Shown: in pieces, positions 1 through 64,000 of the stretch
Layout of the letters: the number at the start of each line of letters is the position of its first letter
How positions within the stretch are numbered: position 1 is the stretch's first letter
NCBI RefSeq assembly: GCF_003293745.1
Contig: NZ_PTLZ01000003.1
Span: 62,001 to 126,000, forward strand
Direction: 5' to 3'
Origin: Herminiimonas fonticola
GTDB taxonomy: Bacteria > Pseudomonadota > Gammaproteobacteria > Burkholderiales > Burkholderiaceae_D
Length of the DNA: 64,000 bases
Notes under the pieces: generated by a model
What the model saw: the letters and a program-made list of their open reading frames with translations, nothing else
Databases searched by the model: none
What the model was told of the DNA's origin: nothing
Made by a program: the position numbers and the translations under genes

Positions 1-264
1 TGTGCATGCTGCTCGACTTCATGTCCTTCATTCTGGTGGAATCCTGATAAATTCGTCGGCCCGGCAGGTTTGCTGCAAGCCTACCGCTTCATCGCAGATA
101 CACGTGATCATGCGACCGGCGAACGTCTGGATAATCTGGAAGATCCATACCGATTGTTCAGATGTCATACAATCATGAATTGCGTGGATGTTTGCCCTAA
201 AGGTTTGAACCCGACTCGCGCAATCGGAAAGATCAAGGAATTGATGGTGCGGCGCGCGGTGTAA
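1..264 (+). CDS. sdhB: Succinate dehydrogenase iron-sulfur subunit, 3' part
   Basis: C-terminal 87 residues of SdhB, the electron-transfer subunit of complex II that passes electrons from the flavoprotein to ubiquinone at the inner membrane. The window opens inside the [4Fe-4S] cysteine motif (CACCSTSCP at fragment residues 1-9) and keeps the [3Fe-4S] motif ([14 protein letters not shown]). The frame is open from base 1 to the TAA at 262-264, and the C-terminus resembles E. coli SdhB closely. The 5' part lies outside the window. sdhE follows 120 bp downstream in the usual order. Confidence 0.97.
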
Positions 265-384
265 GCTTCGTGCAGTGGCAAATCGGTGACGATGCGCCAC
301 ACTGCTCCTTCCTCAGTCATAGACTGACGTAGATGGTAGTAACAAATGACGTGGAAAAGCGTTAAACAGATTGAATGAAACTCC

Positions 385-654
385 ATGTCGAACACCCATC
401 AAGCTGATCCTGTAAAACGTGCACGCCTGAGATGGCGCGGCCGCCGCGGCTTGCTTGAAAACGATTTGCTACTCACACGTTTTCTGGATCAACACGAAGA
501 AACGCTGACGGATGAAGAGGTGGAAGCCTTTTCGATATTGCTGGAATTGCCGGATAACGATTTACTGAATTTGCTGTTGTCACGCACCGAACCACAGGAC
601 GAGACCGATGTGCCTCATGTTCGTGCGCTGCTGACAAGATTGCGCGCCATTTGA
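385..654 (+). CDS. sdhE: FAD assembly factor SdhE
   Basis: 89-residue protein of the SdhE/YgfY (DUF339) family, which helps attach FAD covalently to the SdhA flavoprotein of succinate dehydrogenase. The diagnostic RGxxE motif is seen as RGLLE at residues 21-25, followed by the acidic helical C-terminal half typical of the family; the length is normal. It sits between sdhB and gltA, the standard beta-proteobacterial position, and is probably cotranscribed with sdh. The ATG at 385 is the first in frame. Confidence 0.93.
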   Translation: MSNTHQADPVKRARLRWRGRRGLLENDLLLTRFLDQHEETLTDEEVEAFSILLELPDNDLLNLLLSRTEPQDETDVPHVRALLTRLRAI

Positions 655-752
655 TTGAAACTGATCAGGCGTGCATCGATAAAGGTTTTTTTAATTTAGC
701 GATTTATTAGTTCTTAAATCGACTTACCCCTTGTTATTTAGAAGGAAGAGCC

Positions 753-2066
753 ATGCCCCACTCTCAATCTGACACCAAAGCCACACTGTCGTTTTCCGAC
801 GGTACGCCATCATTGGAGTTGCCGATCTATAAGGGCACTATCGGTCCTGACGTGATTGATATTCGCAAGCTCTACGGCGCGAGCGGAAAATTCACCTACG
901 ATCCAGGTTTCATGTCGACCGCTTCATGCAACTCGACCATTACCTACATTGACGGTGATAAAGGCGAATTGTTGTATCGCGGTTACCCGATCGAACAATT
1001 GGCGGTGAATTGCGACTTCCTGGAAACCAGCTACTTGCTGTTGAAAGGCGAATTGCCTAACGCGCAGCAGAAAAAAGATTTCGTCGCGACTGTCACCCGT
1101 CACACGATGCTGCATGAACAGATGCAATTTTTCTTCCGTGGTTTCCGTCGTGACGCACATCCTATGTCGGTGCTGGTTGGTACGGTTGGTGCACTGGCTT
1201 CCTTCTATCATGACTCGCTTGATATCACTGATGCGCATCACCGTGAAGTATCGGCGATCCGCCTGATCGCGAAGATGCCGACGCTGGTCGCGATGTCGTA
1301 CAAGTATTCGGTTGGTCAGCCATTCGTGTATCCACGCAATGACTTGTCGTACAGCGCGAACTTCATGCACATGATGTTCTCTACGCCAGCTGAAGAATAC
1401 AAAATCAATGACGTGCTGGTGCGCGCACTGGATCGCATTTTGATTCTGCATGCCGATCACGAACAAAACGCTTCGACATCGACAGTACGTTTGTCGGGTT
1501 CGTCAGGCGCCAATCCATTTGCGTGTATTGCAGCGGGTATTGCCTGTCTGTGGGGTCCTGCACATGGCGGCGCGAATGAAGCAGCATTGAACATGTTGAA
1601 AGAAATCGGTTCGGTCGACAAGATTCCTGAATTCATTGCTAAAGTTAAAGACAAGAATTCTGGTGTCAAGTTGATGGGCTTCGGTCATCGCGTGTACAAG
1701 AACTTCGATCCGCGTGCCAAGTTGATGCGCGAAACCTGCCATGAAGTGCTGGAAGAACTGGGCCTGCACGATGATCCATTGTTCAAGCTGGCAATGGCGC
1801 TGGAAAAAGTGGCGCTGGAAGACGAATACTTCGTATCACGCAAGCTGTATCCGAACGTCGATTTCTACTCAGGTATCGTGCAATCGGCATTAGGTATTCC
1901 TGTGTCGCTGTTCACCGGTATTTTCGCGATGGCGCGTACCGTAGGTTGGGTCGCGCAATGGAATGAAATGATTTCAGATCCGGAACAAAAAATCGGTCGT
2001 CCGCGTCAATTGTTCATCGGCGAAAAAGCGCGCGATGTACCAGAGATGTCAAAACGTCCAGCTTGA
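753..2066 (+). CDS. gltA: Citrate synthase (type II, hexameric type)
   Basis: 437-residue citrate synthase, condensing acetyl-CoA and oxaloacetate at the entry of the TCA cycle. The catalytic triad is visible: His in [10 protein letters not shown] (about residue 271), His in [10 protein letters not shown] (about 312) and Asp in NVDFYSG (about 370). The N-terminal beta-strand domain typical of NADH-sensitive Gram-negative enzymes is present. A strong ribosome site (AAGGAAG) precedes the ATG at 753. It lies between sdhE and odhA; the AT-rich 98-bp gap upstream could hold a separate promoter, but no clear one was identified. Confidence 0.98.
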
Positions 2067-2097
2067 TTAATAAGTAAATAAGCAGGTAAAAACAAAA

Positions 2098-2131
2098 TGC
2101 AAAAAACGAGTCTGATGATTCGCTTTTTGCA
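2098..2131 (+). terminator. Hairpin downstream of gltA
   Basis: Inverted repeat with 12-nt arms (2098-2109 and 2120-2131, one mismatch) and a 10-nt loop. The stem is A/T rich (TGCAAAAA at its base) and only loosely followed by T residues (GATTTGTTTTATG), so it is a weak terminator or processing site separating gltA from odhA. Confidence 0.35.
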
Positions 2132-2307
2132 GATTTGTTTTATGTTATTCTCGTTTCACATTATTAATTTTTAGTTGTCGAATTTTAGCTAACGAATAAA
2201 ACGTCCTTCCCCACAACTTGATGTGCAATCCGCCAAACGGTCAGGCCGTGCCGCGGAAGGTTAAATTAACCCGCTAATCTCGCGAAACGCGAAGAAAGGT
2301 GAGCAAG

Positions 2308-5166
2308 ATGATGCAACAAAGCCAATCCAACTCTTATCTGTTTGGAGGCAATGCGCCGTACGTTGAAGAACTGTACGAAGCGTACTTGGACAATCCGGGT
2401 TCCGTGCCAGACAACTGGCGCGCCTATTTCGACGCCATGCAACACGTGCCTGCTGTCGATGGATCCAGCAAACCTGACGTGGCGCATGCCTCGGTCATTG
2501 CGTCCTTTGCCGAACGTGCCAAACATGGTCCTATTCGTACCGTTACCGCTTCGGAAGATGTCGAGATGGGACGCAAGCGCGTCGCTGTCACGCAACTGAT
2601 CGCTGCTTATCGCGTACTCGGTAACAACTGGGCCAATCTCGATCCGCTGCAACGCCAGGAACGTCCATCGATTCCTCAACTGGAACCAGCTTTCTATGGT
2701 TTCACCGATGCAGATATGGACATTGTGTTCAATATCAGTAATACCCACTTCGGGACAGAAACAGCGTCGCTGCGCGATTTGCTGAATGCCTTGCGCGATA
2801 CCTACTGCCGCTCGATCGGACCTGAGTTCATGTACATCAGCGATCCTGCGCAAAAGTTATGGCTGCAGGAACGCTTTGAATCGATACGCTCGACACCGAC
2901 TTTTTCCAGCGAAAAAAAGAAACACATTCTTGAGCGCCTGACTGCAGCTGAAGGTCTGGAACGTTATCTGCATACCAAATACGTAGGACAAAAACGTTTT
3001 TCTCTGGAAGGCAGCGAAAGCTTTATCGCGGCATTGGATGAAGTCATTCAGCGCGGCGGTGAAAAAGGCGTGCAGGAAATCGTCATCGGCATGGCGCATC
3101 GCGGCCGTCTGAACGTGCTGGTCAATACACTGGGCAAAATGCCGCAGGAATTGTTCGCTGAATTTGAAGGCCGTCATGGCGACGATTTGCCATCCGGTGA
3201 CGTCAAATACCATCAAGGTTTTTCATCCGATATCAGCACACCAGGCGGCCCTATCCATCTGTCGCTGGCATTCAATCCATCACATCTGGAAATCGTTAAT
3301 CCAGTGGTGGAAGGTTCGGTGCGTGCACGTATCGAGCGCCGTGGACAAAACGATCCGTCGCAACAAGTGTTGCCTATCCTGATTCACGGCGATGCAGCAT
3401 TTGCCGGACAGGGCGTCATCATGGAAACCCTGAACCTGGCGCAAACGCGCGGTTACGGTACCGGTGGTACGGTGCACATCATTATCAACAACCAGATCGG
3501 TTTTACCACCTCTGATCCGCGCGATACGCGTTCGACCCTGTACTGTACCGACGTGTCGAAGATGATTGAGGCGCCGGTCATTCACGTCAACGGCGATGAT
3601 CCGGAAGCAGTGGTGTTTGCAGCGCAGATGGCACTTGATTATCGTCTTGAATTCCGCAAGGACATCGTGGTCGATATCGTCTGCTATCGCAAACTGGGGC
3701 ATAACGAACAGGATACGCCGGCGCTGACGCAGCCGCTGATGTACAAGAAAATTTCCCAGCATCCAGGTACGCGCAAGCTGTACGCAGACAAGCTGTTTAC
3801 GCAGGGTACCCTGGCGGAGAATGAAGCCGATGACATGGTCAAGGCATACCGCGATGCGATGGATGCCGGCAAGCATACAGTCGATCCGGTCATTTCCAAC
3901 TTCAAGAGCAAGTATGCAGTTGATTGGATGCCGTTCCTGAATCGCAAGTGGACCGATGCTGCCGACACCGCCATTCCGCTGACGGAATTGAAGCGCTTGT
4001 CGCAGCGCATTACTGCGATTCCAGAAGGCTTCAAGGTTCATCCTCTGGTCGAAAAAGTACTGACTGATCGCGCCATGATGGGCCGTGGTGAAATGAGTCT
4101 GGATTGGGGCATGGGCGAGCATCTGGCCTATGCATCACTGGTTTCTTCCGGCTATGCAGTGCGCTTGACGGGCCAGGATGCCGGACGCGGTACCTTCGTG
4201 CACAGGCATGCAGTTTTGCATGATCAAAATCGTGAGCGTTGGGATGCAGGCACTTATGTTCCTTTGCAGAACGTTTCCGACCAGCAGGCCTGGTTCCGCG
4301 TGATCGACTCGGTGTTGTCGGAAGAAGCAGTCCTTGCGTACGAATATGGCTATTCGACAGCAGAGCCGAATACGCTGGTCATCTGGGAAGCGCAATTCGG
4401 CGATTTCGTCAACGGCGCACAAGTCGTCATTGACCAGTTCATCAGTTCCGGCGAAGTGAAGTGGGGTCGCGCATCAGGCCTGGTAATGATGCTGCCGCAT
4501 GGTTACGAAGGCCAGGGTCCGGAACATTCATCCGCACGTCCTGAGCGTTTCTTGCAATTGTGTGCGGACAATAATATGCAGGTGGTACAACCGACTACTG
4601 CGGCGCAGATTTTCCATTTGCTGCGTCGTCAGATGATCCGCAAGTTCCGCAAGCCCCTGGTTATCCTGACGCCAAAATCCTTGTTGCGTAACAAGGATGC
4701 CGGCTCACCGCTGGATGAATTAGCCAAAGGTTCGTTCCAGACTGTGATCGGCGAAGTGGATACGAGCATCGATGCGAAGAAAGTCAAACGCGTCATTGCT
4801 TGCTCAGGTCGTGTGTATTACGACTTGGTCAATGCGCGCAAGGAACGTGCGCAAAACGACGTCGCGATTGTTCGTATCGAGCAACTCTATCCATTTCCGC
4901 ACAAGGCATTTGCGGCTGAGCTCAAAAAATATCCGAATGCAGTTGATTTGGTGTGGACGCAGGATGAGCCGCAAAATCAGGGCGCATGGTTCCAGATTCA
5001 GCACAACATTCTTGAAAATATGCCTGATGGACAAAAACTGGCTTACGCAGGTCGTCCCGCAAGTGCATCGCCAGCTGTTGGGTATTACGATAAGCATTAC
5101 GCGCAACAAAAGGCTTTGATAGAAACAGCATTCAGCAAGTTAAAAGGTTTTATTCAAACGAAATAA
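2308..5166 (+). CDS. odhA: 2-oxoglutarate dehydrogenase E1 component
   Basis: Thiamine-diphosphate-dependent E1 subunit (also called sucA) of the 2-oxoglutarate dehydrogenase complex; it decarboxylates 2-oxoglutarate and transfers the succinyl group to the lipoyl domain of E2. 952 residues with this start. N-terminal E2-binding segment (SYLFGGNAPYVEELYEAYL), the GMAHRGRLNVL motif, and the transketolase-like pyrimidine-binding domain with GHNEQDTPA are seen. An upstream in-frame GTG at 2299 is open, but it overlaps the Shine-Dalgarno AAGGTGAG (2296-2303); the ATG at 2308 has correct spacing and matches the usual MMQQ start. First gene of the odhA-odhB-lpd cluster. Confidence 0.97.
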   Translation: MMQQSQSNSYLFGGNAPYVEELYEAYLDNPGSVPDNWRAYFDAMQHVPAVDGSSKPDVAHASVIASFAERAKHGPIRTVTASEDVEMGRKRVAVTQLIAAYRVLGNNWANLDPLQRQERPSIPQLEPAFYGFTDADMDIVFNISNTHFGTETASLRDLLNALRDTYCRSIGPEFMYISDPAQKLWLQERFESIRSTPTFSSEKKKHILERLTAAEGLERYLHTKYVGQKRFSLEGSESFIAALDEVIQRGGEKGVQEIVIGMAHRGRLNVLVNTLGKMPQELFAEFEGRHGDDLPSGDVKYHQGFSSDISTPGGPIHLSLAFNPSHLEIVNPVVEGSVRARIERRGQNDPSQQVLPILIHGDAAFAGQGVIMETLNLAQTRGYGTGGTVHIIINNQIGFTTSDPRDTRSTLYCTDVSKMIEAPVIHVNGDDPEAVVFAAQMALDYRLEFRKDIVVDIVCYRKLGHNEQDTPALTQPLMYKKISQHPGTRKLYADKLFTQGTLAENEADDMVKAYRDAMDAGKHTVDPVISNFKSKYAVDWMPFLNRKWTDAADTAIPLTELKRLSQRITAIPEGFKVHPLVEKVLTDRAMMGRGEMSLDWGMGEHLAYASLVSSGYAVRLTGQDAGRGTFVHRHAVLHDQNRERWDAGTYVPLQNVSDQQAWFRVIDSVLSEEAVLAYEYGYSTAEPNTLVIWEAQFGDFVNGAQVVIDQFISSGEVKWGRASGLVMMLPHGYEGQGPEHSSARPERFLQLCADNNMQVVQPTTAAQIFHLLRRQMIRKFRKPLVILTPKSLLRNKDAGSPLDELAKGSFQTVIGEVDTSIDAKKVKRVIACSGRVYYDLVNARKERAQNDVAIVRIEQLYPFPHKAFAAELKKYPNAVDLVWTQDEPQNQGAWFQIQHNILENMPDGQKLAYAGRPASASPAVGYYDKHYAQQKALIETAFSKLKGFIQTK

Positions 5167-5226
5167 TGACCCTGCGGCATTCCAAAGACTGGGATGTCGT
5201 ATGAACAAACCGAAACGGAGAGTTAA

Positions 5227-6468
5227 ATGGCAATTCTTGAAATCAAAGTTCCGCAACTGTCGGAATCCGTTGCAGAAGCAACCTTACTGCAATGGCATAA
5301 AAAAGTAGGCGAGACCGTCACACGTGACGAAAACCTGATCGATATCGAAACCGATAAAGTCGTACTTGAGTTGCCGGCACCGGCTGCTGGCGTGATCACG
5401 CAAATCGTTCGCGACGACAATAGCACTGTGGTTGCCGGCGAAGTGATTGCGCTGCTTGATACCGATATGTCGGCAGTTGCTGCTCCTGCGGCGACAGCTG
5501 CGGCCGCCGCGCCTGTTGCTGCTGCAGCACCAGCTACGGCAAGTACTGCTGCATCGTCGAACGCCGCTAGCGGCATTGCGATGCCAGCTGCTGCCAAGAT
5601 GCTGGCGGAGAACAAACTGGCGACGACTGATGTCGCGGGCACCGGCAAAGATGGTCGCGTCACCAAGGGTGATGTGATCAATCAGTTGGAGAAAAAACCA
5701 GCTGCACCTGCGGCCAAGCCGGGATTGCAGCAAATTGCCCCACCAAATTCTCCGGCCTCGCTTGCGAATCGCCCGGAAGAGCGCGTGCCTATGAGTCGCT
5801 TGCGTGCGCGTATCGCAGAACGTTTGCTCGAATCGCAATCCACCAATGCGATCCTGACCACGTTCAACGAAGTCAATATGCAGCCGGTGATCGACCTGCG
5901 TACCAAGTACAAAGACAAGTTTGAAAAAGAGCATGGCGTCAAACTCGGCTTCATGTCTTTCTTCGTCAAGGCCGCGGTCGCTGCGCTGAAAAAATATCCG
6001 ATCATCAATGCATCTGTCGATGGCAATGACATCGTGTATCACGGCTATTTCGATATCGGTATTGCAGTCGGTTCGCCACGCGGTCTGGTCGTGCCTATCT
6101 TGCGCGATGCGGATCAAATGTCGATCGCAGACATTGAAAAGAAAATCGGCGAATTCGGCAACAAGGCAAAAGAAAGCAAATTGACGCTAGATGATTTGAC
6201 TGGCGGCACCTTCTCGATTTCGAACGGCGGTATCTTCGGCTCTATGTTGTCGACTCCTATCATTAACCCGCCGCAATCGGCGATTCTGGGCGTGCATGCA
6301 ACCAAGGAACGTGCGGTTGTTGAAAACGGTCAGATCGTGATTCGCCCTATGAATTATCTGGCGATGTCTTACGATCACCGCATCATCGATGGACGCGAAG
6401 CGGTATTGGGCCTGGTCGCGATGAAAGAGGCATTGGAAGATCCAGCTCGCTTGTTGCTGGATCTCTAA
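5227..6468 (+). CDS. odhB: Dihydrolipoyllysine succinyltransferase (E2 of 2-oxoglutarate dehydrogenase)
   Basis: 413-residue E2 core (also called sucB). Single lipoyl domain at residues 1-78 with the modified lysine K44 in ETDKVVLE. An Ala/Pro-rich flexible linker (about 80-115) is followed by the peripheral subunit-binding domain (about 116-155) and the acyltransferase core, which ends with the catalytic HRIIDG (H384, D388). It lies 60 bp after odhA with a GGAGAG ribosome site. The linker is strongly Ala-biased, as is normal for E2 proteins. Confidence 0.97.
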
Positions 6469-6480
6469 GATCGGTCAGAT

Positions 6481-6532
6481 AAAAAGACACGCGAGCGCAT
6501 TGAATTCATTCTCCATGCCTCCGTGTCTTTTT
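6481..6532 (+). terminator. Hairpin between odhB and lpd
   Basis: Perfect 11-bp inverted repeat, AAAAAGACACG (6481-6491) and CGTGTCTTTTT (6522-6532), separated by 30 nt. It resembles an intrinsic terminator and would reduce readthrough from odhB into lpd. It ends 31 bp before the lpd start, so it may set lower expression of lpd or protect the odhAB mRNA 3' end. Confidence 0.55.
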
Positions 6533-6563
6533 ATTTATGTGAAAAACTTCGCGGGATAAAGAT

Positions 6564-7991
6564 ATGTCGAAAAATTTTGATGTGGTGGTAATAGGCGGTG
6601 GCCCAGGCGGTTACATTGCGGCGATTCGTGCCGCGCAACTGGGATTTTCAACAGCCTGTATCGATGAATGGAAAAATGCCAAAGGCGGTGCAGCACCAGG
6701 TGGCACATGTACCAATGTAGGTTGTATTCCTTCCAAGGCTTTGCTGCAATCTTCGGAACATTATGAGCATGCCGGCCACGCATTTTCCGACCACGGTATT
6801 GAAGTCAAAGGTCTGTCGCTGGACATGAAAAAAATGCTGGCGCGCAAAGACACCGTTGTTAAACAAAACAACGATGGCATCCTCTATCTATTCAAGAAAA
6901 ACAAGGTCACCTTCTTCCACGGCCGCGGATCATTTGTCAAAGCGGTAGAGGGCGGACATGAAATCAAAATCGCCGGTGCAACTGAAGAAAGTATCGTCGC
7001 CAAGCATGTAATCGTGGCGACAGGTTCCAATCCGCGCGCATTGCCGGGGGCAGATTTTGACGAAAAACTGATACTGTCGAACACAGGCGCGCTCGCTATT
7101 GCGGATGTTCCTAAACGTCTGGGTGTAATTGGTGCGGGTGTGATTGGTCTGGAAATGGGCAGTGTCTGGCGTCGCCTCGGCTCCGAAGTAACCGTGCTGG
7201 AAGCATTGCCAGCATTCCTCGGTGCAGTAGATGAGCAGGTAGCGAAAGAAGCGCAAAAGCAATTTACCAAGCAAGGTCTTGCCATCAGCCTGGGCGTAAA
7301 AATCGGCGCTATCACAGCTGGCAAGAACGATGTCACGGTCAATTATGTCGATGACAAAGGCACGGCACAAAAAGCTGTGTTCGATAGATTGATCGTGTCT
7401 ATCGGTCGTATTCCAAACACAATCGGCTTGAATGCAGAAGCGGTTGGCTTGAAACTCGACGAGCGCGGCTTCGTCGCAGTAGATGGTGATTGCAAAACCA
7501 GTTTGCCAAATGTGTGGGCAGTAGGTGATGTCGTACGCGGCCCTATGCTGGCGCACAAGGCGGAAGAAGAGGGCGTGGCTGTCGCCGAACGCATTGCGGG
7601 TCAGCATGGCCACGTTAACTTCAATACGATTCCATGGGTGATTTACACTTCGCCGGAAATCGCATGGGTAGGCAAAACCGAGCAGCAATTGAAAGCGGAG
7701 AAAGTGCCTTATAAAGCCGGCTCTTTCCCTTTCCTCGCAAATGGCCGCGCACGTGCATTGGGCGACACGACAGGTTTCGTCAAGTTTCTGGCGGATGCAA
7801 AAACAGATGAAATTCTTGGCGTACACATTATCGGGCCGCAGGCATCGGAGTTGATTTCGGAAGCCGTCGTGGCGATGGAATTTCGCGCCTCGTCGGAAGA
7901 TATCGCACGCATTTGCCACGCACATCCATCCTTGTCAGAGGCAGTAAAAGAAGCAGCACTTGCCGTAGATGGCCGGGCCTTGAATTTCTAG
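6564..7991 (+). CDS. lpdA: Dihydrolipoyl dehydrogenase (E3)
   Basis: 475-residue FAD-dependent disulfide oxidoreductase that reoxidises dihydrolipoyl groups with NAD+. FAD-binding [10 protein letters not shown] is near the N-terminus, the redox-active disulfide is in [13 protein letters not shown] (C49, C54), the NAD-binding [10 protein letters not shown] is central, and the His-Glu dyad is in HAHPSLSE near the C-terminus. A 10-residue insertion before the redox site ([10 protein letters not shown]) is typical of beta-proteobacterial Odh-type E3. Third gene of the odh cluster; a lipoprotein gene follows after 9 bp. Confidence 0.97.
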
Positions 7992-8000
7992 GAGTTGTTG

Positions 8001-8411
8001 ATGCGCTTTGCCACTTGTTTCGCTTTGTCTTTATCATTGTTGTTGGGAGCATGTGCGACGACCGGTCAGGGCGACGGCCGCGTTTCGATTGCGACTGCAA
8101 GCAATGGTCAGGAATTTGGCGGCGCGAATTGTGTTGTGAGCACCGGCGCTGGCAGCTGGAATATCACGACGCCGGCGACCTTGCAATTGGGGGACGCCAA
8201 CGGTGAACTGCGCATAGTCTGCAACCGCTTCGGTTATCGCACGTCTGAGTTAAGATTGCCGCCTTACGGCCAAACTTCGGGTTCCAATGTCGGCGTTGGT
8301 TTGGGCGGCGGCAGTGGTGGTGTGGGAGTTGGCCTCGGTTTCAGTTTGCCTATCACGTCCAGCGGTGGCGGCTATCCACCACGAGTTGTGGTGAATATGT
8401 ATCCACAGTAA
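8001..8411 (+). CDS. Small putative lipoprotein of unknown function
   Basis: 136-residue protein with a lipoprotein signal: hydrophobic segment 7-17 and lipobox LGAC with Cys18. The mature part has a PEGA-like stretch (ATLQLGDANGELRIVCNRFGYR) and then a Gly/Val-rich low-complexity segment (GVGLGGGSGGVGVGLG). The ATG at 8001 was chosen because GGAG at 7991-7994 gives proper spacing; two TTG codons just upstream are in frame. It lies 9 bp after lpdA and is followed by a strong terminator, so it is probably the last gene of the odh transcript. Function not recognised. Confidence 0.8.
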   Translation: MRFATCFALSLSLLLGACATTGQGDGRVSIATASNGQEFGGANCVVSTGAGSWNITTPATLQLGDANGELRIVCNRFGYRTSELRLPPYGQTSGSNVGVGLGGGSGGVGVGLGFSLPITSSGGGYPPRVVVNMYPQ

Positions 8412-8445
8412 ACGTTTGCAGCAATAGCACTGTGATGGAAATGTT

Positions 8446-8472
8446 TGGGCGAGTCATGACTCGCCCATTTTT
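8446..8472 (+). terminator. Intrinsic terminator after the odh cluster
   Basis: A 22-nt perfect palindrome (8446-8467; arms TGGGCGAGTCA and TGACTCGCCCA) is immediately followed by five T residues. It lies between the lipoprotein gene and zapE. Confidence 0.82.
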
Positions 8473-8532
8473 ATCTGGCGCACAGATAATTACATCGTCT
8501 GTTAAAACTGAAGAGAATTGGATTTGAACAGA

Positions 8533-9630
8533 ATGAATGTTCAGGAGTTTTATGATCATGCCTTGTTGCAGCGCGGATTCAGTGCGGATGAAGCGCAGAG
8601 GAATGCGGTTATTCGGCTGCAGCAAGCATACGACGAGTGGGTAGAGTACAAGGCGCAGCGCGCCAATGCCTTTTTGCGTTTTCTCAAACCACCGGAAATT
8701 CCACGCGGCGTGTACATGTGGGGGGGTGTCGGTCGCGGCAAATCGTTTTTGATGGATAGTTTCTATTCAGTCGTGCCGGTTGTGCGCAAGACGCGCGTGC
8801 ATTTTCATGAATTCATGCGCAGCGTGCATCGCGAACTCGACGAATTGAAAATGATCGCCAATCCGCTGGACGAAGTGGCTAGACGACTTGCAAAGAAGTA
8901 TCGCCTGATCTGTTTTGACGAGTTTCATGTTACAGACATTGCGGATGCGATGATTCTGTACAACCTGTTCAAGGCCTTGTTCCAGAATGGCGTGTCATTC
9001 ATCATCACCTCTAATTTTGAACCGGATACGCTTTACCCGGATGGTTTGCATCGCGATCGCATGTTGCCGACGATTGCGCTGCTGAAAGACAAGCTCGATA
9101 TCATGAACGTCGATGGCGGCAATGATTACCGCAAACGCGCGTTGACGCAGGTCCATGCTTATCGCACACCATTAGGTGCACAAGTCGATCAAGCATTACG
9201 CACTGCATTTGCACGGATTGCGGAAACCAGCGATGAAAATCCTCTTATCAATGTTGAAGGACGTCAGCTCAAGGCGTTGCGGCGAGCGGGCGGTGTGATA
9301 TGGTTTGACTTCGCCACATTATGTGGTGGGCCGCGTTCGCAAAATGATTATCTGGAAATTGCCAGTCGTTTTCATACCATTATATTGTCTGACATGCCGG
9401 CCATGTCGGTCGGCATGTCTTCCGAGGCTCGCCGGTTTATCTGGCTGATCGACGTGTTGTACGATCACAAGGTCAAACTAATCATCTCCGCGGAGGTCGA
9501 AATGGATAAGCTCTATACCGATGGTGCATTGCTGATGGAGTTTCAGCGCACGGTGTCGCGCTTGATCGAGATGCAATCGACTGAATATATGGAAGCCGAG
9601 CGTCGTCATAGCGGCAATGCAATTTTGTAG
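8533..9630 (+). CDS. zapE: Cell division ATPase ZapE (AFG1-like)
   Basis: 365-residue AFG1/ZapE family P-loop ATPase. In E. coli ZapE acts on the FtsZ ring during late division under stress. Walker A is GGVGRGKS at about residues 63-70 and Walker B is ICFDEFHV, with the SNFEPDTLYPDGLHRDR sensor region typical of AFG1-like proteins. The ATG at 8533 is preferred; in-frame TTG codons at 8518 and 8524 would add five or three residues. The position after the odh genes is common in Burkholderiales. Confidence 0.92.
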   Translation: MNVQEFYDHALLQRGFSADEAQRNAVIRLQQAYDEWVEYKAQRANAFLRFLKPPEIPRGVYMWGGVGRGKSFLMDSFYSVVPVVRKTRVHFHEFMRSVHRELDELKMIANPLDEVARRLAKKYRLICFDEFHVTDIADAMILYNLFKALFQNGVSFIITSNFEPDTLYPDGLHRDRMLPTIALLKDKLDIMNVDGGNDYRKRALTQVHAYRTPLGAQVDQALRTAFARIAETSDENPLINVEGRQLKALRRAGGVIWFDFATLCGGPRSQNDYLEIASRFHTIILSDMPAMSVGMSSEARRFIWLIDVLYDHKVKLIISAEVEMDKLYTDGALLMEFQRTVSRLIEMQSTEYMEAERRHSGNAIL

Positions 9631-9671
9631 GTCGCCGAGAACGTAATTAAACTTAATTGAAACTGTAATTT

Positions 9672-10388
9672 ATGAAATTGTTATTGAAGATGTTCGTTGC
9701 CGGCTCGATACTTTTGTCCAGCCAGTTTTCTTGGACGCAAGCTTCCGCCCTGGCAGTTTTGGATGAGACCGCTTTGCAAGCTTATTCCGTGCAAGGTGCA
9801 GTTGACAAGTATCCGGCCGGATCGATTCACTCGCATGAGGCTGCGAATAGCGCGCTGGAAATGGTAACGACTGCGCGTGCCAATATCGAAGCACGTTACA
9901 AGGTAGAGCAGCGTGTTTGCTACCCTAAATTCTTTACTACTTCCTGCTTGAATAAAGCGACCGAGCGTCGTCGCGTAGATTTGTTATTGCTTAAACCGGT
10001 AGAAGTTGAGGCAAATGCCTACATACGCCAAGCACGTGTGGCCGAGCGTGACAAACGTCTGGCAGAAAAAGCAGCCCAAAATGCAGGCAAGCCAATGCTG
10101 ACTGAAACACCAGGCGATAACAAGGCTGCAACGGATGCCAGAAATGTCGAAAACGAAAAAAACGGTGTTTCAAAGGAAGCCGAGCGTAAGGCTAGAGCCG
10201 ATGCCTATGCTGAGCGAAACAAGAAATATGTAGAAAAACAGCAGAATTTGAAAGCGAATGAAGTTGCAGAAGAGCAAAAGCGCGCCGAGAACATCAAAAA
10301 GTACGAGGAAAAGGTAAAGGCCTCGGAAGCTCGCCAAAAAGAGATTTTGGAGAAAAAAGCCGAGAAGGAACGCGCGCACTCAAATTGA
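9672..10388 (+). CDS. Exported coiled-coil protein of unknown function
   Basis: 238 residues. A signal peptide is likely (KLLLKMFVAGSILLSSQFSWTQASA, cleavage near residue 26). The mature N-terminal domain (about 27-115) holds two Cys (RVCYPKFFTTSC) that could form a disulfide. The C-terminal half, from about residue 120, is almost entirely charged helix rich in Lys, Glu, Ala and Arg, predicted coiled coil. I do not recognise the family. It lies 41 bp after zapE with no terminator between them, so cotranscription is possible. A periplasmic structural or envelope role is inference only. Confidence 0.72.
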   Translation: MKLLLKMFVAGSILLSSQFSWTQASALAVLDETALQAYSVQGAVDKYPAGSIHSHEAANSALEMVTTARANIEARYKVEQRVCYPKFFTTSCLNKATERRRVDLLLLKPVEVEANAYIRQARVAERDKRLAEKAAQNAGKPMLTETPGDNKAATDARNVENEKNGVSKEAERKARADAYAERNKKYVEKQQNLKANEVAEEQKRAENIKKYEEKVKASEARQKEILEKKAEKERAHSN

Positions 10389-10552
10389 GAACAATTGTCG
10401 ATCAGAATTGGGCTGATGCAAATAAGTGATTGCGGTTTAAAAAAACATCGAGTTTTCATAAAGATAATGCCTGCTAAAAAGCGGAAATCAGCGGTGCTTT
10501 ATTGCAACATTGCGTAATTATCAAAGTTTAACTATTTTTTTTTTATCCGGTA

Positions 10553-10558
10553 TATAAT
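10553..10558 (+). promoter_or_regulatory. Candidate promoter -10 of the cold-shock gene
   Basis: Perfect TATAAT, preceded by TA and a T-rich tract (10535-10544). Transcription from about 10565 would give a leader of roughly 100 nt before the ATG at 10669, in line with the long structured leaders of cspA-type mRNAs. The leader holds a small GGGC/GCCC hairpin (10632-10643). No good -35 box is visible. The rest of 10389-10668 contains no ORF I can support. Confidence 0.5.
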
Positions 10559-10668
10559 CGAGCATCGTTGAGATTCGAGTTAGTAGTGCAGTATTAGTCT
10601 GTCATTCCTGTCTTGGTTGAAACGATCTAACGGGCAACTGCCCAACTTAACTGAAATTAGGAATTGCA

Positions 10669-10872
10669 ATGGCAACTGGTATCGTAAAATGGTTCAATGA
10701 TTCGAAGGGCTTCGGCTTTATTACCCCTGACGAAGGCGGCGAAGATCTGTTCGCTCACTTCTCGGCTATCCAGTCGAGCGGCTTCAAATCACTGCAAGAG
10801 AACCAACGCGTTTCTTTTGAAGTGACTGCTGGCCCTAAAGGCAAGCAAGCTTCGAACATTCAGCCTATCTAA
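10669..10872 (+). CDS. cspA: Cold-shock protein (CspA family)
   Basis: 67-residue single cold-shock domain protein that binds single-stranded RNA/DNA and melts secondary structure. RNP1 (KGFGFIT) and RNP2 (DLFAHFS) are both intact. Length and the [17 protein letters not shown] start are those of the CspA/CspD group in beta-proteobacteria. It has a long leader and its own terminator, so it is monocistronic. The symbol is by family; which paralogue it is cannot be told from the window. Confidence 0.95.
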
Positions 10873-10891
10873 GCTGAATCAAGCGAAATAG

Positions 10892-10921
10892 AAAATCCTC
10901 GGTTCGCCGGGGATTTTTTTT
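10892..10921 (+). terminator. Intrinsic terminator of the cold-shock gene
   Basis: Stem AAAATCCTCGG / CCGGGGATTTT (one G-U pair) closed by a TTCG loop and followed by eight T residues (10914-10921). Confidence 0.87.
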
Positions 10922-10974
10922 GTCTGGAAATTTGCGACCAGAAAAGTAAACGCGAAGTACTGGGGTGATCTGAC

Positions 10975-11397
10975 TCAGCCTTGGATCAAGGCCTTGCGAA
11001 GATTTCGTTCCAGCTGCCACTCTTTATGTTCAATACTGCTTTGTGTCTGCAACTTTAGTTCAGATTCAGTTTTATCGACATGCGATGCGATCAAGCGATG
11101 GGCAATGCGATGATCGGGTATCGTGGTGCCGTAGAACATCACATCATCGCCACGTTGAATTAATAGCGTGGGGAAATTCTCGACATCGAAATCACCGACT
11201 AAATCTGCGCTATCTTCAATATCTATCCAAACGAAAAGCTTGTCCGGATGCTGCGCTGAAAGTTCGTCGAAGCCAGGGCGATAGCTTGTGCATACGTCGC
11301 ACCATGCCGCGCACAGACAGGCTACGACCCATACGTCGTCTTTCATGCGTTGCGCTAATTGATGCTGGTTTTCCGGCTGTAGTGTGATACTTGGCAT
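10975..11397 (-). CDS. Thioredoxin-family protein
   Basis: 140-residue thioredoxin-fold protein with active site WCDVC (C33, C36) and the cis-Pro context NFPTLLI. A C-terminal charged helical extension of about 40 residues follows the fold. No signal peptide, so cytoplasmic. The CDVC dipeptide differs from thioredoxin (CGPC), which suggests a different redox potential. It is transcribed away from tsaB; substrate unknown. Confidence 0.82.
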   Translation of the reverse strand: MPSITLQPENQHQLAQRMKDDVWVVACLCAAWCDVCTSYRPGFDELSAQHPDKLFVWIDIEDSADLVGDFDVENFPTLLIQRGDDVMFYGTTIPDHRIAHRLIASHVDKTESELKLQTQSSIEHKEWQLERNLRKALIQG

Positions 11398-11426
11398 AGC
11401 GGTATTTTACCGGTTTCCTTGAAGCG

Positions 11427-11443
11427 GCGAGTGATTCACTCGC
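11427..11443. promoter_or_regulatory. Palindrome in the trx-like/tsaB divergent region
   Basis: Perfect 8+1+8 palindrome GCGAGTGA-T-TCACTCGC in the 129-bp space between two divergent genes, 30 bp upstream of the thioredoxin-like start. It has no T-tract, so operator use is more likely than termination; no regulator is known. Confidence 0.4.
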
Positions 11444-11526
11444 GTGCTGTAGTACTTCTGATTATTTCTCTAAAGAGTTGTATTCGTTCCAAGCGCCTTC
11501 CTGCGCGCGCGCTGTAAAATACTGCC

Positions 11527-12225
11527 ATGTCTATCATTCTCGCTATTGAAACATCTTCTGAACTAGCCTCAGCGGCCTTGCTCCGTGACGGTGTCGTGAC
11601 GTCTGCAGAGGCTGCTGGCGTTGTGACGCACTCCCAAAGCATCTTGCCCATGGTGCAAAGTCTGCTCGGCGATGCGGGCATCAAATTAGCTGATTGCGAT
11701 GCGATTGCGTTCGGCTCGGGTCCTGGTTCGTTTACCGGTGTGCGCACTGCATGCGGAATTGCGCAGGGACTGGCTTATGGTTCTAATCTTCCCGTCGTGC
11801 CGATTGTGACGTTGCTGGCGCTGGCACAAGCCTGCCATGATAAAACTGGTGCGCGCGATGTATTGACGGTTATGGATGCTCGCATGGGCGAAGTGTATTG
11901 GGCGCAGTATAAATTTGATCAAACGTGGCAGATAGTCGTGCCCCCGACCTTGTCTGCGGCGGTGGAAGTGATGCCGATAGGCGAGGTGCTCGCTTGCGGT
12001 AATGGATTGAACGCTTATTCAACAGAGTTTTCATCACGACCTTTTTTCAGCGACGAGCGAAAAGCTTGGGTGCCGCACGCGGCGCATATTGCGCATTTGG
12101 GTGCGATTGCGTTTGCTCAAGGTTTGGGTGTGCCAGCCAAGTCTGCTGAACCTCTGTATTTACGTAACAAGATTGCGCTGACGACGAACGAACGTCTTGA
12201 GAAGGCAGCAAAGGCGTTGGCATGA
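11527..12225 (+). CDS. tsaB: tRNA threonylcarbamoyladenosine biosynthesis protein TsaB
   Basis: 232-residue TsaB (YeaZ), the ASKHA-fold partner of TsaD in forming t6A37 on ANN-decoding tRNAs. The N-terminal ILAIETSSELASAALL and the GPGSFTGVRT motif are diagnostic, and the C-terminal part (EPLYLRNKIA) matches the family. Start ATG at 11527. Its TGA overlaps the rimI ATG by 4 nt, so the two are translationally coupled, a common tsaB-rimI arrangement. Confidence 0.95.
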   Translation: MSIILAIETSSELASAALLRDGVVTSAEAAGVVTHSQSILPMVQSLLGDAGIKLADCDAIAFGSGPGSFTGVRTACGIAQGLAYGSNLPVVPIVTLLALAQACHDKTGARDVLTVMDARMGEVYWAQYKFDQTWQIVVPPTLSAAVEVMPIGEVLACGNGLNAYSTEFSSRPFFSDERKAWVPHAAHIAHLGAIAFAQGLGVPAKSAEPLYLRNKIALTTNERLEKAAKALA

Positions 12226-12722
12226 GTTCTGTGCAAAGCCCGATTCCTCCGTTGGCATCATCGCCGCGACCGCTCAAACTGTATTTTTATCGAATGCAGT
12301 CCGCTGATATCAGCGATGTGCTGGCGATTGAAAATGACGTTTATCCATTTCCGTGGACTCGGGGGAATTTTCTTGATTCCATTAATAGCGGCTATGAAAC
12401 CTGGATACTGCGAGACGGTACAGGTGTATTGAGTGGATATTTTTTATTGATGCCATCCGTGGACGATGCACATTTATTGAACATCACAGTACACCGTGAT
12501 CTGCAAGGTAATGGCATTGGATTGTTATTGCTGGATAAAGCAAAAGCCATCACGTCTGAAAGAAATCTGCATGCACTTTTACTGGAAGTGCGACCATCGA
12601 ATACACGTGCTGAAAAAATCTACGAACGTTATGGTTTTGCACGGATTGGCGTTCGTAAAGGATATTATCCGGCGCCGAATAATCAGCGCGAAGACGCAAT
12701 TGTGATGAAGTTGGATCTATGA
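12222..12722 (+). CDS. rimI: Ribosomal protein S18-alanine N-acetyltransferase
   Basis: 166-residue GNAT acetyltransferase of the RimI family, which acetylates the N-terminal Ala of ribosomal protein S18. The acetyl-CoA loop is seen as VHRDLQGNGIGLLLLDKA, followed by LLEVRPSNTRAEKIYERYGF. About 20 residues precede the usual core start (LYFYRMQSADISDVLAIE). It begins in ATGA overlap with tsaB and ends in ATGA overlap with udg. Confidence 0.92.
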   Translation: MSSVQSPIPPLASSPRPLKLYFYRMQSADISDVLAIENDVYPFPWTRGNFLDSINSGYETWILRDGTGVLSGYFLLMPSVDDAHLLNITVHRDLQGNGIGLLLLDKAKAITSERNLHALLLEVRPSNTRAEKIYERYGFARIGVRKGYYPAPNNQREDAIVMKLDL

Positions 12723-13573
12723 GCGATCAAAACCGTCGTGTGGCATTTTTGAATGAAATGGGCCTGGGACCTGTCTGGTCGCAACGTGCTGCTACGGCTT
12801 TGTTGCAACTAAATGAAGACGACGCGCCTGCCATTGACCCAGTGCTTGCAAGTATGCCGGTGGTGGCAGAGTTGCGTGTTGTCGAGCCAACGTCATCGGC
12901 GTGGGCTGACGTCGAGTCGACGGCGATGGATACGTTTGTGCCAGTTACAGCGAAACCAGTGATTCCCATTGCTGACATCACTGACATCGCACATATGGAC
13001 TGGAATCAACTCAAGTCTGTTGTTTCGACTTGTACGCAATGCGATTTATGCAAAAGCCGCACCCAAACTGTATTCGGGGTCGGTGATCAAAAAGCCAGAT
13101 GGTTATTTGTCGGCGAAGGTCCGGGACGGAATGAAGATTTCCAGGGACTTCCTTTCGTTGGTCCTGCAGGGAAATTGCTCGACAATATGTTCTCCGCGAT
13201 GGGGATGAAGCGGGGCGAGAATACTTATATCGCCAATATCGTGAAGTGCCGGCCGACGGATGCCAACAAGCGCGATAGGCCGCCTGCAGCAGAAGAAGCG
13301 AACGCCTGTCTGCCGTATCTTGAACGGCAAATTGCCTTGATTAATCCGACTGTTATCGTCGCCCTTGGCAAAACGGCTGCTTTGTCGTTGCTGAAACTTG
13401 ATCCGGCAACGCCGGTGAGCAGGTTGCGCGGGACTGTGCATCGTTATGCCGGCCGGCCTGTCATCGTCACTTATCACCCGGCGTATTTGCTGCGCAGCCC
13501 TGCAGACAAGAGCAAGGCCTGGGCCGACTTGTGCCTTGCCATGAAAACCTATGCCGGTAGTGCAGACGCCTAA
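12719..13573 (+). CDS. Uracil-DNA glycosylase, family 4 (Fe-S type)
   Basis: 284-residue family-4 uracil-DNA glycosylase that removes deaminated cytosine from DNA. The catalytic core covers about residues 95-284: CTQCDLC (Fe-S ligands, near 105), GEGPGRNEDFQGLPFVGPAG (motif A), KCRPTDANKRDRPP, and the substrate-binding HPAYLLR. The first 90 residues are a variable low-similarity extension often found in beta-proteobacterial members, which resemble a phage SPO1 DNA polymerase N-terminal domain. It overlaps rimI by 4 nt and DUF1853 by 23 nt. Confidence 0.92.
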   Translation: MSDQNRRVAFLNEMGLGPVWSQRAATALLQLNEDDAPAIDPVLASMPVVAELRVVEPTSSAWADVESTAMDTFVPVTAKPVIPIADITDIAHMDWNQLKSVVSTCTQCDLCKSRTQTVFGVGDQKARWLFVGEGPGRNEDFQGLPFVGPAGKLLDNMFSAMGMKRGENTYIANIVKCRPTDANKRDRPPAAEEANACLPYLERQIALINPTVIVALGKTAALSLLKLDPATPVSRLRGTVHRYAGRPVIVTYHPAYLLRSPADKSKAWADLCLAMKTYAGSADA

Positions 13574-14531
13574 ACCCACGCATAATTTTTACACTGAATT
13601 CCACCTGCGCTGCGGGGGGCTGAACGATCTGCACGTGCGTGCATTGGCGTGGTTATTGTTGGCTCCCGATTTGCTTGATAAGCATGCGCCGCAATGGGGC
13701 GACAAGATCGCGACGCTGCCAACATATCTGCTGGATGGCGTGGATGACTGGCTGCAAAATCTGGATCGCCAGCCTGCAGCCTTACACAGCTATCTGGATC
13801 TGCAGCCTTTTGCCCGACTAGGGCGTTACGCTGAGAAGTTGATGGCGTTTTTCCTTGAACAAAATGGCGTGCTCTTTGCACATGGTGTTCAGGTACGCGC
13901 AGGAAAAACCAGCACGATAGGCGAATTCGATTTTCTGTTGCGTATAAACGAACAGCTAATTCATTGGGAATTTGCCACCAAATTCTATTTGCTGGAAGCT
14001 AGCGGTGCAGGTGACGATGCGGATTATTTTGTCGGCCCGAATCTGGCGGATACGCTGGGTGCAAAAATGCACAAGATTCTTGATCGCCAATTACTTCTTT
14101 CTACACATGCTGCCGCGCAAATTCATCTGCCCGAACCTGTGAGTTGCGCGCAGGCCTTGGTCAAGGGTTGGCTTTTCTATCCCGATAATGAATCGCAGAA
14201 ATTATCCGTATTCGGTACATCAGCAGCGCATTGCCGAGGTTTCTGGTGCACATTTTCTGAAACCTTGAATCTAGGCGCGGAGCGATACGCAATTTTGCCG
14301 CGTTTACAGTGGCTTGCTCCAGCTAAATTGCCTGTTCAGCAGACGATGGACAGGCAAGCACTACAAAGCTATCTGGAAGAATACTTCGTCAACGATACGA
14401 TGCCAGTGCTGGTGGCGCTGCTGGAAGTAAATGGAAATACTGCGGTGGAAGCGAGCAGGGGATTCATCGTGCCAGACGACTGGCGTACACGTGCCAGACA
14501 AAGAGTGAAGCTGGCACATCCATCAGCATAA
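13551..14531 (+). CDS. DUF1853 family protein
   Basis: 326-residue protein of the DUF1853 family: FHLRCGGLNDLHVRALAWLLLAP near the start, LGRYAEKLMAFFLEQNG, and GEFDFLLR...HWEFATKFYLL. The last pattern (E-x-D ... E-x-A/K) looks like a PD-(D/E)xK nuclease-type core: GEFDFLL then WEFATKFYL. That fold assignment is inference. It overlaps the udg 3' end by 23 nt, which ties it to the DNA-repair gene. No membrane segment or signal. Function unknown. Confidence 0.85.
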   Translation: MPVVQTPKPTHNFYTEFHLRCGGLNDLHVRALAWLLLAPDLLDKHAPQWGDKIATLPTYLLDGVDDWLQNLDRQPAALHSYLDLQPFARLGRYAEKLMAFFLEQNGVLFAHGVQVRAGKTSTIGEFDFLLRINEQLIHWEFATKFYLLEASGAGDDADYFVGPNLADTLGAKMHKILDRQLLLSTHAAAQIHLPEPVSCAQALVKGWLFYPDNESQKLSVFGTSAAHCRGFWCTFSETLNLGAERYAILPRLQWLAPAKLPVQQTMDRQALQSYLEEYFVNDTMPVLVALLEVNGNTAVEASRGFIVPDDWRTRARQRVKLAHPSA

Positions 14532-14550
14532 AAATTACTGATGTTTTTTT
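14521..14550 (+). terminator. Terminator of the tsaB-rimI-udg-DUF1853 operon
   Basis: Arms CATCAG (14521-14526) and CTGATG (14538-14543) with an 11-nt loop, then seven T residues. The left arm overlaps the last codons of the DUF1853 gene. Confidence 0.6.
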
Positions 14551-14594
14551 AATAATCTGATTCATTGAATGACGAGTCGGGTTATTAAAACGAA

Positions 14595-15857
14595 TTAGTG
14601 CTTGTGTTCGCCGATCAGGGACAGCGAATCATGTTCGCTCTGATTGGCGGCATGGCGACGCATGATCAGGAACATGATGCCGGAGACTGATAGCCCGAAC
14701 ATGACAATGACAATGTTGATATCCAGATCCAGTTTGACCATCAATGCGTAGAGCAGCAACATCGTCAAAACAGACAGGTTTTCATTGAAATTCTGAACTG
14801 CAATCGAATGACCTGCGCTCATTAACACGTGACCACGATGCTGTAATAGCGCATTCATCGGGACGACAAAATAACCGGACAAAGCGCCTACCAGTACCAG
14901 CAAAGGATAGGCTAGCCAAATCGTGTTTACCATCGTCATGATGACAACGACGAAACCCATGATGACGCCTAAAGGCATCACGGATAATGATTTCTTCAAT
15001 GGGACAAAACGGGCTGCCGCGACGGCACCAATGGCAACGCCAACTGCAACCACCCCTTGCAGGATGGCGGCTTTATCCAGCGGCATTCCCAGAGATTTTC
15101 CTGCCCATTTCAAGACAATGAACTGCAAGGTCGCGCCGGCGCCCCAGAACAAAGTGGTAACAGCGAGTGAAATCTGACCGAGTCTATCTTTCCACAAAGT
15201 GGTAAAGCAGTGCGCAAAGTCGCCTATCAATTTGATCGGATTGCGCTCCTGATGTGGATAATGTGCGCCTGTGTCAGGAATTTTCAGGTTGAAGAGCGCT
15301 GCCAGCAAATAGAACACGGCAATAATGCACAGTGCTGTTTCTGCTGGTGTGTCGATCCCGAAGTCGACAAGAGGGAAGTCGAAAGCGAGCAGTTTGGCGG
15401 CGATACTGGGGTTGATTAATGCACCGCCTATTACTGTGCCGAGAATGATGGATGAAACGGTAAGACCTTCGATCCAGCCATTTGCTGCCACCAGTTTTTC
15501 CGCTGGCAACAGTTCGGTCAAAATTCCGTATTTGGCAGGGGAGTAAGCTGCGGCACCGAAGCCGACCACTGCATATGCGATCAATGGATGCACATCAAAG
15601 AACATCATGCCGCAACCGAAAATCTTGATCAGATTGGTGACAAACATGACGCGTCCTTTTGGCAAGGAGTCCGCGAATGCGCCGACGAAAGCGGCGAGTA
15701 ATACATAAGAGAGGACGAAGAAAAGCTTCAGTAATGGCGTCATCCAATCGGGTGACTTCATTACTGTCAATAAAGCGATAGCCGCAATGAGGAGGGCGTT
15801 GTCGGCGAGCGATGAAAAAAACTGCGCCGCCATGATGGTGTAAAAACCGCGATTCAT
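14595..15857 (-). CDS. lplT: Lysophospholipid transporter LplT
   Basis: 420-residue major facilitator with about 12 membrane segments. In E. coli LplT flips lysophospholipids across the inner membrane for reacylation by Aas. The N-terminus (FYTIMAAQFFSSLADNALLIAA), FADSLPKGRVMFVTNLIK and YSPAKYGILTELLP are characteristic of LplT. No aas gene is adjacent, and the protein lacks a fused acyltransferase domain. Convergent with DUF1853 and divergent from alr. Confidence 0.9.
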   Translation of the reverse strand: MNRGFYTIMAAQFFSSLADNALLIAAIALLTVMKSPDWMTPLLKLFFVLSYVLLAAFVGAFADSLPKGRVMFVTNLIKIFGCGMMFFDVHPLIAYAVVGFGAAAYSPAKYGILTELLPAEKLVAANGWIEGLTVSSIILGTVIGGALINPSIAAKLLAFDFPLVDFGIDTPAETALCIIAVFYLLAALFNLKIPDTGAHYPHQERNPIKLIGDFAHCFTTLWKDRLGQISLAVTTLFWGAGATLQFIVLKWAGKSLGMPLDKAAILQGVVAVGVAIGAVAAARFVPLKKSLSVMPLGVIMGFVVVIMTMVNTIWLAYPLLVLVGALSGYFVVPMNALLQHRGHVLMSAGHSIAVQNFNENLSVLTMLLLYALMVKLDLDINIVIVMFGLSVSGIMFLIMRRHAANQSEHDSLSLIGEHKH

Positions 15858-16014
15858 CCGTATTGATCTATTCGTCTATGTATCTCCGGCTTGCTTTATA
15901 CCATGAAAATATAAGACTTCGATTGAAATGCTCGTCATTCGCGGAGACGCGTCCGGTAAAATAAGGCACTCTTCTTGATTCCAGCTTGTGATTTAACTTA
16001 CTTTACATTTGCTT

Positions 16015-17121
16015 ATGCCCAGACCGCTCGTTGCCACTATCGATATTGCTGCTTTGCGCCATAACCTCGGCGTCGCAAAACGTTGTGCGCCGAATTCCAA
16101 AGTTCTGGCAGTCGTCAAGGCAAATGCATACGGTCATGGGCTGGAACGAAGCATGCGTGGCTTCGCCGATGCCGATGGTCTAGGCTTGATCGAAGTAGAT
16201 AACGCGGCAAGATTGCGACAACTCGGCTGGCAGAAACGCATCGTGTTGCTGGAAGGTTTTTTTGACGCATCCGACTTGCAGGCGATCGTTGAACATCAAA
16301 TTGAGACCGTTGTGCATTGCATGGAGCAACTTGAAATGCTGGAAAATGCGCAGCTGAACGGTCGAATTAATGTGCATTTGAAAATTAATAGCGGCATGAA
16401 TCGTTTGGGATTTCTGCCATCGGTATGCAAGGCCATCTATCAACGTTTGCGCGCAATACCTGCGGTACGTGATATTTCCTTCATCACGCATTTCGCTAAT
16501 GCAGAAGATGCGAACAATGCTCGCGTATCACTGGCGCAGCAAGTACAGCGTTTTAACGCTGCTATAGAAGGTTTGCCCGGCGACAGATGTTTATCCAACT
16601 CCGCCGCCGATTTAATGCATCCTGAATGCGCCGCGGATTGGGTAAGGCCAGGCGTGATGCTGTATGGCGGTACACCGGCAGACACGACGGCAGAAAAATT
16701 CGGATTGCGGCCTGCAATGACCTTGCGCAGTGAAATCATCGGCATCCAGCATATCGTTGTCGGCGATGCTGTCGGTTACGGCAGCAGTTTTGTCGCTGAC
16801 AAAGCGATGACGATAGGTATTGTGGCATGCGGTTATGCCGATGGCTATCCGCGTCACGCGCCTAGCGGCACGCCTATCGTGGTTGATGGTATCAAGACCA
16901 GGATAGTAGGACGGGTATCGATGGATATGATTACCGTGGACCTGACATCGATTGCCAGTGCACGCGTAGGCAGCAAAGTCGTGTTGTGGGGACAGGATCT
17001 GCCAATTGATGAAGTCGCTAATGCGGCGGGGACGGTTGGCTACGAATTGATGTGCGCGATCGCGCCACGCGTACAAATCGCTGAACGTGATGACCTTGAA
17101 CAAACTAACCATTCCATTTGA
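16015..17121 (+). CDS. alr: Alanine racemase
   Basis: 368-residue PLP-dependent alanine racemase that supplies D-alanine for peptidoglycan. The PLP lysine K35 is in VVKANAYGHG and the catalytic Tyr in VGYGSSFVA (near residue 256); the RVSMDMITVDLT block is intact. ATG at 16015 (MPRPLVATIDIAALRHN) is chosen over an in-frame TTG at 16009. radA starts 11 bp later, so the two are cotranscribed. Confidence 0.96.
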   Translation: MPRPLVATIDIAALRHNLGVAKRCAPNSKVLAVVKANAYGHGLERSMRGFADADGLGLIEVDNAARLRQLGWQKRIVLLEGFFDASDLQAIVEHQIETVVHCMEQLEMLENAQLNGRINVHLKINSGMNRLGFLPSVCKAIYQRLRAIPAVRDISFITHFANAEDANNARVSLAQQVQRFNAAIEGLPGDRCLSNSAADLMHPECAADWVRPGVMLYGGTPADTTAEKFGLRPAMTLRSEIIGIQHIVVGDAVGYGSSFVADKAMTIGIVACGYADGYPRHAPSGTPIVVDGIKTRIVGRVSMDMITVDLTSIASARVGSKVVLWGQDLPIDEVANAAGTVGYELMCAIAPRVQIAERDDLEQTNHSI

Positions 17122-17132
17122 AATAGACCCTG

Positions 17133-18503
17133 ATGGCAAAAGCCAAAACCAATTACACCTGTAGCGAGTGCGGCGGCATTACCAATAAATGGGGCGGACA
17201 ATGTCCGTCTTGTGGCGCATGGAATACCTTGGTTGAAACCATTGTGGAAACCGGCTCGAACCGCTTTTCGGTACAGCACCAAGGATTGGCGCAATCTGCT
17301 CCCGTATTGAGTCTGGCCGATATTGAGGCGATAGACGTTCCTCGTTTTGGTACAGGCATAGAAGAATTCGATCGCGTGCTGGGCGGTGGTTTGGTTGCCG
17401 GTGGCGTGGTGTTGATTGGCGGCGATCCCGGCATAGGCAAGTCGACCTTGTTGCTGCAGGCTTTGGCCAATCTGTCGAAGATCAAAAAAGTCTTGTACGT
17501 CAGTGGTGAAGAGTCAGGCGCACAGATCGCATTGCGCGCCAAGCGTCTTGCCGTCGATGCAAAAGATTTGAAGCTGCAAGCTGAAATCCAGCTGGAAAAA
17601 ATTCTCAATACCTTGGCTGATCACAAGCCGGACGTCGCCGTCATCGATTCAATTCAAACGGTGTATTCGGATGCCCTCAGCTCGGCTCCAGGTTCGGTCG
17701 CACAAGTGCGCGAATGTGCTGCGCAACTGACGCGCGTCGCCAAGCAGACCGGCATCACCATCATCATGGTCGGTCATGTGACGAAAGAAGGCGCGTTGGC
17801 TGGACCGCGCGTGCTGGAACATATTGTCGATACCGTTTTATATTTCGAGGGTGATACACATTCCAGCTTCCGTCTGGTGCGCGCGATCAAGAATCGCTTT
17901 GGCGCGGTCAATGAGTTGGGTGTGTTCGCGATGACGGAAAAAGGATTGAAAGGCGTTTCCAATCCATCCGCATTGTTTCTGTCGCAGCACGATACGCCGG
18001 TTCCCGGTGCGTGCGTCATGGTGACGCAGGAAGGCACGCGTCCCTTGCTGGTTGAAATTCAGGCCTTGGTCGATACCTCGCACTTGCCGAATGCGCGTCG
18101 CCTTTCGGTTGGACTGGAACAGAACCGGCTGGCGATGTTGCTGGCGGTATTGCACAGACATGCGGGCATCGCTGCATTCGATCAAGACGTCTTCATCAAT
18201 GCGGTTGGCGGCGTGAAAATTACCGAACCGGCTGCCGATCTTGCCGTCTTGCTGGCGATTCATTCATCGATGCGTAGCAAGCCTCTGCCACGCGGCCTGG
18301 TTGTGTTTGGTGAAGTAGGGCTGGCCGGTGAAATTCGTCCCGCACCACGGGGACAGGAACGTTTGCGTGAAGCGGCCAAGCTGGGATTCTCAATCGCACT
18401 GATTCCGAAATCGAATGCGCCCAAGCAAAAAATAGAAGGCTTGACCATCATTGCCGTCGAACGGATAGAAGAAGCCTTGAATCGCGTGCGGGAACATGAA
18501 TAA
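17133..18503 (+). CDS. radA: DNA repair protein RadA
   Basis: 456-residue RadA/Sms, a RecA-related helicase for branch migration in recombination. Domains in order: zinc finger (CSECGGITNKWGGQCPSCG, residues about 10-28), RecA-like ATPase with Walker A GGDPGIGKST, the RadA-specific KNRFG motif (near residue 253), and a Lon-protease-like C-terminal domain (VGGVKITEPAADLAVLLAI). Normal length. It follows alr by 11 bp and converges on hpnE. Confidence 0.96.
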   Translation: MAKAKTNYTCSECGGITNKWGGQCPSCGAWNTLVETIVETGSNRFSVQHQGLAQSAPVLSLADIEAIDVPRFGTGIEEFDRVLGGGLVAGGVVLIGGDPGIGKSTLLLQALANLSKIKKVLYVSGEESGAQIALRAKRLAVDAKDLKLQAEIQLEKILNTLADHKPDVAVIDSIQTVYSDALSSAPGSVAQVRECAAQLTRVAKQTGITIIMVGHVTKEGALAGPRVLEHIVDTVLYFEGDTHSSFRLVRAIKNRFGAVNELGVFAMTEKGLKGVSNPSALFLSQHDTPVPGACVMVTQEGTRPLLVEIQALVDTSHLPNARRLSVGLEQNRLAMLLAVLHRHAGIAAFDQDVFINAVGGVKITEPAADLAVLLAIHSSMRSKPLPRGLVVFGEVGLAGEIRPAPRGQERLREAAKLGFSIALIPKSNAPKQKIEGLTIIAVERIEEALNRVREHE

Positions 18504-18547
18504 AAACGCGAATAAAGGCGTGAAGAAGATTCAGTCTTCTTCCTTAT

Positions 18548-19888
18548 TCAGATTGAAGCAAATTTTTCTGAAGTCAAGCTGGCACTCAGCAGCTTCGCTG
18601 CTTTCACACCGCTGCGTACGGCGGATTCCAGTGTGGCGGGATAATCGCTGGCCAGATAATCGCCGGCCAGGACGAGGTGAGGAAACTCGGTTTGTTCTTG
18701 CGGACGTTGCAAGGCAGGCGTGCATGAAAACGTAGCGCGCTTTTCGGTAATCACACGACTCCATTCCGGCGTTGCCAGTTGTGGCATCTGCAGAGTGTTG
18801 GCAAGTTGCGCAGCGATCGCTGCCGACAGGGCTTCATGTCCCAGCTCAATCGCGTCTGTCGACGCGCTGACCACTACCGCGAACAAGCCGTTTTGCGTAG
18901 CGTCCAGTTGACCCCTATCAAATACAAACTGTCCCCAGCATTGTGTTTCTGGATCGTCATTCAACGCATAAAACGGGATATCAAGTTTTGTATCGGATGG
19001 GTATTGCAGATAGCAAGTGGTGATAGGTTCGTATTCAAAAGGCGGAATCTCTGTGCTTGTCGTTACATCGCTTAGCAACGTAGCGGCCTGACTTGCTGAA
19101 GTCGCGACGACAATGGCATCGTACATTTCATCTTCTGTTTTATCTTGCGTGACGATCCAGTGATTATCGTTCTGCACAATTTTTTGAACGGATGCACCGA
19201 GTTTGATTGCTCCATCGTACCGTTGAACAAACGCTGCGGCTTGTTGCGGGAATAGGGCAGTCAAATCCACGCGCGGAATCAACATGTCCGATGCCACACG
19301 ACGTGCACCCAGACTATCGCGTAATACATTCAGAAAAATTTGTGCAGAAGCGCGTTCCGGTGGTGTGTTCAGCGCCGCGATACATAGCGGTTGCCACATC
19401 AATTTGATCAAGCGTTCGGTTTGATCGAAGCGTTGCAATAATTCGCTGACACTGCAATCGTCATTCATGCGCCAATCCATCCAGCGTGCAGCCGATGAAA
19501 AACGGGCCAGTGCCATTTTGTCTGCGCCAGCAAGGCCTTTGCTGCGCAACAGGGCAGCAATCAAATGAAATGGGGCTGGCAGTCGTGGTGCGACGAAGTC
19601 CATGCCGTCGGAGTTTTCCGGATAGCGAATTTGCAAGGGCAGGCGCAGCAATGTCTTTTCAGCATCGACGCCAACCTGCTGCAATATGCGCAAGGTTTCT
19701 GAATACGCACCGAGCAGAATATGCTGTCCGTTATCCAGTCGTGTGCTGTTGATGTCGACTGCACGGGCCCGACCGCCTAGAGTGCGTGACGATTCGTACA
19801 GTGTAATTTTATGACCGGCTGCAGCTAGCTCGACTGCCGCCGCGCATCCGGCCCAACCTGCACCGATGACAGCAATGGATTTGCTCAT
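18548..19888 (-). CDS. hpnE: Hydroxysqualene dehydroxylase HpnE
   Basis: 446-residue FAD-dependent amine-oxidase-fold enzyme of the HpnE family, which reduces hydroxysqualene to squalene. N-terminal dinucleotide motif IGAGWAGCAAAVELAAAGH, followed by GGRARAVD and the C-terminal FAD motif LVLAGDYLASDYPATLESAVRS (split here only for description). It is the last gene of hpnC-hpnD-hpnE on this strand, 22 bp after hpnD. No squalene-hopene cyclase gene lies in the window. Confidence 0.92.
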   Translation of the reverse strand: MSKSIAVIGAGWAGCAAAVELAAAGHKITLYESSRTLGGRARAVDINSTRLDNGQHILLGAYSETLRILQQVGVDAEKTLLRLPLQIRYPENSDGMDFVAPRLPAPFHLIAALLRSKGLAGADKMALARFSSAARWMDWRMNDDCSVSELLQRFDQTERLIKLMWQPLCIAALNTPPERASAQIFLNVLRDSLGARRVASDMLIPRVDLTALFPQQAAAFVQRYDGAIKLGASVQKIVQNDNHWIVTQDKTEDEMYDAIVVATSASQAATLLSDVTTSTEIPPFEYEPITTCYLQYPSDTKLDIPFYALNDDPETQCWGQFVFDRGQLDATQNGLFAVVVSASTDAIELGHEALSAAIAAQLANTLQMPQLATPEWSRVITEKRATFSCTPALQRPQEQTEFPHLVLAGDYLASDYPATLESAVRSGVKAAKLLSASLTSEKFASI

Positions 19889-19910
19889 GCTATGCAGGAT
19901 GCATTACGCA

Positions 19911-20744
19911 TTAGCCGCGCACATAGGTGATCCATGCGAGCCAGAGTTTGCGTATCGGTGTCAGCGAAATACGTTGGTTCAAGACATGAAAGCCGTCATG
20001 TTCAACTTCATTCAGAACAGCGCGGTAAATCGCCGCCATGATCAGGCCGGGACGTTGTGCGCGCCTATCTTCTTTAGGCAGTAATGTGAATGCCTCGTCA
20101 TAATATTTTTGCGCGCGGGCTGCCTGAAACTGCATCAGCTTTTCGAAGTTTTCGCTATGCCGTGCATTCAATATATCGGCAGCGGTGACGTTGAATTGTT
20201 GCAGTTCGTTGACCGGCAAATAGATACGACCTTTGCGGGCATCTTCACCGACATCACGAATGATGTTGGTGAGTTGAAAAGCGAGTCCCAGTTTTTCTGC
20301 GTATTCCAGAGTTTGCGGATTGGTGACGCCGAAAATTTTGGCGGACAGAATGCCGACTACGCTGGCCACATGCCAGCAATATTTTTGCAAGCCGGGGAAA
20401 TCGAGATAGCGCGTTTGGTCGAGATCCATTTCCATGCCATCGATGATCGCCAGCAAATGCTGGGTATCAATAGAGAACGTCGCCAGATGCGGCTGCAGTG
20501 CTTTCGCGACTGGATGCGTAGGCGTGCCGGATGTTATCGCAGCTACTTCGCCACGCCACCAGCTCAGTTTGGTGCGGGCGATGCCGACGTCCGTACATTC
20601 ATCAACGGTGTCGTCGACTTCGCGGCAGAAGGCGTATAGCGCAGTGATGGCGCGACGGCGATCCGCCTTCAGGAAAAGAAAGCTGTAGTAAAAGCTGGAA
20701 CCGCTTTGTGCGGCTTTTTGTTGGCAGTAATCGTCGGGTGACAT
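19911..20744 (-). CDS. hpnD: Presqualene diphosphate synthase HpnD
   Basis: 277-residue head-to-head prenyl synthase that joins two farnesyl diphosphates to presqualene diphosphate. Two Asp-rich motifs bind Mg-diphosphate: REVDDTVDECTD and IIRDVGEDARKGRIYLP. The start YCQQKAAQSGSSFYYSFLFL is typical of HpnD. Middle gene of the squalene cluster. Confidence 0.93.
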   Translation of the reverse strand: MSPDDYCQQKAAQSGSSFYYSFLFLKADRRRAITALYAFCREVDDTVDECTDVGIARTKLSWWRGEVAAITSGTPTHPVAKALQPHLATFSIDTQHLLAIIDGMEMDLDQTRYLDFPGLQKYCWHVASVVGILSAKIFGVTNPQTLEYAEKLGLAFQLTNIIRDVGEDARKGRIYLPVNELQQFNVTAADILNARHSENFEKLMQFQAARAQKYYDEAFTLLPKEDRRAQRPGLIMAAIYRAVLNEVEHDGFHVLNQRISLTPIRKLWLAWITYVRG

Positions 20745-20897
20745 AAAAGTAGGTCAAGTAGAGCAGGTAGAGCGCTTGGCGCTGATGAAGCCGCTATGCT
20801 AGCCGACTAAGGCAATCGGGACAAATAATGTCGGTATCTTGTGTGTGATTTTTTGATACGAAACAACGTTATGGAAAAAGAGTTGGATGCAGTCCGC

Positions 20898-21737
20898 TTA
20901 TTTGGAAGAATCGGGTGCTGCGCCAGCCTTCATGTTGATGGCACGCCATATCAACAAAATCCAATCACATTTTCCCAGCTTGGGACGGCGTTGAAATACA
21001 TCGTAATCGACAGCTTCTATACATTCCAGAATCCGCAAGCCACCTTGCACTACCAATCGCAATTCCCAGCCTATGCGGCCCGGCAATCGCAATGCAAGCG
21101 GTGCGCCTGACAGCAACATGCTGCGCGCGCGGTCGACTTCGAACTGCATCAACTTGCGCCACGCATCATCAATGCGCTGAGCTGTGATGTGCTCTTCGGT
21201 GACCATGAATTGCTGCATGTCGGTCAGCGGTAAATAAATACGCGCTTTTTGCATATCCACCGCGACGTCTTGCCAGAAATTGATCAGTTGCAGGGCAGAG
21301 CAGATGTCATTCGAATCGCGCAAATTTTCTTCGCTGGCCGCGCCATATAAATGCAGCATGAGCGTGCCGACTGGATTGGCTGAACGGCGGCAGTAATCCA
21401 GTAAGGCCGTGAAATCTGCATAGCGCGTCGTTACAACATCTTGTTTGAAGGCGGACAGCAAGTCGCGGAACGGCTGCAAGGGCAATTGATATTCGGCAAT
21501 GACTTTTGCCAGATCCGTGAATAATACGGTGCTTGGTGTGCTTGCGGCGGCGATCTGGTCCAGTCCATCTTCATATGCACTCAATGCTGCGAGACGTTCA
21601 TCTGCGCTGGCGTCACCTTCATCTGCCAGATCGTCGGCACTGCGGGCGAATGCATAAATAACTTCAACTGCGGGACGTAATCGTGCCGGCAGCAAAATCG
21701 AAGCGACAGGAAAATTTTCGTAGTGATCGACAGCCAT
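20898..21737 (-). CDS. hpnC: Hydroxysqualene synthase HpnC
   Basis: 279-residue trans-isoprenyl-diphosphate synthase-fold protein; HpnC converts presqualene diphosphate to hydroxysqualene. Asp motifs: RSADDLADEGDA and WQDVAVDMQKARIYLP. The reading frame stays open about 350 nt further upstream, but that part is low-similarity and runs toward tRNA-Leu; the ATG at 21737 (MAVDHYENFPVASILLP) is the normal start. First gene of the cluster; a 153-bp gap to hpnD (20745-20897) shows nothing else. Confidence 0.92.
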   Translation of the reverse strand: MAVDHYENFPVASILLPARLRPAVEVIYAFARSADDLADEGDASADERLAALSAYEDGLDQIAAASTPSTVLFTDLAKVIAEYQLPLQPFRDLLSAFKQDVVTTRYADFTALLDYCRRSANPVGTLMLHLYGAASEENLRDSNDICSALQLINFWQDVAVDMQKARIYLPLTDMQQFMVTEEHITAQRIDDAWRKLMQFEVDRARSMLLSGAPLALRLPGRIGWELRLVVQGGLRILECIEAVDYDVFQRRPKLGKCDWILLIWRAINMKAGAAPDSSK

Positions 21738-22020
21738 GGTTGGAAAAATTAGTGCGCGTAGAGATGATCGCTTCGTAGAACTATTGCAATGAAGCAGGAA
21801 GCCAGCCCGCATAGTAAATGAAAATGCATGTCTTACAGGCAAATAAGCATTTTTCGAAGATCCATAATTGGACTTGGAATCAAGCTCCGGGATTGTCGAT
21901 AAACAAAGTAATAATTCATTTTGCAGGAGGGATTGGCATCGGCAACATAGGCAAACTGTCAAAATCTGCGCAGGCGCTGCAAAATCCAGTAAAATCCCGG
22001 GTTGAAGTTGAACGGCCGAT

Positions 22021-22078
22021 ACAAAAGGCAGTGCAGGGCGACCCACAGTTTCACTTCCAGGTCGCCCTTTGCTTTTGT
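22021..22078 (+). other. Compound hairpin upstream of tRNA-Leu
   Basis: Two-step stem: outer ACAAAAG (22021-22027) / CTTTTGT (22072-22078) and inner AGGGCGACC (22035-22043) / GGTCGCCCT (22060-22068), followed by an interrupted T-tract. It could end a short transcript or be part of a small RNA. The remaining stretch 21738-22020 between hpnC and this hairpin holds no ORF I can support. Confidence 0.42.
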
Positions 22079-22103
22079 ATTTGCGCACTTAGTGCACATT
22101 CCC

Positions 22104-22190
22104 GCGAGGATGGCGAAATTGGTAGACGCACCAGGTTTAGGTCCTGACGCCAGCAATGGTGTGGGGGTTCGAGTCCCCCTCCTCGCACCA
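22104..22190 (+). tRNA. tRNA-Leu (anticodon TAG)
   Basis: 87-nt class II tRNA with encoded CCA. Acceptor stem GCGAGGA / TCCTCGC, anticodon loop TTTAGGT giving anticodon TAG (reads CUA and other CUN codons), a long variable arm, and T-loop GTTCGAGTC. It lies 28 bp before the tig start codon and may share its transcript. Confidence 0.97.
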
Positions 22191-22218
22191 CAGAATTCTT
22201 TATTTTTGGATGATTCAC

Positions 22219-23565
22219 ATGGCAACTGCAGTCGAAACTCTGGACAAACTTGAGCGCCGCATCACGATTACCGTACCGCTCGCCGATGTACAAGCGGAAG
22301 TTGAAAAACGTCTGAAGGTCCGTGCTCGCACGGTCAAGGCGCCAGGCTTCCGTGCCGGTAAAGTGCCGATGAAAATGGTCGCGCAACAATACGGCTATCA
22401 AATCGAAAACGAAGTGCTGAACGACAAAGTCGGCCAGGCATTCGGCGAAGCAACGAGCGAAAACAAGCTGCGCGTCGCTGGTTATCCAAAAATTGAAGCC
22501 AAGAACGACGACGTAGCTGAAGGCACACTTGCTTTCAACGCAACCTTCGAAATTTACCCAGAAATCAAGGTAGGCGATCTGGCTAAAGCGGAAATCGAAA
22601 AAACTACCGTTGAAGTCAGCGATGCTGAAATCGATAAAACCATCGATATCCTGCGCAAACAACGTGTGCACTACCACGTCAAAGGCGAGCAAAGCGCGCA
22701 CGGCGACGGCGGCTCGGATCTGACCGCTAAAAACGGCGATCGCGTGACTATCGATTTCGTTGGCACCATCGACGGCGTTGAATTCCAGGGCGGCAAGGCA
22801 GAAGGCTACGCATTTGTATTGGGTGAAGGCCGCATGCTGGCTGAATTTGAAGCCGGCACGATCGGCTTGAAAGTCGGCGAATCCAAAACTTTCCCATTGT
22901 CTTTCCCTGCTGATTACCACGGTGCTGACGTTGCCGGCAAAACTGCCGAGTTCACGATCACACTGAAACAAATCGAATGGGCGCACATGCCAGAAGTCGA
23001 TGCAGAATTTGCAAAATCGCTGGGTATCGAAGACGGCGATCTGAGTAAAATGCGTGCAGACGTCAAACAAAATCTGGAACGTGAAGTCAGCAACCGCGTA
23101 AAAGCGCGTACCAAAGACAGCGTCATGGATGCGTTGATCAAAATCAGCGAATTCGATGTGCCTAAAGTGCTGATCGACCAAGAAACCGAACGTTTGATGG
23201 AATCGACCCGTCAAGACATGACACAGCGCGGCATGAAAGTCAGTGACTTGCCTTTCCCTGCCGAATTGTTCACCGAACAAGCAGAACGCCGCGTACGTTT
23301 AGGCCTGATTCTGGCTGAAGTTGTCAAAGCGAACGACCTGCAAGCAAAACCAGAACAAGTCAAAGCGCAAGTTGAAGAGTTTGCACAGAGCTACGAAGAC
23401 CCAACTCAGGTTCTGAAGTATTATTTCAGCGACCGTAATCGTTTGGGCGAAGTAGAAGCTCTTGTATTGGAAGAAAACGTCGTCAATTACGTGTTGGGTA
23501 AATCCAAAGTAACCGACAAGTCGGTTGCGTTCGATGAATTGATGGGCAATAACGCACAAGGCTAA
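22219..23565 (+). CDS. tig: Trigger factor (ribosome-associated chaperone)
   Basis: 448-residue trigger factor, the first chaperone to meet nascent chains at the ribosome exit. Ribosome-binding signature [12 protein letters not shown] near residue 43-54, FKBP-type PPIase domain with [17 protein letters not shown] (about residues 172-188), then the helical C-terminal domain. The ATG at 22219 ([14 protein letters not shown]) is chosen over an in-frame ATG at 22210 and other upstream codons that lie inside the tRNA. First of tig-clpP-clpX-lon. Confidence 0.96.
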
Positions 23566-23594
23566 TCGCTTTGTGCGCTCCATAAGGAAAGCAC

Positions 23595-24224
23595 ATGACC
23601 ACTAGCATGACTCGTACTTCCGCTCTTGATACCGACATGCTCGGTATGGTCCCTATGGTGATCGAGCAGAGCGGTCGCGGCGAACGCGCGTACGATATTT
23701 ATTCGCGTTTGCTGAAAGAGCGCATTATCTTTTTGGTCGGACCGGTCAATGACCATTCGGCCAATCTGATTGTTGCGCAGTTGCTGTTCCTTGAAAGCGA
23801 AAATCCGGACAAGGATATTTCCTTGTATATCAATTCGCCAGGCGGTTCTGTTTCGGCAGGCATGGCGATTTTCGATACGATGCAATTCATTAAACCGAAT
23901 GTATCGACGCTGTGTACTGGCCTGGCTGCATCGATGGGTGCTTTCTTGTTGGCTGCTGGTGAAAAAGGCAAGCGTTTCTCTCTGCCTAATTCACGCATCA
24001 TGATTCATCAGCCATTGGGCGGCGCACAAGGTCAGGCTTCCGATATCGAAATCCAGGCGCGCGAAATTCTGTATCTGCGCGAACGTCTGAATGCGATTCT
24101 TGCTGAAAGAACTGGCAAATCGATAGACGAAATCAGCCGGGATACCGATAGGGATAATTTCATGTCCGCCGATGCAGCTGTCGAATACGGCATGATTGAT
24201 AGTGTTTTAGCAACACGCGCCTGA
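23595..24224 (+). CDS. clpP: ATP-dependent Clp protease proteolytic subunit
   Basis: 209-residue serine protease forming the tetradecameric Clp chamber. Catalytic Ser in GLAASMGAF (about residue 113) and His in MIHQPLGG (about 138), followed by the handle-region Asp. The first 10-13 residues before [13 protein letters not shown] are probably a propeptide. It lies 29 bp after tig with an AGGAAAG ribosome site. Confidence 0.97.
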
Positions 24225-24251
24225 TAGTTATTGTATTTTTTGTACAAAGTG

Positions 24252-24282
24252 ACGCCCGGGCGCTTCAACGTTCGGGCGTTTT
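24252..24282 (+). terminator. Weak hairpin between clpP and clpX
   Basis: ACGCCCG (24252-24258) / CGGGCGT (24273-24279) with a 14-nt loop, then only TTT. Partial termination here would let clpX be expressed from both upstream and its own promoter; the rest of the 178-bp gap shows no gene. Confidence 0.42.
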
Positions 24283-24402
24283 ACATTGTGATCCTGGTTA
24301 GTGGACCTTGCTTTTCGTGCCCGACGTGACGAATCCGTAATTCGCAGGTAATATCAATCCGCAGCCAAGATCAATCTGTATCAACCATAGATAACGCGCA
24401 CC

Positions 24403-25674
24403 ATGTCAGAGAAAAAATCCTCAAACGGCGAAAAACTGCTCTATTGCTCCTTCTGCGGCAAGAGCCAACACGAGGTTAAAAAACTCATTGCTGGACCATC
24501 CGTGTTCATTTGCGATGAGTGTATCGACTTGTGCAACGACATCATTCGTGATGAAGCCTCCAGCGTAGAAACATTGGGCAGCGGCCCACGTACGGATCTG
24601 CCGACACCGCAGGAATTATGCGAGTTGCTGGATCAATACGTGATCGGCCAGAATTCAGCCAAACGTATTTTGTCGGTAGCGGTTTATAACCACTACAAAC
24701 GCCTGAAGCATCTGGGTAAAAAAGACGACGTTGAACTGGCGAAGAGCAATATTCTGCTGGTCGGCCCAACCGGCTCCGGTAAAACACTGCTGGCACAAAC
24801 ACTGGCGCGCACACTGGATGTACCTTTCGTGATCGCCGATGCAACCACGCTGACTGAAGCGGGTTATGTTGGTGAAGACGTAGAAAACATCATTCAAAAG
24901 TTGCTGCAAAACTGTAACTACGAAGTCGAACGCGCGCAAAAAGGTATCGTCTATATCGATGAGATCGACAAGATTTCACGTAAGTCAGACAATCCATCGA
25001 TTACGCGCGATGTGTCCGGCGAAGGTGTACAACAGGCTTTGCTGAAACTGATAGAAGGCACGATGGCTTCGGTGCCGCCGCAAGGTGGTCGCAAGCATCC
25101 TAACCAGGATTTCGTGCAGATCGATACCACCAACATCATGTTCATTTGTGGCGGTGCATTCGACGGTCTGGCCAGAATCATTTCTGATCGTTCGGAGAAG
25201 AGTGGTATCGGCTTCTCGGCTACTGTGAAGAGTCGTGAAGAACGTACTGCAAGTCAGGTCATGCTGGATACAGAACCTGAAGATCTGATCAAATTCGGTC
25301 TGATTCCTGAATTGGTCGGTCGTCTGCCGGTCGTGGCAACCTTGCGCGAACTGGATGAAGAAGCGCTGATTCAGATCTTGCTCGAACCAAAAAATGCGCT
25401 GATCAAGCAATATTCCAAATTGTTGCAAATGGAAGGCGCAGAATTGGAGATTCGTCCAGCCGCCTTGCAAGCGATCGCCAAGAAAGCAATTGCACGCAAG
25501 ACCGGTGCACGCGGTTTGCGTTCGATTCTGGAGCACGCCTTGCTTGATGTCATGTACGAGTTGCCAAACGAGCAAAACGTTTCCAAAGTTGTGATTGACG
25601 AAGGTACGATTACCAACGGTGCGAAACCATTGTTGATCTATCACGAGCAACCTAAGGTATCAGGCGCAAAATAG
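24403..25674 (+). CDS. clpX: Clp protease ATP-binding subunit ClpX
   Basis: 423-residue AAA+ unfoldase that feeds tagged substrates to ClpP. N-terminal zinc domain with C15, C18, C37 and C40 (CSFCGK ... CDEC), Walker A GPTGSGKT near residue 124, Walker [11 protein letters not shown], the IGF-type ClpP-binding loop (SGIGFSA) and the sensor-2 GARGLRSI. Normal length and order after clpP. Confidence 0.97.
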
Positions 25675-25706
25675 TAAATATCTGCAAAAAACAGCAGGAA
25701 ATATCA

Positions 25707-25734
25707 AAAAACAGGCTCTTTTGAGCCTGTTTTT
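25707..25734 (+). terminator. Intrinsic terminator after clpX
   Basis: 12-bp perfect stem AAAAACAGGCTC / GAGCCTGTTTTT with a TTTT loop. Confidence 0.87.
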
Positions 25735-25787
25735 CATTTGAAACGCAGTACAATAAAGTCAGCAGAGATCATTCAGGCTTACATCGT

Positions 25788-25826
25788 AAAGCCACTTCGA
25801 AGACAACTTCGCGGGTGGCTTTTTTT
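25788..25826 (+). terminator. Second terminator-like hairpin, upstream of lon
   Basis: AAAGCCAC (25788-25795) / GTGGCTTT (25815-25822), 19-nt loop, T-tract to 25826. It lies 54 bp after the clpX terminator and 89 bp before lon, so it could be a back-up terminator, an attenuator in a lon leader, or the end of a short RNA. Confidence 0.6.
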
Positions 25827-25915
25827 GTTTTTCGGTCTGATTTTTGTTGCTGTCCGGGCTTGTGTTTTGGCCGTTAGCGCCAACATCATTAACACGTTTA
25901 TCGATAAGGCTCGCC

Positions 25916-28330
<2,415 letters not shown>

Positions 28331-28342
28331 GTTGTTTAATTT

Positions 28343-28373
28343 AAAAAGCGCTCTTCGGAGCGCTTTTTTTTTT
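28343..28373 (+). terminator. Intrinsic terminator after lon
   Basis: AAAAAGCGCTC / GAGCGCTTTTT stem closed by the extra-stable C(TTCG)G loop and followed by ten T residues. Its core is also found, inverted, after the parvulin gene at 42936-42964. Confidence 0.92.
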
Positions 28374-28575
28374 GCGTAAAACGTTCATGCTGCACAAGCA
28401 CATCAGCATTCACACATTAAAGCTGTATTTTCAGAGGGAAAAGCGTGGCAAAGCGCTTGACACAAGGCTTTGCGGCTTGTTTAATACCTGCTGCAGATTT
28501 TTCTGCGACCGCATAGTCGTTTTGTTCATCTAGGCAAGAGCGATTTGCGGCATTAACCTTTGTGAGGGGACGTAA

Positions 28576-28848
28576 GTGAATAAAACAGAATTGATTGAAC
28601 ACATCGCCGGCTCCGCCGACATTTCCAAAGCTGCCGCAACGCGCGCACTGGATGCTGTTATCGACGCAGTTAAAACCACATTGAAAAAAAGCGGCACTGT
28701 TACCCTGGTTGGTTTCGGTACTTTTTCCGTTGGCAAACGTGCAGCACGTACAGGCCGTAACCCACGTACCGGTGAAGCGATCAAAATCAAGGCTGCTAAA
28801 GTGCCTAAATTCAAACCAGGCAAGGCTCTGAAAGACGCAGTTAACTAA
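28576..28848 (+). CDS. hupB: DNA-binding protein HU-beta
   Basis: 90-residue HU nucleoid protein. The DNA-binding arm is seen as [21 protein letters not shown]; the start [21 protein letters not shown] is that of HU-beta. The start codon is GTG (28576), supported by a strong GAGGGGA site at 28564-28570. It lies after lon, as in many proteobacteria. The 245-bp gap between lon and hupB contains the lon terminator and presumably the hupB promoter. Confidence 0.96.
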
Positions 28849-28858
28849 GTAAATGCCT

Positions 28859-28899
28859 GATGCAATTTGTTCGCGTAAAAGCGTAGTGCAAATTGCGTC
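28859..28899 (+). other. Stem-loop downstream of hupB
   Basis: 12-nt arms (28859-28870 and 28888-28899) pair with one G-T pair and one mismatch; a smaller CGC/GCG pair lies in the loop. No T-tract follows, so an mRNA 3'-end or processing structure is more likely than an intrinsic terminator. Confidence 0.33.
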
Positions 28900-28987
28900 A
28901 AGATGTTGTAAAATAATTTCTTTGCGGCGTGGTGACAACGCTGTATGTTTGGCTGAATTAAGCAAGTGCGAGCAGTATGCGCAATTT

Positions 28988-29063
28988 GGGTGCTTAGCTC
29001 AGTTGGTAGAGCGGCGCCCTTACAAGGCGTAGGTCGGCGGTTCGACCCCGTCAGCACCCACCA
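28988..29063 (+). tRNA. tRNA-Val (anticodon TAC)
   Basis: 76 nt with encoded CCA. Acceptor GGGTGCT / AGCACCC, D-loop AGTTGGTAGA, anticodon loop CTTACAA (anticodon TAC), T-arm GGCGGTTCGACCCCGTC. A possible promoter is TTGCGG (28922-28927) with TATGTT (28944-28949), 16 bp apart. It is paired with tRNA-Asp. Confidence 0.97.
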
Positions 29064-29098
29064 TCAGTCAAACTCGCAAATAATCATCAAGTAGTTTA

Positions 29099-29175
29099 GG
29101 AGTGGTAGTTCAGCTGGTTAGAATACCGGCCTGTCACGCCGGGGGTCGCGGGTTCGAGTCCCGTCCACTCCGCCA
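29099..29175 (+). tRNA. tRNA-Asp (anticodon GTC)
   Basis: 77 nt with encoded CCA. Acceptor GGAGTGG / CCACTCC with G discriminator, anticodon stem-loop CCGGC-CTGTCAC-GCCGG (anticodon GTC), T-arm GCGGGTTCGAGTCCCGT. It lies 35 bp after tRNA-Val and just before a terminator, so the two form one transcript. Confidence 0.97.
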
Positions 29176-29182
29176 AAAAAGC

Positions 29183-29212
29183 AAAAAAGGCGAACGAGAG
29201 TTCGCCTTTTTT
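29183..29212 (+). terminator. Terminator of the tRNA-Val/tRNA-Asp transcript
   Basis: 13-bp perfect stem AAAAAAGGCGAAC / GTTCGCCTTTTTT with a GAGA tetraloop, eight bases after the tRNA-Asp CCA. Confidence 0.9.
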
Positions 29213-29250
29213 CATATGCGACGTATTAATCTGTTTGTGATTGGTTAGCC

Positions 29251-31164
29251 ATGTTTGAATTTATCCGCACCCACCAACGTTTGATGCAGTTTTTGCTGCT
29301 GTTGATTATTTTTCCTTCGTTTGCCTTCTTCGGACTGGAAAGTTATACCAGTATGGGCGACGCTTCGAATACAGTGGCCAAGGTCGACGGTCAAACGATT
29401 ACGCAACCCGAATGGGATGCGGCGCAACGCGAACAGATGGCGCGTTTCCGTCAAATGTTCGGCGAACAATTCGACGCCAAAATGTTTGATACGCCAGAAG
29501 CCAAACAAGAAGTCTTGAACAACTTGATCGCACAACGTGTGTTGGCTGCTGAGGCCAAGCGCAACAAACTCTCGGTATCTGATCAATCCTTGCAGCAAAC
29601 CATTATCAATATGGGTGGTTTGACGACTGCAGACGGAAAATTCGACGTAGAGCGCTATAAAACCATCCTTGCAGCTCAAGGCATGACACCAACGACTTAC
29701 GAAGCACGCTTGCGCCAGGATATGATTTCGCAGCAAGTGAACGCAGCAATTCAAAGCACCGCATTCGCGCCAGACTCATTGGCTAAACGCCTGTCGGAAT
29801 TAGGCGAGCAAGAGCGTGAAGTACAGCAATTGGCATTCCGCGCATCGGATTATGTTGCGCAAGTCAAAGTGACTGATGACATGCTCAAAGCGTATTACGA
29901 CAAGAGCAATCAGTTTGATGTCCCTGAACAAGTCAAAGCGGAATATGTCGTATTGACGGCAGATGCGCTTGCGGCACAAATCAATGTAAGCGACGCCGAT
30001 ATCAAATCGTATTACGAACAAAACACAAAGCAATACGGCACCGAAGAACAACGCCGTGCCAGTCACATTCTGATTGGTGTCAGCAAGGATGCATCCGACG
30101 CGGATAAAGCAGCTGCCAAAGCCAAGGCTGAAAAGCTGCTGGCAAGCCTGCGCAAGAATCCGCAGGACTTTGCCAAGCTGGCAAAGGAAAATTCGATTGA
30201 TACCGGTTCAGCGGAACGCGGTGGTGATCTTGGATTTTTCGGCAAAGGCTCTATGGTCAAACCGTTTGAAGATGCTGCATACAAGTTGAAGCAAGATGAA
30301 TTGAGCGACCTGGTTCAATCGGATTATGGCTTCCACATCATCAAAGTGACGGCGATCAAACCTGCTGCTATCAAGCCGCTGGAACAAGTTAAAGGCGAAA
30401 TCGCCAGCGACATAAGAAAGCAATTGGTCGTCAAAAAATATACTGAAACTGCCGACGTGTTTAACAACACCGTGTATGAGCAGGCAGATAGTTTGAAAGC
30501 CGTTGCCGACAAACTGAAATTGAAAATTGAAACGACCGGTAATTTGTCGCGTCAGGTGAACCCTGCTGTTGCGCCAAGCACTCCTTACAATAATCAAAAA
30601 TTCCTGACAGCATTGTTCTCGGATGAATCACTGAAAAACAAACGCAATACAGAAGCAGTCGAAGTTGCGCCGAACACATTGATCTCAGGCCGTGTTGTTG
30701 AATACAAACCAGCAACCAAACGCCCGTTCGATGAAGTGAAGGCCTTAGTGCAAGAGCGCGTAGTGCAGACAGAAGCGCACGCGCTGGCTAAAAAAGCCGG
30801 CGAAGCAAAATTGGCTGCGTTAAAAGAGAAAGATGACGCGACCGGTTTTTCGGCAACACAAGTTGTTTCGCGCGCTAAAAGCCAGGGTCTGAATCCTGCG
30901 GTATTTTTGGCAGTGATGAAAGCCGACACCAGCAAGCTGCCATCGTATGTTGGTCTGGAAGCGCCACAAGGTTATGCTGTGTTACGCGTTGTGCGCGTCG
31001 TGCAGCCAACCAATGTCGACAGCGCCAAGCGTCAAGCAGAACGTCAGCAAATCACCGCAGCTCTCGCGCAGCAGGAAACCTATGCCTACATCGAAGCATT
31101 GAAGAAAAAGGCTAAAGTCGAAATCAAGAAACCGACCGCAGCCAAATCCGAGACTGCTGAATAA
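29251..31164 (+). CDS. ppiD: Periplasmic folding chaperone PpiD (peptidyl-prolyl isomerase)
   Basis: 637-residue membrane-anchored parvulin-type protein. A single membrane helix at residues 12-30 (LMQFLLLLIIFPSFAFFGL) anchors a large periplasmic part: SurA-N-like chaperone domain (about 35-200), parvulin domain (about 268-370, RRASHILIGV ... GGDLGFFGKGSMV ... GFHIIKVT) and a C-terminal domain. PpiD sits at the SecYEG exit in E. coli and assists newly exported outer-membrane proteins. Position after hupB and tRNAs is standard. Confidence 0.94.
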   Translation: MFEFIRTHQRLMQFLLLLIIFPSFAFFGLESYTSMGDASNTVAKVDGQTITQPEWDAAQREQMARFRQMFGEQFDAKMFDTPEAKQEVLNNLIAQRVLAAEAKRNKLSVSDQSLQQTIINMGGLTTADGKFDVERYKTILAAQGMTPTTYEARLRQDMISQQVNAAIQSTAFAPDSLAKRLSELGEQEREVQQLAFRASDYVAQVKVTDDMLKAYYDKSNQFDVPEQVKAEYVVLTADALAAQINVSDADIKSYYEQNTKQYGTEEQRRASHILIGVSKDASDADKAAAKAKAEKLLASLRKNPQDFAKLAKENSIDTGSAERGGDLGFFGKGSMVKPFEDAAYKLKQDELSDLVQSDYGFHIIKVTAIKPAAIKPLEQVKGEIASDIRKQLVVKKYTETADVFNNTVYEQADSLKAVADKLKLKIETTGNLSRQVNPAVAPSTPYNNQKFLTALFSDESLKNKRNTEAVEVAPNTLISGRVVEYKPATKRPFDEVKALVQERVVQTEAHALAKKAGEAKLAALKEKDDATGFSATQVVSRAKSQGLNPAVFLAVMKADTSKLPSYVGLEAPQGYAVLRVVRVVQPTNVDSAKRQAERQQITAALAQQETYAYIEALKKKAKVEIKKPTAAKSETAE

Positions 31165-31189
31165 AAAATCGGATGTTTTGAGAGACAAT

Positions 31190-31220
31190 AAAAAAGCCGC
31201 TTTAACTAGCGGCTTTTTTT
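31190..31220. terminator. Bidirectional terminator between ppiD and tesA
   Basis: AAAAAAGCCGCT / AGCGGCTTTTTTT stem with a TTAACT loop between convergent genes; A and T runs on both sides let it work in both directions. Confidence 0.92.
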
Positions 31221-31884
31221 ATTTGGAACTGGAAATCAAAGGTTGGAGTTGAGGCCAGATATTGTTCAGTATCTTCGGATGTGCTTCTGCGCTGGGATGT
31301 ATGCGATCAGCTTGAAACAGTTCAGGTTTTTCAGCTACGCCTTGCAGCATGAATGGTACGAGTGATGTCTTGTTTTCTTTCGCCAGTTTGGGGAAGAGGG
31401 CGGCAAACTGTTTGGTGTAATCGCCACCGTAGTTAGGCGGTATTTGCATGCCAACCAATAAAACTTTTGCCTTTACACCTTTTGAGCTGCTGATCATGCT
31501 GCGCAGATTTTCTTGCGTTGCAGCGAGCGACAAGCCGCGCAGTGCATCATTGGCTCCCAGTTCGATGACGACGATTGCCGGTTGATGTTTGGCGAGTAGC
31601 GCTGGCAGTCGCGCTTTGCCGCCGCTGGTGGTTTCGCCGCTGATGCTGGCATTGACGATGGGGGCCGTAATTTTTTCCGTTTCCAGTTTTTTCTGCAGCA
31701 GACTGACCCAGCCTTCACCGCGTACCAAACCATATTCCGCAGACAGGCTGTCGCCGAGCACGAGTATGGTTTTTGATGCAGAATAAGCGCTCGTTCCGAA
31801 TGACGTTAAAGCGACTAGCGCGACTGCTTGTAATATCGCTTTTATTTTTCCCACCTGATACGAGAACCTGAAATTAATCCGCAT
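31219..31884 (-). CDS. tesA: GDSL-type esterase/lysophospholipase (TesA-like)
   Basis: 221-residue SGNH hydrolase exported by a signal peptide (hydrophobic ILQAVALVALTSFGTSAYSA). Block I LGDSLSAEYG with the catalytic Ser, block III GAND and block V DRIHPSAEAH (Asp/His) are intact, so it is expected to be an active periplasmic thioesterase/lysophospholipase. The ATG at 31884 overlaps the ybbA ATG on the other strand; an in-frame GTG at 31854 would give a more typical signal peptide start. Pairing with ybbA is conserved. Confidence 0.9.
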   Translation of the reverse strand: MRINFRFSYQVGKIKAILQAVALVALTSFGTSAYSASKTILVLGDSLSAEYGLVRGEGWVSLLQKKLETEKITAPIVNASISGETTSGGKARLPALLAKHQPAIVVIELGANDALRGLSLAATQENLRSMISSSKGVKAKVLLVGMQIPPNYGGDYTKQFAALFPKLAKENKTSLVPFMLQGVAEKPELFQADRIHPSAEAHPKILNNIWPQLQPLISSSK

Positions 31885-32566
31885 GCCTGAATCCTCTACT
31901 GTTTATCCTGCAATTGAAGCAATCAATCTGACTAAACGCGTGGCCGATGCAACGGGTGAATTAACCATCCTGCAAGCAGTTGATTTTACCGTGCAAGCAG
32001 GAGATACGCTGGCCATCGTCGGCGCGTCCGGTTCAGGCAAGTCAACCTTGCTTGGTTTGCTGGCTGGATTGGATACGCCTTCTGACGGTACGGTGAAGCT
32101 GGATAACGTTGATATCTTTGCACTGGATGAAGATGGTCGTGCCGGCTTGCGCAAAGAGAATCTGGGTTTTGTCTTTCAGTCATTCCAGTTGTTGGGTCAT
32201 TTGAATGCCGTTGAAAACGTCATGTTGCCTTTGGAATTACGCAATGATGGCAAGGCTAGAGAAAAGGCTGAAGCGATGCTGGCACGGGTTGGCTTGTCCA
32301 GCCGCTTGAAGCACTATCCCAAGTATTTGTCGGGTGGCGAACAGCAGCGCGTAGCGCTCGCACGCGCCTTTGTCAGCGAACCGCCTTTGCTGTTTGCCGA
32401 TGAGCCTACCGGCAGCCTGGATGCGGCGACTGGTGCATCAGTGATTAATTTGATGTTCGAATTGAATCATGAGCGTAAGTCGACCCTGGTATTGGTAACG
32501 CACGATCCATCGATTGCCGCTTTGTGCAAGAGGACGATTACGATCGCTGCGGGTCGCCTGGTATAA
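31883..32566 (+). CDS. ybbA: ABC transporter ATP-binding protein, YbbA type
   Basis: 227-residue ATPase of the MacB/LolD-like group. Walker [10 protein letters not shown], signature LSGGEQQRV, Walker [10 protein letters not shown] with D-loop SLD and the H-loop VLVTHD are complete. It is divergent from tesA, as ybbA is in E. coli, where ybbP encodes the permease. No ybbP-like permease gene follows; nnr is convergent 22 bp away, so the ATPase stands alone here. Confidence 0.88.
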
Positions 32567-32587
32567 GCTGCAGGATTGCCGCAGTGA

Positions 32588-34123
32588 TTATTTTTGCGCT
32601 GAGTTTTGCCTGGATACGAGTTGATTCAAGGCGCTACGTATTTCCGGAATCAGTTCGCTTGCAGTAAGCCCGATGGGGCCAATGCCGTTTGTCACCAGAT
32701 TATCTGCCGCCTTGCCGTGCAGCCAAACGGCGGCGAGAGCCGCTTCCCAGAGTGGCCAATTCTGCGCCAGCAAGGCACCACACAATCCCGATAGCACATC
32801 ACCGGCACCGGCAGTCGCCAGCGCCGGGTTACCAGTCGTATTAATCACGGTTGTTCCATCGGGTACCGCGATAACTGAACCTGAGCCTTTCAAAATCGTT
32901 GTTGCATTGAATTTCTTTGCAAGGGCGCGTGCCGCAGCCAAACGATCAGCCTGTATCTGTGATGTCGTTATTCCGAGCAGGCGTGCGGCTTCCAATGGAT
33001 GTGGCGTCAACAAGGTATGAGCTTTGCGTGTAGCGAGCTTTTGTTGCAAGCCGGCTTCCACTGCGATCAGATTCAATGCGTCCGCATCCAGCACTAAAGG
33101 TGTATGCGCTGCCAATGCCCTCGCTAGAAAGTCATGTGCTGCGCGCGATGTTCCCAAGCCTGGCCCGGCCACGATGGTTGCGTTGTTGAAGTCGACGTCG
33201 GTGGCGTCGCGACACATTAACTCGGGTTGCATGCTGTCATAGTTCAAGTGCTCTGCAATACATGCAAGGAATACGCGACCGGCACCAGATTTGGCAGCGG
33301 TACGAGCGGCCAGCACTGCCGCTCCGAGCATGCCTTGTGCGCCGCCGAGCACAAGCACATCGCCGTAACTTCCCTTATGTGAATTGTGCCGCCTGTACTG
33401 CAGAGCGCTGGCAAACAATTCCGTCTGATTCAAGTGTGTGGACGATGGGGGAAATAAATCAGCATCCAGACCCAAATCGCTGACATGTACTTCGCCGGCG
33501 TAGTCGCGGCCGTCGCAGGTATGCAAGCCCGCTTTGTTGGCTATGAAGGTGATCGTGTGTGTGGCGCGAATTGCATTGCTATCGCCTTTGCCAGTGATAT
33601 TGGCACCAATAATTGCACCAGTATTCGCATCCAGTCCGCTCGGTACATCGAGCGCCAGCACCGGGCAGTGAAGGGTATTGATCTGTTCGATCAGCGCGGA
33701 TATTTCACCCGTAATCGCACGCGTCAATCCAATGCCGAATAAGCCATCAACGACCAATGCCCAATTGTTTTGTGTTGAGATGTTTTCGTCGATGAAGTGA
33801 GCCGGGCTGTTTTGCGCGCGTAACAATGCCTGTTGTGCATCTGCCGGTAAGCGTGCTGGATCACAGGATAAATATATCTTTACGTTCCAACCTGATTGCG
33901 CCAGCTGACTTGCTGCCTCCAGCGCATCGCCACCATTATTGCCGGGGCCGACCAGAACCAGTATTGCGGCACTGTAATCATGATCTGCGAGTAAGTGCCG
34001 TGCATAGTTGGCCGCAGCAGTTCCGGCACGTTGCATCAATGTGTAGGAGGGAAGTATTGCGAACGCAGCCTGTTCGATTTGGCGAATTTCTGCGACGGTA
34101 TAAAGTGTGAGGCTGCTTGGCAT
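32588..34123 (-). CDS. nnr: Bifunctional NAD(P)HX epimerase/dehydratase
   Basis: 511-residue fusion that repairs hydrated NADH and NADPH. N-terminal YjeF/NnrE epimerase domain (about 1-215) with VGPGNNGGDALEAA, and C-terminal NnrD ADP/ATP-dependent dehydratase domain (about 225-500) with VVAGPGLGTS, LLTPHPLEAARLLG and TAGAGDVLSG. Both domains look intact. It is convergent with ybbA. The 121 bp between nnr and the dadA-like gene (34124-34244) show no feature. Confidence 0.94.
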   Translation of the reverse strand: MPSSLTLYTVAEIRQIEQAAFAILPSYTLMQRAGTAAANYARHLLADHDYSAAILVLVGPGNNGGDALEAASQLAQSGWNVKIYLSCDPARLPADAQQALLRAQNSPAHFIDENISTQNNWALVVDGLFGIGLTRAITGEISALIEQINTLHCPVLALDVPSGLDANTGAIIGANITGKGDSNAIRATHTITFIANKAGLHTCDGRDYAGEVHVSDLGLDADLFPPSSTHLNQTELFASALQYRRHNSHKGSYGDVLVLGGAQGMLGAAVLAARTAAKSGAGRVFLACIAEHLNYDSMQPELMCRDATDVDFNNATIVAGPGLGTSRAAHDFLARALAAHTPLVLDADALNLIAVEAGLQQKLATRKAHTLLTPHPLEAARLLGITTSQIQADRLAAARALAKKFNATTILKGSGSVIAVPDGTTVINTTGNPALATAGAGDVLSGLCGALLAQNWPLWEAALAAVWLHGKAADNLVTNGIGPIGLTASELIPEIRSALNQLVSRQNSAQK

Positions 34124-34244
34124 CGGATACGACCATCAGAAAAATAGGTGAAAGCAGGGCGCAATCACAATTAATCTGATTCTATTCCAATCGCTTACAC
34201 TGCTCTATCAGTTGGACCACAGCTTTAGTCTCAACAAGTCGCAA

Positions 34245-35489
34245 TCAGCTGAAGCGCATGGCAGTCAAACCATCCAGATCGATATCCGTCACCCGATCAG
34301 AAACGATATCTGCCAGCACTTTGCCGGAACCTGCCGCCATGGCCCAGCCGGTAGAGCCGTGACCGATATTGACGTATACATTTCTGACCGATGTTGCGCC
34401 CAGCAGCGGTGGACCATCCGGCATCATCAGGCTGGTACCCGACCAGAATGACGCGGTGTTGTAGTTGCTCGCATCCGGGAACCAGTCATAGCCAATTTTC
34501 ATTAAAGTATTCAATGCGGCCTGGCGTAGTTCCGGTGTACGTGAACCCAATTCTGCGGTGCCCGCAATGCGGATGCGATTGCCCATGCGCGTGATCGCCA
34601 CCTTGTAGGCTTCATCGACGACCGAGGAGATAGGTGCGGATTCAAAATTGCGAATGGTCGCTGTGGCCGAATAGCTTTTGACTGGATAAACCGGCAAATG
34701 CAGGCCCATAGGTGCCAGCAGTTTGGCGCTGTCGGCGCCGCTTGCGAGGACGATTTTATCTGCGGAAAAGCTGTAATCATCAATCCGGATATCCACGCCG
34801 CGCGCAATTTGACGTATCGATTTGACGTTGCAGCCAAAGTGAAACTCCACCCCCATCGCTTGCGCAAGCTGGCGAATCTGGCGGGTGAACAAAGGGCAGT
34901 TGCCCGATTCATCCGCTGGTAAATGCAGGCTGCCAGCCAAGGGTATGTTGGTATTGAGCGCCGGTTCTATGAGACGCAGAGCATCCGCATCGGGTAAGTC
35001 GTGTCGAATGCCATTCGCGGCCAAGAAGTCGAAGCCTGATTTCGCGAGTTTCAGGTCACGTTCTGAACGGAACAACTGAAGGTAGCCAGATGCCTGTTCA
35101 TAATCCAGTTGATGCCGATCGCGCAGTTGCTGCATGACGTCGCTGCTGTAAAAAGCAATTCGTTGCATGCGCTCGCGATTGATTTGATAACGCGCTATGT
35201 CCGATTCCTTCATCCAGCGTCGCATCCAGCGCCATAGGGAAGGATCGAGTACGCGATTGAAGAATAAAGGCGATTCTGCTTTCAGCAGATAAGAGAAGAA
35301 GGATTTTGGTACGCCTGGAGCTGACCAGGGTGCGATGCTGGAAGGTGCAAGTATGCCGGGGTCGCCAAAGCTGGCTTCTTCCGCCACATTATTGCGACGT
35401 TCGATGACCACGACTTCATGTCCTGCTTCAGCTAAAAAATAGGCAGTACAGACACCAATCACACCTGCACCAACAACTGCTACTTGCAT
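34245..35489 (-). CDS. dadA: D-amino-acid dehydrogenase small subunit (DadA-like)
   Basis: 414-residue FAD-dependent oxidoreductase of the DAO family. N-terminal FAD motif VVGAGVIGVCTAYFLAEAGHE, the DadA-type ANNVAEEASFGDPGILAP-like region after the Rossmann strand (RRNNVAEEASFGDPG), and C-terminal GHGSTGWAMAAGSGKVLAD. It would oxidise D-amino acids to 2-oxo acids at the inner membrane. The alr gene in this window lies 18 kb away, so there is no dad operon here. Substrate not certain. Confidence 0.87.
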   Translation of the reverse strand: MQVAVVGAGVIGVCTAYFLAEAGHEVVVIERRNNVAEEASFGDPGILAPSSIAPWSAPGVPKSFFSYLLKAESPLFFNRVLDPSLWRWMRRWMKESDIARYQINRERMQRIAFYSSDVMQQLRDRHQLDYEQASGYLQLFRSERDLKLAKSGFDFLAANGIRHDLPDADALRLIEPALNTNIPLAGSLHLPADESGNCPLFTRQIRQLAQAMGVEFHFGCNVKSIRQIARGVDIRIDDYSFSADKIVLASGADSAKLLAPMGLHLPVYPVKSYSATATIRNFESAPISSVVDEAYKVAITRMGNRIRIAGTAELGSRTPELRQAALNTLMKIGYDWFPDASNYNTASFWSGTSLMMPDGPPLLGATSVRNVYVNIGHGSTGWAMAAGSGKVLADIVSDRVTDIDLDGLTAMRFS

Positions 35490-35644
35490 TACTTCTACCC
35501 TTCTTGGAATTAGCGTGCCATGTTACCAAGCAGGTGTGTAAATGCGCTAGCACAACGAAGGTAAATCGCTAATAAGTTGCATGAAATGTGATAGCTGGTG
35601 GCCGCGTTATGCAGAAATTTGCGAATTAATGGCGATTCGCCAAT

Positions 35645-35674
35645 AAAAAACCGCGCCAGACGGCGCGGTTTTTT
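35645..35674 (-). terminator. Terminator after the small membrane protein gene
   Basis: 13-bp stem AAAAAACCGCGCC / GGCGCGGTTTTTT with an AGAC loop, 42 bp past the stop codon of the small gene on the minus strand; also symmetric enough to work in both directions. Confidence 0.87.
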
Positions 35675-35715
35675 AAATAAGCCGGCAAATAATTTTGCCG
35701 CTTTTTAAGCAATCA

Positions 35716-35865
35716 TCACAAGGGCTTGCGACCGCTAATGATACGCAACAGGACGATCACGATGGCGATCACCAGCAGAATATGGATGAAACCGCCGATG
35801 GTATAAGAACTGACCAAACCGACCAACCACAGGATGACGAGTACGACTGCGATGGTATAGAGCAT
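35716..35865 (-). CDS. Small two-helix membrane protein, lmo0937 family
   Basis: 49-residue protein, shorter than the usual gene-finding cut-off. Start MLYTIAVVLVILWLVGLVSS, then YTIGGFIHILLVIAIVIVLL and a basic C-terminus RIISGRKPL: two hydrophobic helices with a conserved Gly-Gly turn. This is the pattern of the lmo0937-type family (DUF5670) of small stress-associated membrane proteins. The ATG (35865) has a strong AAAGGAAA site and the gene has its own terminator, which supports a real monocistronic gene. Confidence 0.85.
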   Translation of the reverse strand: MLYTIAVVLVILWLVGLVSSYTIGGFIHILLVIAIVIVLLRIISGRKPL

Positions 35866-35981
35866 GGCAATTTCCTTTCGAGTTATGGTTCATTGTGGAA
35901 TGCTCGCTACAGCAACTTCAAGTTTTTCTTTTTATCGTCGGCAAATTTGTGTCGGAATCATTTGGGTACAACGATAAAAGT

Positions 35982-36016
35982 GCTGATTGCAATAATCCAG
36001 CAGATTGGCAATCAGC
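35982..36016. repeat. Inverted repeat in a 363-bp gene-free stretch
   Basis: GCTGATTGC (35982-35990) / GCAATCAGC (36008-36016) with a 17-nt spacer. The stretch 35866-36228 lies between divergent genes (small membrane protein and AI-2E permease) and holds no ORF I can support; it must contain promoters for both. Confidence 0.35.
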
Positions 36017-36228
36017 TTCGTCAGAAGTGTATCTCCGCGTTCAACATGTATCTGTACGTTGGCGCACACAGACGCATCAATAGGAATTGTCGTGTGAATT
36101 ACTATGATTTATAAAGACGCATATGGGACAATCGCTTCACGTTTATTCGCTTGTAATCGTTTGTTGCAGATGGCCATGGCAAGCGGCGGTTTCTGTAATA
36201 TGGCAATCAATTTTCCAGGCACACAATC

Positions 36229-37404
36229 ATGAGTAGCAAAAAAATAGAAGAGCAAGATGACGTGGCAGTGCCCGCTGAACTCAAGATAAATGGCAGTGCT
36301 TCCGGCGAGATGGCGCGCATTCATATTCCAGTCAATGCACGTGGCGTTGCGCTGACGATACTGGCCAGTGTGACATTTGTATTTGCACTGTCGGCAGCGC
36401 ATAAATTTTTCATTCCGCTGATATTCGGCATCTTCATCGCCTATACCTTGAATCCTTTGGTGGCCAGACTGGAGCGCGTCCGTATTCCGCGCGTCATCGG
36501 TACTTTGGTCGTGATCACGACTATATTAACCAGTGCCTTGTGGACTGCGAATAATCTGCGGGATGAATTTAATTCGATCTTGATCAGCTTGCCTGCAGCG
36601 ACACAAAAAATATCGCGTTCTATCAAACAGTTGCAACGTGATCAGACCAGCACGATTCAACAAATGCAGGTTGCGGCAAACGAGATTGAAAAGGCAACCA
36701 ATCAGGCAACTGGTGCACGGCCTGTTGTGAAAAGCAGCAGTGGTGATCAATCCGTATTTAATTTAAGCCAGTGGTTGTTATCGGGCTCGGTAGGGATAGT
36801 CGCTTTCGCGAGCCAGGCCTTGATAGTGGTTTTTCTGGTGTTTTTCTTTTTGCTGTCGGGTGACATGTTCAAGCGCAAGCTGGTGAAAATCAGCGGTCAT
36901 TCGCTTTCCTCGCGAAAAATCACAGTACATATTCTGGATGCGATCAATACTTCCATTCAGAATTACATGCTGATGATGTTGATCACCAACGTCATTTTTG
37001 GCTTGATGATGTGGATCGCCTTGCGCTGGATAGGTCTTGAGAATGCAGGTGCCTGGGCAGTTGCGGCCGGATTCTTGCACATCATTCCTTATTTCGGGCC
37101 CTTGCTGATTGTTGCAGCTACCGGCATATCGGCGTTCATGCAGTTTGGAACGTTCGCTTCCGTGTTGGCAGTCGCCGGCGCCACGCTAGGGATAGCAACC
37201 ATCATAGGAACATTCGTGACGACCTGGATGACAGGACGCATCGCACGGATGAATACGGTGGCGGTATTCGTTTCACTATTGTTCTGGACCTGGCTCTGGG
37301 GTGTATGGGGCATGCTGCTCGGCATTCCGATCATCGTGATCATCAAAGTGATTTCGGAGCATATCGACGGCTGGCAGGTAATCGCCGAATTGTTGGGCGA
37401 ATGA
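36229..37404 (+). CDS. AI-2E family transporter (PerM/TqsA-like permease)
   Basis: 391-residue permease with about seven to eight membrane segments. After a soluble 40-residue start come paired helices (ALTILASVTFVFALSAA, FFIPLIFGIFIAYTLNPLV), a periplasmic helical domain (about 100-185) and the conserved C-terminal half with GFLHIIPYFGPLL and GILLGIPIIVIIKV-like segment (MLLGIPIIVIIKVI). Family members export autoinducer-2 or act as Na/H exchangers; the substrate here cannot be assigned. Confidence 0.87.
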   Translation: MSSKKIEEQDDVAVPAELKINGSASGEMARIHIPVNARGVALTILASVTFVFALSAAHKFFIPLIFGIFIAYTLNPLVARLERVRIPRVIGTLVVITTILTSALWTANNLRDEFNSILISLPAATQKISRSIKQLQRDQTSTIQQMQVAANEIEKATNQATGARPVVKSSSGDQSVFNLSQWLLSGSVGIVAFASQALIVVFLVFFFLLSGDMFKRKLVKISGHSLSSRKITVHILDAINTSIQNYMLMMLITNVIFGLMMWIALRWIGLENAGAWAVAAGFLHIIPYFGPLLIVAATGISAFMQFGTFASVLAVAGATLGIATIIGTFVTTWMTGRIARMNTVAVFVSLLFWTWLWGVWGMLLGIPIIVIIKVISEHIDGWQVIAELLGE

Positions 37405-37550
37405 GCTGGATAGTCGGTTCGCCATGCTTGATGACTAACAGTATTCGCGCTTGTGCATAAGCGGGAGTATTATGTCTCTGGCAATAAAGCCGGCTTGTAT
37501 ATTGTCTCGCTACCTCTCTAACTAAACACTACCTATCAAGGATGAACACT

Positions 37551-37955
37551 ATGCAAAATACTGACGACCTCGGAAAGTTGCTGTTGCGGCTAGTGCTGGG
37601 GATAACCATACTGTTGCACGGCATCGCCAAGATCATGGCCGGTCCGGCTTTTATCATCAGCTCGGTGACGGCGGCCGGATTGCCGGCGCCACTGGCGTAT
37701 CTGGTGTATGTGGGCGAGGTGCTTGCGCCCATCCTGTTAATCATCGGCATTTGGTCGCGGCCGGCGGCTTTGGTCATTGCCGGCAATATGGCTTTTGCGA
37801 TTTTCCTCGTACACATGAAACAATTGACATCGCTGAATGATCAAGGTGGCTGGGCGCTGGAATTACAGGGCATGTTCTTGGTGACGGCACTGGCGCTGGT
37901 TTTCCTTGGGGCGGGGCGCTTCAGCTTAGGTGGCAATGGCGGCAAGTGGAATTGA
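37551..37955 (+). CDS. DoxX family membrane protein
   Basis: 134-residue DoxX-type protein with four membrane helices and the family start LGKLLLRLVLGITILLHGIAK. The C-terminal helix is preceded by the typical GGWALELQGMF. Family members include thiosulfate:quinone oxidoreductase parts and redox partners in oxidative stress. ATG at 37551 is chosen because AAGGA at 37538-37542 gives 8-nt spacing; the ATG at 37542 lies inside that site. Monocistronic with a terminator downstream. Confidence 0.86.
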   Translation: MQNTDDLGKLLLRLVLGITILLHGIAKIMAGPAFIISSVTAAGLPAPLAYLVYVGEVLAPILLIIGIWSRPAALVIAGNMAFAIFLVHMKQLTSLNDQGGWALELQGMFLVTALALVFLGAGRFSLGGNGGKWN

Positions 37956-38010
37956 CCGCACGCTAGCTGAGCCGTAGTCTGATAGCGAATTTATCGAAGG
38001 CATATCAAAT

Positions 38011-38038
38011 AAGGGACGCATGAAAATGCGTCCCTTTT
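38011..38038 (+). terminator. Intrinsic terminator after the DoxX gene
   Basis: AAGGGACGCAT / ATGCGTCCCTT stem with GAAA tetraloop and four T residues. Confidence 0.82.
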
Positions 38039-38195
38039 GCATTCCTGGCATAGCAATCCTTGCGGTTCAGGCAGTTTTTAGGTCGTTACCCGGCAGTAAA
38101 AAGGTGCTCCGTCGCGGTATAATCACGCTTTCTGATTTAACTCGCAGGACGGCAGCGGATTTACTCTGCTTTTCTGCATCAACTACCTTCTCGCC

Positions 38196-41100
38196 ATGCT
38201 GATTTTGCCAGGTTCCAACGCCCTGTCTGCCTTTCGTACCGAACGTCTCTTACTGCAACTGCAAGAAATCGATCATGCGATCGTCAGTGTCACTGGACGG
38301 TTTATGCATTTTATCGATTCCGCTGCGCCTATCGCACCGGACGATGTCAAACGCCTGAATGGCTTGCTGACTTACGGCGATCCGTTTGACGGCAAGATCG
38401 AAGGTGACGAATTTGTCGTGATTCCACGCTTTGGGACGATTTCTCCATGGGCCAGCAAGGCGACCGATATTGCGCATAACTGCGGCATGACGGATATCCA
38501 TCGCATCGAACGCGGCATCCTGTATGTCGTGCACCTGAAATCAGGTTTGCTGGGCGGTGCGAAAAAATTATCGGAAGAAGGCATCGCAGCAGTGCAGGCA
38601 TTGCTGCACGATCGCATGACCGAGATGGTCTTGCGCAGCCCCGAAGAAGCCGCTGGTTTGTTCCGCGCACTGGACGCCAAACCATTGGCATTCATCGATA
38701 TCATGCAAGGTGGCAAGACGGCTTTGGTACAAGCCAATACCGAACTCGGCCTGGCCTTGTCTGATGATGAAATCGATTATCTGCTGGCCGCTTTTACCAC
38801 TGCGAAACGCAATCCGACGGACGTCGAGTTGATGATGTTTGCGCAGGCAAACAGCGAGCACTGCCGCCATAAAATTTTCAACGCCGACTGGACCATCGAC
38901 GGCGTGAAGCAGGATAAATCCCTGTTCGGCATGATCAAGAATACGCATCAACTGGCACCGCGCGGTACCGTGGTTGCATATAGCGATAATTCATCGGTAA
39001 TCGAAGGCGCTACGGTTTCCCGTTTTTATCCACGTGGCGCAGCGAGCGGCAACGTGTATGAAGCATCGGAAGAGTTGACCCATATTCTGATGAAGGTCGA
39101 GACGCATAATCATCCGACCGCGATTTCGCCTTTCCCTGGCGCGTCGACTGGTGCCGGCGGTGAAATTCGTGATGAGGGTGCAACTGGTCGTGGCGCGAAG
39201 CCTAAGGCAGGCTTGGGCGGCTTTACCGTTTCCAACCTGATGCTGCCGGATGCTGTGCAGCAGTGGGAAAACGATCACGATGTCACCATCGCGGTCACAG
39301 GAAAAACAAAATCGAACGCATACGGCAAGCCTGATCGCATCGCGTCGCCTTTGCAAATCATGATCGACGGTCCTATCGGTGCGGCGTCGTTCAACAATGA
39401 ATTCGGCCGTCCGAATCTCGGCGGTTATTTCCGCACCTACGAACAAAACGTGGCTGGCTCGGTCAACGGTTATCACAAGCCAATCATGATCGCCGGTGGC
39501 ATTGGCAGCATCTCTGCCAAGCACACCAAAAAGAACGATTTACCGGTTGGCAGCTTGTTGATTCAACTTGGTGGCCCGGGTATGCGCATCGGTATGGGCG
39601 GTAGCGCTGCATCGTCGATGGCGACTGGTGCGAATACTGCCGATCTGGATTTCGATTCGGTGCAACGTGGCAATCCCGAAATGGAACGCCGCGCGCAAGA
39701 AGTCATCAATGCATGCTGGGCGATGCAGGATGACAATCCTATCCTGTCGATTCACGACGTAGGCGCAGGTGGCTTGTCGAATGCCTTCCCGGAAATCACC
39801 AACGATGCCAAACGCGGCGCGATCTTCGACTTGCGCGCAGTGCCGCTGGAAGAAAGCGGCATGGCACCGAAGGAAATCTGGAGTAATGAATCGCAGGAGC
39901 GTTATGTCCTGGCGATCGCACCGGACAGCCTGCCGCAATTCGAATACCTGTGCAAACGCGAGCGCTGCCTGTTTGCGGTCGTTGGCACTGCGACTGAAGA
40001 ACGTCAATTGAAGGTCATCGATCCGCAACACGGCAACGAGCCGGTCGATATGCCTATGGACGTCTTGCTCGGCAAGCCGCCGAAAATGCATAGAGACGTC
40101 AGCCACGTCAAACAAACATTGCCTGCGGTCGATTTGACTGGCATCGATTTGCTGGAAGCATCGGTGCGCGTATTGCGCCTGCCTACCGTTGCCGATAAAT
40201 CCTTCCTGATCACGATTGGCGATCGTACGGTTGGTGGCACCACAGTGCGCGACCAGATGGTCGGTCCATGGCAAGTGCCGGTCGCTGATTGCGCCGTCAC
40301 AGCGATGAGTTTTGAAGGCTATCTTGGTGAAGCAATGGCGATGGGTGAACGCACTCCGCTGGCCGTCATCAATGCTGCAGCGTCCGGCCGTATGGCGGTG
40401 GGCGAAGCGTTGACCAATATTGCAGCGGCGCCGATAGCCGATATCTCCGATATCAAACTGTCCGCGAACTGGATGGCCGCTTGTGGTCAGCCTGGCCAAG
40501 ATGCAGCGCTGTTCGACACAGTCAAAGCGGTCGGCATGGAATTGTGCCCGGCCTTGGGTATCAGTATTCCAGTCGGCAAGGACTCCTTGTCCATGCGTAC
40601 GACATGGCAAGACGATGGTGAAGACAAGGCGGTTGTTTCGCCGGTCTCGCTGATCGTCTCGGCATTCGCACCTGTGTATGACATCCGTAAATCATTGACG
40701 CCGCAATTACGTACCGATGCCGGCGACACCGTGTTGATCGCAATCGATCTGGGTCGCGGCAAGAATCGTTTGGGTGCTTCTTGCTTTGCGCAAGTCATGC
40801 AGCAAATCGGTAACGAAACACCGGACGTCGATAGCGCTGAGGACCTGAAAGGATTCTTCAATGCGATCCAGCGCTTGAACAAGGAAGATAAACTGCTCGC
40901 ATATCATGACCGTTCCGACGGTGGTTTGTTTGCAACCTTATGTGAAATGGCATTTGCCGGTCACAGCGGTTTGTCGGTCAATCTGGATATCCTGACGCTG
41001 GAAGGCGAGCACGCCAGCGATGGTGGCGATGCGAAAAACTGGACTGGCCAGATCGCAGAACGCCGTAACGACATGACTTTACGTGCCTTGTTCAATGAAG

Positions 41101-42206
41101 AGCTGGGTGCCGTGATCCAAGTACGTGCAGCTGAAAAATCGGACGTCATGAATGTGCTGCGTGAATACAATCTCGGTGCATGCAGCCACATCGTCGGCAA
41201 GCTGAGCGACGACGACATGATCGAATTCACGCGTGACGCGAAAGTCATCTATAGCCAATCGCGCATCGATCTGCACCGCTTCTGGAGTGAAACCAGCTGG
41301 CGCATCGCGCGCTTGCGTGACAATCCGGATTGCGCTGATGCCGAATACGATCGTATCCTCGACAAGCTCGATCCAGGTATTACTCCAATACTGACTTTCG
41401 ATCCGCAGAAAGATATCGCGGCACCGTTTATTGCCAAGGGAGCGCGTCCTCGTGTTGCGATCCTGCGCGAGCAGGGCGTCAACTCGCAAGTTGAAACAGC
41501 TTACGTGATGCACAAGTCGGGCTTCGAAGCTGTCGACGTGCACATGAGCGACCTGATCACCGGTCGCGCTTCCCTGAGTGACTTCAAGGGCCTGATCGCT
41601 GTCGGTGGTTTTTCTTACGGCGACGTATTGGGTGCAGGCGAGGGCTGGGCAAAAACTATTCTGTTCAATATGCAATTGGCGGAAGAGTTTGCAACCTACT
41701 TTGATCGCGCGGATACGTTTGCGCTGGGTATCTGTAACGGTTGCCAGATGATGAGTAATCTGAAATCGATTATTCCTGGCGCACAAGCATGGCCTAAGTT
41801 CACGCGTAACAAGGCGGAACAATTCCAGGCACGTTTCTCTATGGTTGAAGTGGCGCATTCTCCATCCATCTTCTTCAACAACATGGCCGGCACACAAGCG
41901 CCTATAGCCATTGCACACGGTGAAGGTTATGCCGACTTCTCGCTGACCGGCGATATCGACGAGGCAATTGTGGCAATGCGCTTTATCGATAACAAAGGTC
42001 ATGCAAGCGAAACCTATCCGTACAACCCTAACGGTTCGCCGGAAGGTATTACGTCGGTGACGACACCGGATGGTCGCTTTACGGTCTTGATGCCACATGC
42101 AGAACGGGTGTTCCGCAGTGTGCAGCAGTCGTATCATCCGGATTCGTGGGGTGAAGATTCGCCATGGATGCGCATGTTCCGTAATGCGCGTAAGTGGGTG
42201 GGCTGA
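38196..42206 (+). CDS. purL: Phosphoribosylformylglycinamidine synthase
   Basis: 1336-residue large-type PurL, fourth step of purine synthesis, converting FGAR and glutamine to FGAM. Domains in order: N-terminal PurS-like domain, linker, two AIR-synthase-type ATPase halves (first with [19 protein letters not shown]), and a C-terminal class I glutaminase from about residue 1085. The glutaminase nucleophile is in [10 protein letters not shown] (Cys about 1179), with the His-Glu pair in HGEGYADF (about 1240). Full length, isolated from other pur genes. Confidence 0.98.
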
Positions 42207-42248
42207 TTAGGTAGTTTGTGGTTTGCCGTAGGCAAGCCGCTCGATTGG

Positions 42249-42284
42249 AAATGCCGTTCAGTTTTTGACTGGGCGGCATTTTTT
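42249..42284 (+). terminator. Intrinsic terminator after purL
   Basis: 14-bp stem AAATGCCGTTCAGT / ACTGGGCGGCATTT including two G-T pairs, loop TTTTG, T-tract to 42284. Confidence 0.82.
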
Positions 42285-42430
42285 ATTGATGAGTGTTTTT
42301 GTTAATAATATTTTTGCTGCTCCGTGGAGGCTTGCCGGGGGTAGCCCGGCGGCTACTCACTTTTCTTGCTTCGCCAAGAAAAGTAAGCAAAAGAAGGCGA
42401 CGCAGAAGCCGTTGCCCGCTACGCGGGTAC

Positions 42431-42526
42431 CCAAGTCAAACGATCCTCAGTCGGGAGCACAAACAAACTCGCCTTCGGCTCAAACAGGTTTGCGCTCCTT
42501 ATCCGACTGAGGATCGTTTGACTTGG
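42431..42526. repeat. 24-bp perfect inverted repeat (large hairpin) inside the element
   Basis: Arms 42431-42454 and 42503-42526 are perfect reverse complements, beginning CCAAGTCAAACGATCC. The 48-nt loop continues pairing with GAGC / GCTC and CAAAC (42460-42464) / GTTTG (42488-42492). Confidence 0.9.
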
Positions 42527-42554
42527 CAACGTCACATGCGGTTAATGTCAAAAA

Positions 42555-42594
42555 CAATCGCAACCGCAACCGCAACCGCAACCGCAACCGCAAC
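42555..42594 (+). repeat. Hexanucleotide tandem repeat (CAACCG)
   Basis: Five perfect CAACCG units (42561-42590) with a degenerate CAATCG unit before and CAAC after. Copy number of such arrays can vary by slippage. An 11-nt direct duplication TTGCCGTTGAA follows at 42647-42668. Confidence 0.92.
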
Positions 42595-42935
42595 TTCTAC
42601 AACCTTGGTTACTTGTTGGTTTTTGAGTTGGCTCGTGCCAATGCTGTTGCCGTTGAATTGCCGTTGAAGTTAAACCGCTGTGACGCTGCCGTTTGTGCGA
42701 AGCAGAAAATGGAAATAGAAGTGAACGGTGTCTGAGCGAAGCGAGTTTCGTTCGCTTCCCATTTTTTGATTTGCACAAGTAGGAATCCGAAGGGCAGCGG
42801 CTGTGCGGTCGCCTTTCTTTGCCTTCTTTTTTGGCGAAGCAAAGAAAGAAGGTGGCCGCCGGGCCACCCCGGCAACCCAACTCTGTCCGAAGAAATACAA
42901 CCATCATCACCACCAAACCAAAAACAAAAACCAAT

Positions 42936-42964
42936 AAAAAAAGCGCTCCGAAGAGCGCTTTTTT
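42936..42964 (-). terminator. Terminator of the parvulin gene
   Basis: On the minus strand: AAAAAAGCGCTC-TTCG-GAGCGC followed by seven T residues. The stem and C(TTCG)G loop are identical to the lon terminator at 28343-28373. Confidence 0.92.
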
Positions 42965-42978
42965 ATACCTGCAAAAGA

Positions 42979-43755
42979 TTATTGAATCTTCGCTTTAGCA
43001 CGCAATTGCTGTTGGAATGCTTGCAGTTTTTTCTGTTGCAGGCCTTCTGCGATTTGCGGTTTGACTTCTTCCAGTGTCGGGATTTTTGCTGTACGTACGT
43101 CATCCAGCTTGATCACGTGGTAACCGAATTGTGTTTTAACCGGTGTGTCGTACAACTGGCCTTTTTGCAGGGAAACCATCGCATCCGAGAAAGGTTTGAC
43201 GAAAGCTGCTGGTGCTGCCCAATCCAGATCGCCGCCGTTGGCTGCTGAACCTGGGTCTTTGGATTGCTTGGCCAGATCTTCAAACTTGGCGCCAGCTTTC
43301 AATTTAACGATGATGGCTTTTGCTTCATCTTCTTTCTCAACCAGAATGTGGCGAGCGTGATATTCCTTGTCGCTGGCTTGTGCCTTGAAGCGGTCATATT
43401 CAGCCTTGATGTCTGCATCCTTGACCGGATTCTTTTTCAGATAATCGGCGACCAGTGCGCGGATCAGAATCGATTGGCGTGCGATTTCTACCTGGCTTTT
43501 GACGTCGGCATGGGTGCCGAGGCCGAGCTTGTCAGCTTCCTGGATCAGGATTTCGCGGTTGATCAATTCATCCTTGATCATGGCGCGCAGTTCGGGTGTG
43601 TCTTGCTGGCCCTGAGCAACCATTTGCTTGACCATGACATCTGCACGAGAAGACGGTACTGGTTTGCCATTCACTACAGCCAGATTTTGTGCCATCGCAG
43701 GCAGTGCAGCGGATACGAATAATGCGACCAGCAGATGAGCAGGTTTGAAAGTCAT
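42979..43755 (-). CDS. Periplasmic parvulin-type peptidyl-prolyl isomerase
   Basis: 258-residue exported protein. Signal peptide HLLVALFVSAALPAMAQ (cleavage near residue 22), SurA-N-like helical part with NGKPVPSSRADVMVKQM, parvulin domain with YHARHILVEKEDEAKAII, GGDLDWAAPAAFVKPF and GYHVIKLDDV. It resembles PrsA/PpiC-type foldases of beta-proteobacteria. The ATG at 43755 is chosen because AGGAA precedes it and the signal peptide starts there; the frame continues open upstream. Last gene of the selO-msrB-yciB-bolA group, 77 bp after bolA. Confidence 0.92.
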   Translation of the reverse strand: MTFKPAHLLVALFVSAALPAMAQNLAVVNGKPVPSSRADVMVKQMVAQGQQDTPELRAMIKDELINREILIQEADKLGLGTHADVKSQVEIARQSILIRALVADYLKKNPVKDADIKAEYDRFKAQASDKEYHARHILVEKEDEAKAIIVKLKAGAKFEDLAKQSKDPGSAANGGDLDWAAPAAFVKPFSDAMVSLQKGQLYDTPVKTQFGYHVIKLDDVRTAKIPTLEEVKPQIAEGLQQKKLQAFQQQLRAKAKIQ

Positions 43756-43832
43756 ATAAATTCCTAATGGAAGTATTTTATTAGAGGGTACGGCAATCGA
43801 TCTATTTACCAAGCGCGCATCGGATTTCAACA

Positions 43833-44102
43833 TCAAATTTCTGAAGGCGCCAAAGCAGTAATGGCTAACGCATGTATTTCTTTTTGCATCATGTCATCGA
43901 GGCAATCATACACCAGCCTATGGCGTTGTATACGGCCCTGTTTTTCAAATTTCACGGAAACAATGCGCAGTCTATAGTGACCGCCACCTGAGGCAGCACC
44001 GGCATGTCCTGCATGCAATGCTGACTCGTCTTCCAATTGACATTCCGAAGGTGCAAAAGTTTCAACAAGTCGTTCCCGGATGCGGTCAATTCTGTTATTC
44101 AT
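43833..44102 (-). CDS. bolA: BolA family protein
   Basis: 89-residue BolA/YrbA-type protein. The class II KH-like fold contains the conserved region [31 protein letters not shown] with the invariant His in RHRLVY. BolA proteins partner monothiol glutaredoxins in Fe-S handling and affect morphology under stress. The start overlaps the yciB stop (ATGA at 44099-44102), which sets the start at 44102 rather than the longer open frame. Confidence 0.92.
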
Positions 44103-44719
44103 TGCGGCTCTTTTATGTGTTTGGACAGGATCAGACTTTGCGCAATGATGAAGGCAAACATCAATCCCATGCTGCCGAATAACTTGAAGTTGACCCAAGT
44201 CGCGGTCGAAAAGTTAAATGCTACATACAGGTTCAGCAAGCCCATGGTCATGAAAAATGCGACCCAGGATAGATTGACGCGACGCCAGATGCCGTCCGGC
44301 AGCGACATTTGTTTTTCCATCATCGTGCGTATCAGGTTTTTCTTCAGGAAAATTTGGCTGAATAAAAGTGCTGCAGCAAAACACCAGTACAGAACGGTAG
44401 GCTTCCATTTGATAAAGGTTTCATTGTGGAAGTAAATCGTGGCGCCGCCGAAGAACACAATGATGGCGAGCGATAGCCACAAGGTTCCATCAACTTTCTT
44501 TTTGCGTGAAAGCAGATAACCGATTTGGAAAATGGTGGCGATGATTGCGATCGCAGTTGCCAGCAGGATAGGGGCTTGCGTTACCGTGACCTGTCCACCG
44601 GAAACCAGGCCGGAAAGAAACTGCTGGCCGAACGATTGCGCAGCCTCGGCATTGCCTTCACCCCATTTAAATACAACGAAGAAAAGAATGACGGGAAAAA
44701 GGTCGAACAGGAATTTCAT
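44099..44719 (-). CDS. yciB: Inner-membrane-spanning protein YciB (septation protein A)
   Basis: 206-residue intracellular-septation-A family membrane protein with five hydrophobic helices. Conserved [15 protein letters not shown] at the start, [31 protein letters not shown] (described in two parts) and [21 protein letters not shown]. It links to the cell-elongation and septation machinery in E. coli. Overlaps msrB by 4 nt at its start and bolA by 4 nt at its end. Confidence 0.94.
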
Positions 44720-45138
44720 TTAGGCTTGCCTTCAGTCAGGTCGGGGGTGGCATCGAAGCGTAAGGATGCCGAATTGATGCAATAGCGCAGGCCGGTTGGT
44801 GGCGGGCCGTCGTTGAAGACGTGGCCCAGATGCGCATCGCATACGTTGCAGATCACTTCGGTACGGATCATACCGTAGCCACGATCGACTTTTTCTTTGA
44901 CGTTTTCTGGATTGAGCGGTGTGAAATAGCTCGGCCAACCGCAGCCAGAATCGAACTTGGTATCGGATGCGAATAGCGGCGTATTGCAGCACACGCAAGT
45001 GTAAATGCCGTGCTCGTGATGATCCCAGTAGCGGCCGGAATAGGGCGCCTCGGTCGCAGCGTGACGGGTAACGTCGTACTGCTCATCGTCCAGCATTGCG
45101 CGCCATTCGGCGTCGGTCTTGATTACTTTTTCAGTCAT
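44716..45138 (-). CDS. msrB: Peptide-methionine (R)-S-oxide reductase
   Basis: 140-residue MsrB, which reduces methionine-R-sulfoxide in proteins. Four zinc Cys in CVCC (near 48-51) and CNVC, and the catalytic Cys in [11 protein letters not shown] near the C-terminus. No signal peptide, so cytoplasmic. The ATG at 45138 overlaps the selO stop by 4 nt. Confidence 0.95.
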
Positions 45139-46640
45139 GATGAACAACTCACTTCCAGGTCGTTGGCCCAGTCGGGCGGTAAGGCGGCATATTTCTCGTT
45201 TTCGGGTTGCTCGTCAAACGGTTTTTCCAGCACCTGCAATAATTTTGCTACTTCGGAAAAGTCTTTATTTTGCGCTTTTTCAATCGCAATTTGGGCCAGA
45301 TAATTGCGTAAAACGTATTTGGGGTTGACTGCGTGCATTGCAAGTTTGCGCGCTTCATCATCACTGTTTTCTACCTTGAGGCGAGCACTGTATTGCTGTG
45401 CCCAGCTGTCAAATGACGCTCGATCTATAAACAGGTCGCGTACCGGTTCCCAGCTAGCGGCCACGTCGATCTGTACATTGCCCAGACTGCGGAAGAATAG
45501 CGTGAAGTCGGCGTGACTGCCGTGCAGTACTTCAAACAAGCGATCAAATAGTTTGCCGTCATCCGGCTGGCTGGTTTGCAGGCCGAGTTTGGCACGTATC
45601 AATTCCTGGAATTTTTCGGCAAACGCGGGTTTGTAAATACGCAAGGCGGCTTGGGTTTCCTCGACTTCGCCTATCAATGGCAACAAGGCCTGACCCAGCG
45701 CATAGCAATTCCATTCGCCGATTTGCGGTTGGCGTGCATAAGAGTAGCGGCCTTGCTGATCGGTGTGATTGCAGATGTGCGTGGCGTTGAATGCTTCCAT
45801 GAAACCGAAAGGACCGTAATCCAGCGTCAGACCGAGTATCGACATATTGTCGGTGTTCATCACGCCATGCATGAAGCCGACGGCCTGCCAGTGCGCAATC
45901 ATGTGCGCAGTGCGCAAGGTGACTTCGGTCAACAGCGCCTTGTACGGATTGTCTGCAGTCTTGAATTGCGGATAAAAATTGGCGATAACGTAATCGGCCA
46001 GCGTTTTCAGCTCATCATGTTTTTCATTGTAGAACCAGTGCTCGAATGAGCCGAAGCGCACAAAGCTTTGCGCCATGCGAGTCGCTACTGCGGCGGTTTC
46101 ACGCTGTTCGCGCATGACGATTTGATCCGAACCGGTGACGCACAGTGAGCGCGTGGTTGGAATGCCCAACGCTGCCATCGCTTCGGAACACAGGAATTCG
46201 CGTATCGATGAGCGCAGTACTGCGCGGCCATCGCCCATGCGGGAGTAGGGCGTCAGCCCGGCACCTTTTATTTGCAACTCCATGCGGCCGGACGGCTCAA
46301 TCGCGGGCGCAGGCACATCGCCTAGCAGGATTGCGCGGCCATCACCCAATTGCCCAGCCCATGTGCCGAATTGATGGCCGGAATAGACAGCCGACAAAGG
46401 TTTGGAGCCTTCAAGAATTTGATTGCCGGTAAAGATATCGATGAAAGTCGCGTCATTGGCATCTGCAATATCAAGGCCGATCAAGGCTGCGGCCGATGCG
46501 CTGGCACATACCAGATAAGGCTTGGACAAAGGCGTAGGCATCAATGCCGTGTAATGCGCAGGCGGTAAATCGGCAAAGGAGTTGGCAAGCGGCAGTTGGT
46601 CTATGCGGTGACCAGCTTGCGGCGATAGTGGGGCGTTCAT
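45135..46640 (-). CDS. selO: Protein adenylyltransferase SelO
   Basis: 501-residue SelO/YdiU pseudokinase-fold enzyme that AMPylates proteins on Ser, Thr or Tyr during oxidative stress. The region with [11 protein letters not shown] and [30 protein letters not shown] is diagnostic, and the metal-binding [20 protein letters not shown] is intact. The C-terminus is CSS, the bacterial equivalent of the Sec-Ser-Ser end of eukaryotic SelO. ATG 46640 has AAGGAA upstream and is preferred over an open extension. msrB, its downstream partner, is also a redox-repair gene. Confidence 0.95.
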
Positions 46641-46909
46641 GTCAATTCCTTGAGTTTCTGGGGCCTGCGGTCGGGGGCGATTGAGCAAAGGAGGTAATCA
46701 GACTAAAGACGATGCAAATGAGCAAATTGAGTTGCTGCTCTGCTCGCGCCATAATTGCGGGACGAAAACGCGTATTTTGACAGAGAAGATCAAATCAGAT
46801 GCGGCGCGCTGGAAATAGTTTCTTTAATGTATTTTTTGAAACTTTTTTGAAGCGATGCCTCCCATATATATGGTATAAAAATGGCTATTATTGCTTACAA
46901 GAAAATACG

Positions 46910-48160
46910 ATGCATTTTCGCGCTTTCTCCCTGCCGCTGTCTTTAATTGCCACTGCTGCCATTTCCTTCGCATACGCACCGCTTGTGCAGGCGGAGAATG
47001 TGAAGATCGCCTTCATCGATCCTTTGTCCGGCCCGTTCGCACCTGTCGGTCAAAATCTGTTGAGAAGTTTTCAGACGATAGCCGAGTTGGCGAATCAAAA
47101 AAAATGGGGCGGTAACAACACGATAGAAGTAGTTGGCTTCGATAACAAGGCCAGCCCGCAGGAGTCGCTGATTCAATTGAAGTCCGCGATCGATCAGGGT
47201 TACCGCTACATCACGCAAGGCAATGGCTCGGGCGTTGCGATTGCGCTGTTGGATGCGGTGAACAAGCATAACGAGCGCAATCCCGGCAAGGAAGTTGTCT
47301 TCCTCAATCACTCCGCAGGTGATCCAGTGTTGACGAACGAAAAATGCAGCTTTTGGCATTTCCGCTTCGATGCGCATTCCGAAATGAAGATGGAATCGCT
47401 AACTGCCTACATGGCGAAAGATCCGAGCATCAAGAGGGTGTATGTGATCGGACAGAATTACGCCTTGGGCCAGGAAGTTTCGCGCACATCGCGTATTTAC
47501 CTGAAACGCAAACGTCCTGACATCCAGATCGTCGGTGACGATTTGCATCCTATCGGCCAGGTAAAGAATTTTTCTCCATACATTGCGAAAATGAAGGCGG
47601 CAGGTGCAGACACCATCATTACCGCCAACTGGGGCGCGGATCTGGCCTTGTTGATCAAGGCGGCGAAGGATGCGGATCTGAAGGCAAATTTCTATACCTA
47701 CTATGCGGCGACGACAGGTGTGCCGACGGCGATGGGTGCAGCCGGCCTGGATCGCGTGCGCTATATCGCTTACTGGAATCCGAATAACGAAACCTATGCC
47801 GGCAAGGAAATCATCGAGCAGTTCAAGAAAAAGTATAACGACGATTATTACGCGATGACCTCGTACACCATCATGGCGATGCTGGGCAAGGCATTCAAGG
47901 AAAGTGGCTCGACCGATCCACTGAAAGTCGCATTGGCGATGGAAGGGATGAAGGTCAAAAGCCTGAACGGCGACGTCGACATGCGCAAATCCGATCATCA
48001 GGTGCAACAGCCTTTATACATCGGTACCTGGGTGAAGAAAAATAATACCGATGTTAAATTCGATCAGGAAGACACCGGCTACGGCTGGCGCACCAACCAG
48101 AAAATCGATGCCTACGTCGCGGCTCAGCCGACTTCTTGCCAGATGAAACGTCCCCAGTAA
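46910..48160 (+). CDS. Branched-chain-type ABC transporter substrate-binding protein
   Basis: 416-residue periplasmic binding protein of the LivJ/LivK superfamily. Signal peptide LPLSLIATAAISFAYAPLVQA (cleavage near residue 25), then VKIAFIDPLSGPFAPVGQN, typical of the family. The pocket cannot be read well enough to fix the ligand (amino acid, urea, amide or aromatic acid). ATG 46910 gives the signal peptide; the longer open frame upstream is unlikely. First gene of a five-gene transporter operon. The upstream gap 46641-46909 holds promoter-like AT-rich sequence (46861-46880) and no ORF I support. Confidence 0.92.
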   Translation: MHFRAFSLPLSLIATAAISFAYAPLVQAENVKIAFIDPLSGPFAPVGQNLLRSFQTIAELANQKKWGGNNTIEVVGFDNKASPQESLIQLKSAIDQGYRYITQGNGSGVAIALLDAVNKHNERNPGKEVVFLNHSAGDPVLTNEKCSFWHFRFDAHSEMKMESLTAYMAKDPSIKRVYVIGQNYALGQEVSRTSRIYLKRKRPDIQIVGDDLHPIGQVKNFSPYIAKMKAAGADTIITANWGADLALLIKAAKDADLKANFYTYYAATTGVPTAMGAAGLDRVRYIAYWNPNNETYAGKEIIEQFKKKYNDDYYAMTSYTIMAMLGKAFKESGSTDPLKVALAMEGMKVKSLNGDVDMRKSDHQVQQPLYIGTWVKKNNTDVKFDQEDTGYGWRTNQKIDAYVAAQPTSCQMKRPQ

Positions 48161-48286
48161 TCGCAGAGCAAGGGTAGTATTGCAAAGCTGTAAATTTTGT
48201 ACAGCTGCCCTTGCGTAGCATATCGCCACGCACGTAAATAAATAGGCGTGTCATTTGCGCTGCAATCAAACAGGGAAACCGGTTTC

Positions 48287-49234
48287 TTGGAATTCACGCT
48301 GATCTCATTGCTGAACGGATTGAGCTACGGCTTGCTGCTGTTCATGCTGTCATCCGGATTGACGCTTATTTTCAGCATGATGGGTGTGCTGAATTTTGCG
48401 CATGCCAGCTTCTATATGATAGGTGCGTATTTCGCATATAGCATTAGTACCGCCATCGGTTTCTGGCCTGCGCTGGTGTTGGCACCGTTGGCAGTAGGAT
48501 TGCTAGGCGCGCTGGTTGAACGCTATGGTCTGCGCAAGGTACACAAATATGGCCAGATCCCCGAATTGCTGTTTACCTACGGCCTGTCCTACGTCATCGT
48601 CGAACTGGTGCAATTGTTGTGGGGCCGCGTTGCCGTGCCCTATGTCATTCCTGCGGAACTGCAGGGTTCGCTGTTCACGCTCTACACCACGACTTTCCCA
48701 ATCTATCGCGCCTTCATGATGTTGATTGCGTTATTGATGTTGTGCGCTATCTATCTCGTGCTGACGCGCACCCGCATAGGTTTGGTGATCCAGGCAGCAT
48801 TGACGCATCCGCAGATGGTAGAAGCGCTTGGTCACAATGTGCCGCGCGTCTTCATGTGGGTATTCGGTGGCGGTTGCGCGCTGGCTGGCCTGGCTGGCGT
48901 GATAGGTGGTAATGCCTTCGTGACCGAACCGAATATGGCACATGCACTTGGCAGCATCATTTTTGTCGTCGTCGTCGTCGGTGGCATGGGTTCGTTGACA
49001 GGTGCTTTGCTGGCATCCTTGTTGATCGGTGTGTTGCAGACCTTCGCGGTTGCGCTGGATTTTTCAATGTTGAGCATGTTGGCGATGCTTGGTATTCATG
49101 TAGACGAAGGCGCATTCGCGTATGGCGCGCTGAAGCTGACGATTTCTCAACTTGCACCAATCTTGCCTTACCTGTTGCTGGTACTTATCTTGATCTTCAG
49201 GCCGAAAGGCTTGTTGGGCACGAGAGAAGGCTAA
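48287..49234 (+). CDS. livH: Branched-chain-type ABC transporter permease (LivH)
   Basis: 315-residue permease with about eight membrane helices, LivH type: LISLLNGLSYGLLLFMLSSG, then FSMMGVLNFAHASFYMIGAY. The proposed start is TTG at 48287 with AGGGAAA upstream (48272-48278), giving MEFTLISLLNG; an in-frame GTG at 48248 would add 13 polar residues and has a weak site. Second gene of the transporter operon. livM follows after 3 bp. Confidence 0.88.
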   Translation: MEFTLISLLNGLSYGLLLFMLSSGLTLIFSMMGVLNFAHASFYMIGAYFAYSISTAIGFWPALVLAPLAVGLLGALVERYGLRKVHKYGQIPELLFTYGLSYVIVELVQLLWGRVAVPYVIPAELQGSLFTLYTTTFPIYRAFMMLIALLMLCAIYLVLTRTRIGLVIQAALTHPQMVEALGHNVPRVFMWVFGGGCALAGLAGVIGGNAFVTEPNMAHALGSIIFVVVVVGGMGSLTGALLASLLIGVLQTFAVALDFSMLSMLAMLGIHVDEGAFAYGALKLTISQLAPILPYLLLVLILIFRPKGLLGTREG

Positions 49235-49237
49235 CTC

Positions 49238-50506
49238 ATGCAAAACTTCAATTTTGGCCGCTGGATCGTATGGGGTGGTTTTGCCTTGACTTTGCTGATC
49301 GCACCTTTGATTTTCAATAAAGGCGCCTCGCTGTCCTTACTGTGTCAGATGGGCACCTTCATCATTCTCGCATTGTCGTACAACATGCTGCTGGGTCAGG
49401 GTGGCATGCTGTCGTTCGGACATGCGGTGTATTCTGGGCTGGGTGCATTCTGCGCTATCCATGCACTTAATCTTGCCGCGGCCGGGAGTGTCGCGATACC
49501 GGTTACCTTGATTCCATTGGTAGGTGGTGTTGCTGGCTTATTTTTCGGCGCATTGTTTGGTTATGTGACGACAAAAAAATCCGGCACGACGTTTGCAATG
49601 ATCACGCTAGGAATTGTGGAATTGGTGTTTGCCTGTTCGCTGATGTTTCCTAAATTTTTCGGTGGCGAAGGCGGTATTTCAACGAATCGGGTGATTGGTG
49701 AAGCTTTCTTCGGCATCAGTTACGGGCCACAGATACAGGTGTATTACCTAATTGCGTTCTGGCTTTTTATCTGCACGATCGCGATGTTTGCATTCACGCA
49801 GACACCACTGGGTCGCATTATCAATGCGGTACGGGACAATCCTGAACGTGCAGAATTCATAGGCTACGATCCGCAATGGGTGCGCTATCTGGTCTTGATG
49901 TTTTCTGCATTTTTTGCAGGGATTTCCGGTGGTTTGACGGCGCTCAATTTTGAAATCGTCAGCGCAGAAAATGTAAGTGCCTTGCGATCCGGCGCCATCT
50001 TGTTGTTTACCGTTATCGGCGGGGCCGGTTTTTTCTTCGGCCCGCTCATAGGCGCTATTCTCGGTGTGTTTCTGACGGTCATGCTGTCCGACTTTAGCAG
50101 CGCGTGGCAACTTTACTTCGGCGTATTCTTTTTGTTGATCGTCATGTATGCGCCTGGTGGAATTGCGGGTTTGATCATGCAAATTCCTGCTCTGATTCGC
50201 AGCGGGAAAATCAGATATGTGTTGCCACAGCTTGGTTTGACTCTGTTCGCAGGATTGTTGATGACGACAGGTTTTGTGATGATGGTAGAGATGCTGTATC
50301 ACCTGACCTTGAATGCGGCGAATGGCAGTGGCATGCAGTTGTTCGGTTTTGCTGTTGATACTGCGCAGGTTTATTGCTGGCTATTCGCAACGACATTGCT
50401 GTGCATAGGTTTAGTTGGCGGGATCAATTCTAGAAAAAGACTTTTACATGCATGGCAGCTTGCCAATCCAGAACTTCTGGATGAAGAAAAACAGGTGCGT
50501 GTATGA
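49238..50506 (+). CDS. livM: Branched-chain-type ABC transporter permease (LivM)
   Basis: 422-residue LivM-type permease. The conserved core is residues 1-320 (LGQGGMLSFGHAVYSGLGAF; TPLGRIINAVRDNPERAEFIGYD). About 95 extra residues at the C-terminus carry two more hydrophobic segments (LGLTLFAGLLMTTGFVMMVE and VYCWLFATTLLCIGLVGG), which is longer than classic LivM. Overlaps livG by 4 nt. Confidence 0.92.
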   Translation: MQNFNFGRWIVWGGFALTLLIAPLIFNKGASLSLLCQMGTFIILALSYNMLLGQGGMLSFGHAVYSGLGAFCAIHALNLAAAGSVAIPVTLIPLVGGVAGLFFGALFGYVTTKKSGTTFAMITLGIVELVFACSLMFPKFFGGEGGISTNRVIGEAFFGISYGPQIQVYYLIAFWLFICTIAMFAFTQTPLGRIINAVRDNPERAEFIGYDPQWVRYLVLMFSAFFAGISGGLTALNFEIVSAENVSALRSGAILLFTVIGGAGFFFGPLIGAILGVFLTVMLSDFSSAWQLYFGVFFLLIVMYAPGGIAGLIMQIPALIRSGKIRYVLPQLGLTLFAGLLMTTGFVMMVEMLYHLTLNAANGSGMQLFGFAVDTAQVYCWLFATTLLCIGLVGGINSRKRLLHAWQLANPELLDEEKQVRV

Positions 50507-51306
50507 GTGTGCTTGTACCCACACTGTCATCTGCTGCTTCCACGGTGCCGGCAATTGAACTCATCGACGTACGCAAGAGTTTCGGTAAAACGGAGATCAT
50601 CCGCGGTGCCAACTTGCAGATAGCGCAAGGACAGCGCTATGCCTTGATCGGTCCGAACGGTGCCGGAAAATCCACCTTGTTCAATTTGATTTCCGGCCGT
50701 TTTCCTCTAAGTAGCGGCGATATCTTGTTGAACGGTACTAGCATTGCCGGTCGCAAGTCCCATCAGATTAACCGGCTCGGGCTATCGCGCAGTTTCCAAA
50801 TCACGAACATTTTCCATCGTTTAAGCGTGTTTGAGAATTTGCGCTGTGCGGTGCTGTGGTCGTTAGGGTATCGATATTCGTTCTGGCATCGCTTGAGTGC
50901 TTTGAAAGATGCGAATGAACGCAGCGAGAAAGTACTGGAAGAAATCGGTTTGCAAGCAAGGCGAAACATAGAAGCGGGTTTGCTGACTTACGCAGAGCAG
51001 CGCGCGCTGGAGATCGGTATCACGATAGCGGGCGGTACCAGCGTTATCCTGCTGGATGAACCGACGGCCGGCATGAGCCGCTCTGAAGCCGAAGCGGCGG
51101 TTGAACTGATACGCAAGGTCACCGTTGGCAAAACGCTGCTGATGGTTGAGCACGACATGAGCGTCGTCTTCGATCTGGCAGATCGTGTTGCCGTACTGGT
51201 TTATGGCGAGATCATCGCGTGCGACACACCGGCAGAAATTCGCAATAACCAACAAGTACAACAAGCTTATCTTGGCGGTTCAACACTCAGCGAAGAAGTT
51301 GTATGA
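50503..51306 (+). CDS. livG: Branched-chain-type ABC transporter ATPase (LivG)
   Basis: 267-residue ATPase. Walker A is standard (GPNGAGKST), Walker B is VILLDEPTAGMS, and the LivG-type C-terminal end is VQQAYLGG. In place of LSGG the signature region reads LTYAEQRALEIGITIA: the second Gly and Ser of the ABC signature are changed (YAEQ), a deviation seen in some LivG-like proteins. ATGA overlaps link it to livM and livF. Confidence 0.93.
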   Translation: MSVLVPTLSSAASTVPAIELIDVRKSFGKTEIIRGANLQIAQGQRYALIGPNGAGKSTLFNLISGRFPLSSGDILLNGTSIAGRKSHQINRLGLSRSFQITNIFHRLSVFENLRCAVLWSLGYRYSFWHRLSALKDANERSEKVLEEIGLQARRNIEAGLLTYAEQRALEIGITIAGGTSVILLDEPTAGMSRSEAEAAVELIRKVTVGKTLLMVEHDMSVVFDLADRVAVLVYGEIIACDTPAEIRNNQQVQQAYLGGSTLSEEVV

Positions 51307-52004
51307 GTGCGCTGCTCCAAATCAATAATCTGCATGCCTACTATGGCAAAAGCCATGTGCTGCACGGCGTCGATCTGGTAGTGAATCAGGGCGAGATAGT
51401 TAGTCTGCTCGGACGTAATGGCGTAGGACGTTCAACTACCGTCAAGGCTGTAATGGGCATGGTCGAAGCGACTGGTTCGCTGAAATTCAAAGGCGATGAG
51501 TGCCTGGGTTTGAAGACATTTGAACTTGCGCAAAAAGGTTTGGCGTATGTAGCAGAAAGTCGCGATGTTTTTCCTACTTTGACGGTTGCGCAGAATCTGT
51601 TGTTGGGTGAAAAACGAACAGGCCAGTCGCGCTGGCATGCCGACGATATGTATCGTTTGTTCCCGTATCTGAAAGCCCGCCAGGATGTCGCCGCCGGTGT
51701 GCTGTCCGGTGGCGAACAACAAATGCTGGCCTTATGTCGCAGCTTGATCGGTGATCCTGATCTGATCATGATCGATGAACCGACTGAAGGCTTGGCACCG
51801 CAAATCGTCGCGGTGGTTGCGGAATTTTTAAAAGAGTTGGTACAGCGTGGCGTATCGGTTTTGTTGATAGAACAAAAGCTCGATATCGCGTTGAAGATCT
51901 CTCAACGCGTCTACGTGATGGGACACGGAAAAATTGTTTTTGAGGGGACGCCGCAAGCATTGCAGGCAGATGCGGCAATACGCAAAGAATGGCTGGCAGT
52001 TTGA
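51303..52004 (+). CDS. livF: Branched-chain-type ABC transporter ATPase (LivF), Walker A Lys to Arg
   Basis: 233-residue LivF-type ATPase. Signature VLSGGEQQMLALCRSL, Walker B LIMIDEPTEGLAP and H-loop LLIEQ (Gln where most ABC proteins have His, as is usual in LivF). The P-loop reads GRNGVGRST: the invariant Lys that contacts ATP phosphates is Arg (codon CGT at 51430-51432). The site is otherwise intact. The last gene of the operon, followed by a terminator. Confidence 0.93.
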   Translation: MSALLQINNLHAYYGKSHVLHGVDLVVNQGEIVSLLGRNGVGRSTTVKAVMGMVEATGSLKFKGDECLGLKTFELAQKGLAYVAESRDVFPTLTVAQNLLLGEKRTGQSRWHADDMYRLFPYLKARQDVAAGVLSGGEQQMLALCRSLIGDPDLIMIDEPTEGLAPQIVAVVAEFLKELVQRGVSVLLIEQKLDIALKISQRVYVMGHGKIVFEGTPQALQADAAIRKEWLAV

Positions 52005-52041
52005 AGAAGGCTGTCGACTAAAACTTTTCGAAAAAAACAAT

Positions 52042-52083
52042 GCAGGCGACAGAGTTCAATTGAATCCTGCCGCCTGCTTTTTT
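52042..52083 (+). terminator. Terminator of the ABC transporter operon
   Basis: GCAGGCG (52042-52048) / CGCCTGC (52071-52077) with inner pairing CAG / CTG and the palindrome TTCAATTGAA, then six T residues. Confidence 0.75.
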
Positions 52084-52159
52084 ACTTGCGCGGCAAACAG
52101 TGTGTCGTAAGTTGTCAGCAACGTTTTGATCGATATGCGTTTTGCTGAGGATCAGGCTG

Positions 52160-53728
52160 TCAGGTGTCAGAGACAGTGGAGACCAGAGTGCACACGCGGT
52201 TGCGGCCGGATTCTTTTGCCTGATATAGCGCCTGATCTGCGGTTCTTACCAAATCTTGCGCCGAATTTCCTGCCAGGCTGCGCACCGGCACAATGGACGT
52301 TACACCAGCGCTGATGGTCACGATGGATCCTGGATTTTCTGCATGCTCGATGTTCAGTTCCTGTATTGCGGCACGAGTGCGTTCGGCGACCACGGTTGCG
52401 CCATCGATATCCGTGCCGGGTAACAGAATGGCAAATTCTTCGCCGCCATAACGGGCAACCAGATCGCCGGTTCTGCTTTGTAATTTCTTTAATACGCGAC
52501 TGACTAATCGCAGGCATTCATCACCTTGTGGATGCCCATAGCGATCGTTGTATTTTTTGAAGTGATCGACATCCAGCATGACAAGCGCGAGTGGTGTTCG
52601 ATTGCGCATGGCACGTACGTATTCTTCATCCAGAGCCGCATCGAAACGTCGGCGATTCGCCAAGCCGGTCAAGCCGTCCAGCAAGGCTAAAGCTGCCAAC
52701 TCACCGTTCATTCTTTCCAGATCATCTCTGGCTATACGCAATTCAGCTTGTGCACGTTCGCGTATCGTGATTTGATGAATCAGGCGCAAACCCATTATCC
52801 ATAGCAACACGATGAGGACAACGCTGGCTGATACATAGCGTATGGTTTCCTCACGCCAGCCAGTCAGCACTTCTTCCGTGGAGAGTGCAACAGAAATCAA
52901 GACCGGGTAGTGATCAAGACGACGATAGCTGCTGATACGTTCTACCTGGTCAATTTTGGAAACCAAAATAGCTGTGCCGGATGGGCCATGTTTGGAGTAG
53001 TGCTGAAATATAGAGCCTTTGCTGACATCGCTGCCTATCAGTTTTTCGTCGAAGGGGCGACGTACCAGCAAGGTTCCGTTTTGTGTCGCCAGAAAAATTG
53101 CACCGGATTTTCCTATATCAAAGCTTTCGTAATACGAACGGAAGTATTGCATGCTGATTGTCGCTAATACGACGCCGGAAAAACTGCCATCAGGATGTTC
53201 CAATCGTCGCGATACGGTAATGATCCAGTCGCCGGTAGAGCGGCTGCGTACTGGCGGTCCAACATGTGGGCCGCGATCGGCATGATCGCGATGGAATATG
53301 AAATATTCACGATCAGAATTATTGAATTCGGTACGCAGGACTTCTTGCGAGTTAACGATCCATCTACCCTTGTCGTCGTAGACAAAAAGACCATGCAGCA
53401 AAGGCAGGTCTGCCACGCGTTGGCGCATGAACATGTTCATGCGATCGAGATGTTCGCTATCCCATGGATTCTGTTCCAGTGTTTCCACCAGCCCGACCAA
53501 GACATTGTCGATGCCGCCTATGGTGTCTTCACCATGTTGCGCCAGCGCTCTCGCCATATTGGCAGTGGCTGTCTTGGTTTCGTTTAATGTGGTCGTGCGT
53601 GCATTCCAGCTATTCCAAGTGAGAATGCTGATCAATAAAAAGGTAACGGTGACGACAAATGCAGTGAGCATTCCCTGCAAGGAAAGTCGTTTTGATTTTG
53701 TTGGGGTGGTAGGAGTATGAGTGGTCAA
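52160..53728 (-). CDS. Membrane diguanylate cyclase
   Basis: 522-residue GGDEF protein that would make cyclic di-GMP. Order: membrane helix about 19-41, periplasmic dCache-like sensor about 42-295 (FVYDDKGRWIVNS, SREYFIFHRDH-like segment), second helix about 300-320, short coiled coil, GGDEF domain about 345-515. Active site GGEEF (428-432) and product-inhibition I-site RTGD (419-422) are both intact. The start shown is a TTG at 53728 with no strong ribosome site; a -10-like TATAAT lies 28 bp upstream on this strand (53761-53756). Start is uncertain. Confidence 0.92.
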   Translation of the reverse strand: MTTHTPTTPTKSKRLSLQGMLTAFVVTVTFLLISILTWNSWNARTTTLNETKTATANMARALAQHGEDTIGGIDNVLVGLVETLEQNPWDSEHLDRMNMFMRQRVADLPLLHGLFVYDDKGRWIVNSQEVLRTEFNNSDREYFIFHRDHADRGPHVGPPVRSRSTGDWIITVSRRLEHPDGSFSGVVLATISMQYFRSYYESFDIGKSGAIFLATQNGTLLVRRPFDEKLIGSDVSKGSIFQHYSKHGPSGTAILVSKIDQVERISSYRRLDHYPVLISVALSTEEVLTGWREETIRYVSASVVLIVLLWIMGLRLIHQITIRERAQAELRIARDDLERMNGELAALALLDGLTGLANRRRFDAALDEEYVRAMRNRTPLALVMLDVDHFKKYNDRYGHPQGDECLRLVSRVLKKLQSRTGDLVARYGGEEFAILLPGTDIDGATVVAERTRAAIQELNIEHAENPGSIVTISAGVTSIVPVRSLAGNSAQDLVRTADQALYQAKESGRNRVCTLVSTVSDT

Positions 53729-53871
53729 AATTCATGCCAAAACAAAGTGTGCAGAATTATAACGCGCGACAACAACGGTTAAGTCCCATTGAGTATCCCA
53801 CCGCTATTGCGCGCTTCTATTTATTTTTTTCCAGATTAAAGCATTTCTCTTCAAGAATTGGCATCCGGATT

Positions 53872-55263
53872 TTAGAGCCAATATTCCAATCGACGTGCCA
53901 TCCACTCTTGGATGCGATCCGAAGTCGGACGTTGCTCCCATTTTTCAGGATTGATTTCGAGCGAATTTTTCAAGTCTTCATTAAAGGCGCTTTCCATCAC
54001 GGCACCGAAATTCTGATCAATGGCAATCAGATTAACTTCGCTGTTATGCAAAAAACTACGCATATCAAGATTGGTAGAACCGACGGTCGACCAGTAACCA
54101 TCAATGACTGCAGTCTTGGCGTGCAATACCGATGCCTGCAATTCGAAGATGCGTACGCCGCTGGCCATTAATTGTGTATAGAAAGAACGACCGGCATGCC
54201 TCACCAGGCTGGCATCGGAAACGCCCGGAAAAACAATCCTCACGTCGACACCACGTTTGGCTGCCTTGGTAAGTGCGTCCACCATTTGTGCATCCGGCAC
54301 GAAATAGGAATTGGTGATGTGTATGGATGTTTTTGCCTCCTGCATGGCCAGAATGTAAGCCTTGTATATTTCATAGTCACCGTCGGGTTCGCTGTCGATG
54401 ACGCGCACAATTTTGTCGCCTACGGGCTTTAATGGAGGGAAGTATTTTCTTGCAGCCAGGTCGTCGACTTTTTGGCTGACCCATGTTTGCATGAACAGCC
54501 ATTGAAATGAGGCAACGGCAGGGCCTTCAACCTGAATGTGCGTGTCGCGCCAGCCCAGATTTGCGCGACTTTTTGAGCGCGAGCGGAACAGCGAGGCTGA
54601 GGAATAGTCGTCCGTAATATTGATGCCACCTGTAAAAGCGATCATGCCATCAACCACCAGAATTTTGCGATGATCGCGATTATTCAAACGCCATGAAATC
54701 ATCCGTTTGAATGGATTGACTGGATTGAATTCGACGACGCTGATGCCAGCATCACGCAGCTTCTGGAAGAATTCCGGAGACGTACTGAGCGAGCCTATGC
54801 TGTCGTAAATAATATTTACCTGCACGCCTTCGCGCTGCTTTTGTATCAGCAGATCGGCGAATTCTCCGCCCAGACCTTCCTGATCAAAAATATAGGTTTC
54901 CAGGTTGATGTGGTCTTTGGCATTTTTGATCGCGGCCATCATTGCAGCCATCGTCTTCGGACCGTCATTAAGCAAAGTGAGTTTGTTGCCGGCGATGAGC
55001 GGCCGGCCGGTCGCTGCTTCTTCCAGTGCGGCCAGTTCTGGCAAATCGACTTTTGCGCTGCGCAGTCTTTGTGCGAGCAAGGATTCTGTTTTTTGTTTGG
55101 AGAGTGTGTTGCCTTGTGCGGTTTGCACGGAGGCAGAATTTTGCGGGTCCAACGATGTTTTTAAATAATGAACATCCGGCAGGGAAGCACAAGCACTCAT
55201 CAAAAGACACAGCGCCGCGAGAGTAGGGTTCTTCAAAAATTGAACGCGAAATTGATTATGCAT
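53872..55263 (-). CDS. Phospholipase D-type lipoprotein (cardiolipin synthase, ClsC-like)
   Basis: 463-residue PLD superfamily protein. Lipoprotein signal with Cys25 in LMSAC. Two HKD motifs: HRKILVVDG with GGINI (about residues 218-233) and HAKTAVIDG with GSTNLD (about 388-407), so both active-site halves are present. The family includes E. coli ClsC/YmdC, which makes cardiolipin using phosphatidylethanolamine. The ymdB partner of clsC is not adjacent. It is 143 bp upstream of the cyclase gene on the same strand. Confidence 0.9.
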   Translation of the reverse strand: MHNQFRVQFLKNPTLAALCLLMSACASLPDVHYLKTSLDPQNSASVQTAQGNTLSKQKTESLLAQRLRSAKVDLPELAALEEAATGRPLIAGNKLTLLNDGPKTMAAMMAAIKNAKDHINLETYIFDQEGLGGEFADLLIQKQREGVQVNIIYDSIGSLSTSPEFFQKLRDAGISVVEFNPVNPFKRMISWRLNNRDHRKILVVDGMIAFTGGINITDDYSSASLFRSRSKSRANLGWRDTHIQVEGPAVASFQWLFMQTWVSQKVDDLAARKYFPPLKPVGDKIVRVIDSEPDGDYEIYKAYILAMQEAKTSIHITNSYFVPDAQMVDALTKAAKRGVDVRIVFPGVSDASLVRHAGRSFYTQLMASGVRIFELQASVLHAKTAVIDGYWSTVGSTNLDMRSFLHNSEVNLIAIDQNFGAVMESAFNEDLKNSLEINPEKWEQRPTSDRIQEWMARRLEYWL

Positions 55264-55507
55264 GATGATTTTTATATTTTAGATTGTTCAAAAAAATCAA
55301 TAGCGGCTTGATTGAAGCTTCATTAGCCAAGTCCGCGTGCAAACATCTATCTCATCTTGGAAGCGAGTGCGCATTGCTGTAGAGACGATAATCAATATGA
55401 CAGAAAATTCTCTCAAAAGTTGGCTTCAAAGCAAACTTTCTTTTCTCGATGTAGCTTTAGTTTTGAATCCTTGTAATTTTTACAGACGGATATTCTCATC
55501 TCTGATC

Positions 55508-55534
55508 TAAAGTATTCAGGGCATTGGCCGATAA
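55508..55534 (+). promoter_or_regulatory. FliA (sigma-28) promoter of the yjfB-like gene
   Basis: TAAAGTAT (55508-55515), 11-bp spacer, GCCGATAA (55527-55534). The consensus is TAAAGTTT-N11-GCCGATAA, so 15 of 16 bases and the spacing match. It lies 41 bp upstream of the ATG at 55575. The rest of 55264-55507 holds no ORF I can support. Confidence 0.82.
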
Positions 55535-55574
55535 GAAGTAAGAAGCGCCATTTCAGGTGCATGTAGAGGCGAAT

Positions 55575-55763
55575 ATGGACGTAAGCAATATTGCGAATTT
55601 GGCGACAAATCTGGCGCAACAACGCAACGATATGGATATCTCGGTTGCTGTTTTTAAAAAGGCTCTGGATGCGCAAAGCTCTGCAGCGCTTTCCTTGATT
55701 GAGGCTATCCCTACGGTGTCGCTTCCTCCTCATCTCGGTAATAACGTCAATACAAAAGCCTGA
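55575..55763 (+). CDS. YjfB family protein (putative motility-associated)
   Basis: 62-residue protein that matches the YjfB family: VSNIANLATNLAQQ at the start, VAVFKKALDAQSSAALSLIEA in the middle and a conserved PPHLGNNVNT C-terminus. Family function is unknown, though it is annotated as putative motility protein. The ATG at 55575 has GAGGCG upstream. It has its own near-consensus FliA promoter, so it is expected to be expressed with late flagellar genes. Confidence 0.88.
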   Translation: MDVSNIANLATNLAQQRNDMDISVAVFKKALDAQSSAALSLIEAIPTVSLPPHLGNNVNTKA

Positions 55764-55841
55764 TCAAAAAGCTTTTTACGGTTGCAAAATCGACCATATG
55801 TCCGCATCTATTTTTCTTTGAGAAAATAGACAAGGATGACA

Positions 55842-56441
55842 ATGGAAACTGCAGACGCGATACACGAATTCTGGTTCGGCACAGACGCGGATGACGTCAA
55901 GGCTGCCGATCAAAAGAAAAAACTCTGGTGGTCCAAGGACGCTGCGATTGATAACATCATCGTGCAGCGCTTTGAAAAATCTACATTGGCCGCCGCCGAT
56001 GGGGCATTGGACTTCTGGAAAACTACTCCGCGCGGATTGCTGGCGCTCATTCTTCTGACTGATCAATTTCCCCGCAATATGTATCGCGGCACAGCAAACT
56101 CGTTTGCATACGATCACATCGCCTTGCAATTGAGTTTGCAAGCACTGGAGCAGGGTGTTGACCAACTATTGCGGCCAATAGAGCGTGTGTTTGTCTATTT
56201 GCCGCTGGAACATTCTGAATCGATAGACGATCAGGAACGCGCAGTGCAATTGTTCGAGCAGCTTGCGCGCGATGTAGTACCTGCGCAGAAAAGCACCTTC
56301 GATGGCTTCCATCAATTTGCGATTCGTCATCGCGACATCATTGCCCGCTTCGGGCGCTTCCCTCATCGTAATGAAATCCTGGGGCGAACTTCGACTGAAG
56401 AAGAAATTTCATTTCTGAAAACAGCAGGATCTTCGTTTTAA
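55842..56441 (+). CDS. DUF924 family protein
   Basis: 199-residue all-helical protein of the DUF924 family. Conserved IHEFWFGTD at the N-terminus, LALILLTDQFPRNMYRGTA, ERVFVYLPLEHSESIDDQERA, and FGRFPHRNEILGR at the C-terminal end. The fold is TPR-like; the function is unknown. ATG 55842 is preferred because AAGGA (55832-55836) overlaps the alternative ATG at 55836. Confidence 0.9.
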   Translation: METADAIHEFWFGTDADDVKAADQKKKLWWSKDAAIDNIIVQRFEKSTLAAADGALDFWKTTPRGLLALILLTDQFPRNMYRGTANSFAYDHIALQLSLQALEQGVDQLLRPIERVFVYLPLEHSESIDDQERAVQLFEQLARDVVPAQKSTFDGFHQFAIRHRDIIARFGRFPHRNEILGRTSTEEEISFLKTAGSSF

Positions 56442-56575
56442 CAGAGCGCTGACTGTCTGCTTCGGCCGCTTGAATCCAAACCCTAAGCAGACGATCCAAG
56501 CATCACTTCCATCAATATGAACTTTCATTCATAACTATTGCCAAAGAGATCGCCATTTACTTAATAGGGATCGCT

Positions 56576-56881
56576 ATGGACTGTCCAGTTTGTCAGAATA
56601 CAAAACTTTTGATGTCAGATCGAAAGGGCATCGAAATCGATTACTGCCCTAACTGCCGCGGTGTTTGGTTGGATAGGGGGGAGCTCGACAAGATTATTGA
56701 GCGATCAACTGAGGACGACTCTGCGCCGTCTCGTCCACAGAGCCGTGCGGAACCAAGCCAGGGGCAGCAGTATCAGCAGCAGGGATTTGGCCACAACCAA
56801 CAGACGCATAACCATCAGCAACAAGGTCATTACAAAAAGAAGAAGGGTGGATTTCTTGGTGAATTGTTTGACTTTGATTGA
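56576..56881 (+). CDS. zf-TFIIB zinc-finger protein
   Basis: 101-residue protein with one TFIIB-type zinc ribbon (C3, C6, C24, C27; CPNCRGVWLDRGELDKII). It is followed by a Gln/His-rich disordered stretch (about 60-85) and a basic/hydrophobic tail KKKKGGFLGELFDFD. Conserved small protein of unknown role. The sequence over its ribosome site, 56564-56577, differs by one base from the TetR-region palindrome ATAGCGATCGCTAT. Confidence 0.87.
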   Translation: MDCPVCQNTKLLMSDRKGIEIDYCPNCRGVWLDRGELDKIIERSTEDDSAPSRPQSRAEPSQGQQYQQQGFGHNQQTHNHQQQGHYKKKKGGFLGELFDFD

Positions 56882-56905
56882 GGGAATACCTCGGTCATGA
56901 AATCC

Positions 56906-56932
56906 GCTATCAGCCAGTTTCTGGCTGATAGC
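56906..56932 (+). other. Perfect hairpin without T-tract
   Basis: GCTATCAGCCAG (56906-56917) / CTGGCTGATAGC (56921-56932) with a TTT loop, 24 bp after the zinc-finger gene and between convergent genes. No T-run follows on either strand, so intrinsic termination is unclear. Confidence 0.45.
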
Positions 56933-56993
56933 TGCCATCTGTCTTTAGGCGACGTTGCTATAAATACGATTAGAAGTTCGTATGCAATTGAAA

Positions 56994-57911
56994 TTAAGCA
57001 GAGTTCTGGGTATCGAATTCTGCTTTCGCAAATAACTCTGCAGTCCATTCCGCGAAGGCTCTTACCTTTGCCGACAGATGTCGATTCGGTGGATACAAAA
57101 TCCATACGGGAATCACTTCAGATACGTAGCCGTCAAGTACAGGCACCAGCTGACCCGAAGCGGTGTATTCAGTTGCGATAAACGTCGGCAGTTGTATCAA
57201 GCCTATGCCTGAGCAGGCAGCGACTGCGCATATATCGAAATCGTTGATAGCGACCCGTGGGCGACCCTGGATCGTAGTCTGTACTTCGCCTTGCTCATAA
57301 ATGAATGGATAAGTCTTGCCGGTTTTGGATGAGAAAAAACTGACGACTTGATGGCGCTCCAGTTCTTCCAGATCTTTTGGCGTGCCGTGTTTGGCGAGAT
57401 AGGAGGGCGCTCCATAGGTGATCATGCGGAATTCGCCCAGACGACGTGCCACCAGCGATTCGTCGTTGATATCGCCCCCGCGGATCACGCAATCTATCCC
57501 TTCATTGATCAGATCCACTGGTCTGTCAGAACAACCCATTTCGAGATCGATCTCGGGGTAACGATCAAAGAATTCGGCGAGTGCAGGGGCGAGAATGCGA
57601 CGACCGACTGCACTGGGTACGTCGACGCGTAATCTGCCTTTCGGTGTCATCGCAGCATGGCTGACAGCGGCTTCGGTTTCTTCCAGTTCACCCAACAAAC
57701 GTATCGCGCGCTCGTAATAGCCTGCGCCTTCCGGCGTGACGCTGACGTGGCGCGTGGTGCGGTTCAACAGTTTGACGCGCAAGCGTTTTTCCAATGCGAT
57801 GACTTGTGCAGATACGGTCGCCTTCGGCAAATTCAATGAGACTGCAGCTTTGGTGAAGCTCGTTAGTTCAACCACGCGGGTAAAGGCCAGCATTGTGTCG
57901 AAGCGATCCAT
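56994..57911 (-). CDS. LysR-family transcriptional regulator
   Basis: 305-residue LysR regulator. N-terminal winged HTH (MLAFTRVVELTSFTKAAVSLNLPKATVSAQV, described in parts), followed by linker helix and periplasmic-binding-protein-like co-inducer domain (GRLRVDVPSAVGRRILAPAL ...). Subfamily resembles the CrgA-type. It is divergent from the GST gene 58060-58695, so regulation of that gene, with autoregulation in the 148-bp space, is plausible but not shown. Confidence 0.92.
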   Translation of the reverse strand: MDRFDTMLAFTRVVELTSFTKAAVSLNLPKATVSAQVIALEKRLRVKLLNRTTRHVSVTPEGAGYYERAIRLLGELEETEAAVSHAAMTPKGRLRVDVPSAVGRRILAPALAEFFDRYPEIDLEMGCSDRPVDLINEGIDCVIRGGDINDESLVARRLGEFRMITYGAPSYLAKHGTPKDLEELERHQVVSFFSSKTGKTYPFIYEQGEVQTTIQGRPRVAINDFDICAVAACSGIGLIQLPTFIATEYTASGQLVPVLDGYVSEVIPVWILYPPNRHLSAKVRAFAEWTAELFAKAEFDTQNSA

Positions 57912-58059
57912 CGCGTTTTTCCGTTATCGATTAAAGTTGTTGTGATTCTAGTGTATTTATTCTCACGCTTCTTTGAAAGCAGGGACCTTACGCGCTGCGT
58001 CACGAGATCTTTTTAAGTTGCCATCAAATGCAATCTCATTTTACTCAACAGGAAACTGC

Positions 58060-58695
58060 ATGATTACTCTCTATACGTGGACCACGCCGAACGGGCGCAA
58101 ACCGGCAATCATGCTGGAAGAACTCGGTGTGCCTTATCAGGTACGTGCGGTCAATATCGGCAAGGATGAGCAGTTCGCACCATCCTTTTTGGCGATTGCG
58201 CCGAACAACAAGATTCCCGCTATCGTGGATGAAGATGCAGAAGGCGGTCCGCTGCCGATTTTCGAGAGCGGTGCGATCCTGACTTATCTGGCAGAAAAGC
58301 ATGGGCGTTTTTTGGCTCCTTCCGGTCGTGCACGCTATAAGGCACTGGAATGGTTGCATTGGCAGATCGGTGGACTGGGTCCGATGCTGGGTCAGCTCGG
58401 ATTCTTTGGCGTGCGCTCCAAAGATAAATCACCGCTGGCAATTGATCGTTTTGTCGAAGAGTCGGATCGGCTGCTGACGGTGATGGACAAGCAGCTTGCC
58501 AGCAGTACTTATCTGGCTGGTGACGACTATACGATTGCGGATATTGCGTGTTACCCGTGGACCATCGCAGCAACGATTACCTTGAAAGACGTGCTGGCGG
58601 AAAGCCTGGCGACCAAACCATCTGTGCATCGCTGGTTGCAAACTGTAGGTGAGCGCCCAGCAGTGAAAAGAGGGATGACAATTCCCAAGCTTTAA
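58060..58695 (+). CDS. Glutathione S-transferase, Nu-class (YfcG-like)
   Basis: 211-residue GST. Thioredoxin-like N-terminal domain with YTWTTPNGRKPAIMLEEL, where TPNG places the active-site Thr/Asn as in the Nu-class YfcG; glutathione-binding NNKIPAIVD and FESGAILTYLAEK follow. The C-terminal helical domain has GDDYTIADIACYPW. ATG at 58060 has AGGAAA six bases upstream. It lies divergent to a LysR regulator, with a terminator downstream. Confidence 0.92.
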   Translation: MITLYTWTTPNGRKPAIMLEELGVPYQVRAVNIGKDEQFAPSFLAIAPNNKIPAIVDEDAEGGPLPIFESGAILTYLAEKHGRFLAPSGRARYKALEWLHWQIGGLGPMLGQLGFFGVRSKDKSPLAIDRFVEESDRLLTVMDKQLASSTYLAGDDYTIADIACYPWTIAATITLKDVLAESLATKPSVHRWLQTVGERPAVKRGMTIPKL

Positions 58696-58710
58696 AGCGA
58701 GACTGAAATA

Positions 58711-58742
58711 AAAAACGCTCGATATCTTTATCGAGCGTTTTT
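58711..58742. terminator. Bidirectional terminator between GST and tetR-like gene
   Basis: 14-bp perfect stem AAAAACGCTCGATA / TATCGAGCGTTTTT with a TCTT loop, between convergent genes. Confidence 0.92.
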
Positions 58743-58771
58743 GTTTTTCTACGAGAATTTCGTTCAGCGAA

Positions 58772-59416
58772 TTAGCTAGCGATCTGCTTGTATATTGGCC
58801 ATGCACGCATTGCAGTCGCGGCGATCGCCAGCAGCTTGTCACGATTACCACCGCTATCTCGCGCTTGCGTCGACATGCCTTGAATCACTGTTGTATAAAA
58901 ACTTGCAAGCGCACCGGCATCTGTATCCGGATGCAATTCGCCTTCGGCAATTCCCCTTTCTATTCTTGTCGTGATCAGGGTTTCCACATTATCGCGACGC
59001 TCGGTCATCGCGCTCTGCACATGTTCGGATGAAGCAGAGCAGTTGGTGGCAGCGGTTACGACCAGACAACCGGGCGGATGACTCGGACAAGTGTTATCTA
59101 CAGCACTGCTTTGCAACAGACGTTCAATCGCATCGCGCGCAGTCGGTGCCTGATTGAACAGGCACTGCAACGCGTCGCAACTCTTGGTTGAATAACGTTC
59201 TACCGCTTCCAGAAAGAGCTTTTCCTTGTCACCGAATGCAGCATACAAACTCGGCGGCGTAATTCCCATCGCCGACGTCAATTCCTGCAGCGAAGCAGCT
59301 TCATAACCGTAACGCCAAAACACCAGCATCGCGCGTTCGAGCGCAACTTCGCGATCGAATGAAAGCGGTCGGCCAGTCTTTTTACGTGGTTTTTCGGATT
59401 TATTTTCTATTTCCAT
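58772..59416 (-). CDS. TetR-family transcriptional regulator
   Basis: 214-residue TetR regulator. HTH domain at about 20-65 (ALERAMLVFWRYGYEAASLQ, MGITPPSLYAAFGDKEKLF). The C-terminal half has Cys-rich PPGCLVVTAATNCSA. The ATG at 59416 has no clear ribosome site; an in-frame GTG at 59443 would add nine residues. An operator-like palindrome overlaps its start codon and a better copy lies 65 bp upstream, which suggests autoregulation and control of the divergent hydrolase/RND genes. Confidence 0.9.
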   Translation of the reverse strand: MEIENKSEKPRKKTGRPLSFDREVALERAMLVFWRYGYEAASLQELTSAMGITPPSLYAAFGDKEKLFLEAVERYSTKSCDALQCLFNQAPTARDAIERLLQSSAVDNTCPSHPPGCLVVTAATNCSASSEHVQSAMTERRDNVETLITTRIERGIAEGELHPDTDAGALASFYTTVIQGMSTQARDSGGNRDKLLAIAATAMRAWPIYKQIAS

Positions 59417-59428
59417 AGTGATCGATAG
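59415..59428. promoter_or_regulatory. Candidate TetR operator, start-proximal copy
   Basis: ATAGTGATCGATAG overlaps the tetR-like start codon and matches the upstream palindrome at 11 of 14 positions. Confidence 0.45.
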
Positions 59429-59479
59429 TAAACCTCTTGACACCTGAAAACAAGCGCTATAAAGTCACAAACTTAATTC

Positions 59480-59493
59480 ATAGCGATCGCTAT
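59480..59493. promoter_or_regulatory. Candidate TetR operator, perfect palindrome
   Basis: ATAGCGATCGCTAT, a perfect 14-bp palindrome, in the 277-bp space between the divergent tetR-like gene and the peptide/hydrolase/RND genes. The remaining part, 59494-59693, is AT-rich and holds no ORF I can support. Confidence 0.62.
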
Positions 59494-59693
59494 TAAATAT
59501 GACGTTTGCATGACAAGGCGTCATTTCCCAGAGTGTATTTATTAAAAAGATGATTGAAGGTCATCAATTTTTGCGTCAAATATGATCGACTGTCCAGAAA
59601 TTATAGATAGTTCTTCATAAATATCAGTATTTATCTTTGATTGATGGATTCATATACTCCTTCCATCGAATCAAGTTTTACGGGAGCAACAAA

Positions 59694-59900
59694 ATGAAAA
59701 ATCAAATTTCTCGGCGTATTTCGCGTCACTTATACCAAGCCACTGCTGTTGCCGCAAGCACATTGGTGATCTCTGTTGCACTGCAAAACGGTGCTTTCCA
59801 GGATGCGATTTACGACGGTGCACTGACCGGCGGTGCAATGTGGGCCAGCGCAACTTCGGTCGGTTCTTTTGCACAATCGACTTCGGTGGAGCATCGCTGA
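59694..59900 (+). CDS. Small hydrophobic peptide of unknown function
   Basis: 68-residue protein starting at ATG 59694 with GGGAG eight bases upstream. A basic start (MKNQISRRISRHLYQ) precedes a hydrophobic segment at about 16-30 (ATAVAASTLVISVAL). The rest is Gly/Ala/Ser-rich (DGALTGGAMWASATSVGSFAQ). It could be a membrane-inserted or secreted peptide. Its stop is one base before the hydrolase start, so the two are translationally coupled. No family recognised. Confidence 0.72.
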   Translation: MKNQISRRISRHLYQATAVAASTLVISVALQNGAFQDAIYDGALTGGAMWASATSVGSFAQSTSVEHR

Positions 59901-59901
59901 G

Positions 59902-60720
59902 ATGAGTTCGACCGGCACAAGTTCAGCGTTTGATCCTTTGACCACTTCGTTCAAGACGTCGGCAGAATCGCGCGAAATCGGTTTGCGCGTATTTGGCAAA
60001 AACGGTGGAAAAAGCAGAACAGCTGAATTGTTGCCGCTCGTCGTTTACTTCCACGGTGGCTTCTTCACTTGCGGTGCGGTGGAAGATGCTGATGGCATTG
60101 CCAGCGCATTGTCGGAAAAAGCAGTCGTTGTCGCCGTGGATTATCCACTTGCCGGCGATGATTCCTTTCTCGATATCACCGAAGTTGCATTCGAAGCCTT
60201 GCAATGGGCATACGACCATGCAGACGGATTAGGCGCTGACGGCACGCGCGTGATGGTGGCTGGCGATCAGGCAGGCGGCAATCTGGCCGCGGCAGTTGCG
60301 ATGATTGCACGCGACAGATTGACACCAACCACACGCGGCATCTGCCTCAAAGGTCAGATTTTGATCACACCTATGCTGGATCCTACCCAATCGACCAAAT
60401 CCATGAAGGCACTTGGTAAATGCGTGTGTCAGGAAGGTTGGGCTGCATACCTGCCTTCGACAAGTGACGCCTTGCACCCGTATGCGGCGCCTGCGCAATC
60501 GCGTCGTCTCAGTGGTTTGGTTCCGGCATTGGTAATCACCGCACAGAACGATGCCTTGCGCGATGAAGCCGAGCAGTACGCATCAAGTTTGATCGCCGCC
60601 GGCGTACCGGTACAGGTTCGTCGCTTTGCTGCAGAAAGCGGACAACTGGTCGATCCGACTCACGCAAGTTTTTCATCCGTCATTTCAACGATTAAGCAAT
60701 TTATTCAGGATCCAGCCTGA
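59902..60720 (+). CDS. Alpha/beta-hydrolase, HSL type, without catalytic serine
   Basis: 272-residue HSL/esterase-like alpha/beta-hydrolase. The oxyanion motif is present as YFHGGFF (His50-Gly-Gly). The nucleophile elbow reads GDQAGGN, so the catalytic Ser of GDSAGGN is Gln123 (codon CAG at 60268-60270). The acid Asp is kept in NDALRDEAEQYA (D217). The usual HGF with the catalytic His is replaced by THASF-type sequence, so the His is uncertain. As read, hydrolysis is unlikely; a ligand-binding or adaptor role is inference. ATG 59902 is just after the small peptide gene. Confidence 0.85.
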   Translation: MSSTGTSSAFDPLTTSFKTSAESREIGLRVFGKNGGKSRTAELLPLVVYFHGGFFTCGAVEDADGIASALSEKAVVVAVDYPLAGDDSFLDITEVAFEALQWAYDHADGLGADGTRVMVAGDQAGGNLAAAVAMIARDRLTPTTRGICLKGQILITPMLDPTQSTKSMKALGKCVCQEGWAAYLPSTSDALHPYAAPAQSRRLSGLVPALVITAQNDALRDEAEQYASSLIAAGVPVQVRRFAAESGQLVDPTHASFSSVISTIKQFIQDPA

Positions 60721-60802
60721 TCCGGCACTTTTTGGCAAAAGCCTTTTCATCTTTCACAAACATCCTTATTTACGCTTACTTAATTTTTCAGGTGAATAAA
60801 AA

Positions 60803-62029
60803 ATGCAAACCTCCACCACACCACGGTTTTCTCGTAGCGCGATTGCGATTGCAGTCGGCGTCCTATTAGTCATTGGTGTCGCTACCGTATCGTTGACCGG
60901 CCATGCAGAAAAATCTGCACCTGCTGCACCGGCAGCGACACCAGTTACGGTTGCGAGTGTCATCGAACGCTCTGTTACTGAATGGGACGATTTTTCCGGC
61001 AGGGTGGAGGCGATAGAACGGGTTGAAATTCGTCCGCGCATATCCGGCACCATCGACGCTGTGCATTTTCAGGATGGTCAGTTGGTGAAAAAAGGCGCAT
61101 TGCTGTTCACCATCGATCCACGTCCATACAAGGCTGAACTGGCGCGTGCCGAAGCTGCACGCGCAGGCGCGCAGGCCCGTTTGACATTGTCAAAAACAGA
61201 ACTGGATCGTACCCGTCGTTTGCTGGAAGACCGTGCAGTTGCGCAACGTGAGCTGGACCAACGCGAAAATGCATTGCACGAAGCTGATGCCAATCTGAAA
61301 GCTGCAGATGCTGCAGTACTGACCGCACGTTTGAATCTGCAATACACCGAAATCACGGCGCCAGTTAGCGGCCGCGTCTCGCGTGCCGAGATCACAGTCG
61401 GCAATCTGGTGGCAACCGGACCAACCGCACCGACATTGACGACACTGGTTTCGGTATCGCCGGTCTACGTCAATTTTGAAGTCGACGAACCTACTTATAT
61501 TCGTTATGCAGGCAACGGCACGGTCGGCAACAGCGGTGTGAATCGCGTCCCGGTTTCCATCGGTCTGACCAGTGAAGAAGGTTATCCGCGTCAAGGTCAT
61601 GTGAAGTCCTTTGACAATCGCATCGACAACAGCTCCGGCACGATACGCGTGCGCGCCGTGTTCGCAAATGAAGACGGCACGCTGACGCCAGGCATGTACG
61701 CACGCGTACGTACCGGCGACTCCAATGCAAAGAATGCATTGCTGATCGATGACAAGGCAGTCGGTACCGACCAGGACAAGAAGTTCGTGATGGTGGTCGG
61801 TGCGGATAACAAGGCGGTTTATCGTCCGGTGACTTTGGGCCCTATGGTGGAAGGTTTGCGCGTGGTTCGCAGCGGCTTGAAACTGGATGAGCGAATTGTC
61901 GTGAACGGTCTGCAACGGATACGTCCGAATGACACCGTCGCACCGGAAGTCGTGAAGATGGATGCGCGTGTTGCGAGCGCCAATACAGGCAAGTCGGCAG
62001 GGCAGGCGGCTTCGAGTGCAGTCAACTAA
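60803..62029 (+). CDS. RND efflux periplasmic adaptor (MexE-like)
   Basis: 408-residue membrane-fusion protein of the HlyD/AcrA group. An N-terminal membrane helix or signal anchor (about 11-32, IAVGVLLVIGVATVSL) without lipobox Cys. The lipoyl halves (VEIRPRISGTIDAVHFQDGQ and TEITAPVSGRVSRAEITVGN) flank a coiled-coil hairpin, followed by a beta-barrel and membrane-proximal domain. It joins the inner-membrane pump to an outer-membrane channel. It lies 82 bp after the hydrolase and 82 bp before the pump gene, as in mexEF-type operons. Confidence 0.94.
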   Translation: MQTSTTPRFSRSAIAIAVGVLLVIGVATVSLTGHAEKSAPAAPAATPVTVASVIERSVTEWDDFSGRVEAIERVEIRPRISGTIDAVHFQDGQLVKKGALLFTIDPRPYKAELARAEAARAGAQARLTLSKTELDRTRRLLEDRAVAQRELDQRENALHEADANLKAADAAVLTARLNLQYTEITAPVSGRVSRAEITVGNLVATGPTAPTLTTLVSVSPVYVNFEVDEPTYIRYAGNGTVGNSGVNRVPVSIGLTSEEGYPRQGHVKSFDNRIDNSSGTIRVRAVFANEDGTLTPGMYARVRTGDSNAKNALLIDDKAVGTDQDKKFVMVVGADNKAVYRPVTLGPMVEGLRVVRSGLKLDERIVVNGLQRIRPNDTVAPEVVKMDARVASANTGKSAGQAASSAVN

Positions 62030-62111
62030 ATCGAAATTCAATTTGATTTAAACCATCAAGTTGAATTTCCAAGCTGACTTCACTATCCACATTTAAAAAG
62101 AAGAAACTGAA

Positions 62112-64000
62112 ATGAATATCTCTCGATTTTTTATCGATCGCCCCATCTTTGCCGGCGTGCTGTCGGCCATCATCCTGATCGGTGGTTTGATCTCGATGGT
62201 CAGTCTGCCGATTTCCGAGTATCCGGAAGTCGTTCCCCCATCGGTCGTGGTCAAGGCCAACTTCCCCGGTGCCAATCCGCAAACCATCGCGGAAACCGTT
62301 TCCACGCCGATTGAAGAGCAGATCAACGGCGTCGAAGGTATGTTGTACATGCAATCGCAAGCAACGTCCGATGGCTTGATGACATTGACGGTTACTTTCA
62401 AACTGGGTGTGTCGCCGGATCAGGCGCAACAACTGGTGCAGAACCGTGTGAATCAGGCATTGCCTCGTTTGCCCGATGTCGTACAGCGACTCGGCGTGAC
62501 GACGACCAAGAGTTCGCCTGATCTGACGATGGTGGTCCATTTGGTGTCGCCTAACGATAGATACGACATGGCCTACCTGCGTAACTATGCCGTGCTGAAT
62601 GTGAAAGATCGTTTGGCGCGCTTGCCAGGCATAGGCGCAGTGCAACTGTTCGGTTCGGGTGATTACTCGATGCGCGTCTGGCTGGATCCGCGCAAGGTTG
62701 CCGAACGCGGCTTGTCGGCCAATGATGTGGTTGAGGCGATTCGCGAGCAGAACGTCAATGTCGCTGCCGGTGTGATAGGTGCATCGCCATCCGTACCGGG
62801 TGTCGATTATCAAATCTCTGTGAATGCACAAGGTCGTTTGACGACCGAAGACGAGTTCCGCGATATCGTTATCCGCACCTCGCCTGATGGTGTGGTCACA
62901 CGCTTGCGCGATGTGGCACGTGTGGAACTGGGTGCCAGCGAATATGCATTGCGTTCTTTGCTGAACAACAAGTCTGCGGTAGCGATTCCTATTTTCCAGT
63001 CGCCAGGTTCCAATGCGCTGGATATTTCTAACAACGTCCGCAAGACGATGGCCGAGTTGAAAAAGGACATGCCGGAAGGCGTCGACTACAGCATCGTTTA
63101 CGATCCGACCCAGTTCGTACGGGCGTCGATTGAAGCGGTTGTGCATACCTTGCTGGAAGCGATTCTGCTGGTCGTGATCGTCGTGATCATCTTCCTGCAA
63201 ACATGGCGCGCATCGATCATTCCCTTGCTGGCGGTGCCGGTGTCGGTGATCGGTACGTTCGCGGTGATGATGGGACTCGGCTTTTCGATCAATGCGCTCA
63301 GTCTGTTCGGGCTCGTGCTGGCAATCGGTATCGTCGTCGATGATGCGATTGTGGTGGTCGAGAATGTCGAGCGGAATATTGAAGACGGACTCACCGCGCG
63401 TGAAGCGACTTACAAGGCGATGCGTGAAGTGTCCGGCCCGATTGTGGCGATTGCGCTGACTTTGTCGGCTGTATTTATTCCGCTCGCATTTGTCAGCGGT
63501 TTGACTGGTCAGTTCTTCAAACAGTTCGCTTTGACAATTGCGATTTCGACCGTGATCTCGGCTTTCAACTCGCTGACCTTGTCGCCTGCATTGGCTGCCT
63601 TGCTGCTGAAAAGCCACGGCGCGCCGAAAGACAAATTCCAGTTGTTGATCGATCGTCTATTCGGCTGGTTCTTCACACGCTTTAATAAAGTCTTCCATCG
63701 CGGTTCGGAAAAATACGGCACCGGCGTTACCGGTGTGTTGAAACGCAAATCGGCATCGCTGGCAGTGTATGCAGTGTTGATAGGTGCGACGATGTTCCTG
63801 TTCCATCATGTACCGGCCGGCTTCATTCCTGGCCAGGACAAGCAGTATCTGGTTGGTTTTGCACAATTGCCGGATGCCGCTTCGCTGGATCGTACGGAAG
63901 ACGTGATCCGTCAAATGTCCGAAATCGGCATGAAGACACCGGGCGTTGAATCGGCAGTGGCTTTCCCTGGCCTGTCTATCAATGGCTTCGTCAACAGCCC
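62112..64000 (+). CDS. RND multidrug efflux pump (MexF/HAE1 family), 5' part
   Basis: The frame runs from ATG 62112 to the end of the window without a stop (629 complete codons). Start MNISRFFIDRPIFAGVLSAI is the RND hallmark. First membrane helix about 10-30, porter domain with GANPQTIAETVSTPIEEQ and SPDQAQQLVQNRV, helices 2-6 from about residue 340. The proton-relay Asp pair lies in GIVVDDAIVVVENVER (about 408-415). Substrate not known; the adaptor and pump resemble MexEF. A long antisense frame covers the same DNA and is a shadow. Confidence 0.96.
   Translation, partial: MNISRFFIDRPIFAGVLSAIILIGGLISMVSLPISEYPEVVPPSVVVKANFPGANPQTIAETVSTPIEEQINGVEGMLYMQSQATSDGLMTLTVTFKLGVSPDQAQQLVQNRVNQALPRLPDVVQRLGVTTTKSSPDLTMVVHLVSPNDRYDMAYLRNYAVLNVKDRLARLPGIGAVQLFGSGDYSMRVWLDPRKVAERGLSANDVVEAIREQNVNVAAGVIGASPSVPGVDYQISVNAQGRLTTEDEFRDIVIRTSPDGVVTRLRDVARVELGASEYALRSLLNNKSAVAIPIFQSPGSNALDISNNVRKTMAELKKDMPEGVDYSIVYDPTQFVRASIEAVVHTLLEAILLVVIVVIIFLQTWRASIIPLLAVPVSVIGTFAVMMGLGFSINALSLFGLVLAIGIVVDDAIVVVENVERNIEDGLTAREATYKAMREVSGPIVAIALTLSAVFIPLAFVSGLTGQFFKQFALTIAISTVISAFNSLTLSPALAALLLKSHGAPKDKFQLLIDRLFGWFFTRFNKVFHRGSEKYGTGVTGVLKRKSASLAVYAVLIGATMFLFHHVPAGFIPGQDKQYLVGFAQLPDAASLDRTEDVIRQMSEIGMKTPGVESAVAFPGLSINGFVNS

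Follow-up and report, generated by a model that had tools for sequence, protein, structure and literature searches.

The window, i.e., the whole stretch of 64,000 nucleotides of Herminiimonas fonticola DNA that was analysed (host genome 3.1 Mb), ends within the permease gene of an RND efflux operon. Genes and putative control elements of this operon and of the region before it were as follows.

56994-57911, minus strand: LysR-type regulator (Pfam HTH_1 and LysR_substrate)
57973-58695, plus strand: glutathione S-transferase (GST) open reading frame, probable ATG near 58060 (GST_N, 5e-13)
58772-59443, minus strand: TetR-family regulator, divergent to the operon (TetR_N 1.2e-10, TetR_C_13 8.2e-11)
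59415-59428, plus strand: partial copy, with 3 mismatches, of the putative operator below, at the TetR start
59437-59465, plus strand: sigma-70-like promoter match TTGACA-17-TAAAGT, weak (4 matches in the region against 1.7 expected in shuffles)
59480-59493, no strand assigned: putative TetR operator, the perfect 14-base palindrome ATAGCGATCGCTAT, a short way downstream of the promoter match
59694-59900, plus strand: peptide of 68 aa whose basic N-terminus leads into a hydrophobic segment, either a signal peptide or a single membrane helix
59902-60720, plus strand: hydrolase of 272 aa, an LlpE-type serine-less alpha/beta hydrolase of the HSL fold with Gln123 at the nucleophile position, no His at the usual position, Asp217 kept and Cys174-x-Cys176
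60803-62029, plus strand: RND periplasmic adaptor, MexE/OqxA-like (NCBIfam RND-peri-MexE 405.9 bits; RND_mfp 282.8, cut-off 94.9)
62112-64000, continuing beyond the window end, plus strand: RND permease, OqxB/MexF-like by profile matches

The hydrolase and adaptor genes are separated by 82 bases on the same strand and may be co-transcribed. The genome sequence beyond the window completes the permease (1071 aa), after which comes an outer-membrane factor of 483 aa. Thus, the preliminary description of this DNA, which had placed the peptide and the hydrolase one base apart and the hydrolase ahead of MexE/MexF-like genes on the same strand with a TetR regulator opposing them, was correct in these respects, and the operon is a complete one of the MexEF type. 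The adaptor, permease and outer-membrane factor resemble those of the MexEF-OprN/OqxAB subfamily, with scores of the window pump proteins below the NCBIfam cut-offs for MexE, OqxA and OqxB (714 being the equivalog cut-off of RND-peri-MexE, for which the adaptor scored 405.9 bits). MexEF-OprN and OqxAB operons are not known to include a hydrolase gene, whereas the window operon carries one. The TetR gene may in fact start at an in-frame ATG at 59416. The divergent slot is occupied by this gene and not by the LysR gene, which lies one GST gene further out and encodes a protein 45-50% identical to LysR proteins adjoining the hydrolase in other genera (tblastn). An open frame of 531 aa antisense to the permease gene (62022-63617, minus strand) is probably a by-product of codon bias. 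By hydrolase identity, the nearest named loci were those of Oxalobacteraceae MAG UBA4003 (93%), a Burkholderiales MAG and a Herminiimonas sp. MAG (both 91%) and Oxalicibacterium solurbis (60%).

The window hydrolase was assigned to Abhydrolase_3 (PF07859; E 7.5e-48, 163.5 bits against a curated cut-off of 25). In agreement with the preliminary description, its elbow reads GDQAGGN, with Gln123 at the nucleophile position, and both the oxyanion motif (H51-G52-G53) and Asp217 are kept; the elbow of three solved relatives aligned with it is GDSAGGN. The serine of GxSxG, the hallmark of active HSL esterases, is thus replaced, and the combination of an Asp nucleophile with His that typifies dehalogenases and epoxide hydrolases is likewise missing, the window protein having Gln and, in the usual catalytic His column, Gly247, where 84 of 84 serine types have His. 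A histidine, His254, is present seven residues past this column in 11 of 13 Gln-type relatives and might be a shifted catalytic His in proteins of this type; a flat reading that His was lost from the Gln type was withdrawn on account of this residue. Scores against families of defined activity were far below their cut-offs (141.4 bits against 500 for the chloramphenicol hydrolase NF033149, 181.1 bits against 350 for LipP1, NF058653). Retention of HGG and Asp217 and conservation of His254 might be expected if the protein were a normal esterase whose active site is atypical but functional, a possibility that we consider improbable in the extreme given an elbow with no serine and a residue other than His at the usual position.

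An AlphaFold2 model of the window hydrolase (19-row alignment; pLDDT 80, pTM 0.84) had as its top PDB match EstDL136, a chloramphenicol-metabolising esterase (Foldseek E 3.2e-19; for 6aae, VIA Z 28.4, rmsd 2.6, 245 aligned residues and 33% identity), with the esterases 2yh2 and 2c7b tied within 1 Z. A profile of the LlpE group, described below, also had an esterase, 2yh2, as its best PDB sequence. The window protein thus has a fold in common with EstDL136 (6aae, 6iey), 2yh2 and 2c7b, all named as working enzymes, but lacks the serine that is visible in the sequences of 6aae and 2yh2 and starts approximately 34 residues later, its residues 7-9 aligning with residues 43-45 of the solved esterases. 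Identification as an EstDL136-type chloramphenicol hydrolase was rejected, the top fold match being tied and the family score far under its cut-off. No geometry around Gln123 is claimed because the HPY region is poorly predicted (pLDDT below 50 for residues 195-199).

Replacement of the serine was general among pump-linked relatives. A first look across the family revealed Gln, Asp or Glu at the nucleophile position in all 30 loci read (L001 and L003-L031), L002, a distant hydrolase (elbow GHSSG) from the same genome, being set aside. Among 197 loci, duplicates included, all 82 with a linked adaptor were serine-less (31 Glu, 30 Asp and 21 Gln), all 96 serine-type relatives had no adaptor in the stretch fetched and 19 were serine-less with no adaptor downstream in the stretch fetched. 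Linkage here means an adaptor downstream on the same strand within the fetched flank; flanks vary in length, the shortest being less than 1.5 kb and others several kb, and contigs in some cases end early. These counts exclude L002, loci from peptide searches (L032-L044) and adaptor searches (L154-L183), L131, L132 and L244, and they stem from a serine-less query or profile, the serine types being nearest non-members and not a census of all HSL proteins. At less than 90% identity, 149 loci remained (51 serine-less with adaptor, 84 serine-type and 14 serine-less without adaptor), with Ser at the nucleophile position in 84 of 84 serine types and 0 of 65 serine-less proteins, sets that are defined by this residue and with which the tree agrees. 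The earlier proposal of a serine-less pseudo-hydrolase linked to RND pumps was therefore borne out and widened by the 82 adaptor-linked loci.

A corresponding break was evident from profile searches. Among the matches listed for 399 genomes of the order, scores fell from 262.9 to 226.5 bits with none between; 30 of 30 matches listed at 262.9 bits or above were serine-less, and 79 of 80 read among those listed below the gap were serine-type, the exception being a partial Gln type (L082, 224.5 bits). Matches at E <= 1e-60 were present in 7 of 369 genomes of the class, where both serine-less ones came from the order of the window itself, and in 35 of 398 genomes of the phylum (all but four rows read). 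The phylum search yielded four members outside the class, all Glu-type with LysR and adaptor. The scores of two of these (229 and 215 bits) overlap with those of serine types, and remote members may therefore have escaped detection. Of 78 adaptor rows, 30 were read, and a hydrolase lay within 1.5 kb in 19 and was absent from that distance in 11, including one (G361) where it is 2.6 kb away.

Phylogenetic analysis was performed on 76 rows without the nucleophile and His columns, after thinning of rows that shared more than 75% (serine-less) or more than 62% (serine-type) identity with another; L008, L082, L126 and L127, which represent two copies each of two divergent loci, were not part of this tree. 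A single branch separated serine-type from serine-less rows (bootstrap 98, SH-aLRT 99). Asp types formed one clade (100/95), Gln types formed another (100/99) that was joined with a Glu clade at 97/93 and Glu types made up the remainder, such that three changes suffice for the four nucleophile states. A quicker tree of 95 rows agreed (SH-aLRT 95 for the Ser split). As far as can be judged from sequences, these findings indicate a single loss of serine, which occurred in an ancestor associated with MexEF/BpeEF-type RND operons. Because there is a single Ser/non-Ser split, the 82 linked cases count as one inherited event and not as 82 independent ones.

In the available excerpts of published reports, a lipase-like gene, llpE, heads the ceoAB-opcM and bpeEF-oprC operons of Burkholderia (PMC1557404, PMC4396416, PMC5587915), is co-transcribed with the pump (PMC5587915) and is described as being without parallel among efflux operons (PMC5461758). 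Its product is treated in these excerpts as putatively a lipase/carboxyl esterase, with a BpeEF-OprC link that merits more study (PMC4396416), and is printed as periplasmic (PMC1557404), and deletion of llpE left export of known drugs unchanged (PMC4396416; as unpublished data in PMC5587915). The preliminary description was unaware of any described system of this layout; this view is contradicted by the same operons, and the window layout is a variant of the known LlpE operon, not a new one.

Comparison of the window with these operons (ceoR-llpE-ceoA-ceoB-opcM and bpeT-llpE-bpeE-bpeF-oprC) indicated a close correspondence, the hydrolase in each being encoded directly before a MexE-like adaptor, which in the window operon is followed by a permease and an outer-membrane factor. 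One B. cenocepacia record, in which RGI called ceoA and ceoB, has llpE directly before ceoA; this gene encodes the elbow GHDAGG, i.e., Asp in place of Ser, plus a His in the sequence THAAL. Genes at the same position that encode Glu or Asp were noted in Comamonadaceae, Caballeronia, Cupriavidus, Mycetohabitans and two further Burkholderia records. On the Mycetohabitans rhizoxinica megaplasmid (L049, 5400-7389), the pump appears to be broken, with an adaptor match split in two and an annotated permease of just 1569 bases, whereas the hydrolase persists, the LlpE gene being open. The window hydrolase and B. cenocepacia LlpE are in the same serine-less group of the tree (split 98/99), and their differences are that the former, 39% identical to LlpE in the alignment, is Gln-type without the usual His, and that its operon has TetR instead of a divergent LysR (CeoR/BpeT) and a small peptide gene before the hydrolase. 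By sequence, the window protein is a Gln-type member of the LlpE group, and its interpretation as a pseudo-hydrolase is supported and holds for every member of that group that was read. No report of the missing serine was found in the LlpE literature as excerpted, which does not extend to the original 2004-2005 reports (cited in PMC4396416), and searches for the altered elbow strings returned only papers judged unrelated from titles and abstracts. As far as these searches show, absence of the serine across the LlpE group is new.

Loss of serine was accompanied by other changes. Thus, H192, P193, Y194 and R202 were present in 65 of 65 non-redundant serine-less proteins as opposed to 4, 25, 13 and 2%, respectively, of 84 serine types, and the median number of residues before HGG, with the long choice of start codon, was 56 for serine-less and 88 for serine-type proteins. 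Values of dN/dS among five close loci were 0.04-0.21 for the hydrolase, 0.04-0.10 for the adaptor and 0.02-0.09 for TetR. The low hydrolase values and the new invariant residues (HPY and Arg202) identify the hydrolase as a maintained protein and, since the Gln123 codon is CAG in all five loci, Gln123 is not the result of chance. A decaying relic carried along by the operon, which would fit the absence of a hydrolase match (E <= 1e-20) from 8 of 13 genomes of the genus, three presence changes on a 20-row adaptor tree and the Burkholderia deletion without effect on known drugs in the excerpts cited (PMC4396416, PMC5587915), is very unlikely in view of the dN/dS range (0.04-0.21 against 0.04-0.10 for the adaptor), the restriction of the Asp and Gln states to one clade each and the invariance of H192-P193-Y194 and R202. 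Decay of the hydrolase gene was rejected on the substitution rates and conserved residues.

A CxC motif, which in the window is Cys174-x-Cys176 (60421-60429), was frequent among Glu types (18 of 27, with 17 lying close to the C-terminus by position) and Gln types (8 of 13) but was found in just one of 25 Asp types and one of 84 serine types; its place differs between Gln and Glu types. The Gln types that bear it are the 8 distinct adaptor-linked ones; none of the 5 unlinked Gln types has CxC. Possibly, CxC is a metal, redox or electrophile site. It cannot be the mechanism of the whole group because 9 of the 27 Glu types and 24 of the 25 Asp types lack it.

Distribution of the small peptide was different from that of the hydrolase. 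Within the genus, the peptide was found in 12 of 13 genomes and the hydrolase in 5 of 13 (E <= 1e-20), and in 7 of the 12 peptide-bearing genomes the peptide lies between TetR and the adaptor with the hydrolase absent. Coupling of the two, as suggested in the preliminary description, and the idea of a conserved pair were rejected on these counts. The co-occurrence search proposed at that time thus gave a divided answer, the linkage of hydrolase to RND genes standing (82 of 82 serine-less) and the pairing of peptide with hydrolase failing, as the peptide follows TetR and the pump. Among the other 182 genomes of the family (195 searched), there was one weak peptide match (G071, E 2e-5) that tblastn did not repeat, and no Pfam or NCBIfam match was obtained at E <= 1. 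The peptide dN/dS was 0.08-0.26 among five close loci (2 of 10 pairs saturated) and 0.09-0.40 across nine genomes (6 of 36 pairs saturated); the gene is real and under purifying selection. The peptide belongs to the TetR-pump unit, not to the hydrolase, and may be a separate small envelope protein of that unit. AcrZ is a small inner-membrane protein that binds the permease; the window peptide, which by hydropathy has a 13-residue hydrophobic stretch averaging 1.9-2.3 after its basic N-terminus, might be a pump peptide of this kind. The pump does not need the hydrolase, since 7 genomes of the genus keep TetR, peptide and adaptor without it, and persists without it, as indicated by the three changes in hydrolase presence on the adaptor tree.

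Of 19 rows compared (L006 and L038 being one genome), 14 have a near-copy of ATAGCGATCGCTAT, with up to 3 mismatches, at an identical spacing, and no copy was noted at that spacing in L040, L042 and L043 of the same genus or in L180 and L182. This palindrome is a candidate TetR operator, at which TetR would repress the operon. A one-mismatch copy, ATAGGGATCGCTAT (56564-56577), overlaps the start of a 101-aa open reading frame at 56576, judged from its cysteines to encode a zinc-ribbon-like protein, and might give the TetR protein another site of action.

Gene contexts of other members were varied. The order in Methylovorus and Methylobacillus is SDR, hydrolase and adaptor, with the SDR gene directly upstream, and the Glaciimonas locus has an AraC regulator. 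In Methylophilus (L143-L146, around 3089-5268), Gln-type relatives lie behind LysR and GST genes and no adaptor was found; L143, the only one of these loci run against Pfam, also has an SDR gene before the hydrolase and DNA gyrase B after it. Paraburkholderia, Trinickia and Burkholderia (L147-L152) have a further group of Asp types, in which Arg replaces His and which lies behind LysR with no adaptor found; in L147, the only one checked for it, a porin gene follows the hydrolase on the other strand. In L128 (1469-3541, genome G017), a Glu type is followed by an old-yellow-enzyme gene (PF00724, E 1.1e-81) and no adaptor was found. Judged from the gene families, the common thread of these contexts would be response to xenobiotics.

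Haloalkane dehalogenases and epoxide hydrolases employ a non-serine mechanism with an Asp nucleophile. The main rival to a non-hydrolytic role is that the LlpE group, by means of Asp or Glu as nucleophile or general acid/base, is still enzymatic and detoxifies a pump substrate. Thus, the elbow Asp, Asp217 and the usual His are all present in 19 of 19 adaptor-linked Asp types, B. cenocepacia LlpE included, a set that could be catalytic and counts against a non-hydrolytic reading; the Asp form might still be an enzyme. Retention of an acid or amide side chain at the nucleophile position, which is not random, the GST, SDR and old-yellow-enzyme genes that adjoin some loci and the nearby His254 of 11 of 13 Gln types point in the same direction. 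On the other hand, Gln is not a nucleophile of the Asp/Glu kind, the usual column lacks His in all 13 Gln types and in all but 1 of 27 Glu types, the C-terminal loops of both types aligning poorly there, and 0 of 6 unlinked Asp types have it, Arg replacing His in all 6 of these pump-less paralogues. On balance, we consider continued catalysis without serine a doubtful explanation, although one to be taken seriously.

The N-terminal hydropathy peak was below 1.75 in 16 of 16 LlpE-group members (highest 1.72, for L007) compared with 3.13 for the adaptor and 2.55 for the outer-membrane factor, and a periplasmic location of the group was rejected by this measure, hydropathy only. The LlpE group is probably not one of lipases. 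The explanation we favour, in which our confidence is evenly poised, is that the window hydrolase acts in the cytoplasm as an accessory of a xenobiotic-efflux regulon and binds a ligand without hydrolysing it. According to this explanation, a protein of the HSL fold lost its catalytic serine once and would then have been kept for a non-hydrolytic job, the old active-site pocket binding a small xenobiotic or derived electrophile, perhaps with help from the CxC cysteines in Gln and Glu forms. The protein would thereby act, much as the preliminary description had thought possible, as a binding or sensor accessory that buffers the ligand, presents it to the regulator or contacts a partner. The serine-less state of all adaptor-linked loci, the single split on the tree, the intact fold, the new invariant residues, the low dN/dS, the unchanged export of known drugs after llpE deletion (PMC4396416, PMC5587915) and the detoxification-like contexts (LysR-SDR-GST, the old-yellow-enzyme gene and the SDR gene directly upstream) count for this accessory role, whereas His254 of the Gln types, the 7 hydrolase-less genomes of the genus and the 14 of 65 non-redundant members without adaptor in the stretch fetched (one of which, G361, has an adaptor 2.6 kb away) count against it.

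ABHD5/CGI-58 and GID1 are eukaryotic pseudo alpha/beta hydrolases that are used for binding and lack a working triad, GID1 keeping Ser and losing His. GID1 chains were among the PDB sequence matches of the window hydrolase, but both proteins are eukaryotic and there is no evidence that their binding function shares descent with the LlpE group. Binding of this general kind could also take the form of direct contact between the hydrolase and the regulator or pump with no small ligand, as with pseudo-hydrolases of this fold elsewhere and as the newly invariant HPY and R202 might suggest. Such a protein partner seems unlikely, the occurrence of LysR, TetR and AraC neighbours arguing against dedicated contact with one type of regulator.

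Extending the accessory reading to the whole family, we tentatively suggest, well short of an even balance of confidence, that for approximately twenty years the "lipase-like" gene at the head of BpeEF-OprC/CeoAB-OpcM-type operons has carried the wrong name. It would encode a single-origin serine-less HSL family in which the nucleophile changed to Glu and then to Asp or Gln, and its product would be a cytoplasmic receptor for the natural substrate of the pump, a bacterial counterpart of GID1, that explains substrate-dependent pump induction, with the thiol pair of CxC in Gln and Glu forms catching electrophilic ligands. The missing serine in all members read offers a reason why an esterase role of LlpE has not been pinned down and serves as a warning that the "lipase" annotation of llpE rests on fold alone. 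The question of what LlpE does thereby becomes testable, in terms of the ligand of the pocket, the chemistry of Asp-His-Asp in the Asp form and the role of CxC.
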